DNA of 64,000 bases from Hoeflea sp. (GTDB lineage Bacteria > Pseudomonadota > Alphaproteobacteria > Rhizobiales > Rhizobiaceae). Position numbers and translations under genes: made by a program. Below, in pieces: positions 1 to 64,000 of the stretch (the first letter of the stretch is position 1; each line of letters starts with the position of its first letter). Under the pieces are notes generated by a model. That model was not told the origin of the DNA. It saw only the letters and a list, made by a program, of their open reading frames with translations, and searched no databases. The stretch covers positions 93,608 through 157,607 of the forward strand of contig NZ_JAUXOD010000011.1 of the NCBI RefSeq assembly GCF_030682515.1, given 5' to 3'.

Positions 1-92
1 AATGACGAGGAAACGCATAGGACTGTCCATGATGTCGATAGGATTGCCGGATCTCGGAAACGGGTTGTGCCGTGTTCAGCTGGACCCGAAAT

Positions 93-1004
93 TCAGGCGG
101 TTTGCAAGGTTCTGAGGCAGGCCGAGAACTCGGCCGAGGCCATCAGCGATCGGCAGCGGGCGAAGCGGCCGTCGGCATAGGCGCGGAAATCGTCGGCCGG
201 ATTGCCGTTGGCGAGCTGGATCAGCCCCCACAAGGTCCACAGCAGGTCGCACATCGCCTTGTAGATCACCATGCGGGCGTGGTCCGTGGCGCCGGGGCTG
301 CCGCCCGAATAGGCGTCCAGAAGCACCTGGTCCTGTCCGGCATCGAACCCGGCTTCGACCGACAGGTCGCCCAGGTCCCACATCGGATCATTCATGCCGG
401 AATATTCCCAGTCGACAATGAAGATGCGCTCGCCTGTGTCGAGGAAGTTCTCGCACAGGGGATCGCAGTGACAGGCGACCAGGCTCACGGGATTGCGCGA
501 CAGCGCCGCCCGCACCGTCTGCGCCTCAGCTACCACATCGTGATAGCCATCGGGCAGGGCCACGTCCTTGGTCGACATGATGCGCAGGTAATCGTCGATC
601 ATGGAGAACAGCTCGAAGGTGAAGGGAAACTGCGCGCCGGAGGTATGCAGGCGCCGGAAGGCTTCGCCGGCCCGGCGGACGGAGCCGATGTCGGCGCGGA
701 ACCGCTCCGGGGTCATGGTTGCGGCGCCTTCGATGAAGCGAGTGGCCATGATCCCGGTTTCGGGATCGGCGTGGATGACCTCCGGGCTCACGCCGGCTCG
801 CGCTGCGGCGCGCGCGGCTTCGGCCTCATGGGAGCGGTTGATGTATTCCTCGGTGCCGGCGCCCGGCAGGCGCACGCAGGCGTCGCCCACGCGGAAAACC
901 AGGTTTGTCAGTCCGCCGAGGCGCTCGATAGGGCCGTCGTAGCCCGAAAGCGCCGGAATGGCGGAAAGGCTCGCGTGAAGCTGGGTTTCTCTATCGATCG
1001 ACAT
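93..1004 (-). CDS. Choline/ethanolamine kinase-like (APH-fold) phosphotransferase
   Basis: ORF with Brenner-type motif HCDPLCENFLD and IVDWEYSGMNDPMWDLGDL. Confidence 0.8.
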   Translation of the reverse strand: MSIDRETQLHASLSAIPALSGYDGPIERLGGLTNLVFRVGDACVRLPGAGTEEYINRSHEAEAARAAARAGVSPEVIHADPETGIMATRFIEGAATMTPERFRADIGSVRRAGEAFRRLHTSGAQFPFTFELFSMIDDYLRIMSTKDVALPDGYHDVVAEAQTVRAALSRNPVSLVACHCDPLCENFLDTGERIFIVDWEYSGMNDPMWDLGDLSVEAGFDAGQDQVLLDAYSGGSPGATDHARMVIYKAMCDLLWTLWGLIQLANGNPADDFRAYADGRFARCRSLMASAEFSACLRTLQTA

Positions 1005-1107
1005 GGCGGTGCGCCTCCTTTTCCTGCTGTCCCGGTTCCGCTACAGTTCCACAAAGTCTTTGAAAATTCTATGGTAACTGGCAAGTGGTTGAAAAACGGA
1101 GGGGCAT

Positions 1108-1740
1108 ATGAGCGCAGAAGACAAGACGTCGCGGCTGGGGGCGGTCTACCAGGCTGGCAGTTCCGAGGATGTGGCGCGCGTCTATGATGCCTGGGCGGAA
1201 AACTACGATCAGGACATGTCGCTCGCCGGATACCGCCACCCGGCCATTTCGCTCGCGCTTCTTTGCCGGCATGTGCCCAAGGGGGCCGGGCCGTTGCTGG
1301 ATGCGGGCGCCGGTACCGGATTGATCGGCGAGTGGTTGGCGATCGCCGGCTTCAATCATGTCGAAGCGCTCGATATCTCGGCCGGCATGCTGGCGGTGGC
1401 CGGGCGCAAGGGCATCTACCAGGCGCTGCATCAGGCGGCGCTGGGCACGCGGCTGCCGTTTGCGGACAATCAGGTCGCCGCGATCATTTCCGCGGGCGTC
1501 TTCACCAGCGGCCATGTCGGTGTCGAGGGGCTTGATGATCTGCTCCGGATCTGCGCGCCGGGCGGAACCATCATTCTCACGGTCAAGGACGTGCTGTGGC
1601 AGTCGGGATTCAGCGCGCGGATCAAGGAGCTCGAAGCCGCCGGCGTGTGTGCCCTGATCGACGATACGGGACCCTATGTGTCGATGCCCGGCGAGGAGGG
1701 AACCACGCCGAGCCGCTGCATTGCGCTCAGGGTCCATTGA
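1108..1740 (+). CDS. Class I SAM-dependent methyltransferase
   Basis: Motif I LLDAGAGTGLIGEWLA; RBS ggagggg upstream of ATG. Confidence 0.8.
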   Translation: MSAEDKTSRLGAVYQAGSSEDVARVYDAWAENYDQDMSLAGYRHPAISLALLCRHVPKGAGPLLDAGAGTGLIGEWLAIAGFNHVEALDISAGMLAVAGRKGIYQALHQAALGTRLPFADNQVAAIISAGVFTSGHVGVEGLDDLLRICAPGGTIILTVKDVLWQSGFSARIKELEAAGVCALIDDTGPYVSMPGEEGTTPSRCIALRVH

Positions 1741-1752
1741 CCCGGACAGGGA

Positions 1753-4194
1753 TCAGGCCTTCACGCGGGTGTTGGCGGGATCCAGGAACGGCTTCAGCCC
1801 GATCGTGGCGGGGAAGCGGTCGAGCGCGATGACCAGCTCGTAATCGCCCTCCTGCAGGAACTCGTCGGTGACCCCGTCCGCGTTGCGCACATAGCCGTAG
1901 CCGATCGACTTGCCGATGGTGTAGCCGTAGCCGCCCGAGGTGAGGTAGCCCACCGGCTCGCCATTGCGCAGGATCGTCTCGCGACCCACCAGAAGCGCAT
2001 CGGGATCGTCGATGATGAAACCGGCAAAGCGCTTGGTCAGGGGAAGGCCAGCGACTGCAGCCAGTGCGGCATCGCCGATGAATCCGGTGTTGGATGTGCG
2101 CTTGACCGCCCAGCCGAGCCCGGCTTCGAACGGTGTGTCGTTGGGCGTGATGTCGGAGCCCCAGGCGCGATAGCCCTTTTCAAGCCTGAGCGATTCGAGC
2201 GCGCGGTAGCCCACGGGACGGATGTCCCACGGCCGGCCGGCTTCCATCAGGGCGTCGAAGACGTCGCCGGTCGCCTCGATCGGCACATGCAGCTCCCAGC
2301 CCAGTTCACCAACATAAGTTACGCGCAGCGCCCGCACCGTGGCTCCGGCGATCCCGATCTCGCGGACATGGCCGAAGGGGAACGCCTCGTTTGCAACGTT
2401 GGCATCGGTCACCTTTTCCAGCACGTCGCGGGCATGCGGCCCCATCAGCGAGAGCGTGCCATAGGCTTCGGTGATGTCGTCGATTCGGACATCGGCGCCT
2501 TCAGGCACATGCTCACGGATCCAGGCCAGGTCATGGGTTCTGAACCCGGTGCCGGTGACCACATAGAAGCGGTCGTCCGCCAGGCGGGCGACCGTCAGGT
2601 CCGCCTCGATGCCGCCGCGGGTGTTGAGAAGCTGGGTGTAGGTCAGACGTCCGGCGGGCCTGGTCACGTCATTGGCACAGATCCGGTTCAGCGCTGACAA
2701 CGCGTCAGGACCGCTGATCTCGTACTTGGCAAAGGAGGACTGGTCGAAGATGCCCACCTTCTCGCGCACGTGCCGGTGTTCGTCGCCCACCGCGCCGAAC
2801 CAGTTTGGCTGCCCCATGGTGGGCACGTCGCGCGGCTCCGTGCCTTCGGGCGCGAACCAGTTGGGACGTTCCCAGCCGAGCTTGGAGCCGAAGACGGCGC
2901 GGTGCGACTTGAGCCGCTCATAGAGCGGCGAGACGATCCGCGGCCGGCCTGATTCGTACTCCACATGCGGAAAGCCGATGGCGTAGTGCTTGCCATAGGC
3001 CTCGAGCGTGCGGTCGTTGACCCATTGCCGGTCCCTGTGCATGTCCGAGAAGCGCCTGATGTCGACGACCCAGAGGTCGAGCGGCGCCTCGCCGTCGATT
3101 GTCCATTGCGCCAGCACCCAGCCGGCGCCGCCGCCCGAAGCGATGCCGAAGGCGTTGAAGCCTGCGCCCACGAACATGTTGACGCATTCGGGCGCCGCGC
3201 CGAGGATGAAGTTGCCGTCCGGGGTGAAGCTCTCCGGGCCGTTGATCATCTGCTTGACGCCGACGGAGTTCAGCGCCGGAACCCGTTCGATCGCCTGCAT
3301 CATGTGCTGCTCGAAATGATCGTAGTCATCGTCGAAGAGCTGGAACTCCCATTGATTGGGCACGTCGTCCATGGTCCAGCCCTGCGGATTGGGCTCGTAG
3401 CCGCCGAAGCAAAGGCCGCCGACCTCCTCCTTGAAATAGGTGCGCCGGTCCGGATCGCGGATGGTCGGCGCGTCGCTCGACAGGCCCTCGATCTTCTCGG
3501 TGATGACATACTGGTGCTTGACCGGTTGCAGCGGCACGTTGATGCCCGCCATCGCGCCCAACTGGCGCGCCCATTGCCCGGCGCAGTTGACCACCTTCTC
3601 GCAGGCGATGTCGCCCTTGCTGGTCTTGACCGCGAGGATGCGGCCGTCCTTCATCTCGAAGCCGGTGACCCGGACATTCTCGAAAATCTTGGCGCCGTGC
3701 ATGCGCGCGCCCTTGGCCAGCGACTGGGTGATGTCCGACGGGCTTGCCTGGCCGTCGGTCGGAAGCCAACTCGCGCCCACCAGGTCGTCGACCTGCATCA
3801 GCGGGAACATCGCCCTGGCTTCCTGCGGCGACAGCAAGTGCATGTCCATGCCGAAGCTCTGGGCGGTCGTCGCGAGCCTGCGATACTCGATCCAGCGGTC
3901 CTGATTGGTGGCGAGCCTCAGGCAGCCCGACATCTTCCAGCCGGTCTCGAGCCCGGTCTCCTGGTCGAGACGCTTGTAGAGATCGACCGAATATTTGAGC
4001 ACCTTGGTGATCGACGCCGACGAGCGCAGCTGTCCCACCAGTCCCGCGGCGTGCCAGGTCGAGCCTGATGTCAGCTGACCCTGCTCAAGCAGGATCACAT
4101 CGGCCTTGTGATCGCGCGCCAGATGATAGGCGGTGGAGCAGCCGATGATGCCGCCGCCGATGACGACGATCTGGGCTCTGTCGGGGAGTGTCAT
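1753..4194 (-). CDS. FAD-dependent oxidoreductase with C-terminal GcvT domain (dimethylglycine/sarcosine dehydrogenase-like)
   Basis: N-terminal Rossmann IVVIGGGIIGCSTAYHLA; C-terminal GcvT/aminomethyltransferase segment (GELGWELHVP, ALESLRLEKGYRAWGSDI). Confidence 0.88.
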   Translation of the reverse strand: MTLPDRAQIVVIGGGIIGCSTAYHLARDHKADVILLEQGQLTSGSTWHAAGLVGQLRSSASITKVLKYSVDLYKRLDQETGLETGWKMSGCLRLATNQDRWIEYRRLATTAQSFGMDMHLLSPQEARAMFPLMQVDDLVGASWLPTDGQASPSDITQSLAKGARMHGAKIFENVRVTGFEMKDGRILAVKTSKGDIACEKVVNCAGQWARQLGAMAGINVPLQPVKHQYVITEKIEGLSSDAPTIRDPDRRTYFKEEVGGLCFGGYEPNPQGWTMDDVPNQWEFQLFDDDYDHFEQHMMQAIERVPALNSVGVKQMINGPESFTPDGNFILGAAPECVNMFVGAGFNAFGIASGGGAGWVLAQWTIDGEAPLDLWVVDIRRFSDMHRDRQWVNDRTLEAYGKHYAIGFPHVEYESGRPRIVSPLYERLKSHRAVFGSKLGWERPNWFAPEGTEPRDVPTMGQPNWFGAVGDEHRHVREKVGIFDQSSFAKYEISGPDALSALNRICANDVTRPAGRLTYTQLLNTRGGIEADLTVARLADDRFYVVTGTGFRTHDLAWIREHVPEGADVRIDDITEAYGTLSLMGPHARDVLEKVTDANVANEAFPFGHVREIGIAGATVRALRVTYVGELGWELHVPIEATGDVFDALMEAGRPWDIRPVGYRALESLRLEKGYRAWGSDITPNDTPFEAGLGWAVKRTSNTGFIGDAALAAVAGLPLTKRFAGFIIDDPDALLVGRETILRNGEPVGYLTSGGYGYTIGKSIGYGYVRNADGVTDEFLQEGDYELVIALDRFPATIGLKPFLDPANTRVKA

Positions 4195-5087
4195 GGTGAT
4201 GTCTTTCCATAGGTCGAATGATAATGCTCAAGCGCCGCATCCAGGCGAGCGAGGTTTTCGGCGGTGTAGGCGCGGTAGTCGACGCCCGGCGCGTCAAGGT
4301 GCAGTTCCGAGACAAGGCTCCACAGCGTCTCGCGCAGAAGCGAGGCGCATTGCATGGCATGAAAGGCGCGGGTGATGGCGGGATCGGGCGCCGATCCCAG
4401 CGCTGCCTCAAGCAGGACGGCGGCTTCATCGGGGCTCATTTCGGCGTTCGATGCGGCGCCGGCGATGTCGAACATCGCAGTGGAGAAGCCGGCATACTCG
4501 AAATCGATCAGCCAGAGCTTGTGCCCGTCATCGAGGAAGTTGGCGGGCAGCAGGTCGTTGTGGCCGAAGACGATCGGCAGCGGGCACTGCGCCGCCTCAA
4601 GCGTGCCCGAAAGCTCGAGCCAGCCGGGCAGCTGGTCCGCCATGCGCGATCCGCCGGATCTCAGCGTCCGGGCATAGTCGCGGATGACGTGGAACACCCA
4701 GAACATGAAACCCGCGCCCGCCACGTGATGCGGCATGGTCGCGTGGAAATCGCGGAGGAGTTGGCCGATCCGTTCGGCATTGGCGCGGACATCCGCCACG
4801 CTGAAGGTCCTGGCGTCGAGGAAGGCCGAGACCATGATGCCGGGCTCGGAATACTCGACCCTCGGCGCGAAACCGGCTGCATGGGCCGCCCTGGCGGTCA
4901 TCACTTCCCGGGCGCGGTCGACATGGTGGAAGGGAAAGTCGCGGCCGAGCCGGACCACATGCTTGCCCGCTGCATCCGTGACCAGCCAGTTCTCATTGCT
5001 CAAACCGCCTGAAAGTGGGGCAATGTCGATGGCGCCCGAAAAGCAGGGCAGGGCGCGGATACGGTCGAGCGTGGCGGGATTTGTCAT
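4191..5087 (-). CDS. Choline kinase-like phosphotransferase
   Basis: GHNDLLPANFLDDGHKLWLIDFEYAG; overlaps the oxidoreductase start (ATGA-type coupling). Confidence 0.85.
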   Translation of the reverse strand: MTNPATLDRIRALPCFSGAIDIAPLSGGLSNENWLVTDAAGKHVVRLGRDFPFHHVDRAREVMTARAAHAAGFAPRVEYSEPGIMVSAFLDARTFSVADVRANAERIGQLLRDFHATMPHHVAGAGFMFWVFHVIRDYARTLRSGGSRMADQLPGWLELSGTLEAAQCPLPIVFGHNDLLPANFLDDGHKLWLIDFEYAGFSTAMFDIAGAASNAEMSPDEAAVLLEAALGSAPDPAITRAFHAMQCASLLRETLWSLVSELHLDAPGVDYRAYTAENLARLDAALEHYHSTYGKTSP

Positions 5088-5090
5088 GGG

Positions 5091-7115
5091 TTACTCCAGG
5101 CCCAGGCGGCGTCTGGCATGGATGGCGCCGGCCGAGATCAGGCGGTCGGCGATGATGGCGATGGCGGCAATCGACAGGCCCGCGACCAGGCCCCGGCCGG
5201 TGTCGGCCTTGGTGAGCGCGATATAGACCTCCTGGCCGAGATCGCGGGTGCCGACGAGCGCGGTGATGACCAGCATCGACAGCGCGAACATGATGGTCTG
5301 GTTCAATCCGAGCAGGATTTCGGGCAATGCCAGCTTGAGCCGGATGCGGGTGAGGATCTGCCACTCGGTGCAGCCCATGGCGCGGCCGGCCTCGATCAGC
5401 TTCGGGTCGACCTTGCGGATGCCGAGCGCGGTGTAGCGGATCGCCGGCGCGATGGCGAAGGCCACGACCGCGATCATGGCGGTGAAATCGCCGACCCGGA
5501 ACAGCATCACCGCCGGCATCAGATAGACGAAGCTCGGCAGCGTCTGCAGCGTGTCGATGGCTACCTGCACCCAGGACCAGAGCCGGTCGCGTGTGGCGGC
5601 GAAGATGCCGATCGGCAGGCCGATCAGCATGGCGAGCATGGCCGAGATGCCGCAGAGATAGACGGTGATCATGGCCTTTTCCCACTGGCCAGTGGCGGCG
5701 ATGAAGAGCGCGAGGCCCGCCGTCAGCAGCCCCAGTCGCCAGCCGCCCAGGCGGTAGCCGGCAAAGGCCAAGAGCGCGATGACGCCCAACCACGGAAGAT
5801 CGCCGAGGAACCGCTTGAACGGGATCAGCACATTGAGCAGCATCGCGTTCTTGATGGCTTCGAGCGTGTCGAAGAAATTGATGTTGATCCAGGCCACGAC
5901 CTCCGACCAGAAGGTGCCGGTCGACAGCTGCAGCGCTGCGGGATAGGTGCGGATGCCCGGCATGACATATCCCAACGCGGTGGTGACCAGAACCAGAACC
6001 AAAGCTGCTGCGATGTAGGGGTGACGTGCAACCAAGCCGGAATGCCGAACTGCGGGAGCCGGGGCGGAGAGTTTGTCCGCTGCCGCCTGGCTCAGCCGGT
6101 CCATGGCGATCGCGAGCGCCACGATGGCGAAGCCCGCCTCGAGCCCGGCGCCGAAATCAAGCCGTCTCAGCGCCGCCAGCACGTCGAAGCCCAGGCCGCC
6201 GGCGCCGATCATCGAGGCGATGATGACCATGTTGAGCGACAGCATGATCACCTGGTTCATGCCCACCATCAGGCTTTCGCGCGCGGCGGGCACCATCACC
6301 CTCCAGGTCATCTGCCGGTCGGTGCAGCCGACCATGTTACCGAGATCGATGATCTCTCCGGGCACGGCGCGGAGCGCCAGGATGGCGATGCGGGTCATTG
6401 GCGGCGTGGCGAAGATCAGCGTTGCGATCACCGCCGCCGTGGGTCCGAAGCCGAACAGGAAGAGCACCGGAACAAGATAGGCGAACACCGGGATGGTCTG
6501 CATCAGGTCGAGCAGCGGCGTGACCAGGCGCTCGATCCAGCGCCAGCGCCAGGCGGCGATGCCGAACAGCAAACCCAGAAGAACGCCAAGCGGAGCGGCA
6601 ACCAGGATCGACGCCAGCGTGACCATCGCGCTGGTCCATTGCCCGAAGACCGCCAGGAACAGAAAGCAGCCGCCCGCCAGCAGGGCGAGCCGTGTGCCGC
6701 CGAGCCAGTGGCCGAGCAGCATCACAATCCCGATGACGGCGATCCAGGGCAGGGGCGGCACGATCTGGACCGCCGAGGAGCCGCTGCCTTCGAGAAAGCC
6801 GGTGGACAACAGGCTCAGGGCCAGTCTGTAGGGCACGTCCAGCACGGCCGATATGAAGCGGGTCAGGTCGGTGAAGCTGAAAAGACCAAAACTGGCTTCG
6901 TCGATCAGCCATTTCATGGCGCTGCTGATCCACCTGGCCATCGGCACATACCAGGCTTTCGGAAACTCGAAGGCTGCCGGAGCCAGGGGTTTGGCATAGA
7001 GCCAGAACGCCACGAAGACAGCGATGGCGATGATCCAGGCGATCGGCAGCCGGATCGGTGGCGGCGAGGCCTGCGCTGCATCTGTTGCCAACATCGGAGC
7101 GCCCTGCATCGCCAT
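5091..7115 (-). CDS. Glycine betaine/proline-type ABC transporter permease, two ProW-like domains fused in tandem
   Basis: 674 aa with two BPD permease units, each with an EAA-like loop (MNQVIMLSLNMVIIASMIGAGGLG and LNQTIMFALSMLVITALVGTRDLG). Confidence 0.88.
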   Translation of the reverse strand: MAMQGAPMLATDAAQASPPPIRLPIAWIIAIAVFVAFWLYAKPLAPAAFEFPKAWYVPMARWISSAMKWLIDEASFGLFSFTDLTRFISAVLDVPYRLALSLLSTGFLEGSGSSAVQIVPPLPWIAVIGIVMLLGHWLGGTRLALLAGGCFLFLAVFGQWTSAMVTLASILVAAPLGVLLGLLFGIAAWRWRWIERLVTPLLDLMQTIPVFAYLVPVLFLFGFGPTAAVIATLIFATPPMTRIAILALRAVPGEIIDLGNMVGCTDRQMTWRVMVPAARESLMVGMNQVIMLSLNMVIIASMIGAGGLGFDVLAALRRLDFGAGLEAGFAIVALAIAMDRLSQAAADKLSAPAPAVRHSGLVARHPYIAAALVLVLVTTALGYVMPGIRTYPAALQLSTGTFWSEVVAWININFFDTLEAIKNAMLLNVLIPFKRFLGDLPWLGVIALLAFAGYRLGGWRLGLLTAGLALFIAATGQWEKAMITVYLCGISAMLAMLIGLPIGIFAATRDRLWSWVQVAIDTLQTLPSFVYLMPAVMLFRVGDFTAMIAVVAFAIAPAIRYTALGIRKVDPKLIEAGRAMGCTEWQILTRIRLKLALPEILLGLNQTIMFALSMLVITALVGTRDLGQEVYIALTKADTGRGLVAGLSIAAIAIIADRLISAGAIHARRRLGLE

Positions 7116-7117
7116 GG

Positions 7118-8140
7118 TCAGCCCTGCAGCATCAGCTTGACCACGGCGTCGCGGTCGAGGCGGCCGATGATCCGGCCGCCGTCATCGGTGACCCCGAGAT
7201 GGGCAACGCCGTCGAGAAACAAGGGCGCGGCTTCCGCGATATTGGCGCGGGCGGAAACGGTCGGTCCGCCGGCGGGGCTTGTTGTGTCAGCGACCATGAG
7301 GCTTTGGGCCCGGATCACCTTGGCGCGGGCGACGTTGCGGGTGAATTCCGCGACATAGGAGGTGGCCGGCGTCAGCACGATCTCTTCGGGCGTGCCGGCC
7401 TGGACGATCTCGCCGTCCTTCATGATGGCGATCCGGTCGGCGAGCCGGATGGCCTCGTCGAAATCATGGGTGATGAAGACGATGGTCTTGTGCAGAACCG
7501 TCTGCAGCCGCATGAACTCGTCCTGCATCTCGCGGCGGATCAGCGGATCGAGCGCGGAGAAAGGCTCGTCGAGAAACCAGATCTCGGGTTCGACGGCGAG
7601 CGAGCGGGCGATGCCCACGCGCTGCTGCTGGCCGCCGGACAGTTGGCGCGGGAACGCGTTTTCCTTTCCCCCCAGACCGACAAGCTCGATCATTTCGCGG
7701 GCGCGGGCCTCGCGGCCGGCCCGGCCCATGCCCTGGATGTCGAGCGGGAAGGCCACGTTGTCGAGGACGGTGAGGTGCGGCAGCAGCGCGAAATGCTGGA
7801 AGACCATGCCCATCTGGTGACGGCGGATCTCGATCATTCGCGCCTGGGAGGCCTTGAGCAGGTTCTCGCCCTTGAACATGACGTCGCCGCCGGATGGCTC
7901 GATGAGGCGGGACATGAGCCGGACCAGCGTCGACTTGCCGGATCCCGACAGTCCCATGATGACGAAGATCTCGCCCTCGTGCACATCGAGATCAACCTGA
8001 CGCACGGCGCCGACGAAGCCGGCCTCGGCGATCGCGGCCGCATCGGGCTGGCCCTTGTGCCCGGCCAGGAACTCCGCCGCGCCGGGGCCGAACAGTTTCC
8101 AGACATTGCGGCAAACGAGTTTGGCTTCAGGAGAGGTCAT
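7118..8140 (-). CDS. Glycine betaine/proline ABC transporter ATP-binding protein (ProV-like)
   Basis: Walker A GLSGSGKST, signature LSGGQQQRVGIARSLA, C-terminal CBS-like tail; ATG at 8140 preferred over the upstream start in the track. Confidence 0.9.
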   Translation of the reverse strand: MTSPEAKLVCRNVWKLFGPGAAEFLAGHKGQPDAAAIAEAGFVGAVRQVDLDVHEGEIFVIMGLSGSGKSTLVRLMSRLIEPSGGDVMFKGENLLKASQARMIEIRRHQMGMVFQHFALLPHLTVLDNVAFPLDIQGMGRAGREARAREMIELVGLGGKENAFPRQLSGGQQQRVGIARSLAVEPEIWFLDEPFSALDPLIRREMQDEFMRLQTVLHKTIVFITHDFDEAIRLADRIAIMKDGEIVQAGTPEEIVLTPATSYVAEFTRNVARAKVIRAQSLMVADTTSPAGGPTVSARANIAEAAPLFLDGVAHLGVTDDGGRIIGRLDRDAVVKLMLQG

Positions 8141-8227
8141 GAACAACCCGGTCGGAGACACATGAAATTCTGATGGAGGATCGGACCTGCGCCGGCCCTG
8201 CGTGCAGGAACGGGAGGGCAGGGAGGC

Positions 8228-8261
8228 ATCGGCAACCGGGCCCAAAGGTCCGGTTGCCGAT
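8228..8261 (-). terminator. Intra-operon hairpin between proX-like and proV-like genes
   Basis: Perfect 12-bp arms ATCGGCAACCGG-N10-CCGGTTGCCGAT about 37 nt after the proX stop. Confidence 0.65.
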
Positions 8262-8297
8262 CTGTCCAGGCAGAGGGCGCATGAGGCCCGGTGCGAT

Positions 8298-9284
8298 TTA
8301 CTTCTTGATCCAGCCCGACCAGCGGGCTTCGTTGGCGCCCATCCAGTCGGCCACGACGGCGGAAACCGTCTTGCCGTCGAGATCGACCTCGGTGATCATC
8401 TTGCCCATCTCGTCATTGTCGATGGTGAAGGCCTTGATCGCCTCATAGGCGCCCGGCCACTTGTCCTTCATGCCGGACCAGCCGACCTTCCAGATCTCGC
8501 CGAACGGCTTGCCGCAGTCATAGGCGGCGTCCGGATTGATGCCGGTGGCGGGATCATTGTAGCATTCGGGAGAATATTCCGGGAACTCGACCCAGGCGCC
8601 TTCATACTTGGCGGGCGCCCAATGCGGCGCGTAGATCCACAGCATGATCGGGGCCTGACGCTGGTAGGCACTTTCAAGTTCGGCGAACAGGGCCGCGTCG
8701 GTGCCGGCATGGATGACCTCGAACGGCAGGTCGAGGGCTTCGACGCGCTCGTCGTCAAATCCGCCCCAGGTCACCGGGCCGCCCAGATAGCGCCCCTTGG
8801 GCGCGGTCTCGGCGGTCGAGAAGGCTTCGGCGCAGGCCTCGTCCTTGAGTGCTTCCCAATTGGGCAGGCCCGGGCATTTCTCGGTCATGTAGGAGGGGTA
8901 CCACCATTCTTCCTTGGCCTTCATGCCGGTTGGGCCGAAATTCTCGACCTTGCCGGTGGCGGTGGCGGCGTCCATGGCCTCGCGGCCGGTGGTTTCCCAC
9001 ATTTCCATGGCCACGTGCAGGTCGCCGGTTTCCAGGCCCGCGAACTGGGCCAGGTAATCGGCCTGGACATATTCGATCGAGTAGCCGGCCTTCTTGAGCA
9101 CTTCGCCCATTATTTCGGTGGTGATCAGCTGGCCGGTCCAGTCATGGAGCGTGAGCTTGATCGGGTCGGTGGATTCCTGCGCCAGACCTGGCGCCGACAG
9201 GCCGAGACAGGAAGCGCCCGAAATGACGAGCGCCGCGGTCAATCGCCTGAAGGAGCGGCCGGAAAAGATATTGGCTGAATGCAT
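8298..9284 (-). CDS. Glycine betaine ABC transporter substrate-binding protein (ProX-like)
   Basis: Signal peptide; KLTLHDWTGQLITTEIMGEVLKKAGYSIEYVQ; AGGAGG upstream of ATG at 9284. Confidence 0.88.
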   Translation of the reverse strand: MHSANIFSGRSFRRLTAALVISGASCLGLSAPGLAQESTDPIKLTLHDWTGQLITTEIMGEVLKKAGYSIEYVQADYLAQFAGLETGDLHVAMEMWETTGREAMDAATATGKVENFGPTGMKAKEEWWYPSYMTEKCPGLPNWEALKDEACAEAFSTAETAPKGRYLGGPVTWGGFDDERVEALDLPFEVIHAGTDAALFAELESAYQRQAPIMLWIYAPHWAPAKYEGAWVEFPEYSPECYNDPATGINPDAAYDCGKPFGEIWKVGWSGMKDKWPGAYEAIKAFTIDNDEMGKMITEVDLDGKTVSAVVADWMGANEARWSGWIKK

Positions 9285-9436
9285 GTCGAGCCTCCTGTTC
9301 ACCCTGTTGGATCCCGCATCCCGGCACTTTTTCCGCAGGCCACAAGAAGACCCCTCGGCAGCGCACCCGTGCGTGGCTTGTTACTTCTCAATCCCACACC
9401 ACGACCCGGCCCTTGTCAATCAATCCTGTGGTTATT

Positions 9437-9470
9437 TTTCGTTTTGATGCCCGGTTAGGTTTGTTTTGAT
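9437..9470 (+). promoter_or_regulatory. Tandem direct repeat upstream of the DeoR gene (candidate operator)
   Basis: TTTCGTTTTGAT (9437-9448) and GTTTGTTTTGAT (9459-9470), 10/12 identical, offset 22 bp. Confidence 0.4.
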
Positions 9471-9519
9471 TGATAAGCCAGCAGAGATCGCCTAGAAAAA
9501 AGACAGATACACAAGGTGT

Positions 9520-10290
9520 ATGCCGATGCTCTCCAAACGCCATGCCGAGATCCTGCGGATGCTTGCCGACGAAGGCACCGTGACCATTTCAGAGCTCGCC
9601 GCCCGGCTCGGCGTGTCGCTCGAGACCGTCCGACGCGACGTGCGTCCGCTCACGGAAAACGGGTCCGTGCTGAAGATCCACGGCGCGGTGGGGTTGGCGG
9701 GCCAGGTGGGCGAGGCACCGTTCCAGCGGCGCATGCGCGAGAACGCCGACGCCAAGCGGCGGATCGCGCGGGACATGGCGCGCCTCATCCATGACGGGGA
9801 ATCGGTGATGCTCGACACCGGCACCACGACGAGCTTCGTGGCGCGCGAACTGCTCGGCCACCGGCGCCTGACCGTGGTGACGAATTCATCCGACATCGCC
9901 CGGACGCTGGCGACGGTCAATGGCAACAAGGTCTACATGGCGGGCGGCGAACTCAGGAGCGATTCAGGTGCGGCCTTCGGGGTCTCGGCGATCGAGTTCA
10001 TCGCGAAATTCTCCGTCACCCACGCCATCATTTCCGCGGGCGCCATCGATGCCGTGTCAGGGGTCATGGACTTTGATCTCGAGGAAGCCGAGTTCGCCCG
10101 GATGATGCTGTCGCGCGGCGAGAAGACCTACGTCGTCACCGACCACACCAAGTTCGGCCGCCGCGGCCTTGTCTTGGTCGCGGGCTTTGACGCCATCGGC
10201 CATCTGGTGACCGACGAGCCTGTGACCGACGACCTGGCCGAGGTGCTGGATGCATATCAGACGCGGCTGATTGTGGCCGCTTCCGGCTAG
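9520..10290 (+). CDS. DeoR-family transcriptional regulator
   Basis: N-terminal HTH RHAEILRMLADEGTVTISELAARLGVSLETVRRDV; DeoRC sensor domain. Confidence 0.92.
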   Translation: MPMLSKRHAEILRMLADEGTVTISELAARLGVSLETVRRDVRPLTENGSVLKIHGAVGLAGQVGEAPFQRRMRENADAKRRIARDMARLIHDGESVMLDTGTTTSFVARELLGHRRLTVVTNSSDIARTLATVNGNKVYMAGGELRSDSGAAFGVSAIEFIAKFSVTHAIISAGAIDAVSGVMDFDLEEAEFARMMLSRGEKTYVVTDHTKFGRRGLVLVAGFDAIGHLVTDEPVTDDLAEVLDAYQTRLIVAASG

Positions 10291-10296
10291 GCCGGG

Positions 10297-11799
10297 TCAA
10301 TCAGCCAAGTAGTCGCCGATCACCTTGCGGGTGGGATCTTGCTGCAGGCGCCTGAGCGCCGCGGTGAAGGCATCGACGAAGGCCCCGGTTTCGGCGAGCG
10401 CACCGAAGATGTCCGGCATCGCCAGGAATTCGCGCGGATCCGCCCGGGCGGCCACCGCGCGCTCCATCAGCCGCGCCGCATTCGGGTCATCGATCGCGAT
10501 CGCCGAACCGTCCTGTGCCGCTGCGCAATAGTGCGCCCACAGCGCCACTTCCAGCGCCAGTCCGTCGATCGACTGGCCTGAGTCCAGCCGGGCTGCGATG
10601 GTCGGCAGGATGAATTTGGGCTGGCGGTTGGAGCCATCCAGGCAGAGCCGCGGGATCGTGTCGCCCAGAGCCGAGTTGGAAAACCGTTTGGCGACAAGCG
10701 CGATATAGTCGGTCAGGCTGACGCCTTCGATGACCGGCACGGTGGGCAGGATTTCCTCGGCCGTCAGCTTGGCGAGAAACCCCGAGATCAGGGGATCGGC
10801 CATGGCGTCGTGGACATAATGATGGCCGAGCAGGGCGGAGGAATAGGCGATGGCCGCGTGGCCGCCGTTGAGGATCCTGAGCTTCATCAGCTCGTAGGGG
10901 GCGACGTCGCGGACGAATTGCACGCCGACTTTCTCGAGCGCCGGACGGCCTTGCGGAAAGTTGTCCTCCATCACCCATTGCCGAAAGGGCTCGCAGACCA
11001 CCGGGGCTGCATCCGCGATGCTGAACCTGGTGCGGACCAGATCGATCTCGCGCGCGCCGGTCGCCGGCGTGATGCAGTCCACCATCGAGTTGGGGAACGC
11101 CACGGTCTCGGCGATCCAGTCCGCCAGCTCCGGATCTATCAGCCGCGCCAGGCCCAGGACTGTGGCGCGCGCCACATGGCCATTTTCGGGAAGGTTGTCA
11201 CAGGACATGATGGTGAAGGGTGCAAGGCCCCGAGCCCGCCGCGCCTTGAGCGCGGCAAGGATGACGCCGAAGACGGTCTGGGGCGAGTGGCTCGCGCCCA
11301 CCTCGCGGACAATGGCAGGATGGGTGCGGTCGAAGCCGCCTGTTTCCGCGCTGAGGAAATAACCGCCCTCTGTCACCGTGAGCGACACGATGCGGATCTG
11401 CGGATCCTGCATGGCTTCGACCAGCGCGCCCGGATCGATGGCAATGAAGTCGATCATCGACCCGATGACGCTGGCGCGGTAGCCCTCGGGATCAAGCTCG
11501 ACCACTGTGGTCAGCCAGTCCTGGGGGGCGAGCCTGTCCCGCATGGCCTCGTCGAAATGCATCATGCCGGCGCCGACGATCGCCCAGTCCAGATCCTCGC
11601 CCAGCTCGAAAAGCCGATGGAAATAGCTCGCCTGGTGAGCGCGGTGAAAATTCCCCACGCCCACATGCAGCACTCCCGGCGTCAAGGCGCGGCGGTCATA
11701 GCCGGGGGTGGTGACGCTCGTGGGCAGCATGGCCAGCGTTTCGGTGCGCAGCGCCGTGGTGGCGGCTTCCGGCGGTTGGGGGAGATGGGTATCGGGCAT
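10297..11799 (-). CDS. mtlK: Mannitol 2-dehydrogenase-like polyol dehydrogenase
   Basis: Mannitol dehydrogenase family (GVGNFHRAHQASYF, FPNSMVDCITPAT, KLRILNGGHAAIAY); ATG at 11799; directly after the smoS-like SDR as in smo operons. Confidence 0.85.
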   Translation of the reverse strand: MPDTHLPQPPEAATTALRTETLAMLPTSVTTPGYDRRALTPGVLHVGVGNFHRAHQASYFHRLFELGEDLDWAIVGAGMMHFDEAMRDRLAPQDWLTTVVELDPEGYRASVIGSMIDFIAIDPGALVEAMQDPQIRIVSLTVTEGGYFLSAETGGFDRTHPAIVREVGASHSPQTVFGVILAALKARRARGLAPFTIMSCDNLPENGHVARATVLGLARLIDPELADWIAETVAFPNSMVDCITPATGAREIDLVRTRFSIADAAPVVCEPFRQWVMEDNFPQGRPALEKVGVQFVRDVAPYELMKLRILNGGHAAIAYSSALLGHHYVHDAMADPLISGFLAKLTAEEILPTVPVIEGVSLTDYIALVAKRFSNSALGDTIPRLCLDGSNRQPKFILPTIAARLDSGQSIDGLALEVALWAHYCAAAQDGSAIAIDDPNAARLMERAVAARADPREFLAMPDIFGALAETGAFVDAFTAALRRLQQDPTRKVIGDYLAD

Positions 11800-12571
11800 C
11801 AGTTCATCCAGTTCCCGCCGTCGACATTGTATGTCTGGGCGACGATGTAATCGGCGTCTTTGGTGGCGAGAAACACCGCCATTCCGGTCAGGTCTTCGGC
11901 GGTGCCCATGCGGCCGAACGGAACCGCCGCGCCGACACTCCGCTTCTTCTCGCCCGGCGCCAGGTTCTCGTGGCGGGCAAACAGCGCGTCGACATGGTCC
12001 CAATGCTCTCCATCGACCACGCCCGGCGCGATCGCGTTGACGTTGATGCCATGCCTGATCAGGTCGAGACCGGCGGACTGGGTGAGGCTGATGACGGCGG
12101 CCTTGGTGGCGCAATAGACGCCGACCAGGGCCTCGCCGCGCCGGCCGGCCTGGCTTGCCATGTTGATGATCTTGCCGCCCTTGCCGCGGGCGATCATGGA
12201 TTTGGCGACGGCCTGCAGCGTGAACAGGGTGCCCGCGACATTGATCGCAAACAGGCGGTCGAAGCTTTCCCGGGTGATCTCGACGATCGGGGCGAGATCG
12301 AACAGCGCCGCATTGTTGATCAGGATGTCGATGCCGCCCGTGCGCTCGGCCACGGTCTGGACGGCGGCGTCGATGGAGGCCTGGTTGCTCACATCGAGAC
12401 GCACCGCAAAGGCCTGCGGGCCGATCCGGGCGGCGGTTACCGTCGCCCGTTCGAGGTCGATGTCGGCGACGGCGACGGTCGCGCCTTCCGCAACGTATCG
12501 TTCGGCAAAAGCCTGGCCTATGCCGCGCGCCGCGCCGGTGATCACGGCGGTCTTTCCTGCGAGCCGTGCCA

Positions 12572-12572
<1 letters not shown>
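11799..12572 (-). CDS. smoS: Short-chain dehydrogenase, sorbitol dehydrogenase-like
   Basis: TGxxxGIG motif ITGAARGIGQAFAERY, YCATKAA catalytic motif, operon context. Confidence 0.85.
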
Positions 12573-13570
<998 letters not shown>

Positions 13571-13588
13571 GGCGGTTTCCCCCGGTTT

Positions 13589-14413
13589 CTACTTCACGGC
13601 GCCGAAGGTCAGGCCGCGGACAAGTTGCTTCTGGCTGAACCAGCCCATGATCAGGATCGGCGCGATGGCCAGCGTGGAGGCCGCGGACAGCTTGGCCCAG
13701 AACAGGCCCTGCGGGCTCGAGAACGAGGCGATGAAGGCCGTGAGCGGGGCCGCGTTGGTGGTGGTGAGCTGGATCGTCCAGAAGGACTCGTTCCAGGCCA
13801 GGATGATGTTGAGCAGCGCGGTCGAGGCGATGCCCGGGATGGCCATCGGGGTGAGAATGTAGACGATCTCGTTCCACAGCGAGGCGCCGTCCATCCTTGC
13901 TGCTTCGAGGATCTCGCCGGGGATCTCGCGGAAATAGGTGTAGAGCATCCAGATCACGATCGGCAGGTTGATGAGCATCAGCATCACCGTGAGGCCGATG
14001 CGGGTGTCCATCAGCCCGGTGCGCAGGAAGATGAGATAGATCGGGACCAGGACGGCGACCGCGGGCATCATCTTGGTGGAGAGCATCCACATCAGGATGT
14101 CCTTGGTGCGCCTGGTCGGCGAAAACGCCATGGCCCAGGCCGCCGGGATCCCCACAATCAGCGCCAGGATCGTAGAGCCGATCGCCAGGATCACCGAATT
14201 CATGAACGGCTTGAAGTAGTCGTTCTGGGTTTGGACGGCGATGTAGCTCTCGATGGTGAAGGACGGGATCAGATTGAAGCCGGCGATCGCCTCGGATTCG
14301 GTCTTCAGGCTGGTGATGATCGTGTAAAGGATCGGAAAGAAGATCACGAGGGCGACGGTCCAGGCGACCGCGGTGTTGATGGCCTTGGTACGGGTGGTGA
14401 CTGCGCGTGCCAT
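13589..14413 (-). CDS. smoG: Polyol ABC transporter permease (MalG-type)
   Basis: EAARMDGASLWNEIVYILTPMAIPG EAA loop; RGLTFGAVK C-terminus. Confidence 0.85.
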   Translation of the reverse strand: MARAVTTRTKAINTAVAWTVALVIFFPILYTIITSLKTESEAIAGFNLIPSFTIESYIAVQTQNDYFKPFMNSVILAIGSTILALIVGIPAAWAMAFSPTRRTKDILMWMLSTKMMPAVAVLVPIYLIFLRTGLMDTRIGLTVMLMLINLPIVIWMLYTYFREIPGEILEAARMDGASLWNEIVYILTPMAIPGIASTALLNIILAWNESFWTIQLTTTNAAPLTAFIASFSSPQGLFWAKLSAASTLAIAPILIMGWFSQKQLVRGLTFGAVK

Positions 14414-14423
14414 ATCGTGTCTC

Positions 14424-15293
14424 CTAATCCAGGTTCTTGCCGACGGCGCGCATCAGGAAGAAGGCGACGAAATTGGCCAGCACGACCGCGATGATGCCGC
14501 CGGCGGCACCCCCGCCGATGTCGAAGTTGAGACGCGCTGCGCGGTAGATGAGGAACACCAGATTGGTCGAAGCGTAGCCCGGACCGCCATTGGTGGTGAC
14601 CAGGATCTCCGCATAGACGCCCAAGAGGAAGATGGTCTGGATCAGGATGACCACGGTGATGGCACGGGCCATGTGGGGCAATGTGAGATAGATGAAGCGG
14701 CTCATGAAGCCTGCCCCGTCCATCTCGGCGGCCTCTTTCTGCTCTCCGTCAAGCGACTGCAGCGAGGTGAGCAGAATCAGCGTGGCAAAGGGCAGCCACT
14801 GCCAGGCAACGATGATGATGATCGCGAACAGCGGGTACTGGGCGAACCAGTCGACGGGATCGACGCCGAAGAAGTGGGCGATGTCGGCGAACACGCCGTA
14901 GCTCGGGTTCATGATCATGTTCTTCCACACCAGTGCCGCGACCGGCGGCATGACGAAGAAGGGCGAGATCACGAGGATTCGGACGATGCCCTGGCCGAAC
15001 ATGGGCTGGTCGATCAGGAGGGCGATGGCGATGCCGCCGACCACGGTGATCAGCAGGACGCCCAGGACGAGAACCAGCGTGTTCCAGACGGACTGGAAGA
15101 AGGCGGGGTCGGTGTAGAAATAGCGGTAGTTGAAGAAGCCGGCCCAGCTCGTGTTGGCGGGATTGAGCAGGTTGTAGTTCAGGAACGAGAAGTAGAGCGT
15201 CATGCCCAGCGGCACGACCATCCAGATCAGCAGCAGGATGATCGCCGGCGCCCGCATGATGGCTGCAAGGCTCTGGGTTTGGCGGGTGGCCAT
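14424..15293 (-). CDS. smoF: Polyol ABC transporter permease (MalF-type)
   Basis: Multi-TM; EAAEMDGAGFMSRFIYLTLPHM. Confidence 0.85.
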   Translation of the reverse strand: MATRQTQSLAAIMRAPAIILLLIWMVVPLGMTLYFSFLNYNLLNPANTSWAGFFNYRYFYTDPAFFQSVWNTLVLVLGVLLITVVGGIAIALLIDQPMFGQGIVRILVISPFFVMPPVAALVWKNMIMNPSYGVFADIAHFFGVDPVDWFAQYPLFAIIIIVAWQWLPFATLILLTSLQSLDGEQKEAAEMDGAGFMSRFIYLTLPHMARAITVVILIQTIFLLGVYAEILVTTNGGPGYASTNLVFLIYRAARLNFDIGGGAAGGIIAVVLANFVAFFLMRAVGKNLD

Positions 15294-15365
15294 GACGTTC
15301 TCTCCCTGCGTTCGGCTGATGTTGAGGATTCTGGCAGGTTGCCGGCGTGATGCTGGCGGGAAATG

Positions 15366-15391
15366 GGCCGCCCGTCTTGCAACGGGCGGCC
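15366..15391 (-). terminator. Intra-operon hairpin between smoE-like and smoF-like genes
   Basis: Perfect 10-bp stem GGCCGCCCGT-CTTGCA-ACGGGCGGCC about 22 nt after the smoE stop. Confidence 0.65.
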
Positions 15392-15412
15392 AGGTGCCCC
15401 GGGAGGGTGGTG

Positions 15413-16723
15413 CTACTTGATGTAGCCGGCGCGCGTCATTTCACGCGTTGCCGCTGTCTGGGCCTGCGCCAGGGCGTCGTCGACCGACATCTGTCCGGCA
15501 AGGGCTGCCGAAAACAGCTGGCCGACCGTGGTGGCCAGGCCCTGGAACTCGGGGATCGCCACGAACTGCACGCCGACATAAGGCACTTCATCGACGGCCG
15601 GGTTGGTCGGGTCGGCCGCGTTGATCGAGTCGAGAGTCATCTTGGCGAAGGGCACCTTGGAATATTCCGGGTTCTCGTAGAGCGAGGTCCTTGTGCCGGG
15701 AGGAACGTTTGCCCAGCCTTCCTTCGAGGCGACCAGCTCGAGATAGGCCTTCGACGTGGCCCAGGAGACGAAGGCCTGCGCCGCATCGGCGTTCTTCGTG
15801 CCGGCGGGCACTGCGAGCGACCAGGCCCACAGCCAGTTGCCGCGCTTGCCCAGGCCCGTGTCGGGCGCGAGCGCATAGCTCACATTGTCGGCGACGGTGG
15901 AGTCCTTCGGGTTGGACACGAAGGACGCAGCGACCGTGGCGTCGATCCACATGCCGCACTTGCCCTGCTGGAACAGCGCCAGGTTCTCATTGAAGCCGTT
16001 CGAGGACGCGCCGGTCGGGCCGGCCTCGTTCATCAGGTCGACATAGGACTGCAGGGTGTTCTTCCAGGCGGGCTGGTCGAACTGGGGCTTCCAGTCCATG
16101 TCGAACCAGCGCGCGCCAAAGGCGTTGGCGGTTGCGGTCAGGAACGCCATGTTCTCGCCCCAGCCGGCCTTGCCGCGAAGGCAGATGCCGTTGATGCCGT
16201 TTTCGCGGTCGGTCATCTTGCGCGCCGCATCGGCGATGAAATCCCAGGTCGGGGCGTCGGGCATGGTCAGGCCCGCCTTTTCCATCAGGTCGGTGCGGTA
16301 CATCACGAACGAGCTCTCGCCGTAGAACGGCGCGGCATAGAGCTTGCCCTCGTAGGACAGGCCGCCGGCGATGGCCGGGATGATGTCTGCGGTGTCGTAG
16401 TCGTCGCCCAGGCCGTCGAGCGGCAGCAGCCAGCCCTGCTTGGCCCAGATCGGCACTTCATAGGTGCCAATGGTCATCACGTCGTACTGACCGCCCTGGG
16501 TTGCGATGTCGGTGGTGACGCGTTCGCGAAGGATGTTCTCCTCCAGCGTCACCCAGTTGAGCTCGATGCCAGGGTTCTTCGCCGTGAAATCGTCGGTCAG
16601 TGCCTGCATGCGGATCATGTCACCGTTGTTGACGGTGGCGATGGTCAGGGTTTCGGCAAGCGCCGCCGTGCCAAGCATCGACAACGCCGACGCGCACAGG
16701 AGCGCGTTTGCAAATCTCTTCAT
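15413..16723 (-). CDS. smoE: Polyol ABC transporter substrate-binding protein
   Basis: Signal peptide MKRFANALLCASALSMLGTAALA; family 1 SBP; good RBS before ATG at 16723. Confidence 0.87.
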   Translation of the reverse strand: MKRFANALLCASALSMLGTAALAETLTIATVNNGDMIRMQALTDDFTAKNPGIELNWVTLEENILRERVTTDIATQGGQYDVMTIGTYEVPIWAKQGWLLPLDGLGDDYDTADIIPAIAGGLSYEGKLYAAPFYGESSFVMYRTDLMEKAGLTMPDAPTWDFIADAARKMTDRENGINGICLRGKAGWGENMAFLTATANAFGARWFDMDWKPQFDQPAWKNTLQSYVDLMNEAGPTGASSNGFNENLALFQQGKCGMWIDATVAASFVSNPKDSTVADNVSYALAPDTGLGKRGNWLWAWSLAVPAGTKNADAAQAFVSWATSKAYLELVASKEGWANVPPGTRTSLYENPEYSKVPFAKMTLDSINAADPTNPAVDEVPYVGVQFVAIPEFQGLATTVGQLFSAALAGQMSVDDALAQAQTAATREMTRAGYIK

Positions 16724-16736
16724 GAATTCCTCCCAA

Positions 16737-16751
16737 TGCCCAAAATGGGCA
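16737..16751. promoter_or_regulatory. Palindrome upstream of smoE (candidate SorC-type operator)
   Basis: TGCCCA-AAA-TGGGCA, perfect dyad. Confidence 0.4.
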
Positions 16752-16887
16752 AATGCCAATTAGACGGGCAATTATTCGTTCAGCTCCAGATCAGAGTCAA
16801 TGCAGAATCGATGCTGCACCTGCTCAGAAAACGGCAGCGGAAAGAATTAAATAACGAAATCATGAGCTTAAAGACTGTGGGTTTTGC

Positions 16888-17844
16888 TCAATGATTGAGC
16901 AAATGCTCTGCCGTGGCTTCGTCGGTGACCAGCCCGTTGATCAGTCTTCCGCGCATGGCGGCGAGGATCGCCTCTGCCTTGGGAATTCCCACCGCGATCG
17001 CAATCACCGGCTTTGCCGGCGCAATGTGCAGGACGGCGCTGGCCACCCGGTCATTGGTCAGCCCGTCAATCAGCCTGCCGCCGCGATCAAAGACCCAGGA
17101 TGTGATCTCGCCGACGCCGCCCGCCTTGAGCAGCGCCCGCATCTCCTCGCGGCTGACAAATCCATCAATCAGCAAGGGCGCGTTGTCGCCGATATTGCCG
17201 ATCCCGACATAGGTCACGTCGGCCTGCCGGGCCAGTTCGAGGATGTTGTGGACTGCCTCCTGCTGCTGCAGCAGCTGCTTTTCCTCGATGGAGCGGGCGA
17301 AAACCGGCAGCGGCATCGGATAGTGGCGCGCATTGACCCGGTCCGCCATGCGGATGACGACGTTGTAGGGCGTTGCCGCGCCATCCGACATCATGTTGCC
17401 GAGCAGGGAGACGATGCGGTGCTGCGGGCAATCCATCTTGGGCAATTGTTCGACACTGGCGCGCAAGGCGCGACCGGTGCCAAGCGCGATGATTTTCGGA
17501 TGGTCGGACTTGAGCAGGCGCTCGATCTCGCCGGCCGCCAGTTGCGCGACGCCGGTCAGGGCTGCCGGGGCATCCGGGTCGGAAGGGGCTACCTCGCACG
17601 AAACGAGGCCGAATTTTTCCGTCAGGCCGTGGGCGAGCTCCATGCATCGGGCAATCGGGTGGTCGAGCCTGACCTTGACGAGTTTCTCGCTCACGGCGAG
17701 GGACACCAGACGCTGGGCGGATTGCCGCGAGACGCCGAGCTTGCGGGCGATCTCGTCCTGGGTGTTGCCAGCCACATAATAGAGCCAGCCGGCGCGGGCG
17801 GCGTCGTCCAGACGGCTGGTTTCGTGATCGCCCGCGTTGCTCAT
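16888..17844 (-). CDS. SorC/DeoR-type sugar-binding transcriptional regulator
   Basis: N-terminal HTH QDEIARKLGVSRQSAQRLVSLA plus SorC sugar-binding domain; ATG at 17844. Confidence 0.9.
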   Translation of the reverse strand: MSNAGDHETSRLDDAARAGWLYYVAGNTQDEIARKLGVSRQSAQRLVSLAVSEKLVKVRLDHPIARCMELAHGLTEKFGLVSCEVAPSDPDAPAALTGVAQLAAGEIERLLKSDHPKIIALGTGRALRASVEQLPKMDCPQHRIVSLLGNMMSDGAATPYNVVIRMADRVNARHYPMPLPVFARSIEEKQLLQQQEAVHNILELARQADVTYVGIGNIGDNAPLLIDGFVSREEMRALLKAGGVGEITSWVFDRGGRLIDGLTNDRVASAVLHIAPAKPVIAIAVGIPKAEAILAAMRGRLINGLVTDEATAEHLLNH

Positions 17845-18539
17845 TTGCCCATCCGTTCGTCGGCTTGCCGATTGGCTTGAGGCACCATTTCGAAGAAAAG
17901 CGCCCAATTGTCAAAGCAGCGCACCGTTCCGCCAAGGCTGAGCGCTTCCTGGCTCATCCCCTTCAGGTGGCTGCCGCCAGTGAAGCGCATCACCTGCATG
18001 CCGGCATTGTGCGCGGCTTCGATGCCGGGCAGCGAGTCCTCGATGACAAGGCATCGGGCGGGATCCGTCGCCATGCGTCGGGCGGCATGCAGGAACAGGT
18101 CCGGCGCGGGCTTGCCCTTTTCGACCTCGGACGCCGTGAAGATGCGTGCCTCAAAGAAAACCGACAGTCCCGTCAGTTCCAGCGACCGCATCGCCCGTTT
18201 AGGTGAACTGCTCGTCGCCACGCAGGCGCTTGTCGTCAGTTGGGCAAGCAGCGCGTGGATGCCCGGTGCCGGCTCAAGTTCCAGCTCGAAGCGCGCCAGA
18301 AGCTCGGTGCGGTACTTCTCCTCGAAATCCGTCCCCGGCAGATAGCCGTGGGAATGACGGATTTCGGCGGCGACCTTGGCCCAGCTGCGGCCGAGAAAAT
18401 GGGTTTGCACATGGGCGGCATCGACCTTGACGCCGACGCCGGCCAGGGTTTCGATCAGTACGCGGGCGCTGATCACCTCACTGTCGATGAGGACGCCGTC
18501 GCAGTCAAAGATGATCAGGTCGGGGTCAAGCGAAATCAG
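17841..18539 (-). CDS. HAD-IA family phosphatase; start codon uncertain, no ATG/GTG/TTG available upstream of the catalytic motif
   Basis: Reading frame continues upstream of the track start (GTG at 18476) through DLIIFDCDGVLIDSE to a stop at 18549-18551; only CTG/ATT codons available as starts. Confidence 0.75.
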   Translation of the reverse strand: MISLDPDLIIFDCDGVLIDSEVISARVLIETLAGVGVKVDAAHVQTHFLGRSWAKVAAEIRHSHGYLPGTDFEEKYRTELLARFELELEPAPGIHALLAQLTTSACVATSSSPKRAMRSLELTGLSVFFEARIFTASEVEKGKPAPDLFLHAARRMATDPARCLVIEDSLPGIEAAHNAGMQVMRFTGGSHLKGMSQEALSLGGTVRCFDNWALFFEMVPQANRQADERMGK

Positions 18540-18688
18540 CGTGAGGCCTCATTGGGTTGCGAGCCAGATCCGATAGCACGACCGGCGCCGCGAAGGCAGC
18601 CTGGCTTCTGGTTCCGTGGAAGAAACCTGCACGGCGAGGGGTCGATGATCGTTGATGACGACAACAGCGGCCCGCTTCAGCGTCCCTG

Positions 18689-19864
18689 TCAGGCGGTCTG
18701 CATGGAAGTCGCCTGGGCTTGCCGGTGGTTTTCAAGCCCTTCGCTGAATTCATCGATCAGCGATCGCACGATCTCCTTCTGGGCTTCCCGGGCGCTGGCC
18801 CCGGCGGCAATCGCCCGTGCATGGATCGAGCGCTGCCGGTCGGCGCTTGTTCCGTGCTCGACAATCCGGCGGGTCCACAGCAATTCCTCAGAGCATCCCA
18901 GCGCTTCCGCATCCTCGCGGACGAGCTCGATGAGTTCGTCCAGTAGGACGGGAAAGGCCACGACCTCGCCCCGGGCGAAATCGATCAGCCCGTTCGAGAC
19001 GCCGTAGCGTTGGGCGCGCCAGCGGTTCTCGCCTACCAGAAACCGATCATAGATGCGCCAGCGCTGGTTGTTGCTCCTGAGCCGCCAGAGCATGTGCATG
19101 ATCGATTGCGTCAGTGCGACCAGCGCCAGGGCATCGTCGAGGCGCGGCGAGACGTCACAGACGCGGGATTCGAGCGTGGGAAAGCGGGCAGAAGGGCGAA
19201 GATCCCACCAGATCTTGGTGCAGTCATCGATGAGCCCGCTGTTGATGATGATCTGGACGGAGCGCTGGTATTCCGACCAGGAGGTAAACCGCGGCGGCAG
19301 TCCGGTTCGGGGAAGATTGTCGAACACCGTCAGCCGGTAGGAATTGAGACCGGTGTCATCCCCCTTCCAGTAGGGCGACGAAGTCGACAGGGCCAGGAGA
19401 TGCGGCAGGAAGTAGGGGAACTGCGCCATCAGGTCGATGCGTGTTTCGTCGTCGTCCAGTCCGACATGCACATGCATGCCGCAGATCAGCATGCGCCGGG
19501 CGACGCCGCCGAGATCGTGCTCGAGTTCGCGGTAGCGCTGCTTGTCGGTGAAGTGCTGCTTGTGCCAGTCGGCAAAGGGATGGCAGGAGACCGCCAGCGG
19601 CGCCAGGCCGTGGTCTGCGGCAATGCGGGCGATGACGGAGCGCAGGCGGGCCAGATCCGCGCCGGCTTCCGCGACAGTTCTGCAGACGCTGGTGCCGACT
19701 TCGATCTGGCATTGCAGGAACTCGGGGCTGACCTGGCCTTCAAGCTCCTCGACGCATTGCGCCATCAACGATTCCGGAGCCGCCACGAGATCCAGACTGT
19801 CGCGGTCGACAAGCAGATATTCCTCTTCGACGCCGAGGGTGAAGCTGGGTTGGCGGTAGCTCAT
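18689..19864 (-). CDS. YbdK-type carboxylate-amine ligase (glutamate-cysteine ligase 2 family)
   Basis: [38 protein letters not shown]. Confidence 0.88.
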
Positions 19865-19897
19865 GGCAGGATTTGAACCCGAAAAAGTTTAGGGCGC

Positions 19898-19926
19898 AAG
19901 CCCGCTTTTGCGCGGCTGGCGGGCTT
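19898..19926 (-). terminator. Terminator after ackA
   Basis: AAGCCCGC-N13-GCGGGCTT inverted repeat overlapping the ackA stop. Confidence 0.55.
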
Positions 19927-21112
19927 ACCGGGCGAGGGTGCGCGCCACGGCCCTGGCGATCACCAGTTCCTCGTCGGCCCTGACCACGAAGGCGGGGCGC
20001 GCGCTGGAGTCCCGCGTCAGACGCTCGGCTCCGGCGGCGTTGGCTTCAGGATCCACGGCGAAGCCCAGCCATTCCAGTTTCGCCAGGGTTCGCGCGCGGA
20101 TCGGCGCCGCGTTTTCGCCGATGCCGCCGGAGAACACCAGCGCATCGATGCCTTCCAGGCTGGCCGCCGCGGCGCCGATTTCCCCGACAAGCCGGTCGAC
20201 ATACATGTCGACGGCGAAGGCTGCGTCGGCTTCGCCGCTCGCCAGAAGGGTCCGCATGTCGCCGGAAATCCCCGACACGCCCGACAGGCCACTTTGATGA
20301 TAGAGCAACTTTGAAACCTTCTCCGCATCGCCCCCGAACTGCTCGAGCAGCCAGAGCACCGCGCCGGGATCGAGCCTGCCGGGCCGCTGCCCCATCATCA
20401 GGCCGTCAAGCGGTGTAAACCCCATTGATGTCCAGCGGCTTACCCCGTCGATCATGCCGCTGATCGACGAGCCATTGCCCAGATGACAGGCCACCACGCG
20501 GCCCCGCGGCACGCCCAGGCGCGGCAGGTTCTGGGCCACGTGCTCATAGGACAGGCCGTGAAATCCATAGCGGATCAGGCCCTGCCTGGCATAGGCGCGG
20601 GGCAGGGGCATCTCGCGCCGGACCGCGGGCACGCTGGCATGGAAGGCCGTGTCGAAGCAGGCCACCTGGATGATTCCGGGAAGTGCTGCGATGGCGGCAT
20701 CGATGCCGGCCAGGTTGTGCGGCTGATGGCCGGGCGCCAGCGGTGCCAGATCGGCGATGCCCGACCGGACTGTGGCGTCGATCGCCATCGGCGCGGCGAA
20801 CCGCTCGCCGCCATGGACCACCCGGTGGCCGACGCCGCCGATTGCGCCTGCGTGGGGAAGGACAATCTCGTCGATCAGCCGTGGCAGCAGGTCCGCATGG
20901 CCGTCATTCTCTGTGCCGAAGGCGACCGTCTCCCGCCCCGGAAGAACCAGCCTCGGCATCTGGCCGTGGCCTATGGCTTCGACCAGTCCCCAAAGAGTGC
21001 GCTCCATGCCGGGCGTGAAGAGAGCGAACTTGATCGAGGATGAGCCGCAGTTGAGGGCCAACAGGCTGTCATAAGCGCCATCGGTCATCTTGGTCGTGTC
21101 CTTTCCAGGCAA
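19925..21112 (-). CDS. ackA: Acetate kinase
   Basis: LALNCGSSSIKFALF, HRVVHGGERF, TRLDPGAVLWL-type motifs. Confidence 0.93.
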   Translation of the reverse strand: MPGKDTTKMTDGAYDSLLALNCGSSSIKFALFTPGMERTLWGLVEAIGHGQMPRLVLPGRETVAFGTENDGHADLLPRLIDEIVLPHAGAIGGVGHRVVHGGERFAAPMAIDATVRSGIADLAPLAPGHQPHNLAGIDAAIAALPGIIQVACFDTAFHASVPAVRREMPLPRAYARQGLIRYGFHGLSYEHVAQNLPRLGVPRGRVVACHLGNGSSISGMIDGVSRWTSMGFTPLDGLMMGQRPGRLDPGAVLWLLEQFGGDAEKVSKLLYHQSGLSGVSGISGDMRTLLASGEADAAFAVDMYVDRLVGEIGAAAASLEGIDALVFSGGIGENAAPIRARTLAKLEWLGFAVDPEANAAGAERLTRDSSARPAFVVRADEELVIARAVARTLAR

Positions 21113-21396
21113 TGAGGTGGCATTCCGGCGGGCTCCCGGGGAGTGGGGAGTCGGCCGTGCGCCTGTTGTGCCGGATTGGACGCGATGTGCAACTCAAATC
21201 CGCCACTGGTCTGGCGGACGCGGTCCAGCTGGACCGGTCTGGCCTGGCCAGCCCTGCGATATTCAGACCCGGAATGACGGGGGCAAGCCATGCGACGCTG
21301 CACCTGTCCCGGGCGCCGCGCGGGCCGGGTCGGGTGGTTTTGGGGTGCCGGAAATGTTTAGTAATTGTGCGGCGATGCAACATGGGCTCAAGGCTG

Positions 21397-21414
21397 GTCG
21401 CACCTCGGTGCGAC
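21397..21414. repeat. Perfect inverted repeat in the ackA/ABC intergenic region
   Basis: GTCGCACC-TC-GGTGCGAC. Confidence 0.5.
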
Positions 21415-21506
21415 TGTTAATATATGAAAACACTTCGATAAACGGCCATTTTGCGACGCAATATGATCAAAACAGGAAATTTCCGGCGCTTTGAATTCCC
21501 GATTGC

Positions 21507-21550
21507 AATGTTTAGTAAAAGCTGTTTCACTCAACAAATGACTTAACATT
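21507..21550. promoter_or_regulatory. Convergent AATGTTWAGT elements upstream of the sugar ABC/dha operon
   Basis: AATGTTTAGT at 21507-21516 and ACTTAACATT at 21541-21550; a third copy at 21353-21362. Confidence 0.4.
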
Positions 21551-21644
21551 TGCGGGTTTCGCTCCGCATGGTTTCGTCGGCAGGATTGAGGTGTTTCTGC
21601 AAAAGGGTCCGGCAAGGGGCCGGCCTGTTTTTTGGGAGGAAAGC

Positions 21645-22967
21645 ATGCAGTGTTTGAACAAGATTGCGCTTGGTGTCAGCGCGGCCGCGCTCATGGCGGC
21701 GGCGTCCATGACGAGTGCCAAGGCGAATGAACTGACGCTTTGCTGGGCCGCATGGGACCCGGCCAATGCCCTGGTCGAGCTGTCCAAGGATTTTGAAACC
21801 AAGACCGGCACGAAGATGAACTTCGAGTTCGTGCCATGGCCGAACTTCGCCGACCGGATTCTCAACGAACTCAACGCCGGCGGCAAGCTGTGCGACCTGC
21901 TGATCGGCGATTCGCAGTGGCTGGGCGGTTCGGCCGAGAACGGCTATTACGTCAAGCTCAATGACTTCTTCGACAAGGAAGGCATCTCGATGGACGATTT
22001 CGCGGCTGCGGCCGTGAACGCCTATTCGACCTGGCCCAAGGGCACGCCGAACTATTGGGCACTGCCGGCGATGGGCGACGCCAATGGCTGGTTCTATCGC
22101 AAGGACTGGTTCGAGGATCCGGCCATCATGGCTGACTACAAGACCAAGACCGGGGCGGACCTGGCGCCGCCGAAGACCTGGGACGAACTCAAGCAGATCG
22201 CCGAATTCTTCCAGGGACGCGAAGTCAACGGCCAGACCGTCTATGGCGCGGCGATCTTCACCGAGCGCGCCTCCGAGGGCATCACCATGGGCGCCACCTC
22301 GGCGATGTATCCCTATGGGTTCAAGTACGAGATGACGCCCGGCGCCTATGACATGGAGGGCGCCGTCAACTCCGAAGGGGCGGTTGCAGGTCTCGAGATG
22401 TACAAGGCGCTTTACAAGTGCTGCACGCCGCCCGGCTACACCGACAGCTACATGGGCGAAGGCCTCGATGCGTTCAAGTCAGGCCAGGTGGCCATGATGA
22501 TGAACTGGTTCGCCTTCATGCCGGGCATGGCCAAGGACGAGAAGGTTGGCTCGGTCACCGGGTTCTTCGTCAATCCGGGCCAGACGATTGCGGCCTCGAC
22601 CCTCGGCGGGCAGGGCATTTCGGTGGTGGCCAACACGGACAACATGGACGGCGCGCTGGCCTATATCAAATGGTTCGCCGATCCGGAGATCCAGAAGAAG
22701 TGGTGGGCGCTGGGCGGCTATGCGGTTCACAATGCGGTTCTCAACGATCCGGCATTCCCGAGCTCGCAGCCCTTTGCGGGCGACTTCCTGGTCGCCATGA
22801 ACCAGGTGCAGGATTTCTGGCAGGAGCCCTCCTACGCCAGCCTGCTCCAGGCCATGCAGAAGCGTCTGCATGACTATGTGGTTGCCGATCAGGGCACCGC
22901 AAAGGAAGCGCTCGACAATCTGATTGCCGACTGGACGGTGATCTTCGAGGACGACGGCAAACTCTAA
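21645..22967 (+). CDS. Sugar/polyol ABC transporter substrate-binding protein
   Basis: Signal peptide; family 1 SBP (LTLCWAAWDPANALVELSKDFETKTG); GGGAGGAAAGC before ATG. Confidence 0.87.
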   Translation: MQCLNKIALGVSAAALMAAASMTSAKANELTLCWAAWDPANALVELSKDFETKTGTKMNFEFVPWPNFADRILNELNAGGKLCDLLIGDSQWLGGSAENGYYVKLNDFFDKEGISMDDFAAAAVNAYSTWPKGTPNYWALPAMGDANGWFYRKDWFEDPAIMADYKTKTGADLAPPKTWDELKQIAEFFQGREVNGQTVYGAAIFTERASEGITMGATSAMYPYGFKYEMTPGAYDMEGAVNSEGAVAGLEMYKALYKCCTPPGYTDSYMGEGLDAFKSGQVAMMMNWFAFMPGMAKDEKVGSVTGFFVNPGQTIAASTLGGQGISVVANTDNMDGALAYIKWFADPEIQKKWWALGGYAVHNAVLNDPAFPSSQPFAGDFLVAMNQVQDFWQEPSYASLLQAMQKRLHDYVVADQGTAKEALDNLIADWTVIFEDDGKL

Positions 22968-22988
22968 GGCTTCTCGTCTCGCGTCGCT

Positions 22989-23015
22989 GCCGCCCCGGTT
23001 CCTGATCGGGGCGGC
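22989..23015 (+). terminator. Intra-operon hairpin between SBP and permease genes
   Basis: GCCGCCCCG-N9-CGGGGCGGC, about 22 nt after the SBP stop. Confidence 0.6.
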
Positions 23016-23041
23016 GGCACCAGGATTGTCTCTTTCTGCCA

Positions 23042-24025
23042 ATGTATGGATCCGGACCAGTGAACAACGACACCGGCATGATTGATCGTGCCGCCACCAT
23101 GGCGGCAAAGGCCACTCCGCCCCGACTCGTGCGGCGGGTGCGCGGCCTCTCCGACAAGGCGATCGCCTGGCTGTTCATCGCGCCGACGATGCTGCTGCTG
23201 CTGGTCATCAACATTTTTCCGCTGATCTGGACCATCCAGCTGTCGTTCACCAATTACCGCGCCAACCGGCCAAATGCGGAAGTGGTCAATGTCGGCCTGC
23301 GCAATTACGAGCGCCTGCTGACGGATCCCGATGTCTGGATCGCGATGCAGACCACCGCGCAGTTCGTGTTCTGGTCTATCCTGCTGCAGACGGTGATCGG
23401 TTTCACGCTCGCCTACCTTATCGACCGCAAGTTCCGCGGCCACGCGTTCTGGACGACGGTGATCCTCATTCCGATGATGCTGTCGCCCGCCGTGGTCGGC
23501 AATTTCTGGCGGTTCCTCTACCAGCCGCAGATCGGGCTGTTCAACTACATCGTCTCCTTCTTCACCGGCATCGAGCCGAGCTCCTTCGAGATGCTCGGCT
23601 CCGTGAGCCTCGCGCCCTGGTCGATCGTCATCGTCGATACCTGGATGTGGACTCCCTATGTCATGCTCATCTGCCTGGCGGGCCTCAGATCCATTCCCGA
23701 CTACATCTATGAGGCGGCGGAGGTCGACCGCGCATCGCCCTGGCGGCAGTTCTGGTCCATCACCGTGCCGATGGCGCTTCCCTTCATCATGCTGGCGGTG
23801 CTGTTCAGGGGCATCGAGAACTTCAAGATGTTCGACATGGTCAATCTCTTGACCGGCGGGGGACCCGGCTCGATCACCGAGGTGGCCTCGATCACGCTCA
23901 AGCGCCAGGCGTTCGAAGCCTGGCGGACAGGCCCGTCATCGGCCTTCGCGATCATCCTGTTCGTCGCGGTGTTCGGTCTCGCCAATATCTACGTCAAGGC
24001 TTTGAACAGGGTGAAGCAGCGATGA
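23042..24025 (+). CDS. Sugar ABC transporter permease (MalF-type)
   Basis: YEAAEVDRASPWRQFWSITVPMALP EAA loop; multi-TM. Confidence 0.87.
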   Translation: MYGSGPVNNDTGMIDRAATMAAKATPPRLVRRVRGLSDKAIAWLFIAPTMLLLLVINIFPLIWTIQLSFTNYRANRPNAEVVNVGLRNYERLLTDPDVWIAMQTTAQFVFWSILLQTVIGFTLAYLIDRKFRGHAFWTTVILIPMMLSPAVVGNFWRFLYQPQIGLFNYIVSFFTGIEPSSFEMLGSVSLAPWSIVIVDTWMWTPYVMLICLAGLRSIPDYIYEAAEVDRASPWRQFWSITVPMALPFIMLAVLFRGIENFKMFDMVNLLTGGGPGSITEVASITLKRQAFEAWRTGPSSAFAIILFVAVFGLANIYVKALNRVKQR

Positions 24026-24975
24026 GCGGACTTTCCTCAGCCCATTCCGTCGTCGAGCCGGGAATCTGGTCCAAGCGGATCGCGGGGACCCTGGTGGTGA
24101 TCTACGCGCTGATCACCATGATTCCGCTCTTGTGGATCTTCGCGACCTCGCTCAAATCGCCGCCAGACTCGATCTCTTATCCTCCCAAGATCCTCTTCAC
24201 GCCGACTGTGGAAGGCTATTGCAACCTGTTCACCACCAGGTCGCGGCAGACCCAGGACTATATCGAGAGCCTCGGGCCTCCGGCCAATGTCTGCGAGGAA
24301 ATTGCCCGTGACCGGTCCATGGTCGTGGTCGGCGCGTCAAAATACTGGCCGCGGTTTGTCAATTCGCTGGTGATCGCGTTCGGATCGACATTCCTGGCGG
24401 TGTTTCTCGGCACGCTCGCGGCCTACGGGTTTTCCCGCTTCAAGGTGCCGCTTGCCGACGATCTCCTGTTCTTCATCCTGTCGACCCGGATGATGCCGCC
24501 GATCGCGGTGGCGATCCCGATCTATCTCATGTACCGTGAGCTCGGTCTTTCGGACACGGCGCTCGGGATGATCCTGCTTTACACCGCGGTCAATGTGTCG
24601 CTGGCGGTGTGGCTGCTCAAGGGCTTCATCGACGAGATCCCGCGCGAATATGAAGAGGCGGCGCTGATCGACGGCTACACACGGCTGCAGGCCTTCGTCA
24701 AAGTGGTGCTGCCGCAGGCAACCACCGGAATCGCCGCGACCGCGATCTTCTGCCTGATCTTTGCCTGGAACGAGTACGCCTTCGCGGTGCTGCTGACGTC
24801 TGGCACCGCGCAGACGGCGCCGCCGTTCATCCCGACCATCATCGGCGAGGGCGGCATGGACTGGCCGGCCGTCGGTGCGGGCACGACGATCTTCCTGGTC
24901 CCCATCCTGGTGTTCACGATCCTGTTGCGTAAGCACCTGCTGCGCGGAATCACCTTCGGAGCCGTTCGCAAATGA
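24022..24975 (+). CDS. Sugar ABC transporter permease (MalG-type)
   Basis: YEEAALIDGYTRLQAFVKVVLPQATTG; RGITFGAVRK C-terminus. Confidence 0.88.
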   Translation: MSGLSSAHSVVEPGIWSKRIAGTLVVIYALITMIPLLWIFATSLKSPPDSISYPPKILFTPTVEGYCNLFTTRSRQTQDYIESLGPPANVCEEIARDRSMVVVGASKYWPRFVNSLVIAFGSTFLAVFLGTLAAYGFSRFKVPLADDLLFFILSTRMMPPIAVAIPIYLMYRELGLSDTALGMILLYTAVNVSLAVWLLKGFIDEIPREYEEAALIDGYTRLQAFVKVVLPQATTGIAATAIFCLIFAWNEYAFAVLLTSGTAQTAPPFIPTIIGEGGMDWPAVGAGTTIFLVPILVFTILLRKHLLRGITFGAVRK

Positions 24976-25184
24976 GCACCACGCAGACCAAGCCGCCGGA
25001 GAGCCTGCGCAAGAGGCCGATCTATCTGCGCCGCGGGCCGATGGAGAACCTCGCCACGGCCGTCATCGGCCTCGGCTTCCTGATGATGTTCCAGCCCTTC
25101 GCGCTGGCGCTCTACACCTGGTCGTTCGTCACGCTGCTCGCGGGCACGGTGATGTTCATCGTCGTTTCGAAATTTCCGGAGTAG
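24972..25184 (+). CDS. Small (70 aa) predicted two-TM protein embedded in the ABC operon
   Basis: ORF overlaps the preceding stop by 4 nt and ends 4 nt before the ATPase start; two hydrophobic segments. Confidence 0.75.
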   Translation: MSTTQTKPPESLRKRPIYLRRGPMENLATAVIGLGFLMMFQPFALALYTWSFVTLLAGTVMFIVVSKFPE

Positions 25185-25188
25185 ATCC

Positions 25189-26286
25189 TTGGCCGAAATC
25201 CGCATCGAGAACCTGCGCAAGTCCTTCGGCAGCTTTGTCGCCGTGCAGGAATCGAGCTTCACCGTCGAGGATGGCGAATTCCTGGCATTGCTCGGGCCAT
25301 CAGGCTGCGGCAAGACAACGACGCTCAGGATGATTGCCGGACTGGAGCTTCCCACCAGCGGCTCTATCCTTCTCGACAAGGAGGATGTGACGTTCAACCG
25401 GGCGCGTGACCGCGACATCGCCTTCGTGTTCCAGCTTTTTGCGCTTTATCCGCACATGAATGTGCGCAAGAACATCGGCTTTCCGCTGCTGGCCCAGGGC
25501 GTTGCCAAGGCCGAAATCCGGGCGCGCGTCGAGGAAACCGCGCGGCTTCTTCAGATCGACCACATTCTCGACAAGCCGGTGTCGGGACTGGCCGGTGGTG
25601 ACCGGCAGCGCGTGGCGCTCGGCCGTGCGATCGTGCGGCGGCCGAAGTGCTTCCTGATGGACGAGCCGCTGGGGACGCTCGACGCCGAGTTCCGCAATGT
25701 CATGGTGCATGAGCTGCGCGAGCTGCACAACCGGATCAAGGCCACCACGATCTATGTCACCCATGACCAGCTCGAGGCGATGGCGATGGCCGACAAGATC
25801 GCGGTCATGAACCATGGCGTGATCGAGCAGTTCGGGTCGCCGCAACAGATCTATGACCACCCGGCGTCGATCTATGTCGCCGATTTCATCGGCTCACCGC
25901 CGATGAATTTCATCGGCTTCGGCGGCGGCATCGCGAAGGGCGCGACATCGGTGCAGGTTGGCGACGCCGCGGTCGCGGTTCCGGAAGCGCTCGAGGACGT
26001 GAGCGCCGGCGACATGGTGCTGGGCGTGCGTCCCGAGCATGTGCGCTTTTCCGATGCAGCACCCCTGCGGGGCAGCATCTACGGCGTCGAATACCTCGGC
26101 ACGACCCAGATCGTGGTGGTCGAGACCGCCTATGGCTTCTGCAAGGTCCGGGCTCCGGCGGACCAGGTTTTCCGGATCGGCGAGGCCGTCGGCCTGGATC
26201 TTGACGCAACGCGCCTGTCGCTGTTCCGCAAGGACACCGGCAAGGCGATCCGGACTGTCCGTGCCGGGGAGATGGCTCATGGCTGA
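25189..26286 (+). CDS. Sugar ABC transporter ATP-binding protein 1 (TTG start)
   Basis: Walker A GPSGCGKTT; RQRVALGRAIV; MalK-like C-terminal domain. Confidence 0.9.
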   Translation: MAEIRIENLRKSFGSFVAVQESSFTVEDGEFLALLGPSGCGKTTTLRMIAGLELPTSGSILLDKEDVTFNRARDRDIAFVFQLFALYPHMNVRKNIGFPLLAQGVAKAEIRARVEETARLLQIDHILDKPVSGLAGGDRQRVALGRAIVRRPKCFLMDEPLGTLDAEFRNVMVHELRELHNRIKATTIYVTHDQLEAMAMADKIAVMNHGVIEQFGSPQQIYDHPASIYVADFIGSPPMNFIGFGGGIAKGATSVQVGDAAVAVPEALEDVSAGDMVLGVRPEHVRFSDAAPLRGSIYGVEYLGTTQIVVVETAYGFCKVRAPADQVFRIGEAVGLDLDATRLSLFRKDTGKAIRTVRAGEMAHG

Positions 26287-27301
26287 AGTGCGGCTGGAAG
26301 GCCTCGGCAAATCCTTCGGCACCAGCCGCGCCGTGACCGGCATGGACCTGGTGATTGCCGATGGCGAATTCGTGGTCCTGCTGGGGCCCACGGGCGCCGG
26401 CAAGACCACCACCCTCAGGCTTATCGCCGGGCTTGAGCGTCCGGATGCGGGATCCATCCGGATCGGTGAGGAGGACGTGACCGGGCTGTCGCCGGCGGAG
26501 CGCGATGTTGCCTTCGTGTTTCAACAATATTCGCTCTATCCGCATCTGAGCGTTTTCGACAATCTCGCGTTTCCGCTGAAGTCGCCGGCCCGGCGCTGGT
26601 CGGCCGGCGAGATCGACGCACGGGTGCGCGACATCGCCAGAATGGTGCGCATCGACCACAAGCTTGACAGCAAGTCGACGAAGCTGTCGGGCGGCGAGAT
26701 GCAGCGCGTGGCGATCGGCAGGGCCCTGGTGCGCGAGCCGTCGATCTTCCTGATGGATGAACCGCTGTCCTCGCTCGACGCCAAGCTGAGAGCCGACCTC
26801 AGGCTCGAGCTCAAACGCATCCAGAGCGAGATCGGCGCGACATTGCTTTATGTGACGCATGACCAGATCGAGGCCATGACCATGGCGGACAGGATCGGTA
26901 TTCTCGCGGAAGGCCATCTGACCCAAATCGGAAGTCCGCGCGAGATCTACACCGCGCCCGCCAATCTGCACGTCGCCGCGCGCCTGGGTCATCCGCATAT
27001 CAACCTGATCAAGCCCGGGCTGCTGCCCTGTCAATCGATGCCCGATGGGGTCAGGACCATCGGTGCGCGGACCGAGCACATTTTGGTCGAAGCCGCGGCT
27101 TCTGTGGCGCAGGGCAATGGTCGGGTCGACTGGATCGAGCATCTCGGCGACCAGAACCATCTGCATATTCTGGTGGACGGGCAGAAAATCACATTGCTTG
27201 CCGATCCCTATTCCGGTTTCAAGGCGGGGGATCCGGTTTCGGTTTCCCTCAAGCAGCCGCTTTTCTTCGGAGCGGACGACAGGAGGATCACCGATGTCTG
27301 A
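26279..27301 (+). CDS. Sugar ABC transporter ATP-binding protein 2
   Basis: MAEVRLEGLGKSFG start at 26279; Walker [26 protein letters not shown]. Confidence 0.9.
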   Translation: MAEVRLEGLGKSFGTSRAVTGMDLVIADGEFVVLLGPTGAGKTTTLRLIAGLERPDAGSIRIGEEDVTGLSPAERDVAFVFQQYSLYPHLSVFDNLAFPLKSPARRWSAGEIDARVRDIARMVRIDHKLDSKSTKLSGGEMQRVAIGRALVREPSIFLMDEPLSSLDAKLRADLRLELKRIQSEIGATLLYVTHDQIEAMTMADRIGILAEGHLTQIGSPREIYTAPANLHVAARLGHPHINLIKPGLLPCQSMPDGVRTIGARTEHILVEAAASVAQGNGRVDWIEHLGDQNHLHILVDGQKITLLADPYSGFKAGDPVSVSLKQPLFFGADDRRITDV

Positions 27302-27923
27302 GAGCAAGACGGGCATGACGTCCGATGATTTCCGCAGCCTTGTCGTCGCAATGGCCGCCGCAATCGAGGCCAATGCCGACCGGCTTACCGAGCTCGACAG
27401 CGCGATCGGCGACGGGGATCACGGCGCCAATATGAAGCGCGGCTTCCAGGCGGTTCTGGGCGAGCTCGACCAGCTGGCAACCAAGCCGGTGCCGGAAGCG
27501 CTCAAGGCCGCGGGCATGAAACTGGTGATGACGGTCGGCGGCGCCTCCGGCCCGCTGGTGGGCACATTGCTGATGACGCTCGGCAAGGAGCTTCCGGCGG
27601 ATTTCGATCGCCAGGCGTTCGTCATGGCTTACGAAAAGGCTGTGGATGCCGTGGCCGCGCGCGGGAAATCCCACGCGGGACAGAAGACCATGCTGGATGT
27701 GCTCTATCCGATCCTGGATGCCATGCGCGAGGGCGCCGATCCGGACGAGGTCGCAGCCAGGGCCCGGGCCGCGGCCGATGCAACGGTTCCGATGCTCGCC
27801 ACGCGCGGCCGGGCTTCCTTTCTCGGCGAACGGTCGATCGGGCACATGGATCCCGGCGCGGCATCGGTTGCGCTGCTGGCGGGCGTCGTCGCCCGGACGC
27901 TGCAAACACATCAAGGAGCTTGA
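27294..27923 (+). CDS. dhaL: Dihydroxyacetone kinase subunit DhaL (ADP-binding)
   Basis: LDSAIGDGDHGANMKRGF, GGASGPLVGTLLMTLGKEL, GRASFLGERSIGHMDPGAAS. Confidence 0.92.
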   Translation: MSESKTGMTSDDFRSLVVAMAAAIEANADRLTELDSAIGDGDHGANMKRGFQAVLGELDQLATKPVPEALKAAGMKLVMTVGGASGPLVGTLLMTLGKELPADFDRQAFVMAYEKAVDAVAARGKSHAGQKTMLDVLYPILDAMREGADPDEVAARARAAADATVPMLATRGRASFLGERSIGHMDPGAASVALLAGVVARTLQTHQGA

Positions 27924-27926
27924 GGC

Positions 27927-28313
27927 ATGAATGTCGGGATTGTGATTGTGTCGCACTCGCCCCTGGTGGCGGAAGGTGTCGCCGACATGGTGCGGCAAAT
28001 GGTGGGCGACGAGGTTGGGCTCGCCTGGTGCGGCGGAGATCCGGCCGGCGGGCTCGGAACCAGCGTCGAGGCAATCACCGCTGCTATCGACAAGGCCTGG
28101 TCCGATGCGGGCGTGGCTGTGCTGGTCGATCTGGGCGGGGCCGAGACCAATACGGAAATGGCGATCGAGTTCATCGGCGAGCCTCGCGCGTCGCTGATCG
28201 CCATCTGCAATGCGCCGATCGTCGAGGGCGCGATCATGGCGGCAACGGAAGCGTCGGGCGGCGCCCCGCTTGCCACCGTGGTGGCGACGGCCGAAGAACT
28301 GTCGCCCCTGTGA
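27927..28313 (+). CDS. dhaM: Dihydroxyacetone kinase phosphodonor subunit DhaM (EIIA domain only)
   Basis: IVIVSHSPLVAEG active-site His; 128 aa. Confidence 0.88.
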   Translation: MNVGIVIVSHSPLVAEGVADMVRQMVGDEVGLAWCGGDPAGGLGTSVEAITAAIDKAWSDAGVAVLVDLGGAETNTEMAIEFIGEPRASLIAICNAPIVEGAIMAATEASGGAPLATVVATAEELSPL

Positions 28314-28335
28314 GCGGGTTGGAAGGACATCACAC

Positions 28336-28638
28336 ATGACGGCCAAGGCGGTTTCCGAAGTGATCATCACCAATGAGGTGGGGCTGCATGCCCGGCCTTC
28401 GGTGAAATTCACCAAGCTAGCCAAGACATTTCCCTGCACGGTGGAGTTTGCCACAAGTGAGGACGGTCCGTGGATCGACGCCAAGAGCATCGTCAAGGTG
28501 ATGGGCGCCAAGGCGCCCAAGGGAACGAGGCTTTTGTTGCGGGCCCAGGGCGAGCAGTCGACCACGGCGGTCGCAGCCCTGATCGCGCTGGTTGAACGCG
28601 GATTTGATGAAGGCGGCGGGCATGGCGAGCCCCAGTAG
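28336..28638 (+). CDS. HPr family phosphocarrier protein
   Basis: NEVGLHARPSVKFTKLA active-site His15 motif. Confidence 0.92.
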   Translation: MTAKAVSEVIITNEVGLHARPSVKFTKLAKTFPCTVEFATSEDGPWIDAKSIVKVMGAKAPKGTRLLLRAQGEQSTTAVAALIALVERGFDEGGGHGEPQ

Positions 28639-30226
28639 AATTTCCGGCCAGTCGGCCAGCGCGGGCTTTGCCCATGGCCCGGTTCACCTGGCGCGCAGGC
28701 AGGGGCGCGCCTACATCGCCAAGGCAACGCCGGAGCACGAGCTTCACGCGCTCAATGAGGCGGTCGAGACGGCGGCTTCCTCGATTGCGGCCGCGATGGG
28801 CCAGCTCGCCGGCGATGCGGCCGATATCCTGGAATTTCAACTGGCGATGCTCGAGGACGGCTCGTTTACCGCCGCCGCGGCGGAGTTGATTGCCTCCGGC
28901 GCCACTGCCCCTGCCGCGTGGAAAACCGTGCTGGAGGCCGAGATCGCCAGTTACCGGGCGTCCGGCGACGCCTATTTCAATGCCCGGTCGGCGGATCTGG
29001 CCGACATCTGCGACACCGTGCTGCAGGCCCTGTCCGGCGAGAGCGCCGAATCCATTCCGCCGGGCGTCATCCATGTCGACGAGGATGTCGCGCCCAGCCG
29101 GTTCCTGTCGCATGACTGGAGCAAGGGCGGCGGCCTTGCGTTGCGCAGCGGCAGCGTCACCAGCCATGTGGCGATGCTGGCCCGCGCCCGCGGCGTGCCG
29201 ATGATCGTGGGCATCGGCGACGCTGAAATTGATGAGGCGGCGAACGCCTTGCTGGATGCGCAATCGGGCGAGTTGCTGCTGTCTCCGGATCCGGCGCAGA
29301 TCGATGATTTCAACACCCGCCGCACCGCCAGCCGGGCGCACCAGCGCGACGCCGATGCCCTGGCTTCCCACCCCGCCGTCACCCGAAACGGCGAGAGCGT
29401 CCAGGTGCTCGTCAATATCGCCGACCCCAGCGATGTCGAGCGGATTTCGATCGACCATGTCGACGGCGTCGGATTGATGCGGACCGAATTCCTGTTCGGC
29501 GGCGCGCGCGGGCTTCCCGACGAGGAGACCCAGCTCGCCGCCTATCGCAAGGTGCTCGACTGGGCAGACGGCAAGCCGGTGACCATTCGCACCATCGACG
29601 CGGGCGGCGACAAGCCGGTCGAGGGCTATACAATTGCCGAGGACAATTCCTTTCTCGGCGTCCGCGGTATCCGCCTGTCTCTGGCCAAGCCCGAGATCTT
29701 CAGGGTTCAAATCCGGGCGCTGCTCAGGGCGGCCCCGCACGGGGCGCTGAAGGTGATGCTGCCGATGGTGTCCGTCCCGGGCGAGATTGACGCGGTGCGG
29801 GCGATGTTTGCCGCGGAGGCCGCCGACCTCGCCCAGGCGGGTATCATCCACCGGATGCCCGAGCTCGGGATCATGGTCGAGGTGCCATCGGTGGCGATCA
29901 CGCCGGCACGGTTCGCCGCGGCCAGCTTCTTCTCGATCGGTTCGAACGACCTCACGCAATATGTGCTGGCGGCGTCGCGCGACAATCCGAGGCTCGGCGC
30001 GCTCGGCTCGGCCGCCGACCCGGCCGTCCTCAGCCTGATCGGCACTGTGGCGAGCTATGGTCTGGCGAGCGGGATCGAAACCAGCCTGTGCGGCGATGCC
30101 GCAAGCGACCCGGACATGATAGGGTTGCTGCTCGATGCAGGCTTGCGCCGGCTTTCGGTGGCGCCGGCCCGGGTGTCGGTCATCAAGGCGGCGGTCCGGC
30201 TCTGGGCGCCGGGGGAGATAGAATAA
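28622..30226 (+). CDS. Phosphoenolpyruvate-protein phosphotransferase (PTS Enzyme I)
   Basis: GSVTSHVAMLARARGVPMIVG phosphohistidine motif; GSNDLTQYVLAASRDN PEP-binding motif. Confidence 0.92.
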   Translation: MASPSRISGQSASAGFAHGPVHLARRQGRAYIAKATPEHELHALNEAVETAASSIAAAMGQLAGDAADILEFQLAMLEDGSFTAAAAELIASGATAPAAWKTVLEAEIASYRASGDAYFNARSADLADICDTVLQALSGESAESIPPGVIHVDEDVAPSRFLSHDWSKGGGLALRSGSVTSHVAMLARARGVPMIVGIGDAEIDEAANALLDAQSGELLLSPDPAQIDDFNTRRTASRAHQRDADALASHPAVTRNGESVQVLVNIADPSDVERISIDHVDGVGLMRTEFLFGGARGLPDEETQLAAYRKVLDWADGKPVTIRTIDAGGDKPVEGYTIAEDNSFLGVRGIRLSLAKPEIFRVQIRALLRAAPHGALKVMLPMVSVPGEIDAVRAMFAAEAADLAQAGIIHRMPELGIMVEVPSVAITPARFAAASFFSIGSNDLTQYVLAASRDNPRLGALGSAADPAVLSLIGTVASYGLASGIETSLCGDAASDPDMIGLLLDAGLRRLSVAPARVSVIKAAVRLWAPGEIE

Positions 30227-30649
30227 ATGAAGCCGCAAACCGGCGAGGAGGCGATCCGCGCCTACAAGCAGAAGCTTGCGGCGATCGTCGACAGGCGGCC
30301 CTCTGGGACACGCCAGCGGCTGGCCGACGCGCTCGGAAAGCACCGCAGCTTCGTGACCCAGATCGCCAGTCCCAGCTATCTCACGCCTTTGCCCGCGCGG
30401 CACCTGCCGGTGATCTTCTCGGTCTGCCATTTCAGCCAGGCGGAGCAGAAGGATTTCCTGGCGCTCTATCACGCGGCCCATCCGGGACGCGTGGCCGGGC
30501 CTGCCGCGGGCAAGCGAACCCGGCATCTGACCGTAACCGCGCCGGATCTGGGCAGCGAGGAGCGCAACCGGCAATTTGACCATGCGGTGGCCGATTTTAT
30601 TCACCGTATGGCACTGGTTATCGCAAGCGATCCGGATGAGGAGGCCTGA
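30227..30649 (+). CDS. 140-aa predicted HTH-like protein within the dha operon
   Basis: Starts directly at the EI stop; GTRQRLADALGKHRSFVTQIA resembles an XRE-type HTH. Confidence 0.65.
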   Translation: MKPQTGEEAIRAYKQKLAAIVDRRPSGTRQRLADALGKHRSFVTQIASPSYLTPLPARHLPVIFSVCHFSQAEQKDFLALYHAAHPGRVAGPAAGKRTRHLTVTAPDLGSEERNRQFDHAVADFIHRMALVIASDPDEEA

Positions 30650-30670
30650 CGGCCGCAAAGGGAGGACAGC

Positions 30671-31672
30671 ATGAAGAAACTGATGAATGGCACTGAAACG
30701 ATCCTGGCTGAAAGCCTTGCCGGGTTTGCCGCCGCGCATGGCGATATCGTGGTGCTGGATCCATCCGGCAAATTTGTCCGCCGCAGGGATCTCAAGCCAG
30801 GAAAGGTCGCGCTGATCTCCGGCGGCGGGTCCGGCCATGAACCGCTGCATGCGGGGTTCGTCGGCATGGGCATGCTCGACGCCGCCTGTCCGGGGCAGGT
30901 GTTCACCTCGCCCACGCCCGACCAGATGCTGGAAGCCGCCCAGGCCGTGGATGGCGGCGCGGGCGTGTTGTTCATCGTCAAGAACTACGAAGGCGACGTG
31001 ATGAATTTCGACATGGCCGCCGAGATGCTCAAGGACATGGCGGGCATCGAGGTCCTGCAGCTCATCACCAATGACGACATCGCGGTGGAGGATTCGCTGT
31101 TCACCACCGGACGCCGCGGCGTTGCGGGAACACTGGTGGTTGAGAGGATTGTCGGCGCTGCAGCGGAACAGGGAATGGGCCTTGCAGACCTCCTGGCGCT
31201 GGGCGAGCGGGTCAACCGCCAGTCCAAGTCCTTTGGCGTGGCGCTGACCAGTTGCACGGTGCCCGCCGCGGGCAAGCCGACCTTCGATCTCGGGCCCGGC
31301 GACATGGAGTTTGGCGTGGGCATTCACGGCGAACCCGGCCGCAGGCGGGCGCCCCTTGCCAGCGCCGACGAGATCGCCACCGAAATCTGCGAGGGGATCT
31401 GCAAGGAGTTCGGCGACGTCAAAGGCCGGAACGGGCTGCTGTTCGTCAACGGATTTGGCGGCACGCCGCTGATGGAGCTCTATCTCATGCACAACAGCGC
31501 CCGGCGGATTTTCGACGCTCACGGACTGAGGATCGCCCGGTCGCTGACCGGCTCCTATGTCACCTCGCTCGACATGGCGGGCTGCTCGATCACGCTGACG
31601 CTCATGGACGACGACATGCTGTCCCATTGGGATGCGCCGCTGCACACTGCTGCCCTGCGGTGGGGTGTCTAG
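30671..31672 (+). CDS. dhaK: Dihydroxyacetone kinase subunit DhaK
   Basis: SGGGSGHEPLHAGFVG; GVGIHGEPG catalytic His region. Confidence 0.93.
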   Translation: MKKLMNGTETILAESLAGFAAAHGDIVVLDPSGKFVRRRDLKPGKVALISGGGSGHEPLHAGFVGMGMLDAACPGQVFTSPTPDQMLEAAQAVDGGAGVLFIVKNYEGDVMNFDMAAEMLKDMAGIEVLQLITNDDIAVEDSLFTTGRRGVAGTLVVERIVGAAAEQGMGLADLLALGERVNRQSKSFGVALTSCTVPAAGKPTFDLGPGDMEFGVGIHGEPGRRRAPLASADEIATEICEGICKEFGDVKGRNGLLFVNGFGGTPLMELYLMHNSARRIFDAHGLRIARSLTGSYVTSLDMAGCSITLTLMDDDMLSHWDAPLHTAALRWGV

Positions 31673-31923
31673 CGAAGACGTGCCCCGGGTGTGGCCGTCA
31701 CGGCCTCACGGTCCGACATGCACAGGGCCGTGGCGTTAGGCGACGGCGCGTCTTCCCCTTCTGTCATCACGACGGCGCGGCGCCAGCCGCCGGAGGCCGC
31801 TGACAGCCTCACGCGAAAATATCGAAAGATTGATATTCATCAAGGATCTGTCCGGACCGGTCAGTAATCTTCCTGTTGGAAACCAGGGAGTTTTGAGGGC
31901 ATTCAGGCCTTCAAGGATTGCGC

Positions 31924-32628
31924 ATGCTGAGTCTGGCCGGGGACAAACTTCATCTATCGCGTTCGACGCTGCTGCGACTCGCATCGGCCATCGGCAGCGC
32001 CGCCGCTTTCGGCATGCTGGCGGCGCCCGTCACGCGATCGGCCTACTGGCCTTCGGCCTTCGCGCTGGCTTTCATCTACGGATTCTTCTTTGTTGGCGGC
32101 ACCGGTTTCCGGATCCTCATCGCGGTGGCGTTGCAGGATATGTCGCGCAAGGCCTCGGCGTCGTGGTCGGGCGCCACAACCGCCTCGGCGCTGGCCGCCC
32201 TGATCGCCGCGCTGCTGCTTTTCTTCCAGGGTAGGGAGGACGCGGCGCTCCTGCTCGCGGCCTATGCGGTGGCGATCAACGCCGCCTACATTCCGGTCAA
32301 GCTCGCCTGCGTTGAAGCGGGCTGCTGTCACGCCCATCGGCGCGACCGGCTCGTGATCCGCAACCATGACCTGCGCCATGTCGAGATTGTTGCGAGCGCC
32401 TTCGTGCTGGCGGCGGCGTTGGCGGCGATCTGGGCAGGGGCGGCCGGCCTGGCCGCCTGCCTGGGCGTGGGAGGGCATCTGGCAATCCGGCTTCTGTCGC
32501 GCTGGTCGCGCGACCGGCTGCCGGCAGCGGGTGCCCAGTCAGGCGCCCAGGATGAAATCAAGGGTCAGGAGCTTGTGCCTCTGGCGCTTGTGTTTGCCGC
32601 GGCCATCTGGCTGGCGGCGTGGTCATGA
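31924..32628 (+). CDS. Multi-TM protein, possibly a divergent Lgt-like (prolipoprotein diacylglyceryl transferase fold) protein
   Basis: 6-7 hydrophobic segments; KLACVEAGCCHAHRRDR resembles the GCF(L)AGCC(Y/H)G segment of Lgt-like proteins; AAGGA before ATG. Confidence 0.55.
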   Translation: MLSLAGDKLHLSRSTLLRLASAIGSAAAFGMLAAPVTRSAYWPSAFALAFIYGFFFVGGTGFRILIAVALQDMSRKASASWSGATTASALAALIAALLLFFQGREDAALLLAAYAVAINAAYIPVKLACVEAGCCHAHRRDRLVIRNHDLRHVEIVASAFVLAAALAAIWAGAAGLAACLGVGGHLAIRLLSRWSRDRLPAAGAQSGAQDEIKGQELVPLALVFAAAIWLAAWS

Positions 32629-32654
32629 AATCGTGCATCGCAAAGGAGTCAAGC

Positions 32655-32849
32655 ATGCAACCCCAGTCGGAAAAAGAAACTGTCGATCGTTCGCGCCTCA
32701 AACTGCTGGGGGTCCTGGCTGCAGCGGGTGCATCTGGCGCCTGTGTGCAACAGGCTGAATATTACCCGCCGTCGGGAAGAGGAAGAGAGGTTCAACCGCG
32801 CACCACAGGGGGCGAAGGCGAAGGCGGCGGCGGCGGAGGTTCGCATTGA
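32655..32849 (+). CDS. 64-aa small protein: signal-like hydrophobic segment ending in Cys30, Gly-rich C-terminus GGEGEGGGGGGSH
   Basis: AAGGAG RBS before ATG at 32655; stop overlaps the TTG start of the downstream CDS. Confidence 0.65.
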   Translation: MQPQSEKETVDRSRLKLLGVLAAAGASGACVQQAEYYPPSGRGREVQPRTTGGEGEGGGGGGSH

Positions 32850-34177
32850 GCGTCATGTCCATGGATCGCAGGTCATTCCTGGCAGCGGCGGGCGTCCTGG
32901 CGGCGGCGCCGCTGGCCGGGTGCGCGACACAGGACACGTCCGAAGGGGCGCTGGCGGCGGAGACGGTTCTGCCGGTGAAGCCGCTCAGCGCGTCCTCGGT
33001 CTATGTGCCGGGATACATGCCGGACAAGGCGCAGGTCGGCGGGGTTCCGGTGAAGGAGGACCGCTATTTTGCCCGTAACATCTCCGATCCGGAGCGGCCT
33101 TTCCGGCTCTTGACCCGGATCGGAATGAATGGCGAGATGCGGCAGACGCTGCTGCCGGCCTATGCCCATGACGTTGAGATCTCGCCGGATCGATCCGTGG
33201 GCGTCATGTGCGGGTTCGAGGCGACCGACCAGGTCGCCTTCGATCCCGACACGCTGGATCTCGTGGCGGTGGCGCCCTCTTTCTCAAAGGGCTGGCGCGG
33301 CGGCGGCCATGCCGCCTATCTCTCTGATGGCAAGAGCGTGCTCCTGTCGGAACGCGCGCCCCGGCGCAGCCTGAGCGGAGGCAAGATCGAGGATCATTAC
33401 GGTCGCATCACCATCCGCGACACCGATACGCTGAAGATCCGCGGCAGCTATTCCACCCACGGCATCGATCCGCACGACATCCGCCTGATCGACAATGACC
33501 GGTATCTGGTCATCGCCAATTACGGCTCGCTGCCGCGCGAGGGAGCGCGGGGGCTGAGCATTCCGCGCCGGGTGCCCGAAGCCTGCGTCACGATCATCGA
33601 TACGCAGAGCGGCAAGCTTGAAGACAAGCGCGTCACCGACCGCCGGGAGACCGAGGTCCGGCATCTGGCCGCGGGCGCGCTCGACCGGATCTTCGCGATC
33701 CAGGCGCGGCTTGGAGGCGATGCCGATCTGGCCCGAGACCTGCGTAACGAGCGCGTGGCCGATGATGAGGACATAACCTCGGAGCCGGGCATCGCCTATC
33801 TGTCCGCCGCAACGCTGAAACTGGCAAAGGGCAAGCCGCCACGGCGGATGGGAAGCCGGAGCGACACCGCCAAGATGCGCCACGGCCTGTCGATCCGCTA
33901 CGACGCCCGGAACGACCAAGCGATCGCGACCTATCCGAGTTCGCACCAGCTGATGGTGTTCGACGGCGCGTCAGGCGAGGTGCTGCATGCTTTCGACACG
34001 CGGAACATGGGCATGCGGTTTCCCTGCGGGGTCACGCTTCTGCCCGACGGTGTTCATTATGCGGTGACGGGGTACTGGGAAAACCTGTTCGTGTTCGAAC
34101 GCGGCAGCCACCGTCTCAATCGCGAGGCGTGCCTTTACCCGACGTTCTTTGGTCACAGCCACATCACTGCCGCCTGA
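32846..34177 (+). CDS. DUF1513-like protein with Tat motif and lipobox
   Basis: MDRRSFLAAAGVLAAAPLAGC; DUF1513-like segments GGHAAYLSDGKSVLLSE and THGIDPHDIRLIDNDRYLVIANYG. Confidence 0.75.
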   Translation: MSVMSMDRRSFLAAAGVLAAAPLAGCATQDTSEGALAAETVLPVKPLSASSVYVPGYMPDKAQVGGVPVKEDRYFARNISDPERPFRLLTRIGMNGEMRQTLLPAYAHDVEISPDRSVGVMCGFEATDQVAFDPDTLDLVAVAPSFSKGWRGGGHAAYLSDGKSVLLSERAPRRSLSGGKIEDHYGRITIRDTDTLKIRGSYSTHGIDPHDIRLIDNDRYLVIANYGSLPREGARGLSIPRRVPEACVTIIDTQSGKLEDKRVTDRRETEVRHLAAGALDRIFAIQARLGGDADLARDLRNERVADDEDITSEPGIAYLSAATLKLAKGKPPRRMGSRSDTAKMRHGLSIRYDARNDQAIATYPSSHQLMVFDGASGEVLHAFDTRNMGMRFPCGVTLLPDGVHYAVTGYWENLFVFERGSHRLNREACLYPTFFGHSHITAA

Positions 34178-34267
34178 AGGTGGTGCCTGCCGGACGAGCT
34201 GAAAATGCCCCTGCCACAGTATTGTGCAAAGGCCTGTCAACGCCTGTTGCCAAGGACGATGCTGCGT

Positions 34268-34283
34268 TTTATCATTTGGTCAA
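34268..34283. promoter_or_regulatory. RutR-like box upstream of the nucleoside ABC operon
   Basis: TTTATCA-TT-TGGTCAA against TTGACCANNTGGTCAA: right half perfect, left half 5/7. Confidence 0.35.
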
Positions 34284-34331
34284 AAATAAAACGGGTTCAG
34301 TTCACATCATCGTTCAACAGGAGCGTCAGCC

Positions 34332-35369
34332 ATGACCAGAATGACCACTACAGGCCGCCTCAATCTCCTCAGCCGTCGCCAGATTCTTGCCGGAACGGCC
34401 GCCGGTGCGGCAGCGCTTTCGATGCCTGGTTTCCTCACCAGAGCCCGTGCCGAGGGGCCGCTCAAGGTGGCCGCCATCTACACCGTGCCGGTGGAGCAGC
34501 AGTGGGTGAGCCGCATCCACAAGGCGGCCAATGCGGCCGTGGCTCGCGGCGATATCGAGTATGTGTTTTCCGAGAACACCTCCAACAATGACTATGAGCG
34601 CGTCATGCGCGAATATTCCGAGGCCGGTCACGATCTGATCGTCGGCGAGGTCTTCGGCGTCGAGGACGCCGCCCGCCAGGTGGCCGCCGACTATCCGGAA
34701 ACCGCCTATCTGATGGGCTCGAGCTTCCTGCCCAAGGATGATGCGCCGAATTTCGCCGTCTTCGACAACTACATCCAGGACGCATCCTACCTGTCCGGCA
34801 TCATCGCCGGCGCCATGACGACGTCGAAGAACATCGGCATGGTCGGCGGGTTTCCGATTCCCGAAGTCAACCGGCTGATGCATGCCTTCATGGCCGGCGT
34901 CAAGGAAACCGCGCCGGACGCCAAGTTCCAGGTGGCTTTCATCGGCTCCTGGTTCGATCCGCCGAAGGCCAAGGAAACCGCGTTTGCCCAGATCGATGGC
35001 GGCGCCGACATCCTCTATGCGGAGCGCTTCGGGGTCTCCGATGCGGCCAAGGAGAAAGGCATCCTGGCGATCGGCAATGTGATCGACACCCAGGCCGATT
35101 ATCCCGAGACCGTGGTCGCTTCGGCGCTGTGGCATTTCGAGCCGACGCTCGACCGCGCCATCGAGATGGTCAAGGCAGGCACGTTCAAGGCGGACAATTA
35201 TGGCGTCTATTCCTTCATGAAGGAAGGCGGCTGCTCGCTGGCGCCGCTTGGAACCTTCGAGGGCAAGATCCCCGAAGCTGCGATGGCGCTGGTCATGGAA
35301 CGTGAAGCGGCGATCAAGGACGGCTCCTTCGTGGTCGAGATCAACGACGAAGAACCCAAGTCCAACTGA
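34332..35369 (+). CDS. BMP-family ABC transporter substrate-binding protein
   Basis: Tat-like N-terminus SRRQILAGTAAGAAALS; BMP/Med-type PBP. Confidence 0.88.
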   Translation: MTRMTTTGRLNLLSRRQILAGTAAGAAALSMPGFLTRARAEGPLKVAAIYTVPVEQQWVSRIHKAANAAVARGDIEYVFSENTSNNDYERVMREYSEAGHDLIVGEVFGVEDAARQVAADYPETAYLMGSSFLPKDDAPNFAVFDNYIQDASYLSGIIAGAMTTSKNIGMVGGFPIPEVNRLMHAFMAGVKETAPDAKFQVAFIGSWFDPPKAKETAFAQIDGGADILYAERFGVSDAAKEKGILAIGNVIDTQADYPETVVASALWHFEPTLDRAIEMVKAGTFKADNYGVYSFMKEGGCSLAPLGTFEGKIPEAAMALVMEREAAIKDGSFVVEINDEEPKSN

Positions 35370-36919
35370 TGGACCATGCTGAGCGCCCGGAGGCGGAGAC
35401 CGTTCTCCGCCTCGCGGGCATCACCAAGAGATTTGGCCCGCTTGTCGCCAATGACGCGATCTCGCTGTCGCTCGCGCGCGGCGAAGTCGTGGCCCTGCTT
35501 GGCGAGAACGGTGCGGGCAAGACCACGCTGATGAACATCCTGTTCGGCCATTACACCGCCGATGAGGGGCAGATCGAGGTCTTTGGCAAGCCGCTTCCGC
35601 CAGGAGATCCCAACGCCGCGCTGGCGGCGGGCATCGGCATGGTGCACCAGCATTTTACCCTCGCTGACCAGATGACCGTGCTTGAAAACATCGTGCTCGG
35701 CACAAGGCCGCTCTGGTCGTTCAACCTGGGCAAGGCCGAGGCCCGACAGAAGATCCGCAGGCTCGCGACCGACTACGGGCTTGATGTCGATCCTGACCGG
35801 ATGATCACGGAGCTGTCGGTGGGCGAACGGCAACGGGTCGAAATCCTCAAGGCGCTCTACCGCGAGGCTCGGATCCTCATCCTCGACGAACCCACGGCGG
35901 TACTGACGCCGATGGAGACGGAAGCGCTGTTCGCCACGCTCAAGAAGCTGGTGGCTGCGGGGCTGTCGGTAATCTTCATCTCGCACAAACTCGGTGAAGT
36001 GCAGTCGGTCTCCGACCGCGTCGTGGTGTTGCGCGGCGGCAGGCTCGCCGGTGAGCGCAGAACGTCGGAGGCGACGCGGCGGGAACTGGCGGAACTGATG
36101 GTGGGCGGGCAATTGCCCGTCAACGAGATCGGGCCGTCGACGCCGGGCGTCACGCTGTTCGCGCTCAAGGACGTGTCCACGCGCAGCATGGGCGGTGCTG
36201 CGCTCAGGCAGGTTTCGATCGAACTGCGTGGCGGCGAGATCACCGGCCTCGCCGGGATATCGGGCAATGGCCAGGCGGCGCTGGCGGCGCTGATCGCGGG
36301 CACGCTCGAGGCCCGTGAGGGTGATATCATCGTCCATGGCGAGACCGCGCGGCACTGGTCGCCGCGCACGGCGCTCGACAAGGGGCTGGGGCGCATCCCC
36401 GAAGACCGGCACGCCACCGGCATGATCGGCGACATGAGCGTGGCCGAGAACGTGATTTCGGAAGCCTATCGCAGCCCGCGGTTCTCCCGTTTCGGATTCC
36501 TCGACTGGGCCGCCGCGGCGTCGTTTGCCGGCGACATCATCAAGGCCTACGACGTCAAATGCCCGTCGCCCGACGCCCGCGTGCGGCTGCTGTCGGGCGG
36601 CAACATGCAGAAGCTGATCCTGGGACGGGCGCTCGATGGCGATCCGGACATCATTCTTGCCAGCCAGCCGACCCGCGGTCTCGATGTCGGCGCGGTGGCC
36701 TATGTGCATGCGCGGCTGATCGAGGCGCGCGACCGGGGCGCCGCCGTGCTGATCATCTCCGAGGACCTCGACGAGATCCAGACGCTGTCTGACCGGATCG
36801 TGGTGATCCATCGCGGACACCTGTCCAGCCCCTCGGCCCGGGGCGAACTCAGCGTCATGGAACTGGGCGAGCTGATGGCCGGTCACGGCGTCGCCGAAGG
36901 GGCCGATCATGCGGCTTGA
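35369..36919 (+). CDS. Nucleoside-type ABC transporter ATP-binding protein (double ABC domain)
   Basis: GENGAGKTTLMNILFGHY; LSGGNMQKLILGRAL in the second domain. Confidence 0.92.
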   Translation: MDHAERPEAETVLRLAGITKRFGPLVANDAISLSLARGEVVALLGENGAGKTTLMNILFGHYTADEGQIEVFGKPLPPGDPNAALAAGIGMVHQHFTLADQMTVLENIVLGTRPLWSFNLGKAEARQKIRRLATDYGLDVDPDRMITELSVGERQRVEILKALYREARILILDEPTAVLTPMETEALFATLKKLVAAGLSVIFISHKLGEVQSVSDRVVVLRGGRLAGERRTSEATRRELAELMVGGQLPVNEIGPSTPGVTLFALKDVSTRSMGGAALRQVSIELRGGEITGLAGISGNGQAALAALIAGTLEAREGDIIVHGETARHWSPRTALDKGLGRIPEDRHATGMIGDMSVAENVISEAYRSPRFSRFGFLDWAAAASFAGDIIKAYDVKCPSPDARVRLLSGGNMQKLILGRALDGDPDIILASQPTRGLDVGAVAYVHARLIEARDRGAAVLIISEDLDEIQTLSDRIVVIHRGHLSSPSARGELSVMELGELMAGHGVAEGADHAA

Positions 36920-37958
36920 AGCCAGAGCCACGACATCGGGCGCCGCCACCATCCTGTGGCCGGCGGGCGCGATCCTGGCGACGATCGTATTCTCCTCGGT
37001 TCTGGTGATGATCGCCGGGGCCTCACCGCTCACGGTGTTCTGGCTGGTGTTCAAGGGGGCGGCCGGGTCGCAATTCGCGTTGCTGGAGACGCTGACCCGC
37101 GCCACGCCGCTGATCTTCACCGGGCTCGCGGTGGCTGTCGCCTTCCGGGCGCGGCTGTGGAACATCGGCGCCGAGGCGCAGCTCTATCTTGGGGCGGTGA
37201 TGACGGTTGTACTGGGCACCGGCGCGGTCACGTTGCCCTCGGCGGGGCTGATCCCGCTGATCATGATGGCCGCCATGCTGACCGGTGCGCTGACGCTGCT
37301 CGGACCCGCCATCCTCAAGACAAGGTTTGGCGTCGACGAGGTGGTGACCACGCTACTGCTCAATTTCATCGTCCTGCTGTTTGTCTCGATGTTGCTCGAA
37401 GGGCCGCTCAAGGACCCGACGGGACTGGGCTGGCCGCAGTCCCAACGGGTGATCGCGGACGCGCAACTGCCGCGCCTGATCAAGGGCAAGCGCCTGCATT
37501 ACGGCTTCGTGCTCGCCGTCGTCTCGGCCATCGTGGTCTGGGTGATCATGAAGAAGACGGTGCTGGGCTACGAGATGCGTGCGGTCGGCCACAATGCGGA
37601 AGCCGCGCGCTTCGCGGGCATTCCGGTCAACCTTGTGATCGTCAAGACGGCGCTGCTGTCAGGCGGGCTCGCGGCGCTTGCGGGCTTCTCCGAGGTGGCC
37701 GGGCTCAAGGGCAACCTGACGCTCGATCTGTCGCCGGGCTACGGCTACACCGGCATTGTGGTCGCCATGCTCGCCATGCTCAATCCGCTCGGCGTGATCG
37801 CCGCGGCGATCTTCGTGGCCGGGATCTTCGTCGGCGCCGACGCCATGAGCCGCAGCGCCAATGTGCCGAGCTACATTGCCCAGGTGATGGTGGCGACCTC
37901 GCTTCTGACCATGGTCGCGGCAATCATGCTGATGCGCTACCGCGTGCGCTGGAGATGA
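36909..37958 (+). CDS. ABC transporter permease
   Basis: BPD_transp_2-type multi-TM; RARLWNIGAEAQLYLGAV. Confidence 0.9.
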   Translation: MRLEARATTSGAATILWPAGAILATIVFSSVLVMIAGASPLTVFWLVFKGAAGSQFALLETLTRATPLIFTGLAVAVAFRARLWNIGAEAQLYLGAVMTVVLGTGAVTLPSAGLIPLIMMAAMLTGALTLLGPAILKTRFGVDEVVTTLLLNFIVLLFVSMLLEGPLKDPTGLGWPQSQRVIADAQLPRLIKGKRLHYGFVLAVVSAIVVWVIMKKTVLGYEMRAVGHNAEAARFAGIPVNLVIVKTALLSGGLAALAGFSEVAGLKGNLTLDLSPGYGYTGIVVAMLAMLNPLGVIAAAIFVAGIFVGADAMSRSANVPSYIAQVMVATSLLTMVAAIMLMRYRVRWR

Positions 37959-37959
37959 C

Positions 37960-38904
37960 ATGAGCGAGGCCATCGAGATCCTGTTCACCGCCAGCTTCTG
38001 GGTCGCGGCCATCCGCATCGCCTCGCCGCTGATCTTCGCCACCATGGGCGAACTCATCTGCGAGCGCGCCGGCGTGCTCAACCTCGGCATCGAGGGCATC
38101 ATGGTGGCCGGCGCCTTCACCGGCTGGTTCACGGTCTATATGGGCGGGGACCTGTGGACCGGCGTGCTGGTGGCGGCGATGACCGGGGCGATGTTCGGGC
38201 TGCTGCACGGCTTCCTCACCGTGCCGCTGGGCCTGTCGCAGCATGTCACCGGCATCGGCATCACCCTGCTGGCCTCGAGCCTCACCTATTTCACCTATCG
38301 CATCCTGCTGCCCGAGGTGACGTCGCCGCCGAAGATCGAGCCGTTCCAGCCCTTTGCGGTTCCGGTGCTGTCGGATATCCCGGTGCTTGGACCCGCGCTG
38401 TTCAACCAGACGCCGCTCACCTATCTCGCTTATTTCACCGTGGCGGCCGTCGCCTTCGTGCTCTACCGCACTCCGGTGGGCGTGGCGGTGCGGGCGGTGG
38501 GGGAAAACCCGTCAGCGGTGGAGGCGCAGGGCATTTCGGTGACGGCGGTCAGGATCGGCGCGGTGATGGCAGGCTCGGCACTGATGGCGATCGGCGGCGC
38601 GTTCCTGACCATGTCGGCGTTCAATTCGTTCTTCTTCGAGATGATCAACGGGCGCGGCTGGATCGCCATCGCGCTGGTGGTGTTCGGGTCCTGGCGGCCC
38701 GGAAAGGCGCTGATCGGGGCGATCCTGTTTGCGGCCTTCGACGCCTACCAGGTCCGCCTCCAGCAGATCACCGGCGGCGTCATCCCCTACCAGATCTTCC
38801 TGATGATGCCGTTCGTGCTGTCGATCGTGGCCCTTGTCGTCGTCGCCCGGCGCGCGACCTATCCCAAGGCGCTGATGATCCCTTACCAGAAAGGCGAGAG
38901 ATGA
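37960..38904 (+). CDS. ABC transporter permease
   Basis: ERAGVLNLGIEGIMVAGAF motif. Confidence 0.9.
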   Translation: MSEAIEILFTASFWVAAIRIASPLIFATMGELICERAGVLNLGIEGIMVAGAFTGWFTVYMGGDLWTGVLVAAMTGAMFGLLHGFLTVPLGLSQHVTGIGITLLASSLTYFTYRILLPEVTSPPKIEPFQPFAVPVLSDIPVLGPALFNQTPLTYLAYFTVAAVAFVLYRTPVGVAVRAVGENPSAVEAQGISVTAVRIGAVMAGSALMAIGGAFLTMSAFNSFFFEMINGRGWIAIALVVFGSWRPGKALIGAILFAAFDAYQVRLQQITGGVIPYQIFLMMPFVLSIVALVVVARRATYPKALMIPYQKGER

Positions 38905-40190
38905 GTTTTGACACAATTCTCAAAGGCGGCGTCCTGCCCGACGGGACGACCGCCGACATCGGCATCCTCGACGGACGGATCGCGGCGATAGCGCCCTCAA
39001 TCGAAGCGGAAGCCGGAGAGACGATCGACATAACCGGCCATCTTGTTTCGCCGCCCTTCGTCGACCCGCATTTCCACATGGATGCGACCTTGTCCTATGG
39101 CCTGCCGCGGATCAATGCGTCGGGCACGCTCTTGGAAGGCATCGGATTGTGGGGCGAACTCAAGCCGCTTTTGACCCACGAGGCGGTGAAGGAGCGCGCG
39201 CTCGCCTATTGCGACTGGGCTGCCTCGATGGGCTTGCTTGCGATCCGGACCCATGTGGATGTCTGCGACGATCGCTTGCTGGCCGTCCAGGCGCTGATCG
39301 AGGTCCGGCAGGAGATTTCCCACTACATCGACCTGCAGCTTGTGGCGTTTCCCCAAGACGGGCTCTACCGCTCGCCCACCGCGCGCGCAAACACGATCCG
39401 GGCGCTCGATCTCGGCGTCGATGTGGTCGGCGGCATCCCGCATTTCGAGCGCACCATGGCCGACGGCCGCGCCTCCGTGACCGAGCTATGCGAGATCGCG
39501 GCAAGCCGCGGGCTGATGGTCGACATGCATTGCGACGAGACCGATGACCCGCTGTCGCGGCATATCGAGCAGCTCGCCTACGAGACGCAGCGGCTCGGGT
39601 TGCAGGGCCGGGTGGCGGGATCGCATCTCACCTCGATGCATTCGATGGACAATTACTACGTCTCCAAGCTGCTGCCACTGATGGCGGAAGCGCAGGTGGC
39701 GGCTATCCCCAATCCGCTCATCAACATCACCCTGCAGGGCCGTCACGACACCTATCCCAAGCGCCGCGGCATGACCCGGGTTCCGGAAATGCTCAGCCAC
39801 GGCATCCGGGTCGGCTTCGGCCAGGATTGCGTGCTGGATCCCTGGTACTCGCTGGGGACCGCTGACATGCTGGATGTGGCCTTCATGGGGCTGCATGTGG
39901 CGCAGATGACCAGTCCCGCCGCTATGCGCCGCTGCTACGATATGGTCACCAAGGAGAGCGCGGCGATCATGGGGCTTGAGCACTATGGGCTGGAGGTCGG
40001 CAAGCGGGCCGATCTGGTGGTTCTGGATGCCGGCGATCCGGTCGAGGCGATCCGGCTGCGCGCCACACGCCTGCTGGTGATGGCCAGGGGCAAGGTGATT
40101 GCCCGCCGCGCGCGCTCGCCGATGCAGCTCTCCATCGACGGGCGTGAAGGCGCGGTGGACAGGCGTTTCCGGACGCCCGCTCCAGTCTGA
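38901..40190 (+). CDS. Amidohydrolase family protein, cytosine deaminase-like
   Basis: VDPHFHMDATLSYG; RTHVDVCD; DMHCDETDD; GFGQDCVLDPWYSLG. Confidence 0.85.
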   Translation: MSFDTILKGGVLPDGTTADIGILDGRIAAIAPSIEAEAGETIDITGHLVSPPFVDPHFHMDATLSYGLPRINASGTLLEGIGLWGELKPLLTHEAVKERALAYCDWAASMGLLAIRTHVDVCDDRLLAVQALIEVRQEISHYIDLQLVAFPQDGLYRSPTARANTIRALDLGVDVVGGIPHFERTMADGRASVTELCEIAASRGLMVDMHCDETDDPLSRHIEQLAYETQRLGLQGRVAGSHLTSMHSMDNYYVSKLLPLMAEAQVAAIPNPLINITLQGRHDTYPKRRGMTRVPEMLSHGIRVGFGQDCVLDPWYSLGTADMLDVAFMGLHVAQMTSPAAMRRCYDMVTKESAAIMGLEHYGLEVGKRADLVVLDAGDPVEAIRLRATRLLVMARGKVIARRARSPMQLSIDGREGAVDRRFRTPAPV

Positions 40191-40201
40191 AACAGACCTG
40201 T

Positions 40202-40219
40202 CCGCGCTGATGAGCGCGG
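40202..40219 (+). terminator. Hairpin after the cytosine-deaminase-like gene
   Basis: CCGCGCT-GATG-AGCGCGG perfect 7-bp stem; weak T tract. Confidence 0.45.
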
Positions 40220-40290
40220 GGTTAACAATTGCGAAAGCGCGCAGCTTTATAGTGCGAGGGTGTAGTTTTGCGTAAAAGGGTGCTCCTCGT

Positions 40291-40956
40291 ATGGCCGCTG
40301 CAAAGCGCCGACTGTTTCATGCATTCAAAGTCTCCCGAAAGCTTGCGCTTCTTTCGGGCGGCTTCCTGCTTTTTCTGGGAGCTTCCGGAACGGCCGCGCT
40401 GATGTTCGCGCCCGCCAGCATGATCCCCGGTTTCTCGAACAAGCCCGGGGGGCATTGCAAGACACTCTACCAGTCCGAGTTCAGGCGTGGCGAGGAAAAG
40501 CGCCTGATTGCCGTTATCTCCACGGACGACCTTGAGCCGCTGGCACGGGTCCGGACCGGGGTGAGGCTTGCCCGTCACCTGGCTGACACGATGCATCCGG
40601 ACCTGGTGATCGTGCAGGTCGCCTATCATCGTGGACCGACCGCGCGCTCGGAGCTTCGGGGGAATGCCATCGGCGCGGAGATCGTGCATGCGCCGCATCC
40701 CGCCAAGACCATGGCCACCACGAAACCCTGGGAAGTGCGTTATGTCGATGCCCTGCCCACAGGGGCAGGCCTCTACTTCGGATCCCGCGTCGACATGCGC
40801 CTCACCGAGATCGAGACCGTCAATCACGAGATCGAACTGGTCGAAGGCTGCGATGGCGATGTGGTCGACGAGGCGCCCGAGACGGCTTCCACGGGCGGCC
40901 AAGCCAAGAAGGCGGCTGCGGCAAAAGACAAGCCTGCCGCAGCGCCCGGCCACTGA
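40291..40956 (+). CDS. Hypothetical protein with single N-terminal TM segment
   Basis: LALLSGGFLLFLGASGTAALMF TM; extracytoplasmic domain with few Cys; Ala/Lys-rich tail. Confidence 0.7.
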   Translation: MAAAKRRLFHAFKVSRKLALLSGGFLLFLGASGTAALMFAPASMIPGFSNKPGGHCKTLYQSEFRRGEEKRLIAVISTDDLEPLARVRTGVRLARHLADTMHPDLVIVQVAYHRGPTARSELRGNAIGAEIVHAPHPAKTMATTKPWEVRYVDALPTGAGLYFGSRVDMRLTEIETVNHEIELVEGCDGDVVDEAPETASTGGQAKKAAAAKDKPAAAPGH

Positions 40957-41012
40957 CGCTTCACGCGGTCACCCGGACACAAAGCATGCGACCGGCAAAC
41001 CCCGCGGAGGGT

Positions 41013-42509
41013 CTATTCCGAGCGGGCTTTTCGTGCCGGGAAGAGAATGACGTCGCGGATTGACGGCGCGTTCGTGAGAAGCATGATCAGGCGGTCGACG
41101 CCGATGCCCAGTCCGCCCGCGGGCGGCATGCCCTGGTCGATGGCGTCGAGGAACTCGTCGTCGAGCTGCTTTTCGCTTTCGCCGCGGGCATGGGCCTGCT
41201 CCAGTTGCTCGACCATGCGCTTGCGCTGCTCTTCCGGATCGTTGAGTTCGGAGAAGGCGTTGCCCAGTTCCCAGGCATTGCAATAGGTCTCGAACCGCTC
41301 GACCAGCCGCGGTTCGCCCGGCACTTCCTTGGCGAAGGGTGAGATGTCCTTGGGGAAATGGGTGACGTGGGCCGGCTGGATCAGCGTGGCCTCAACCTTT
41401 TCCTCGAAGATGAAGGCCAGACATTCGCCCCAGGTCCAGTCATCCTCGATCTCGAAGCCGGCAGCTTTTGCAGCAGCCCGCGCCTCTTCGTCCGTCGCCA
41501 TCGCGCGGAAGTCTATGCCCGTGGCATCCTTGACGGCGTCGGGCATGGGGACCCGCGGGAAGGGGCCCTTGAACGACAATTCCTTGTCGCCATACATGAA
41601 CTCGGTCGTGCCATGGATGGTCATGGCCAGCTTTTCGAACAGCCGCTCCACCAGGCCCATGATGTCTTCGTAATCGGCATAGGCCCAGTAGCATTCGAGC
41701 ATGGTGAATTCGGGATTGTGCCGCGTCGACACACCCTCGTTGCGGAAATTGCGGTTGACCTCGAACACCTTGTCGGTAAGGCCCGAGACCAGGGCCCGCT
41801 TCAGGTAAAGCTCCGGCGCGATGCGCAGGTACATGTCGAGCTTGAGCGTGTTGTGGTGGGTCTTGAAGGGTTCGGCCGTGGCGCCGCCATAGACCGAATG
41901 CAGCATCGGCGTCTCGATTTCCATGAAGCCGTCGTCTTCCATGAAGCGGCGGATGCCGGAGACGATCTTCGAGCGCTGCTGGAAGCGGAGCTTGGAATCC
42001 TCGTTGGTCATGATGTCGAGGTGGCGCTTGCGGTAGCGCAATTCGATATCCGTGAGCCCATGCCACTTCTCGGGCATCGGCAGCAAGGACTTGGTCAGCA
42101 TGGTGATCTCGTGGGCGTTGACGGTAAGTTCGCCGCGCTTGGTGCGCCGGACTTCGCCGGTGACGCCGATGATGTCGCCGAGGTCGATCAGCGGCAGCAG
42201 CGCCCGCGCCTCTTCGGGCGTGGTGTCCTTGTGGCTGAAGATCTGGACCTTGCCCGAAGCGTCGTGAAGATCCATGAACATGCCGGAATTGCGCGACGAA
42301 TAGACCCGGCCGGCAACGGTGACGATGTCGCCGGTCAGGGTGTCGGGCTCAATGTCCGCATATTTCTCCGCCAGCTCCGAATTCGTCAGGGTGCGGTGGA
42401 AATGCGCCGGATAGACCTCGGCGACCGTCTCGCGCAATTTCGCGAGCTTCTGGGCGCGGACCTCGGTGACATCGGACGACAGGACGGGTTCGGTTGTGGT
42501 GTCGGTCAT
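41013..42509 (-). CDS. lysS: Lysyl-tRNA synthetase (class II)
   Basis: FMDLHDASGKVQIF OB fold; FMEIETPMLHSVYGGATAEPFKTHHN; GLGIGVDRLIMLLT motif 3. Confidence 0.95.
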   Translation of the reverse strand: MTDTTTEPVLSSDVTEVRAQKLAKLRETVAEVYPAHFHRTLTNSELAEKYADIEPDTLTGDIVTVAGRVYSSRNSGMFMDLHDASGKVQIFSHKDTTPEEARALLPLIDLGDIIGVTGEVRRTKRGELTVNAHEITMLTKSLLPMPEKWHGLTDIELRYRKRHLDIMTNEDSKLRFQQRSKIVSGIRRFMEDDGFMEIETPMLHSVYGGATAEPFKTHHNTLKLDMYLRIAPELYLKRALVSGLTDKVFEVNRNFRNEGVSTRHNPEFTMLECYWAYADYEDIMGLVERLFEKLAMTIHGTTEFMYGDKELSFKGPFPRVPMPDAVKDATGIDFRAMATDEEARAAAKAAGFEIEDDWTWGECLAFIFEEKVEATLIQPAHVTHFPKDISPFAKEVPGEPRLVERFETYCNAWELGNAFSELNDPEEQRKRMVEQLEQAHARGESEKQLDDEFLDAIDQGMPPAGGLGIGVDRLIMLLTNAPSIRDVILFPARKARSE

Positions 42510-42513
42510 GGGA

Positions 42514-43986
42514 TTACCCGTTGTTGGCTTTGGCGGCATCGACGCCCGCCTTGACGGCGGCTTCGGCCTGCTTGAGGCGCTGGCGGACGACGGAGCGGCC
42601 GAGAATGGCCATGGACTCGAAAAGCGGGAGGGACCGCGAGGAGCCCGAGACGGCGATGAACAGCGGCGCAAGCAGGTTGCGCAACTTGATCTCGGTCCGC
42701 TCGGAAATGGCGCGCAGTTCCGCCTCGATGCTCTCGGCGGTCCATTCGAAGATGGTTTCGAGATCCGGCTGGACTGCCTGCAGGATCTGGAGCACGTCCT
42801 CGAGCGACACCTTCTTGATGCCCGAGAAATCCGCAGCCGTCAGGCCCAGGTCGCCCTTGAGCAGGAAGCCGGTGAGGTCCGGCAGGTCGGAGAGCTTGGT
42901 GATGCGCGACTGCGCCAGTTTCATGCCTTCGCCGAAGCGGTCGTTCTCCTGCGCCCAGGCGAGGACGCGGGCAATGAACTCTGCTCCCGAGATGCCTTCG
43001 CGCAGCCAGCGGCCATTGAGCCAGTCCAGCTTCTGCAGGTCGAAGATCGCGCCGGCCTTGGACAGGTTCTCCGGATCGAACTTGCCCGCGAGCTGCTCCA
43101 TGGTCAGCATTTCCTCGCCCTCGGTGATCTGGATGAAGAACAGGCCGAGGAAGTTCATCAGCGCTTCGGGCAGATAGCCGAGCGCCGCGTAGTAGGAGAT
43201 GGATGTCGGGTTCTTGCGTTTCGACAGCTTGGACTTGTCGGCGTTGCGCATCAGCGACAGATGCATGAACACCGGCGGCTCAAGGCCGAGATACTGGTAG
43301 ATCAAGATGTGCTTGGGCACCGAGGACAACCATTCCTCGCCGCGCGCCACATGGGTGATCTTCATCAGATGATCGTCGACCACATTGGCCATGTGATAGG
43401 TCGGCATGCCGTCGGCCTTGAGCAGCACCTGCATGTCGATCGCGTCCCAGGGAATGTCGACCTCGCCATAGACGCCGTCGACGAATGTGCAGGAGCCTTC
43501 GGTGGGGATCTTCATCCGCACCACGGACGGCTCGCCGGCTTGCATGCGGTTCGTGACTTCCTCGGCCGTGAGCGTCAGGCAGCGGCCGTCATATTTCGGC
43601 GGCTTGCCGGCAGCCCGCTGGGCCGCGCGCATTTCATCGAGCCGTTCGGGCGTGCAGAAGCAGCGGAAGCCATGGCCGTTCGCGACGATCTTTTCGACGT
43701 ACGGAAGATAGATGTCCTTGCGCTCGGACTGGCGGTAGGGGCCGTAGGGGCCGCCGATGTCGGGGCCTTCGGACCAGGTCAGGCCGCACCATTTGAGGGC
43801 GTCCAGCACCTTCTGCTCGAATTCGGGCGTCGAACGGGTGGCGTCGGTGTCTTCGATCCGCAGGATGAACTCGCCGCCGTGCTTCTTGGCGAACAGGTAG
43901 TTGAACAGCGCGATGTAGGCGGTGCCCACATGCGGCTCGCCGGTCGGAGACGGTGCGATGCGCACCCGCGTTGCAGTGTTGGCCAT
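42514..43986 (-). CDS. gltX: Glutamyl-tRNA synthetase
   Basis: RIAPSPTGEPHVGTAYIALFN (HIGH-type); KLSKRKNPTS (KMSKS-type). Confidence 0.94.
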   Translation of the reverse strand: MANTATRVRIAPSPTGEPHVGTAYIALFNYLFAKKHGGEFILRIEDTDATRSTPEFEQKVLDALKWCGLTWSEGPDIGGPYGPYRQSERKDIYLPYVEKIVANGHGFRCFCTPERLDEMRAAQRAAGKPPKYDGRCLTLTAEEVTNRMQAGEPSVVRMKIPTEGSCTFVDGVYGEVDIPWDAIDMQVLLKADGMPTYHMANVVDDHLMKITHVARGEEWLSSVPKHILIYQYLGLEPPVFMHLSLMRNADKSKLSKRKNPTSISYYAALGYLPEALMNFLGLFFIQITEGEEMLTMEQLAGKFDPENLSKAGAIFDLQKLDWLNGRWLREGISGAEFIARVLAWAQENDRFGEGMKLAQSRITKLSDLPDLTGFLLKGDLGLTAADFSGIKKVSLEDVLQILQAVQPDLETIFEWTAESIEAELRAISERTEIKLRNLLAPLFIAVSGSSRSLPLFESMAILGRSVVRQRLKQAEAAVKAGVDAAKANNG

Positions 43987-44205
43987 GTGTCTTCGCCTGC
44001 TTTCAGGTCCGGTTGGATGGTGCGCGCCGCGGCTGGCGCCGGCTGCGATCGCCCGCTGGATACGCTGCGGCCAGGCAAGGCGCGGCGGTGAACGGCAGGC
44101 GCTGCCTTAGGCCATATTGCGCCCGTTGCGTCAAGTATAGGGGCTTTCCGCTTGCCTCTGGCCCAGGCTTGTCGACGGCGTGGCGGCAGTCGTGGATTGT
44201 GATGC

Positions 44206-44231
44206 ATTCCTGATTTACGTACCTCAGGAAT
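44206..44231. promoter_or_regulatory. Palindrome upstream of the LacI-family gene (candidate operator)
   Basis: ATTCCTGA-TTTACGTACC-TCAGGAAT, perfect 8-bp arms. Confidence 0.5.
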
Positions 44232-44260
44232 TGCTCTAGAACGCGGGGCAGGAGGAGACC

Positions 44261-45283
44261 ATGCGGCCAACGGTGCATGACATTGCTGCAGAAGCAGGCG
44301 TCAGTCTGGCGACCGTTGACCGGGTGCTCAATGGCCGGCCGGGCGTGCGCCGGCAAACCGTCGAGAGGGTGGAGAAGGCTGTCCACCGGCTCGGGTATAT
44401 TCGCGATCTCACGGCGGCGAACCTGGCCCGCAGGCGGATCTATCCGCTTGTGTTCATTATCCCGTCGGGGCCCAACAGTTTCATGCGCGTGCTTGAGGCG
44501 GAAATCGCCTCGGCGATGCAGCGGTCTCCCATCGATCGCACATCGATCCGGATCGAGACCGTTCCTCCCTTCGATCCGGATGCGATCGTCCGGGTCCTGG
44601 ACGCGATCGACCCGAAGACCGTCACCGGCGTGGCGCTGGTCGCCACCGATACCGAGGAGATTCGAGCCGCAGTCGACCGGCTGATCGATCAGGGCGTTCA
44701 GGTGGCCACGCTTGTCTCGGACCTGCCGGGATCCCGGCGGGTGCATTATTGCGGCATCGACAATATCGCCGCCGGCCGCACCGCGGGAAACCTGATCGGA
44801 CGGTTCTGCGCGGGGCGGTCCGGCAAGGTGCTCGTGGTCGCGGGCTCCCTGAAACTGTCCGATCACATGGACCGGGCCTCGGGCTTCGCGGCGGTGCTGG
44901 AGGCGGAGTTCCCCGATCTTGCCATCGTCGGGCCCGTGGAAACCAATGACGACGCCGATACGGTCGGACAGGCTGTCGGGGCGGCGCTGGATGCGGATCC
45001 CGCGATCGTGGCGATCTACAATCTCGGCGCCGGCAACCGCGGGCTGATCGAGGGGATCGCGGCGCGACCCGCGCGCAGGCTTTCGGTGGTCGCCCATGAG
45101 GTGACCGAGCATTCGCGCCGGGCGCTGGCCGACGGCGTTTTTGACGCAATCATCAATCAGGATTGCGGCCATGAGGTGCGCAGCGCCATCCGCGTGCTCA
45201 AGGCCCATGCCGACGGGCTCGATCCGCTCAGCGACCAGGAACGGATTCGCATCGACATTTTTCTCAAGGACAATCTGCCATGA
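44261..45283 (+). CDS. LacI-family transcriptional regulator
   Basis: TVHDIAAEAGVSLATVDRVLNGRPGV HTH; PBP1 domain. Confidence 0.93.
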   Translation: MRPTVHDIAAEAGVSLATVDRVLNGRPGVRRQTVERVEKAVHRLGYIRDLTAANLARRRIYPLVFIIPSGPNSFMRVLEAEIASAMQRSPIDRTSIRIETVPPFDPDAIVRVLDAIDPKTVTGVALVATDTEEIRAAVDRLIDQGVQVATLVSDLPGSRRVHYCGIDNIAAGRTAGNLIGRFCAGRSGKVLVVAGSLKLSDHMDRASGFAAVLEAEFPDLAIVGPVETNDDADTVGQAVGAALDADPAIVAIYNLGAGNRGLIEGIAARPARRLSVVAHEVTEHSRRALADGVFDAIINQDCGHEVRSAIRVLKAHADGLDPLSDQERIRIDIFLKDNLP

Positions 45284-45325
45284 CGGTCGGCCACGCTCAG
45301 CTTCTGATGGAAAGGACATTCAGCC

Positions 45326-46780
45326 ATGTATCTCGGTCTTGATCTCGGAACTTCGTCGCTCAAGGCGCTGCTGATCGATGACAGCCAGCGCATCCTCGGG
45401 TCGGCGAGCGCGCCCTTGACCGTGGAGCGGCTGCATCCCGGATGGTCGGAGCAGGATCCGGACAGCTGGATCGCGGCCACGCGGGCGGCGCTTGCCGAAC
45501 TGGCAAAGTTTCACGCGGCGGAACTCGCAAAGGTGCGCGGCATCGGCCTGTCGGGGCATATGCATGGGGCCACGACGATCGACCGGGCCGGAAAGGTGAT
45601 CCGGCCCTGCATCCTGTGGAACGACACGCGCAGCTTCAAGGAGGCGGCAGAGCTCGACGCCGATCCGCAGTTCCGGCGGCTGACCGGCAACATCGTCTTC
45701 CCGGGCTTCACGGCGCCAAAGCTGAAATGGATGGCGGCTAACGAACCCGAGGCCTTCGCCCGCGTGGCGAAGGTGCTGCTGCCCAAGGATTACCTCAGGC
45801 TCTGGCTCACGGGCGAGGCTATCTCCGAGATGTCGGATTCGGCCGGAACTTCCTGGCTCGATGTCGGAAAGCGCGCCTGGGACGATGGCCTGCTTTCGGC
45901 CACCGGTCTTGATCGCAGCCAAATGCCGGCGCTGGTCGAGGGCACCGAACGGGCGGGCTCGTTGCGCGCGGATGTGGCCGCGGAGCTGGGGCTGCCCACG
46001 GGCATTCCCATTGCCGGCGGCGCTGGCGACAATGCGGCGTCGGCCTGCGGCATGGGAACGGTGGGCGACAACCATGCCTTTGCCTCGCTCGGCACGTCGG
46101 GCGTGCTGTTTGCGGCCAACAACCGCTATCTGCCCAATCCCGACAGCGCCGTGCACGCCTTCTGTCACGCGCTGCCGGGCACCTGGCACCAGATGGGGGT
46201 GATCCTGTCGGCCACGGATTCGCTGAACTGGCTTTCGGGCGTGACCTCGACCCAGCCCGCGGTGCTGACCTCCGAGCTCGGAGAGACCCTTGAGGCGCCG
46301 GGCTCGGTGCTGTTCCTCCCCTATCTTTCCGGCGAGCGCACGCCGCACAATGACGCATCGATCCGCGGCGCCTTTGCCGGCCTCGGGCATGAATCCGACC
46401 GCGTGGCCCTGACCCGCGCCGTGGTCGAAGGCGTGAGCTTCGCCTTCCGCGACAGTCTCGCAGCGCTCGCCCAGGCGGGAACCTCGCTCACGCGGGTGAC
46501 CGCGATTGGCGGCGGATCGCGGTCCCGCTACTGGCTCGAGGCGCTGGCCACTGTCCTGAACCTGCCGGTCGACATTCCCGAGGGCGGCGATTTCGGCGCC
46601 GCGTTCGGCGCGGCCCGCCTCGGCCTGATCGCGGCGGAGCACGCCGACCCGCTTTCGGTCTGCACCCAGCCCGCGACCGAATCCACCATTCTTCCCAATC
46701 GCGATCTCGCTCCGGCCTTTGACGAGGCCTACGGGCGGTATCGCTCCCTCTATCCCGCACTCAAAGGAGCCATGTCATGA
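45326..46780 (+). CDS. xylB: Xylulokinase
   Basis: FGGY family: [45 protein letters not shown]. Confidence 0.93.
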
Positions 46781-48090
46781 GCACTGGATTTTTCGGCGAC
46801 GTCACCAAGATCAAATATGAAGGCCCGGACAGCACCAATCCGCTGGCCTTCCGCCACTACAATGCCGATGAGACCGTCATGGGCAAGCGGATGGAAGACC
46901 ATCTGCGCTTCGCCGTCGCTTATTGGCATTCCTTCGCCTGGGAGGGCGGCGATCCGTTCGGCGGCCGCACCTTCGAGCGTCCCTGGTTTCCGGCCGACAC
47001 GATGCAACTGGCGAAGCTCAAGGCCGACGTGGCGTTCGAGATGTTCTCGGCGCTGGGTGCGCCGTTCTACTGCTTCCACGACGCCGATGTGCGCCCCGAA
47101 GGGGAGAGCTTCGCCGAGAACACGCGCAACCTCGAAGAGATCGTCGACTATTTCGCCCGCAAGCAGGAGGCGACCGGCGTCAAGCTGCTGTGGGGTACGG
47201 CCAATCTGTTTTCCCACCGCCGCTACATGGGCGGCGCGGCGACCAACCCCGATCCGGACGTCTTCGCCTTCGCCGCGGCCACGGTGAAGACCTGCATCGA
47301 CGCCACCCACAAGCTTGGCGGTGCCAATTATGTGCTGTGGGGCGGGCGCGAGGGCTATGAGACGCTGCTCAACACCGACCTCAAGCGCGAGGACACCCAG
47401 CTTGGCCGTTTCCTCAATCTTGTCGTCGAGTACAAGCACAAGATCGGCTTCAAGGGCACGATCCTGATCGAACCCAAGCCGCAGGAGCCGACCAAGCACC
47501 AGTATGATTACGACGTCGCCACGGTCTACGGTTTCCTCAAGCGCCACGGGCTCGAGAACGAGGTCAAGGTCAACATCGAGCAGGGACACGCCATCCTTGC
47601 CGGCCATTCCTTCGAGCATGAACTCGAGCTCGCCCAGGCGCTCGGGATCTTCGGCTCCATCGACATGAACCGCAACGATTACCAGTCCGGCTGGGACACC
47701 GACCAGTTCCCCAACAATGTGCCGGAAATGACGCTCGCCTATTACGCCATCCTGAAGGGCGGCGGGTTCTCGACCGGCGGCACGAATTTCGACGCCAAGC
47801 TCAGGCGCCAGTCGCTCGATCCTGAAGACCTGCTCTATGCCCATATCGGCGGGATGGACACCTGCGCGCGGGCCCTGAAAGCGGCAGCGAAGATGGTCGA
47901 GGACGGCGTGCTGACGCGCTTCGTCGAGAAGCGCTATTCCGGCTGGGACACGCCTGAAGCCAAGAAGATGCTCGACGGCTCCCATACGCTTTCCGACATC
48001 GCCGACTATGTCATGGGCGCCGACGTCAATCCGCAGCCGAAGTCCGGCCGCCAGGAATATCTGGAGAACGCCGTCAACCGCTACGTCTGA
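46777..48090 (+). CDS. xylA: Xylose isomerase
   Basis: [44 protein letters not shown]. Confidence 0.96.
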
Positions 48091-48104
48091 CGATCCCAAC
48101 CTGA

Positions 48105-48136
48105 AAGCGGCGGCTCGGAGAGACGAGCCGCCGCTT
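48105..48136 (+). terminator. Rho-independent-type terminator after xylA
   Basis: Perfect 13-bp stem AAGCGGCGGCTCG-GAGAGA-CGAGCCGCCGCTT. Confidence 0.8.
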
Positions 48137-48225
48137 CTTGACGGCTGTATTTGTTTGCGTGCCGGCGTCGCGTGGCGTAAATCGGGCTTCCCATCCGAAG
48201 ATACCTCCTCAAAGGAAGCATCGCC

Positions 48226-49023
48226 ATGCAATTTGCACGCCTGAACGGTATCGTCATCCATCATCAGGTGATCGGTGCGGCGCCGGACCGGCCGACCATC
48301 GTGTTTGCCAATTCGCTCGGCACCGATTACCGCATCTGGCGCGACGTGATCGTCAGGCTCGCGGGCGACTTCGGCATCATCGCCTATGACAAGCGCGGCC
48401 ATGGCCTGTCGGAGTGCGCCGAGGGCCCGATCACCACGAACGATCATGTCAACGATCTTGCTGCCCTGCTCGATCATTTCAACGCCAGGAAAGTCATCGT
48501 CTGCGGACTGTCGGTGGGCGGCATGATCGCCCAGGGACTGGCCGCCATCCGGCCCGATCTGGTGCGGGCGCTGATCCTGTGCGACACCGGCCACAAGATC
48601 GGCACGCCGGAGATGTGGGACGCACGGATCTCAGCGATCACGGAGCAGGGCATAGCCGGCATTTCCGACGTGATCCTGGAGCGCTGGTTCACGAAAGCCT
48701 ATCGCAGCCCGGACAACGCTGAATTCACCGGATACCGGATGATGCTGGAGCGAAGCCCGCTCGAAGGCTATCTCGGCACATGCGCGGCGATCCGCGACAG
48801 CGATTTCACCCAGTCGAGTGCCGCGCTCCAGCTGCCGGTCATCTGCGTGGTTGGTACCGAGGATGGCTCGACGCCGCCTGCGCTGGTGGGCGAACTGGCG
48901 CGGCTCATTCCCGGAGCGATGTACCAGGAGATCCCCGGCGCCGCGCATCTGCCCTGCATCGAGAAGCCGGTGGAACTGACCGAAATCATCAGGGCCTTCA
49001 TCGAGCGGCTCCCCGCCGCCTGA
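48226..49023 (+). CDS. pcaD: Alpha/beta hydrolase, 3-oxoadipate enol-lactonase-like
   Basis: CGLSVGGMIAQGLAAIRPD nucleophile elbow; PcaD-like length and context-free motif order. Confidence 0.75.
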   Translation: MQFARLNGIVIHHQVIGAAPDRPTIVFANSLGTDYRIWRDVIVRLAGDFGIIAYDKRGHGLSECAEGPITTNDHVNDLAALLDHFNARKVIVCGLSVGGMIAQGLAAIRPDLVRALILCDTGHKIGTPEMWDARISAITEQGIAGISDVILERWFTKAYRSPDNAEFTGYRMMLERSPLEGYLGTCAAIRDSDFTQSSAALQLPVICVVGTEDGSTPPALVGELARLIPGAMYQEIPGAAHLPCIEKPVELTEIIRAFIERLPAA

Positions 49024-49057
49024 AGCCTGTTTTCCTCACACTTCTCGCAGGACCGCA

Positions 49058-50416
49058 ATGACACACGACACTTCGCCCCAGTCACTCGCCCGCCGCTTTC
49101 CCGACGATTTCGTTTTCGGCGTGGCGACCGCGTCCTACCAGATCGAGGGGGCGGTTCAGGCCGATGGCCGCAAGCCCTCGATCTGGGATGCGTTCTCCCA
49201 CATGCCGGGACGGGTCAAGGGCGGCGACAGCGGCGATGTGGCCTGCGACCATTACAACCGCCTCGAGGCGGACCTCGATCTGATGTCGGACCTTGGCGCC
49301 CAGGCCTATCGCTTCTCGATCGCCTGGCCGCGGATCCTGCCGGACGGCGTTGGCGCCATCAACGAAAAGGGCCTCGATTTCTACGAGAGACTGGTCGACG
49401 GGCTGAGGGCGCGCGGCATCAAGGCGTTCGCGACGCTCTATCACTGGGACCTGCCGCTGGTGATGATGGGGCGCGGCGGCTGGACCGACCGCGAGACCGC
49501 ATCGGCTTTCGCGGAGTATGCGGGGCTCGTGACACGGCGCCTGGGCGACAGGCTCGATACGATCGTCACCTTCAACGAACCGTGGTGCTCGGTCTATCTC
49601 GGCCATCTGATGGGCGTTCACGCCCCCGGCGAGCGGTCCACCGAAGCGGCGATGGCTGCCCTTCACGTGACCAATCTCGCCCATGGCCTCGGCGTCCAGG
49701 CGATCCGGGCCGAGCGGCCCGAGCTACCCACCGGCATCGTGCTCAATGCCATGAGCGTGATGGCGGGCAGTGACAGCGATGCCGACCGGAAGGCCGAGGG
49801 GCGCGCCAACGACTTCCACAATGGCGCCTTCTTCGGCCCCCTGTTCCAGGGCGCCTACCCGCAGTCCTTGCTCGAGGGCTGCCCGGACCTCCTGCGTCAC
49901 ATCAAGGCGGGAGACCTTGAGACCATCCGGCAGCCGCTCGATTTCTGGGGGCTGAACTATTACACGCCGATGCGGGTCCGCGACGATCCGTCCTCGCCGT
50001 TCCCGCATGTCGCGACTGCGCCCGCGGTCAGGCTGGAGAAGACGGATATCGGCTGGGAAATCGAACCCTCAGGGCTTTCCCACATCGTCAAGGATCTGTA
50101 CGGGCGCTACACGCTGCCCGAATTCTACATCACCGAGAATGGCGCGGCCGACAACACCGGGGTTGAAAATGGCGCGGTCAGCGACACGATGCGGCTTGAG
50201 TATATCTCCACCCATATGTCCGTGGCGGCCGACCTGATTGCGGAAAACTATCCGCTGAAAGGTTATTTCGCCTGGAGCCTGATGGACAATTTCGAATGGG
50301 CCGAGGGCTATTCGATGCGCTTCGGCATCGTCCATGTCGACTACCAGACACAGGTCCGCACCATCAAGCAGTCCGGCTACTGGTACCGGGACCTGATTAT
50401 GGCCCATGGCGGCTGA
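49058..50416 (+). CDS. GH1 beta-glucosidase
   Basis: FVFGVATASYQIEGA, TFNEPWC acid/base, YITENGAA nucleophile. Confidence 0.94.
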   Translation: MTHDTSPQSLARRFPDDFVFGVATASYQIEGAVQADGRKPSIWDAFSHMPGRVKGGDSGDVACDHYNRLEADLDLMSDLGAQAYRFSIAWPRILPDGVGAINEKGLDFYERLVDGLRARGIKAFATLYHWDLPLVMMGRGGWTDRETASAFAEYAGLVTRRLGDRLDTIVTFNEPWCSVYLGHLMGVHAPGERSTEAAMAALHVTNLAHGLGVQAIRAERPELPTGIVLNAMSVMAGSDSDADRKAEGRANDFHNGAFFGPLFQGAYPQSLLEGCPDLLRHIKAGDLETIRQPLDFWGLNYYTPMRVRDDPSSPFPHVATAPAVRLEKTDIGWEIEPSGLSHIVKDLYGRYTLPEFYITENGAADNTGVENGAVSDTMRLEYISTHMSVAADLIAENYPLKGYFAWSLMDNFEWAEGYSMRFGIVHVDYQTQVRTIKQSGYWYRDLIMAHGG

Positions 50417-50492
50417 GTGAAATCCCCGGCTCCGGTGGAACCTGCGCGGCGGCCGTTCGTTGTCGCGCAGATTACCAGCCGGAGCCTTGTTC

Positions 50493-51206
50493 ATGGATCA
50501 AGCCGTCATCCCCTTTGACTGGGCGCGCATGCTGCTGGGCGAAGAACCGCCGACGTTCCTGCTGGAGATCCTGTTCCGCACCGTCCTCATCTACATCTAC
50601 ACCTTCGGCCTGATCCGGTGGATCGGCGGCCGCAGTATCTCGCAATTGTCGATGGTGGAATTCCTGCTGGTGATCGCACTCGGGTCGGCGGTCGGGGATT
50701 CGCTGTTCTACCCGGACGTTCCGCTGCTGCATGCCATGCTGGTGATCACGGTGATCGTGCTGATCAACAAGGGTCTCGATTATCTGATCCTGGGATCGGA
50801 CAAGGCGCAGACGGCGATCAACGGGATTCCGAACTGGATCGTCCGGTCGGGACGGCTCAACCCCGACCAGACATCAAACCGCGGCATCGGCAAGTCCGAG
50901 GTCCTGGCGCTGCTCCGGATCAAAGGCATCAGCAATCTGGGCGAGGTCGAGCACGCCTTCCTCGAGGCCAATGGCGACCTCAGCGTCTTCCGCGCCAGGG
51001 AACCGATTGCCGGAATGCCGATCGTACCGCCGCATGAAATCTGTGAGCCGCCTCTGATCGAGCTCACTTCAAGGGAATGGGAGGCGTCGCCGAAGTTGTG
51101 TTGCTTTGAATGCGGGATGCTGCAGTCTCGTGCGGAAACCGCCTGCCTGCATTGCAAGGGCGGAGTCTGGACAGAGGCAAAAATGCCGGACAGCAGCCTG
51201 GCCTGA
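50493..51206 (+). CDS. DUF421/YetF-family membrane protein with C-terminal zinc-ribbon-like tail
   Basis: LIRWIGGRSISQLSMVEFLLVIALGSAVGD; C-terminal CFEC-N-CLHC. Confidence 0.85.
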   Translation: MDQAVIPFDWARMLLGEEPPTFLLEILFRTVLIYIYTFGLIRWIGGRSISQLSMVEFLLVIALGSAVGDSLFYPDVPLLHAMLVITVIVLINKGLDYLILGSDKAQTAINGIPNWIVRSGRLNPDQTSNRGIGKSEVLALLRIKGISNLGEVEHAFLEANGDLSVFRAREPIAGMPIVPPHEICEPPLIELTSREWEASPKLCCFECGMLQSRAETACLHCKGGVWTEAKMPDSSLA

Positions 51207-51226
51207 AGTCGTCCGCCTGGAGCTGA

Positions 51227-52231
51227 TCAGCGCACGACAAATCCGTGGGCGAAGGGGTCTTCCTCATCGTCGATGGTGATGGTGTTCAGGCCGGTTTCCA
51301 CCGCCCAGCCGGCGATCGACGGGATGATGGCCGCCTTGCCCGCCACCTCCGTCGCAGCCTCGACACGGCCGTGAAACAGCGATCCGATGATGCTCTCATG
51401 GACGAAGTCGTCGCCGGGCCTGAGCCTGCCTTGCGCCGCCCATTGCGCCATGCGCGCCGATGTCCCGGTGCCGCAGGGCGAGCGGTCGATGGCCTTGTCG
51501 CCGTAGAACACGGCATTGCGGGCACTCGCCTCCGGCCGGGTCGGCGCCCCTGTCCAGAGGATATGGCTCAGGCCCCGGATATCCGGTTTTTCCGGATGGA
51601 TGAACTCGTGTTCGGCGTTGAGGCGGTCCCGGAGCGCCGGGCTCATACGCACCAGATCGGCGGCGGAGAAGTCCGCCATGTCGGCGAAGTTCTCCTGGGC
51701 GTCGACGATGGCATAGAAATTTCCGCCATAGGCGACATCGACGGTCAGCTCGCCCAGACCCTCGTACCATGTCCTGATGCCGGTCGAGTGCAGGAAGGCG
51801 GGCACGTTGGTCAATCGCACCTCGGTGACCTTGCGGCCGGTCTGCTGGTAGCGCGCGACGATCCGGCCGGCCGGCGTGTCGATGGCAAGCACGCCGGGTT
51901 CGCGCGGGCTGACCAGGCCGTTCTCGATCACCATGGTGACGGTGCCGATGGTGCCGTGGCCGCACATCGGCAGGCATCCCGACGTCTCGATGAACAGGAA
52001 GGCGATGTCGCAGTCGTCGCGGGTGGGCGGATAGAGGATGGCGCCCGACATCATGTCGTGGCCGCGCGGCTCGAACATCAGCCCGGTTCGGATCCAGTCA
52101 TACTCGGCGAGGAAATGCGCCCGGCGCTCCAGCATGGTCTCGCCCTGAAGCTGGGGGCCGCCGCCGGTGACGACGCGGACCGGATTGCCGCAGGTGTGGC
52201 CGTCGATGCAGAAGAAACGATTGCGCGCCAT
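51227..52231 (-). CDS. 4-hydroxyproline epimerase / proline racemase family
   Basis: CIDGHTCGNPVRVV; LPMCGHGTIG and SPCGTGTSA catalytic Cys pair; ATG at 52231. Confidence 0.88.
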   Translation of the reverse strand: MARNRFFCIDGHTCGNPVRVVTGGGPQLQGETMLERRAHFLAEYDWIRTGLMFEPRGHDMMSGAILYPPTRDDCDIAFLFIETSGCLPMCGHGTIGTVTMVIENGLVSPREPGVLAIDTPAGRIVARYQQTGRKVTEVRLTNVPAFLHSTGIRTWYEGLGELTVDVAYGGNFYAIVDAQENFADMADFSAADLVRMSPALRDRLNAEHEFIHPEKPDIRGLSHILWTGAPTRPEASARNAVFYGDKAIDRSPCGTGTSARMAQWAAQGRLRPGDDFVHESIIGSLFHGRVEAATEVAGKAAIIPSIAGWAVETGLNTITIDDEEDPFAHGFVVR

Positions 52232-52253
52232 GACTTGGTCTCGGTTGAGGGTT

Positions 52254-53504
52254 TCAGAAACGGTCGGGCCGGCAGGCGGCAATGTCAATGGCTGGCGCCG
52301 TGCCGGCCACGAGATCGGCGATCAGCCGCCCCATTGCCGCTGACTGGGTCAGGCCCAGGTGCCCATTGCCAAAGGCAAGCAGGACGGACGGATCTTCGGG
52401 CAGGGCGCCGATCACCGGCAGGCTGTCGGGCAGCGACGGGCGGAATCCCATCCATTCGACGCCGCCCGCGGTTTTCAGCCCCGGCAGGAATTCGGCGGCC
52501 TTGGCGAGCATGGATCTGGAGCGCGCGAAATTCGGCGGCAGGTCGAGCCCCCCCAATTCGACAGCGCCGCCGACGCGCAGGCCTGTTTCGAGCGGCGTGA
52601 GGACGAAGCCATGATTGCCGAAGATCAGCTGGCGCTTGAGATCGAACGCGCCCGGCGGCAGCGTGGTGTTGTAGCCGCGCTCGGTGTCGAGCGGAATGCG
52701 AAGCCGGGTCAAGGGATTGATCAGCCGCGTCGACCAGGCGCCGGCGCAGACGACGATGCGATCGGCCTGGCGGACCGTGCCATCGGCGAGCCGGACAACC
52801 GGGCCATTTTCGGACCGTTCCAGCGCCCGCACTTCTGCCTCGTGGAAAACTGCGCCGTGGCGCTCGGCATAGGCCCAGATCGCCCGTGCGAAATGTTGCG
52901 GTTCGGACACCGTTTTCCAGCCCGGCACGAAGGTGCCGGCGACAAAGCGTGGCGAAAGGCCGGGCTGAAGCTCGGCGAGCCGCCCGCCGCGGACATGCTC
53001 GAAGCCGATGCCGGCCCGCTCGCGCTCAGTCCAGCCTTGGGCGGTGGCCTTGAATTCCGCTTCGCTTTCGTAGAGCTCGAGCGAACCGTCATGGCGGACC
53101 ATCGGGCCGATGCCCGCTCGCTCGACCAGCGCCATCATCTCGGATTCGGCGAGCCGCATCAACGCGGTCTGCGTAGCTATCGAGGTTTGAAGGCGGCCGG
53201 GCTGGCTCGCCTTCCAGAACTGCCACAGCCACGGCGCGAGCCTGGGCAGATAGGAGGGGCGGATCGACAGCGGGCCCAGCGGGTCGAGCAGCCACCTTGG
53301 CGCCTTGAGCAGGATCTTCGGCGAGGCCAGCGGCATGATGTCGGAGAAGGCAAGTGCTGCGGCATTGCCCTTGCTGGTCTCCTCGGCGATGCCGGTGCGG
53401 TCGATCACGGTGACGGCATGGCCCTGCTCGGACAGGAGCGCCGCCGTGGCGATGCCGACAATGCCCGCGCCGACGATCACGATCCGCTGGGTGGGCCGGC
53501 TCAT
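52254..53504 (-). CDS. FAD-dependent D-amino acid dehydrogenase-like (DadA family)
   Basis: [43 protein letters not shown]. Confidence 0.87.
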
Positions 53505-54442
53505 GCGGAGTCCGTATCGGCAAGAGCCTTCTTGCGTTCGGCCAGCATCTGCCGATGGCGCATGCGGAACCGCTCACGATCGGCCTCGTTGCGGCTCGCA
53601 TGGCAATGCGGGCAGGAGACGCCTTCCTCGAACAGCGGCGATGCCTGGTCCTCCGGCGAAACCGGATTGCGGCAGGCGCGGCAGAGGATTTCATCGCTTT
53701 GGCGCAGGCCGTGGGTGATGGCGACGCGCTCGTCGAAGACGAAGCAGGAGCCCTGCCACAGGCTTTCCTCTTCCGGCACCTGCTCGAGATATTTCAGGAT
53801 GCCGCCCTTGAGGTGATAGACATTCTCATAGCCCTTGGCCCGCATGAAGGCAGTGGCCTTCTCGCAGCGGATGCCGCCGGTGCAGAACATGGCGATCGGC
53901 TTGGTCTTGTCATCGAGGCCCGCCGCTTCGACCCAGCCCGGAAATTCGCGGAACGTGCCGGTCTGCGGGTTGATTGCGCCCTTGAACGTGCCGATCCCCA
54001 CTTCATAGTCGTTGCGGGTGTCGATCAGGATGGTTTCTGGATCGGAGATGAGCCGGTTCCAGTCCTTGGGATCCACATAGGCGCCCACGCCCTCGAGCGG
54101 GTCGATGTCGGGAACACCCATGGTGACGATTTCCTGTTTCAGGCGCACCTTCATGCGCCGGAACGGCATCCTGTGGGCGCCGCTTTCCTTGTGCTCCAGC
54201 GCTTCAAGGCCCGGAATGGCGCGAAGATGCGCCAGCACGGCGTCGATCGCCTGCCGTGACCCGGCGATGGTTCCGTTGATGCCTTCGCAGGCGAGCAGCA
54301 AGGTGCCTTTCACGCCCCTCTGCTCGCAGAGGCTGGCCAAAGGATCCTGCAACGCCTCATGGCCGGACAGCCGGGCGAAATGATAGAGCGCGGCGACAAC
54401 GACCGGCTGGTTGGAGGCGGGAGCTTCTGGATGTGACGTCAT
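53501..54442 (-). CDS. trhO: Rhodanese-domain tRNA uridine hydroxylase (YceA/TrhO-type)
   Basis: [51 protein letters not shown]. Confidence 0.88.
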
Positions 54443-54572
54443 GATCGCGCAATAGCGCGTCCATGCGTTTCAGGCAATCGGTCAGGCGCCGCGAAGCGGC
54501 GGCAACATGGACAATCCTGAGACGAAAGGCTATTGCGGGCGCTCAGATTGACGATGCGAAAGGACCAGCGAC

Positions 54573-55211
54573 ATGGCTGACAAGACCCAGGCCCTCATTT
54601 CCATCCTGAAATTGCAGCCTGTCATCCCGGTGCTTGTCATCACGGATCTCGCCCATGCGGTGCCGCTGGCCCGCGCGCTGGTGGCCGGCGGCCTCAAGGC
54701 GATCGAGATCACGCTCAGGACCCCTGTGGCGCTCGAGGCGATCCGGGCGGTTGCCGATGAAGTCGAGGGCGCGGTGCCGGGCGCCGGCACGGTTCTCAAC
54801 GCGCACCAGTTCCACCAGGCGGTTGCGGCCGGTTCGCAGTTCATCGTGTCGCCAGGCACCACCCAGGAACTGCTCGACGTGGCGCGCAAGTCCCCGGTTC
54901 CGATGCTGCCGGGAGCTGCGACCCCGAGCGAAGTCATGGCGCTCAGGGAAGAGGGCTACGAGGTGCTCAAGTTCTTTCCCGCCGAACAGGCGGGCGGCGC
55001 GGCCTATCTCAAGTCCCTGTCCTCGCCGCTGGCGGGAACGCTGTTCTGCCCCACCGGCGGGATCACGCCCGACAATGCGCGCGATTACCTCTCGCTGTCC
55101 AACGTGATCTGTGTCGGCGGGTCGTGGGTGGCGCCCACGGCGCTTGTGGAAGCCGGTGACTGGGACGGGATCACACGGCTCGCCACCGAAGCCTCGCGCC
55201 TGTCCGCCTAA
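54573..55211 (+). CDS. eda: 2-dehydro-3-deoxyphosphogluconate (KDPG) aldolase
   Basis: PVIPVLVI; IEITLRTP; FKFFPAE-like LKFFPAEQAGG Schiff-base Lys; CPTGGITP. Confidence 0.93.
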   Translation: MADKTQALISILKLQPVIPVLVITDLAHAVPLARALVAGGLKAIEITLRTPVALEAIRAVADEVEGAVPGAGTVLNAHQFHQAVAAGSQFIVSPGTTQELLDVARKSPVPMLPGAATPSEVMALREEGYEVLKFFPAEQAGGAAYLKSLSSPLAGTLFCPTGGITPDNARDYLSLSNVICVGGSWVAPTALVEAGDWDGITRLATEASRLSA

Positions 55212-55317
55212 TCGGCTCACACCCTCGGAATCGGTTTGCAACAGGGTCATCGCCTTCCTATCTGAGCAGGGAAGCGGCGGAAGACATCCGCCCGACCGAG
55301 GACAAGGACCTGTTGCG

Positions 55318-56016
55318 ATGTTTGACCCCAAAGCCCTGCTTGACCAGTTTCTCCGCTCCAACGTTCCCGGCACCCAGGGGACCGTCCGGGACAAGGCCAC
55401 TCAGGCCACGCAACTTGCCAAGGACAACCCGCTGGCCACGGGCGCGATCGTCGCCGTGCTTCTGGGCACCGGCGCGGGTCGGGCCATCGGCGGATCGGCG
55501 CTGAAGCTTGGCGGCATGGCGGCAATCGCCGGATTGGGCTACCAGGCCTGGAAGAACTACCAGGCCGGCAAGGATCCGATGATCGGCCAGACCGCCGGCG
55601 AGCCGGAACTGCTGCCGCCGCCATCGGATTCCGAGTTCTCGGCCGAGCCGGATGCGGTGACCGACGATTTCGCGCTGTCGCTGGTTCGGGTGATGATCGC
55701 CGCGGCCCGCGCCGACGGCCATGTCGACGATGCGGAGCGCGTCCGCATTCACGACAAGCTGGCTCTTTCGGGACTGGGCGGAGATGCGATGGCTTTTCTT
55801 GACGAAGAGCTGTCCAAGCCGGTCGATATGGATGGCATCGTGAGATCGGCAGTGACCGAGGTGCAGAAGGTGGAGATGTTCACCGCGGCACGGCTCACGA
55901 TCGAACCCGACTCCAGGGCGGAACGCGGCTTTCTTGACCTGCTGGCCGGACGCCTCGGCCTGCCGGATCCGCTTGTCGACCACATCGAGGCGACGGTGTC
56001 GGCCGCAAAGGTCTGA
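55318..56016 (+). CDS. DUF533 (TerB-like) protein
   Basis: MFDPKALLDQFL start; GGSALKLGGMAAIAGLGYQAWKNYQAG; acidic TerB-like C-terminal half. Confidence 0.8.
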   Translation: MFDPKALLDQFLRSNVPGTQGTVRDKATQATQLAKDNPLATGAIVAVLLGTGAGRAIGGSALKLGGMAAIAGLGYQAWKNYQAGKDPMIGQTAGEPELLPPPSDSEFSAEPDAVTDDFALSLVRVMIAAARADGHVDDAERVRIHDKLALSGLGGDAMAFLDEELSKPVDMDGIVRSAVTEVQKVEMFTAARLTIEPDSRAERGFLDLLAGRLGLPDPLVDHIEATVSAAKV

Positions 56017-56178
56017 CCCCTCCAGACGGTCCTGCCAGCCCCCGTCGCCTCGACACACTCTGAACCTCGGCCTTGTCCCGCGCCTGTCTCCGGGTCCGAG
56101 GGGTTGAGAGCGACCGCATAGCTGCGTTGCAGCAGGGCCTCCCCGAAGTTAAGGTCGGTCTGAGTGAGGGGAGAAGAT

Positions 56179-57972
56179 ATGGCATCGGGAACGATCCGGC
56201 ATTGGTTGTGGATTGCAGCATTGCTGGCGGCCTGTGCTTCGGTGCTGGCGGGATGGGTGACGTGGCGCGCGACGCTTGACCGCGTGATGGAGGAAACAGC
56301 CCGCCGCGGGGACAATGTGCTGCAACTGGCAAGCTCGTCGCTGACCGGCCAGCTTGATCGTTTTGAACGCCTGCCGGCGCTGATCGCCGAACAGGCGCTG
56401 ATCCGACAATTGGCCGCCGACCCCGGCAACGAAGCGCTCGTCGCGGAGGCAAACCAGTATCTGGAGCGAATCCAGCAAATGCTAGATGCCTCGGACATCT
56501 ACCTCATGGTTGCGGACGGGTTGACGATTGCCGCCTCCAATCACGGGCAGGAGAAGTCCTTTGTCGGCGAGAACTTCGCCTTCCGGCCGTATTTTACCGA
56601 GGCCATGCTGGGACAAACGGGCCGTTTCTTTGCGCTGGGCACGACCAGCCTCAAGCGCGGGTATTATTTCGGAGCTCCCGTGCGGGGTGAAGGCGACATC
56701 ATCGGCGTGCTGGTCTTCAAGGTCGATCTGGACGCCATAGAACAGACCTGGCTCAGCGGCGATTATGCGGTCCTCGTCACAGATCCTGACGGCGTCATCT
56801 TTCTCTCAAGTCGCGCCGAGTGGCTTTTTCACGTGCTGCGCCCGCTCGATCCGGCTGCAAGCGCCCGCATCGCCGCGACGCGGCGCTACGCCGACACTCC
56901 GATCGGACTGCTGGACGTGGCAGACGACCACGACGACGGGACGCGCCATCTGCTTCGGATCGGGTCCAGCGAATTCGTCCAGCGCGACATGTCGATGCCG
57001 CGTGCCGACTGGCAGGTCCATGTGCTGATCGACACGGTGGCCGCGCGTCGCGAGGCCCTGACCGCCGCGGTGGTGGCCCTGTTGTCGGTCGGAGTCATGG
57101 CGCTTCTGGGCGCGATGCTCTGGCAGCGGCGCCTGCGTCTGGCCGAGCGGTTCCAGCTGCAGGCTGAGGCGCAGGCCAACCTGGAGCGGCGTGTCGAGAT
57201 GCGGACGGCCGAGCTCAAACAGGCGCAGGCAGATCTCGTCCAGGCGGGCAAGCTTGCCGCCCTGGGGCAGATGTCCGCGGCGCTCAGCCACGAGTTCAAC
57301 CAGCCTCTGGCTGCAGCCAGGACCTATGCCGACAATGCGCTGGTCCTGCTCGACCGCGGACGCTCGGGCGAGGCCCGGGCCAATATCGACCGCATCATCA
57401 ACCTGATCAGCCGCCTTGGGACGCTGAGTGGCCATTTGCGCAGTTTCGCGCGGAAGCCGGGCCAGAAGCTTGGGGCCGTCGCTCTGCCCGATGTGATCGA
57501 GGCGGCCGTCGAAATCGCCACGCTGCGGCTCAAGGCCGCCAAGGCCGAGCTGACGTTGCGGATCGCCCCCGATCTCCCCCTGGCCATCGCGGGTCCGGTG
57601 CGATTGCAGCAGGTGCTGGTCAACATCCTTTCCAATGCCGCCGATGCCGCGGAAGGCGAAGACGTTCCGCGGATCACACTCGATGCCCTGGCCGAGGGCG
57701 ATCATGTCGTCATTCGCGTCTCGGACAACGGGCCGGGTGTCAGCGAGGCCTTGAGGCCGCGCATCTTCGATCCCTTCTTCTCCACCAAAGGTGTGGGCAA
57801 GGGGCTGGGCCTCGGCCTGTCGATCTCCTACAACATCATCAAGGATTTCGGGGGCGACATCGAGGTCGCGTCGTCGCAGGCCGGTGGCGCCGTCTTCACC
57901 ATCCGGCTTCTCACGGCCTCGGACGAAAATGCTGTTCAGATCTCCCCCGCCATGCCAAGTGCTGCCGAATGA
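56179..57972 (+). CDS. dctB: C4-dicarboxylate-type sensor histidine kinase (DctB-like)
   Basis: Periplasmic Cache-type sensor between TMs; H-box MSAALSHEFNQPLAA; GLGLGLSISYNIIKDFGG. Confidence 0.88.
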   Translation: MASGTIRHWLWIAALLAACASVLAGWVTWRATLDRVMEETARRGDNVLQLASSSLTGQLDRFERLPALIAEQALIRQLAADPGNEALVAEANQYLERIQQMLDASDIYLMVADGLTIAASNHGQEKSFVGENFAFRPYFTEAMLGQTGRFFALGTTSLKRGYYFGAPVRGEGDIIGVLVFKVDLDAIEQTWLSGDYAVLVTDPDGVIFLSSRAEWLFHVLRPLDPAASARIAATRRYADTPIGLLDVADDHDDGTRHLLRIGSSEFVQRDMSMPRADWQVHVLIDTVAARREALTAAVVALLSVGVMALLGAMLWQRRLRLAERFQLQAEAQANLERRVEMRTAELKQAQADLVQAGKLAALGQMSAALSHEFNQPLAAARTYADNALVLLDRGRSGEARANIDRIINLISRLGTLSGHLRSFARKPGQKLGAVALPDVIEAAVEIATLRLKAAKAELTLRIAPDLPLAIAGPVRLQQVLVNILSNAADAAEGEDVPRITLDALAEGDHVVIRVSDNGPGVSEALRPRIFDPFFSTKGVGKGLGLGLSISYNIIKDFGGDIEVASSQAGGAVFTIRLLTASDENAVQISPAMPSAAE

Positions 57973-59318
57973 CGTCCTTGCGTGTCCTTCTTGTTGATGA
58001 TGAACCCGATCTGCGCGCCGCCACGGCGCAGGCGCTCGATCTGGCCGGATTCCAGGTGATGGAGTTCTCCGCGGCCGAGCGGGTCGTGGAAATGGTCAGC
58101 TTCGGCTTCCCGGGCATTGTCCTGACGGATATCCGCATGCCGGGAATGGACGGACTGACGCTGATGAGCCGCGTGCACGAGATCGACCGGGATATTCCCG
58201 TCATTCTGATCACCGGCCATGGGGATGTTCAGCTGGCCGTGCGGGCGATGCGGGACGGGGCGCATGATTTTGTCGAAAAGCCCTTCGCCGCAAGCCAATT
58301 GTCCGACATCGTGGCGCGTGCCGTCGATCACCGGCGTCTGGTGCTGGAAAACCGGGTGCTCAGGGCGGCCGCCGGGCAGGTGGACGATCTCGAACAGCGC
58401 CTGATCGGCCGCTCCAACATGATGATCGACCTGCGCCGCCGGATCCGGACCATCGGACCGAGCGAGGCGGACGTGCTGATCGAAGGCGCGACCGGGGCCG
58501 GAAAGGAAGTCGTGGCGCGGGCGCTGCACGACCTGTCTTCGCGGTCCAATCGACCTCTGGTCACGATCGATTGTGCCGCCCTGCCAGCGACACTGATCGA
58601 AAGCGAATTGTTTGGCCATGAGCCCGGGGCCTTTGCTGGCGCACTACGCGCGCGCTATGGCAAATTCGAACATGCCCGCGGCGGGACGATCCTGCTTGAC
58701 GATATTGCCTCGGTTCCGCTCGATCTCCAGGGAAAGCTGGTCCGGGTGATCGAAGAAAGAACCGTGACTCGGCTGGGCGCCAACGAGCCGATTGATCTCG
58801 ATGTCCGGTTCATGGCGACCGCGCGCGTGCCGCTGCAAGCCGAGGTGCAGGCGGGCAGGTTCCGCGCCGACCTGCTCTATCGCCTCAACGTGGTCACCCT
58901 GCATGTGCCGCCGCTGTCGGCCCGGCGTGAGGATGTGCCGCTGCTGTTCCTGCGCCTTCTTGTCGAGGCGGCACGCCGTCACCGCGTCGCGGCGCCGGAG
59001 GTTCCGCCTGCGGTGATTTCCCAGCTCGCCGCCAGGGACTGGCCGGGCAATGTGCGCGAACTGCGCAATGCCGCCGACCGCTATGCCCTTGGCCTTGGCG
59101 AGGGACTGGTGCCGGAAGATCCGCCGGGGCGGCTTGCCGAGAGGGTGGCTGAGTTCGAACGCCGCGAAATCGAGGCTGCACTGGCCGCCCACAGAGGCAA
59201 TCTGAAGCCCGTCTACGAATCCCTCGGGCTGTCGCGCAAGACCTTGTGGGAGAAAATGCAGAAACACGGACTGGACAAGGCGCAGTTTGGCGCGGCCAGC
59301 GAGGACAGCGACCAATAG
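57969..59318 (+). CDS. dctD: NtrC-family response regulator (DctD-like) with GAFAGA in place of GAFTGA
   Basis: REC domain VLLVDDEPDLR; AAA+ GATGAGKEVVAR; GAFAGALRARYGKFEHARGGTILLDDI; Fis-type HTH. Confidence 0.88.
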   Translation: MTSLRVLLVDDEPDLRAATAQALDLAGFQVMEFSAAERVVEMVSFGFPGIVLTDIRMPGMDGLTLMSRVHEIDRDIPVILITGHGDVQLAVRAMRDGAHDFVEKPFAASQLSDIVARAVDHRRLVLENRVLRAAAGQVDDLEQRLIGRSNMMIDLRRRIRTIGPSEADVLIEGATGAGKEVVARALHDLSSRSNRPLVTIDCAALPATLIESELFGHEPGAFAGALRARYGKFEHARGGTILLDDIASVPLDLQGKLVRVIEERTVTRLGANEPIDLDVRFMATARVPLQAEVQAGRFRADLLYRLNVVTLHVPPLSARREDVPLLFLRLLVEAARRHRVAAPEVPPAVISQLAARDWPGNVRELRNAADRYALGLGEGLVPEDPPGRLAERVAEFERREIEAALAAHRGNLKPVYESLGLSRKTLWEKMQKHGLDKAQFGAASEDSDQ

Positions 59319-59455
59319 CGTACCTTTTCCCCCCATGATTCCCCCCGCAATGTTACGATTTCCACCCATCTGGCCGCCCAAACTATGAAACCCGGCCCAA
59401 AAAAGGTAGTCTTCGGTTGAGCTCGAGCCTGGGAGGCGATTGAAATCGGGTGCGA

Positions 59456-59476
59456 GCGGGAGCAGGAGGCTCCCGC
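59456..59476 (+). promoter_or_regulatory. Leader hairpin directly upstream of the TAXI SBP RBS
   Basis: GCGGGAGC-AGGAG-GCTCCCGC perfect 8-bp stem. Confidence 0.5.
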
Positions 59477-59494
59477 AGCTACTTGGGAGGTTAC

Positions 59495-60463
59495 ATGTTT
59501 ATCAAGACCATCACCGCAGCCGCTGTCGCGGCCGTGATCGCGACCGGCGCGCTTGCGCAGGACAAGACCGGCTGGCCATCGGAACTCACCATCGGCACCG
59601 CCTCGCAGGGCGGCACCTATTTCGTCTACGGCAATGGCTTTGGCGGGTATATCTCTGAAGCGCTCGGCGTGAACGCGACCGGCGAGGTCACCGGCGGTCC
59701 TGTCCAGAACGTGACTCTGGTGCAGACGGGCGATCACCTGATGGGCCTCGTCACCATGGGCCCCGCCTACGATGCCTGGAACGGCAAGTCCGAACTCGCT
59801 CCGGGCCTCGAGCATACCGACATCCGCGCGCTGTTCCCGATGTATCAGACGCCCTTCCAGGTCGTGGCACTGAAATCATCGGGCATCACATCCGTGTCCG
59901 ACCTTGCCGGCAAGCGCGTCTCGGTCGGCCCTGCCGGCGGTACGCCCGGCACCTACTGGCCGCAATTCATCTCCGCGCTGGGCATCGAGGCGAATGTCTC
60001 CAATGCCGGCGCTGCCGATGCCGCCGGACAATTGTCGGACGGCCTGATCGACGCCTTCGCTTTTGCGGCGGGCGTGCCGATCGCCGCGTTTTCGGAACTG
60101 GCAGCACAGCAGGACGTGGTGATGTTCGGCTTCACCCCGGAAGAACAGGCCAAGGTGCTGGAAGCCTATCCTGCCATGGCATCCTTCGTCATCCCATCAG
60201 GCACCTATGCCGGCCATGACTACGACCAGAATACGGTCGCGCTGTGGAACTTCGCCATTGCGCACAAGGACATGCCGGAAAGCCTCGCCTACGAGATCAC
60301 CAAGCTCGCGCTCGACAACAATGAACGCATGCTCCAGATCCACGCCACGGCATCGGAGACCAAGGCCGAAAACTGGGACAAGAACACCTTCATGCCGTTC
60401 CACCCCGGCGCGGTGAAATATTTCGAGGAAAAAGGGATCACCATCCCCGACACCCTCAAGTAA
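59495..60463 (+). CDS. TAXI-family TRAP transporter solute-binding protein
   Basis: ELTIGTASQGGTYFVYGNGFGGYI; GKRVSVGPAGGTPGTY. Confidence 0.92.
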   Translation: MFIKTITAAAVAAVIATGALAQDKTGWPSELTIGTASQGGTYFVYGNGFGGYISEALGVNATGEVTGGPVQNVTLVQTGDHLMGLVTMGPAYDAWNGKSELAPGLEHTDIRALFPMYQTPFQVVALKSSGITSVSDLAGKRVSVGPAGGTPGTYWPQFISALGIEANVSNAGAADAAGQLSDGLIDAFAFAAGVPIAAFSELAAQQDVVMFGFTPEEQAKVLEAYPAMASFVIPSGTYAGHDYDQNTVALWNFAIAHKDMPESLAYEITKLALDNNERMLQIHATASETKAENWDKNTFMPFHPGAVKYFEEKGITIPDTLK

Positions 60464-60488
60464 TCGGGTCTCGGACACCGTGACCTGC

Positions 60489-60513
60489 GGGCGCCCCTGC
60501 ACAAGGGGCGCCC
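60489..60513 (+). terminator. Intra-operon hairpin between TAXI SBP and fused permease
   Basis: Perfect 10-bp stem GGGCGCCCCT-GCACA-AGGGGCGCCC followed by TTT. Confidence 0.7.
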
Positions 60514-60544
60514 TTTCACAAAGCCGTTCCGGGGGGAGGAATGC

Positions 60545-62707
60545 ATGACAACGCCAGCACCTAACGAGGCCGATGCAGCAATCGCGGCAGGCGTCGACAA
60601 CGAAATCTTCTCAGCCAACCAGCGCAAGCCCGCCGGGACGACCGGATTGATCCTGTCGGCGCTGTGCGTTCTTTACACAGCCTTCCACATCGGGGTGATG
60701 AACCTCTATCCGCTTGAGACCTGGACCTATCGCCTGATCCATGTCGGCGGCGGATTGGTGATCGGCTTCCTGCTGTTTTCATCGCTGACATTTACCGAGG
60801 TTGACGGGGAAAACCGGCGCCGCCGCGACCTGCTGATCCTGCCGGGAGTTGGCCTCATCCTGGTGGCCCTGGTGCAGGTGCTGCTGCCCTGGTTCGGCTT
60901 GGCGCCCAGCCTCGATCAGGCGGCCAATGCCCTGGCCTGGCGCTGGACATTCGGTGTCCCGCTCGCCTTGGGAACTGTCTGGATCCTGCTGGTCGGCTGG
61001 TTCATGCCCGACGCGAGGCGCGCGCATATTGACCTTGCCGACATCGCCCTTGCGCTCGCGGCCATCGCCACCACCCTCTACATCATCCACCATGCGCCGT
61101 TCCTGCGGCTGCGTGCGGGAACTGCACTCGCCAAGGAAGCCGACATGTGGGCGGCGCTGATCGGCGTGGTGCTCATTCTGGAGCTGACCCGGCGCATGGC
61201 GGGCATGGCGCTGGTGATCATCGCCTCGATCTTCGTGCTCTACAGCTTTGTCGGGCCCTGGCTTCCGGGCATCCTCTACCACAAGGGCTACAGTCTCACG
61301 CGCTTCTTCACCTACATCTTCACCGACCAGGGCATCCTGGGACCGACAACGGCGATCTCGTCCACCTACATCATCCTGTTCGTGGCCTTTGCCGCCTTCC
61401 TGCAAGCGAGCCGCGTGGGCGAGTATTTCGTCAACTTCGCCTTCGCGGTGGCGGGTGACCGTCAGGGCGGTCCCGCCAAGGTGGCGGTCTTCGGCTCGGG
61501 CCTGATGGGCATGATCAACGGCACATCGGCGGGCAATGTGGTGGCCACCGGTTCGCTGACCATCCCGCTGATGAAGAAGGTCGGATACAAGCCGCAGACG
61601 GCCGCGGCGATCGAGGCGGCTGCCTCCTCCGGCGGGCAGATCCTGCCGCCGATCATGGGCGCCGGCGCCTTCATCATGTCGGAAATCACCGGCATCGCCT
61701 ATTCCGAGATCGTGGTCGCGGCCATCATCCCGGCGCTGCTCTATTTCGTGTCGGTCTATTTCAACGTCGACCTGGCGGCGCAGAAATACAACATGAAGGG
61801 CCTGCCGCGCGAGGAACTGCCGAAATTCAGCAAGCTGGCGCGCCAGGTATTTCTGTTCATCCCGATCTTCATCCTGATCGGCGCGCTGTTCATGGGCTAT
61901 TCGGTCATTCGTGCTGGTACTCTGGCAATGGGGGCTGCAGTCGTGGTCTCCTGGTTGACGCCCTACAGGATGGGCGTGAAGGAGATCCTCTACGCGCTCG
62001 AGATCTCCACCAAGATGACCCTACAGCTGGTCGCGGTCTGCGCTGCGGCGGGCATCATCGTCGGGGTGATCGCGCTCACCGGGCTCGGGACCCGCTTCTC
62101 CTCGCTGCTGCTCGGCCTGGCCGCAAACACCCAGATCCTGGCGCTGTTCTTCGCCATGATTGTTTCGATCATCCTGGGGATGGGCATGCCCACGACCGCG
62201 GCCTATGCCGTGGCCGCGAGCGTCATCGCACCCGGGTTGATCACCATGGGGATCGCACCGCTGACGGCGCATTTCTTCATCTTCTACTTTGCGGTGATGT
62301 CGGCCATCACGCCGCCGGTGGCCCTTGCCGCCTATGCGGGGGCGGCCATTGCGCGGTCGGATCCGATGAAGACGAGCGTGGAGAGCTTCAAGATGGGACT
62401 GGCGGCCTTCATCGTGCCGTTCATGTTCTTCTCCTCGCCCGAGTTGCTGATGCAGGGAGAGTGGCCGGACATCATCCATGTCGTGCTGGGCGCGCTCCTC
62501 GGCGTGTATCTCCTGTCCTCGGCGGTGCAGGGGTGGTTCTTCGGCAACCTCAACATGCTGCTCAGGGGCGTCCTCATCCTGGCGGCGATCTCGATGATCG
62601 ACTCCGGCTACCTGTCCGACGCCATTGGCCTTGGTACTGCCGTGATCGTCTGGGCAATCCAGAAGCGGCTGGTGAAGCCGGGCGCGATCGCCCGAGGCGC
62701 TGACTGA
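60545..62707 (+). CDS. TRAP transporter fused permease (4TM/12TM)
   Basis: GLMGMINGTSAGNVVATGSLTIPLMKKVGY; GMGMPTTAAYAVAASVIAPGL. Confidence 0.93.
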   Translation: MTTPAPNEADAAIAAGVDNEIFSANQRKPAGTTGLILSALCVLYTAFHIGVMNLYPLETWTYRLIHVGGGLVIGFLLFSSLTFTEVDGENRRRRDLLILPGVGLILVALVQVLLPWFGLAPSLDQAANALAWRWTFGVPLALGTVWILLVGWFMPDARRAHIDLADIALALAAIATTLYIIHHAPFLRLRAGTALAKEADMWAALIGVVLILELTRRMAGMALVIIASIFVLYSFVGPWLPGILYHKGYSLTRFFTYIFTDQGILGPTTAISSTYIILFVAFAAFLQASRVGEYFVNFAFAVAGDRQGGPAKVAVFGSGLMGMINGTSAGNVVATGSLTIPLMKKVGYKPQTAAAIEAAASSGGQILPPIMGAGAFIMSEITGIAYSEIVVAAIIPALLYFVSVYFNVDLAAQKYNMKGLPREELPKFSKLARQVFLFIPIFILIGALFMGYSVIRAGTLAMGAAVVVSWLTPYRMGVKEILYALEISTKMTLQLVAVCAAAGIIVGVIALTGLGTRFSSLLLGLAANTQILALFFAMIVSIILGMGMPTTAAYAVAASVIAPGLITMGIAPLTAHFFIFYFAVMSAITPPVALAAYAGAAIARSDPMKTSVESFKMGLAAFIVPFMFFSSPELLMQGEWPDIIHVVLGALLGVYLLSSAVQGWFFGNLNMLLRGVLILAAISMIDSGYLSDAIGLGTAVIVWAIQKRLVKPGAIARGAD

Positions 62708-62725
62708 GATCGCAGCACTGAAGCG

Positions 62726-62755
62726 AAGGGAGCCGCCTGTCCGGGCGGCTCCCTT
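62726..62755 (+). terminator. Terminator after the TRAP permease
   Basis: Perfect 12-bp stem AAGGGAGCCGCC-TGTCCG-GGCGGCTCCCTT. Confidence 0.8.
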
Positions 62756-62897
62756 TCTCATGCCCGGTCGAATATACTATGCCGCGCCTATCCGTGGGGC
62801 CGACCAATCCCATCACGGCGGTGAATGACGGACTTCAGAAAATGTCATGGATCTCCGCGTTGTTCTGCGGCGAACAGAGTGCCATTGTCGGCGGATC

Positions 62898-63521
62898 ATG
62901 TTCGACCACATCAACATTCCCCTGATCCTGACCGCGGCCTTTCTGGCGACCGCGAGCCCGGGGCCATCGACGCTGGCAATCGCCGGAACGGCCATGGCGC
63001 ATGGCCGTTCCCAGGCCCTGGCCCTGGTTGCGGGCATCACGTCGGGGTCGTGGATCTGGTCGATTGCGGCGGCGCTTGGCCTGAGTGCGGTGATGTTCGC
63101 CAATGCGTGGGTGTTCGAGCTGCTGCGCTATCTGGGCGCCGGGTACTTGCTGTTCCTTGCCTACAGGAGCGCCCGCGCCGCGATGTCGTCGACACCGGCC
63201 AAACTCCGGACGGTTTCCGCCCGGAGCCGCCGGAGCGCCTATGGCAAAGGGCTGGCGATGCATCTGACTAACCCGAAAGCCATCCTGTTCTTTGGCGCCC
63301 TCTATTCGGTCGGCGTGCCGGCCTCCGCCACGGCCTGGGAAATGTGTTCGGTCGTGATCATTGTCGGTTTGCAGAGTGTCGCGATCTTCGTCGCCTACGC
63401 TGTGCTGTTTTCCAATCCGCGGGTTGTGGGGATCTATGTCCGCCTCAGGCGGTGGTTCGAAGGTGCATTCGCCGTGGCCTTCGGGATTGCCGGGCTCAAG
63501 CTTCTGACGGCCAGGCTCTGA
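62898..63521 (+). CDS. LysE/RhtB-family exporter
   Basis: ATASPGPSTLAIAGTAMAHGRSQALALVAGI; NPKAILFFGALY. Confidence 0.9.
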   Translation: MFDHINIPLILTAAFLATASPGPSTLAIAGTAMAHGRSQALALVAGITSGSWIWSIAAALGLSAVMFANAWVFELLRYLGAGYLLFLAYRSARAAMSSTPAKLRTVSARSRRSAYGKGLAMHLTNPKAILFFGALYSVGVPASATAWEMCSVVIIVGLQSVAIFVAYAVLFSNPRVVGIYVRLRRWFEGAFAVAFGIAGLKLLTARL

Positions 63522-63562
63522 CACCTGGCGTGGAGAGAACAGCCAAAACGCACCATTCCTGG

Positions 63563-63578
63563 TTAACGTGGTGTTAAC
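63563..63578. promoter_or_regulatory. CtrA-consensus-like site in a convergent intergenic gap
   Basis: TTAA-CGTGGTG-TTAAC, exact TTAA-N7-TTAAC. Confidence 0.3.
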
Positions 63579-63644
63579 TGTTTGAGCGCAGCCTGATCAT
63601 CAGACATGCCTCTCTACTCCTCCCAAGAAGACGGCATGACAAAC

Positions 63645-63666
63645 AAGGGCGGCGAAAGCCGCCCTT
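63645..63666 (-). terminator. Terminator of the aminotransferase gene
   Basis: AAGGGCGGC-GAAA-GCCGCCCTT, 9-bp stem, 6 nt after the stop. Confidence 0.8.
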
Positions 63667-63672
63667 GACTGT

Positions 63673-64000
63673 TCAGGGCTTGCGGTTCTCCAGGAAATCG
63701 CCCATCCGCTCCATCGCCTTCTCGATGTTGTCATCGGAATTGGCACAGGAGACGCGGATATAGCCCTCTCCCAGCACGCCGAAATCCGGCCCGCCGATGA
63801 GCGCCACGCCGGCCTCGTCGAGAAGCGCGTTGGCAAGCGGCTTGGCTTTCCATCCGGTGGCCGAGATGTTGGGGAAGGCGTAGAACGCGCCCTTGGGCAG
63901 CACGCAGGAGACGCCGGGCAGGCCATTGAGCAGGTCGGTCACCAGCCTGCGACGGCGATCGAACGCCACGAGCATGGCGTCAACCGTGTCCTGGGGGCCG
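63673..64000 (-). CDS. Class I/II pyridoxal-phosphate aminotransferase, C-terminal part (truncated by window end)
   Basis: LPKGAFYAFPNIS...LGEGYIRVSCANSDDNIEKAMERM; frame open to the window edge. Confidence 0.85.
   Translation of the reverse strand, partial: GPQDTVDAMLVAFDRRRRLVTDLLNGLPGVSCVLPKGAFYAFPNISATGWKAKPLANALLDEAGVALIGGPDFGVLGEGYIRVSCANSDDNIEKAMERMGDFLENRKP

Follow-up and report, generated by a model that had tools for sequence, protein, structure and literature searches.

Organization of the locus

The DNA analysed here, a stretch of 64,000 nucleotides referred to as the window, carries a trio of genes on its forward strand. ORF 1 (31924..32628) encodes a putative Lgt-like integral membrane protein of 234 aa with seven predicted helices, whose translation contains KLACVEAGCCHAHRRDR and RHVEIVASAF, and whose C-x4-CC block (ACVEAGCC, residues 128-135; 32305..32328) aligns to GRxGCFxAGCC in the GCC-type paralogues of Lgt. 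Preceded by a Shine-Dalgarno-like AAAGGAGT, read directly at approximately 32642..32649, ORF 2 (32655..32849) encodes a predicted secreted peptide of 64 aa with a V-D-RSRLKLL export motif, Cys30 in the context ASGA-C and the C-terminus TTGGEGEGGGGGGSH, which closes in GSH. Direct reading also shows that the Gly codons of this tail (32829..32839) include a GGAGG that doubles as the Shine-Dalgarno of ORF 3 (32846..34177), whose TTG start overlaps the ORF 2 stop (TTGA) and which has further in-frame ATGs at 32855 and 32861. ORF 3 encodes a DUF1513-related Tat lipoprotein (DRRSFL, LAGC), probably a beta-propeller. The first-pass annotation of this DNA had described the three ORFs with their motifs, Cys30 and the stop/start overlap, and all of these were found as described.

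In comparisons with same-genus relatives, both ORF 1 and ORF 3 gave dN/dS of ~0.13-0.22. The value for the operon peptide was ~0.2-0.4, and all of its gaps among these relatives are frame-keeping. All three ORFs are under purifying selection, and dN/dS values well below 1 in three genes, together with the frame-keeping gaps, support the coding status of the trio. On the other hand, the Gly tail might be kept only as the Shine-Dalgarno (GGCGGAGG codons) of the overlapping propeller gene and the peptide itself be functionless, as the sequence 5' of the third gene that most resembles a Shine-Dalgarno is GGAGG at 32835-32839. This we consider extremely improbable, because RSRL and the Cys are conserved too, and a role of the tail as mere Shine-Dalgarno was rejected because orphan peptides without a coupled propeller gene retain a GGEG..GGGGSH tail.

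Upstream of the trio, an ABC ATPase gene is followed in one run by DhaL, DhaM-type EIIA, HPr, EI-type and DhaK genes (26039-31672, forward strand; Pfam was applied to DhaK only), a gene set that is also found in genomes G004 and G006. This dihydroxyacetone kinase/PTS cluster includes a conserved 140-aa protein (30227-30649, forward strand) with no Pfam match that reads like a small helix-turn-helix regulator. A tie between the trio and the dihydroxyacetone kinase operon was rejected, since the genes lying upstream are not the same in G003 and G006. Directly 3' of the trio lies an operon for a Bmp-type ABC transporter, with a cytosine-deaminase-like gene as its last member (34332-40190, forward strand); this order is kept in G003, G004 and G006.

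ORF 3 belongs to the DUF1513-related proteins

ORF 3 matches DUF1513 (PF07433) with an E-value of 9.1e-17 and 61.5 bits against a gathering cut-off of 27, the 443 aa protein covering positions 3-184 of the 304 of the profile, and its LAGC agrees with the canonical lipobox pattern [LVI][ASTVI][GAS]C. This bears out the earlier description of the third gene product as DUF1513-like with a Tat motif (DRRSF) and a lipobox. In all seven propellers of trio loci the residue at -3 is Leu, and the spacing between motif and Cys is 18 or 19. The AlphaFold model of ORF 3 is of low confidence (pLDDT 45), and its top listed Foldseek matches are mostly propellers, the best being 1jju_B (8.5e-8); the alignments used for modelling ORFs 1 and 3 contained sequences from the window, L003 and L004 only. 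ORF 3 differs from DUF1513 in that it is longer, is a Tat lipoprotein and lies outside an imelysin operon, whereas the other DUF1513-like copy of the host (L048:7929-9005) adjoins an imelysin-like gene, in a cluster with a bacterioferritin-like gene and imelysin-like genes (L048:4672-9005; genes named by eye). A literature search on DUF1513 found no paper.

Distribution of the trio and of its invariant core

The order ORF1-ORF2-ORF3 is found in five other genomes, namely the same-genus G004, G006 and G016, G777 from another family of the order, and L004, a Methylobacteriaceae MAG, with two tandem peptides at the trio locus in each of the last two. The loci of L003 (Hoeflea sp. BRH_c9, a member of the genus to which the window belongs) and G006 are the same by sequence. 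In G003, ORFs 1 and 3 are intact and the operon peptide has decayed to fewer than 40 residues. Recurrence of the trio in other genomes, which the first-pass annotation had set as a test, was thus confirmed, but its invariant core turned out to be the pair of Lgt-like and peptide genes. These two adjoin each other with no propeller nearby in G289, G248 and G844, in divergent orientation in G289, whereas G055 has a propeller homologue that lacks a lipobox and is accompanied by neither an Lgt-like gene nor a peptide. The propeller was detected in 6 of 101 relatives, five of which also have the Lgt-like protein, and among 18 genomes of the genus both are present in 5 and neither in 13. Because the contexts beyond the trio differ between families, the pair behaves as a unit in its own right. 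The module is rare, and the family was found in 3 of the 398 genomes of an order sample and in 2 of the 349 of a phylum sample. A search of a plasmid collection gave no match to ORF 1 or ORF 3, and PADLOC gave no match, hence nothing that points to a known defence system.

A peptide family with an invariant motif and a non-canonical lipobox

All 15 intact peptides share RSRLxLL and a single Cys, which follows the first Arg of RSRL at a distance of exactly 18 residues. Position -3 with respect to the Cys is occupied by S, T, A or G, and by L, V or I in none of the 15, so that the peptides depart from the pattern [LVI][ASTVI][GAS]C (the window peptide reads ASGA-C), in agreement with the non-canonical lipobox reported in the first-pass annotation. 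The propellers of the same operons, with their canonical Leu at -3, provide an internal control for this departure. Nor do the peptides carry the twin arginine (RR) of Tat signals, the motif being RSR in 15/15. Within the mature part only the Cys and the tail are conserved; the middle has drifted and contains gaps. Most peptides have a Gly-rich tail with SH at its end. Where the genome has a propeller beside the pair, every member closes in (S/A)H, whereas the three pairs lacking a propeller nearby have GGH, AYD or PYD. This association between tail ending and propeller presence, which involves few lineages, is suggestive.

Small residues at -3 and -1 would also be compatible with signal peptidase I in 14 of the 15 peptides. 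Cleavage of this AxA-like site by signal peptidase I could release a free N-terminal Cys, with the membrane protein performing some other Cys modification or redox step through its C-x4-CC block, in which C129, C134 and C135 are invariant. We regard such a route as unlikely, as the G844 peptide has Asp at -1, GCC is present in Lgt paralogues too, and conservation of just the Cys and the tail in the mature part is a better fit to lipid anchoring.

In the genomes sampled, intact peptides occur only with the Lgt-like protein

Across 385 genomes of the class (E <= 1e-6), the peptide profile and the Lgt-like profile match the same three genomes, G000 (the host of the window), G248 and G289. Likewise, the 5 of 18 genomes of the genus that have the Lgt-like gene are the ones with intact peptides, and an improved peptide profile applied to 23 chosen genomes found intact peptides exactly where the Lgt-like gene occurs. 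Four full-length peptides are unlinked to an Lgt-like gene (one each in G000 and G003, two in G004), and such orphans were found only in Lgt-like-positive genomes. That of the window's own genome (L045:8886-9095, equivalent to G000:C73:34888-35094, minus strand) has 69 aa and reads VDRSRLTLLLGL...GSH; together with the G003 orphan and one of those in G004, it occupies a common locus beside arsC/arsH-like genes. A second copy next to the G004 orphan has lost RSRL and the Cys position. The sole peptide seen in an Lgt-like-negative genome, that of the same-genus G013 (L115:8181-8276), is shortened, has lost the Gly tail and has a spacing of 19 rather than 18. Other genomes gave weak peptide matches at E ~1e-3, which were regarded as noise; the one that was inspected, in G289:C12, proved to be an unrelated Tat protein.

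Because operon copies are co-inherited with the enzyme gene, independent weight comes from the orphans and the class sample only, and these numbers are small. Even so, we consider it very likely that the Lgt-like protein and the peptide are functionally linked. The state of G003, with a decayed operon copy, an intact orphan and intact ORFs 1 and 3, fits action in trans, and strict co-occurrence that extends to unlinked peptide copies makes action of the membrane protein on the peptide the best reading.

A different outcome of such action would be a released RiPP-like product, with the peptide as its precursor and the Lgt-like protein as a lipidating maturase. The short ORF, the conserved N-terminal recognition motif and variable middle, the tandem copies and the several paralogous precursors per genome are in line with this idea. 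However, no protease, transporter or other maturation gene accompanies the pair, whose contexts vary between families, and conservation lies in the Gly tail, not in the drifting, gapped middle, which makes a released product quite improbable.

Probable homology of the membrane protein to Lgt, weak but specific

Ten homologues of ORF 1 align end to end, with K126, C129, G133-C134-C135, D149-L150-R151, E154-I155, H185, R189, S192, R196 and E216 invariant in all of them. The order of their blocks (K..ACxxxGCC, DLRxxEI, GHLxxRxxSRxxR, QE) parallels that of Lgt (GRxGCF..GCC, HPxQLYE, YGxxRFxxExxR, GQ). Profile comparison (hhalign) with GCC-type Lgt paralogues from other genomes of the phylum gave an E-value of 0.0011 and a score of 30.5 over 104 columns, in register at GCC, with a probability of only 20% (just 5-20% across comparisons). 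Reversed, column-shuffled and permease controls reached about half of that score or less, and the score was 25.8 when the paralogue set was reduced to six. In single-sequence comparisons, six GCC-type paralogues ranked 1-5 and 7 of ~300 sequences including 268 decoys, with matches carried mostly by a stretch of 16-20 residues around GCC. A wider search of the class for such paralogues returned mostly canonical Lgts and left the comparison no deeper.

The kinship with Lgt proposed in the first-pass annotation was partly supported, by this profile match and by the order of motifs and helices, but not by the family profile itself. None of 8 family members matched PF01790 (LGT) even at E 10, ORF 1 was not matched in a PF01790 search of the whole host genome, and neither Pfam nor NCBIfam gave any match for it; canonical Lgts ranked no better than decoys in the single-sequence comparisons. 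A sequence search of the PDB with the Lgt-like profile found no relative. The AlphaFold model of ORF 1 (three sequences, low-confidence pLDDT of 58) shows seven main helices in the expected order, and E. coli Lgt has seven transmembrane segments; Foldseek with this model gave no match at E <1, which at such model quality is uninformative. We conclude that the resemblance of ORF 1 to Lgt, as judged from these alignments, is weak but specific, and that ORF 1 probably descends from Lgt. Retention of transferase activity is less certain. The Arg of GRxGN/C and the HPxQLYE block of Lgt are replaced in ORF 1 by an invariant Lys and DLRxxEI, changes with which the activity may differ or be lost.

These altered catalytic-block residues would also fit an explanation in which the peptide is an ordinary small lipoprotein of the housekeeping Lgt-LspA pathway, and the Lgt-like protein a degenerate paralogue without transferase activity that serves it as chaperone or sorting factor. 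The host does have a canonical Lgt (G000:C83; PF01790 E 9.2e-75), and Ycf48 is a precedent of a protein experimentally lipidated despite an unusual residue, Cys, at -3 (PMC8038367). Nevertheless, the invariant RSRL, the 18-residue spacing and the absence of an aliphatic -3 residue across several families exceed the needs of a generic lipoprotein signal, and the searched genomes have intact peptides only where the Lgt-like protein is present, so that we consider processing by the housekeeping pathway rather unlikely.

Encoded at L050:1015-1827 (minus strand) is the first half of an Lgt fused to a thioredoxin-like domain (PF01790 3.1e-12), beside a DsbD/ScsB-like gene.

Proposed mechanism and comparison with known systems

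We propose that export of the peptide relies on a signal sequence carrying the invariant RSRLxLL at a fixed distance from the peptide's sole Cys. A dedicated, strongly diverged Lgt-like enzyme of seven helices in the inner membrane would recognise this unit of motif plus Cys, which lacks the lipobox Leu(-3), and modify the Cys, the most likely reaction being transfer of a diacylglyceryl or acyl group from phospholipid. The mature peptide (35-54 residues), now membrane-anchored, would expose its disordered Gly-rich tail. Tails that end in (S/A)H would probably dock to the DUF1513-related propeller lipoprotein encoded alongside, or cooperate with it, in the periplasm. The order of the genes, their conservation and co-occurrence, the fixed spacing of the motif and the non-canonical lipobox are observations, whereas the Lgt chemistry, the cleavage, the docking to a partner and the purpose of the module are what we infer. 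We see about even chances for a two-part export and modification module in which the Lgt-like enzyme acts on the Cys in peptides of a private family, and from the sequence comparisons, lipid transfer by this protein to the peptide is as easily right as wrong. The dedicated lipid-modification module suggested in the first-pass annotation is partly supported: its conservation holds up, as does action of the membrane protein on the peptide as the best reading of their strict co-occurrence, while kinship with Lgt is only partly supported. With somewhat greater doubt, we suggest a private second lipidation route in Alphaproteobacteria, in which an Lgt-derived enzyme reads RSRLxLL with a Cys 18 residues on and lipidates a dedicated family of Gly-tailed micropeptides, acting in trans on paralogues not linked to its gene and partly together with a propeller lipoprotein. 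Lgt is usually regarded as a single housekeeping enzyme for all of a cell's lipoproteins. If our suggestion is true, a diverged Lgt-like protein with its own substrates and motif would mean that lipidation can be specialised, and would offer a small natural model in which to study how Lgt recognises its substrates, here micropeptides that gene callers could easily miss.

No description of this Lgt-like/peptide module was found in the literature, and a search for Lgt-like proteins together with lipoproteins found nothing beyond the work on myxosortase (PMC11980579). There, an Lgt or Lgt-like acyltransferase has been considered for the invariant Cys of an unusual sorting tag, MYXO-CTERM, which is C-terminal, includes a transmembrane helix and requires an intramembrane protease (PMC11980579). 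In contrast, the Cys of our peptides is N-terminal and no protease is linked to the pair. Compared with Lgt (PF01790), ORF 1 shares the seven predicted helices, the block order and a partner with a Cys after its signal peptide, but has a shorter inter-block loop and is tied to a single family of peptides whose lipobox is non-canonical. As in the Lgt/LspA lipoprotein pathway, the export signal of the peptides ends in an invariant Cys, the differences being S/T/A/G at -3 and RSRLxLL at a fixed distance. With Tat signals they share a basic motif, a weakly hydrophobic stretch and a length near that of the DRRSFL signal of ORF 3, but every member carries RSR and not RR. Elsewhere, a small Tat protein (L054:8031-8210, minus strand; ...VDRSRRGFLRAGL...) lies beside formate-dehydrogenase-like genes, with a signal that resembles the RSRL motif but contains a true RR.
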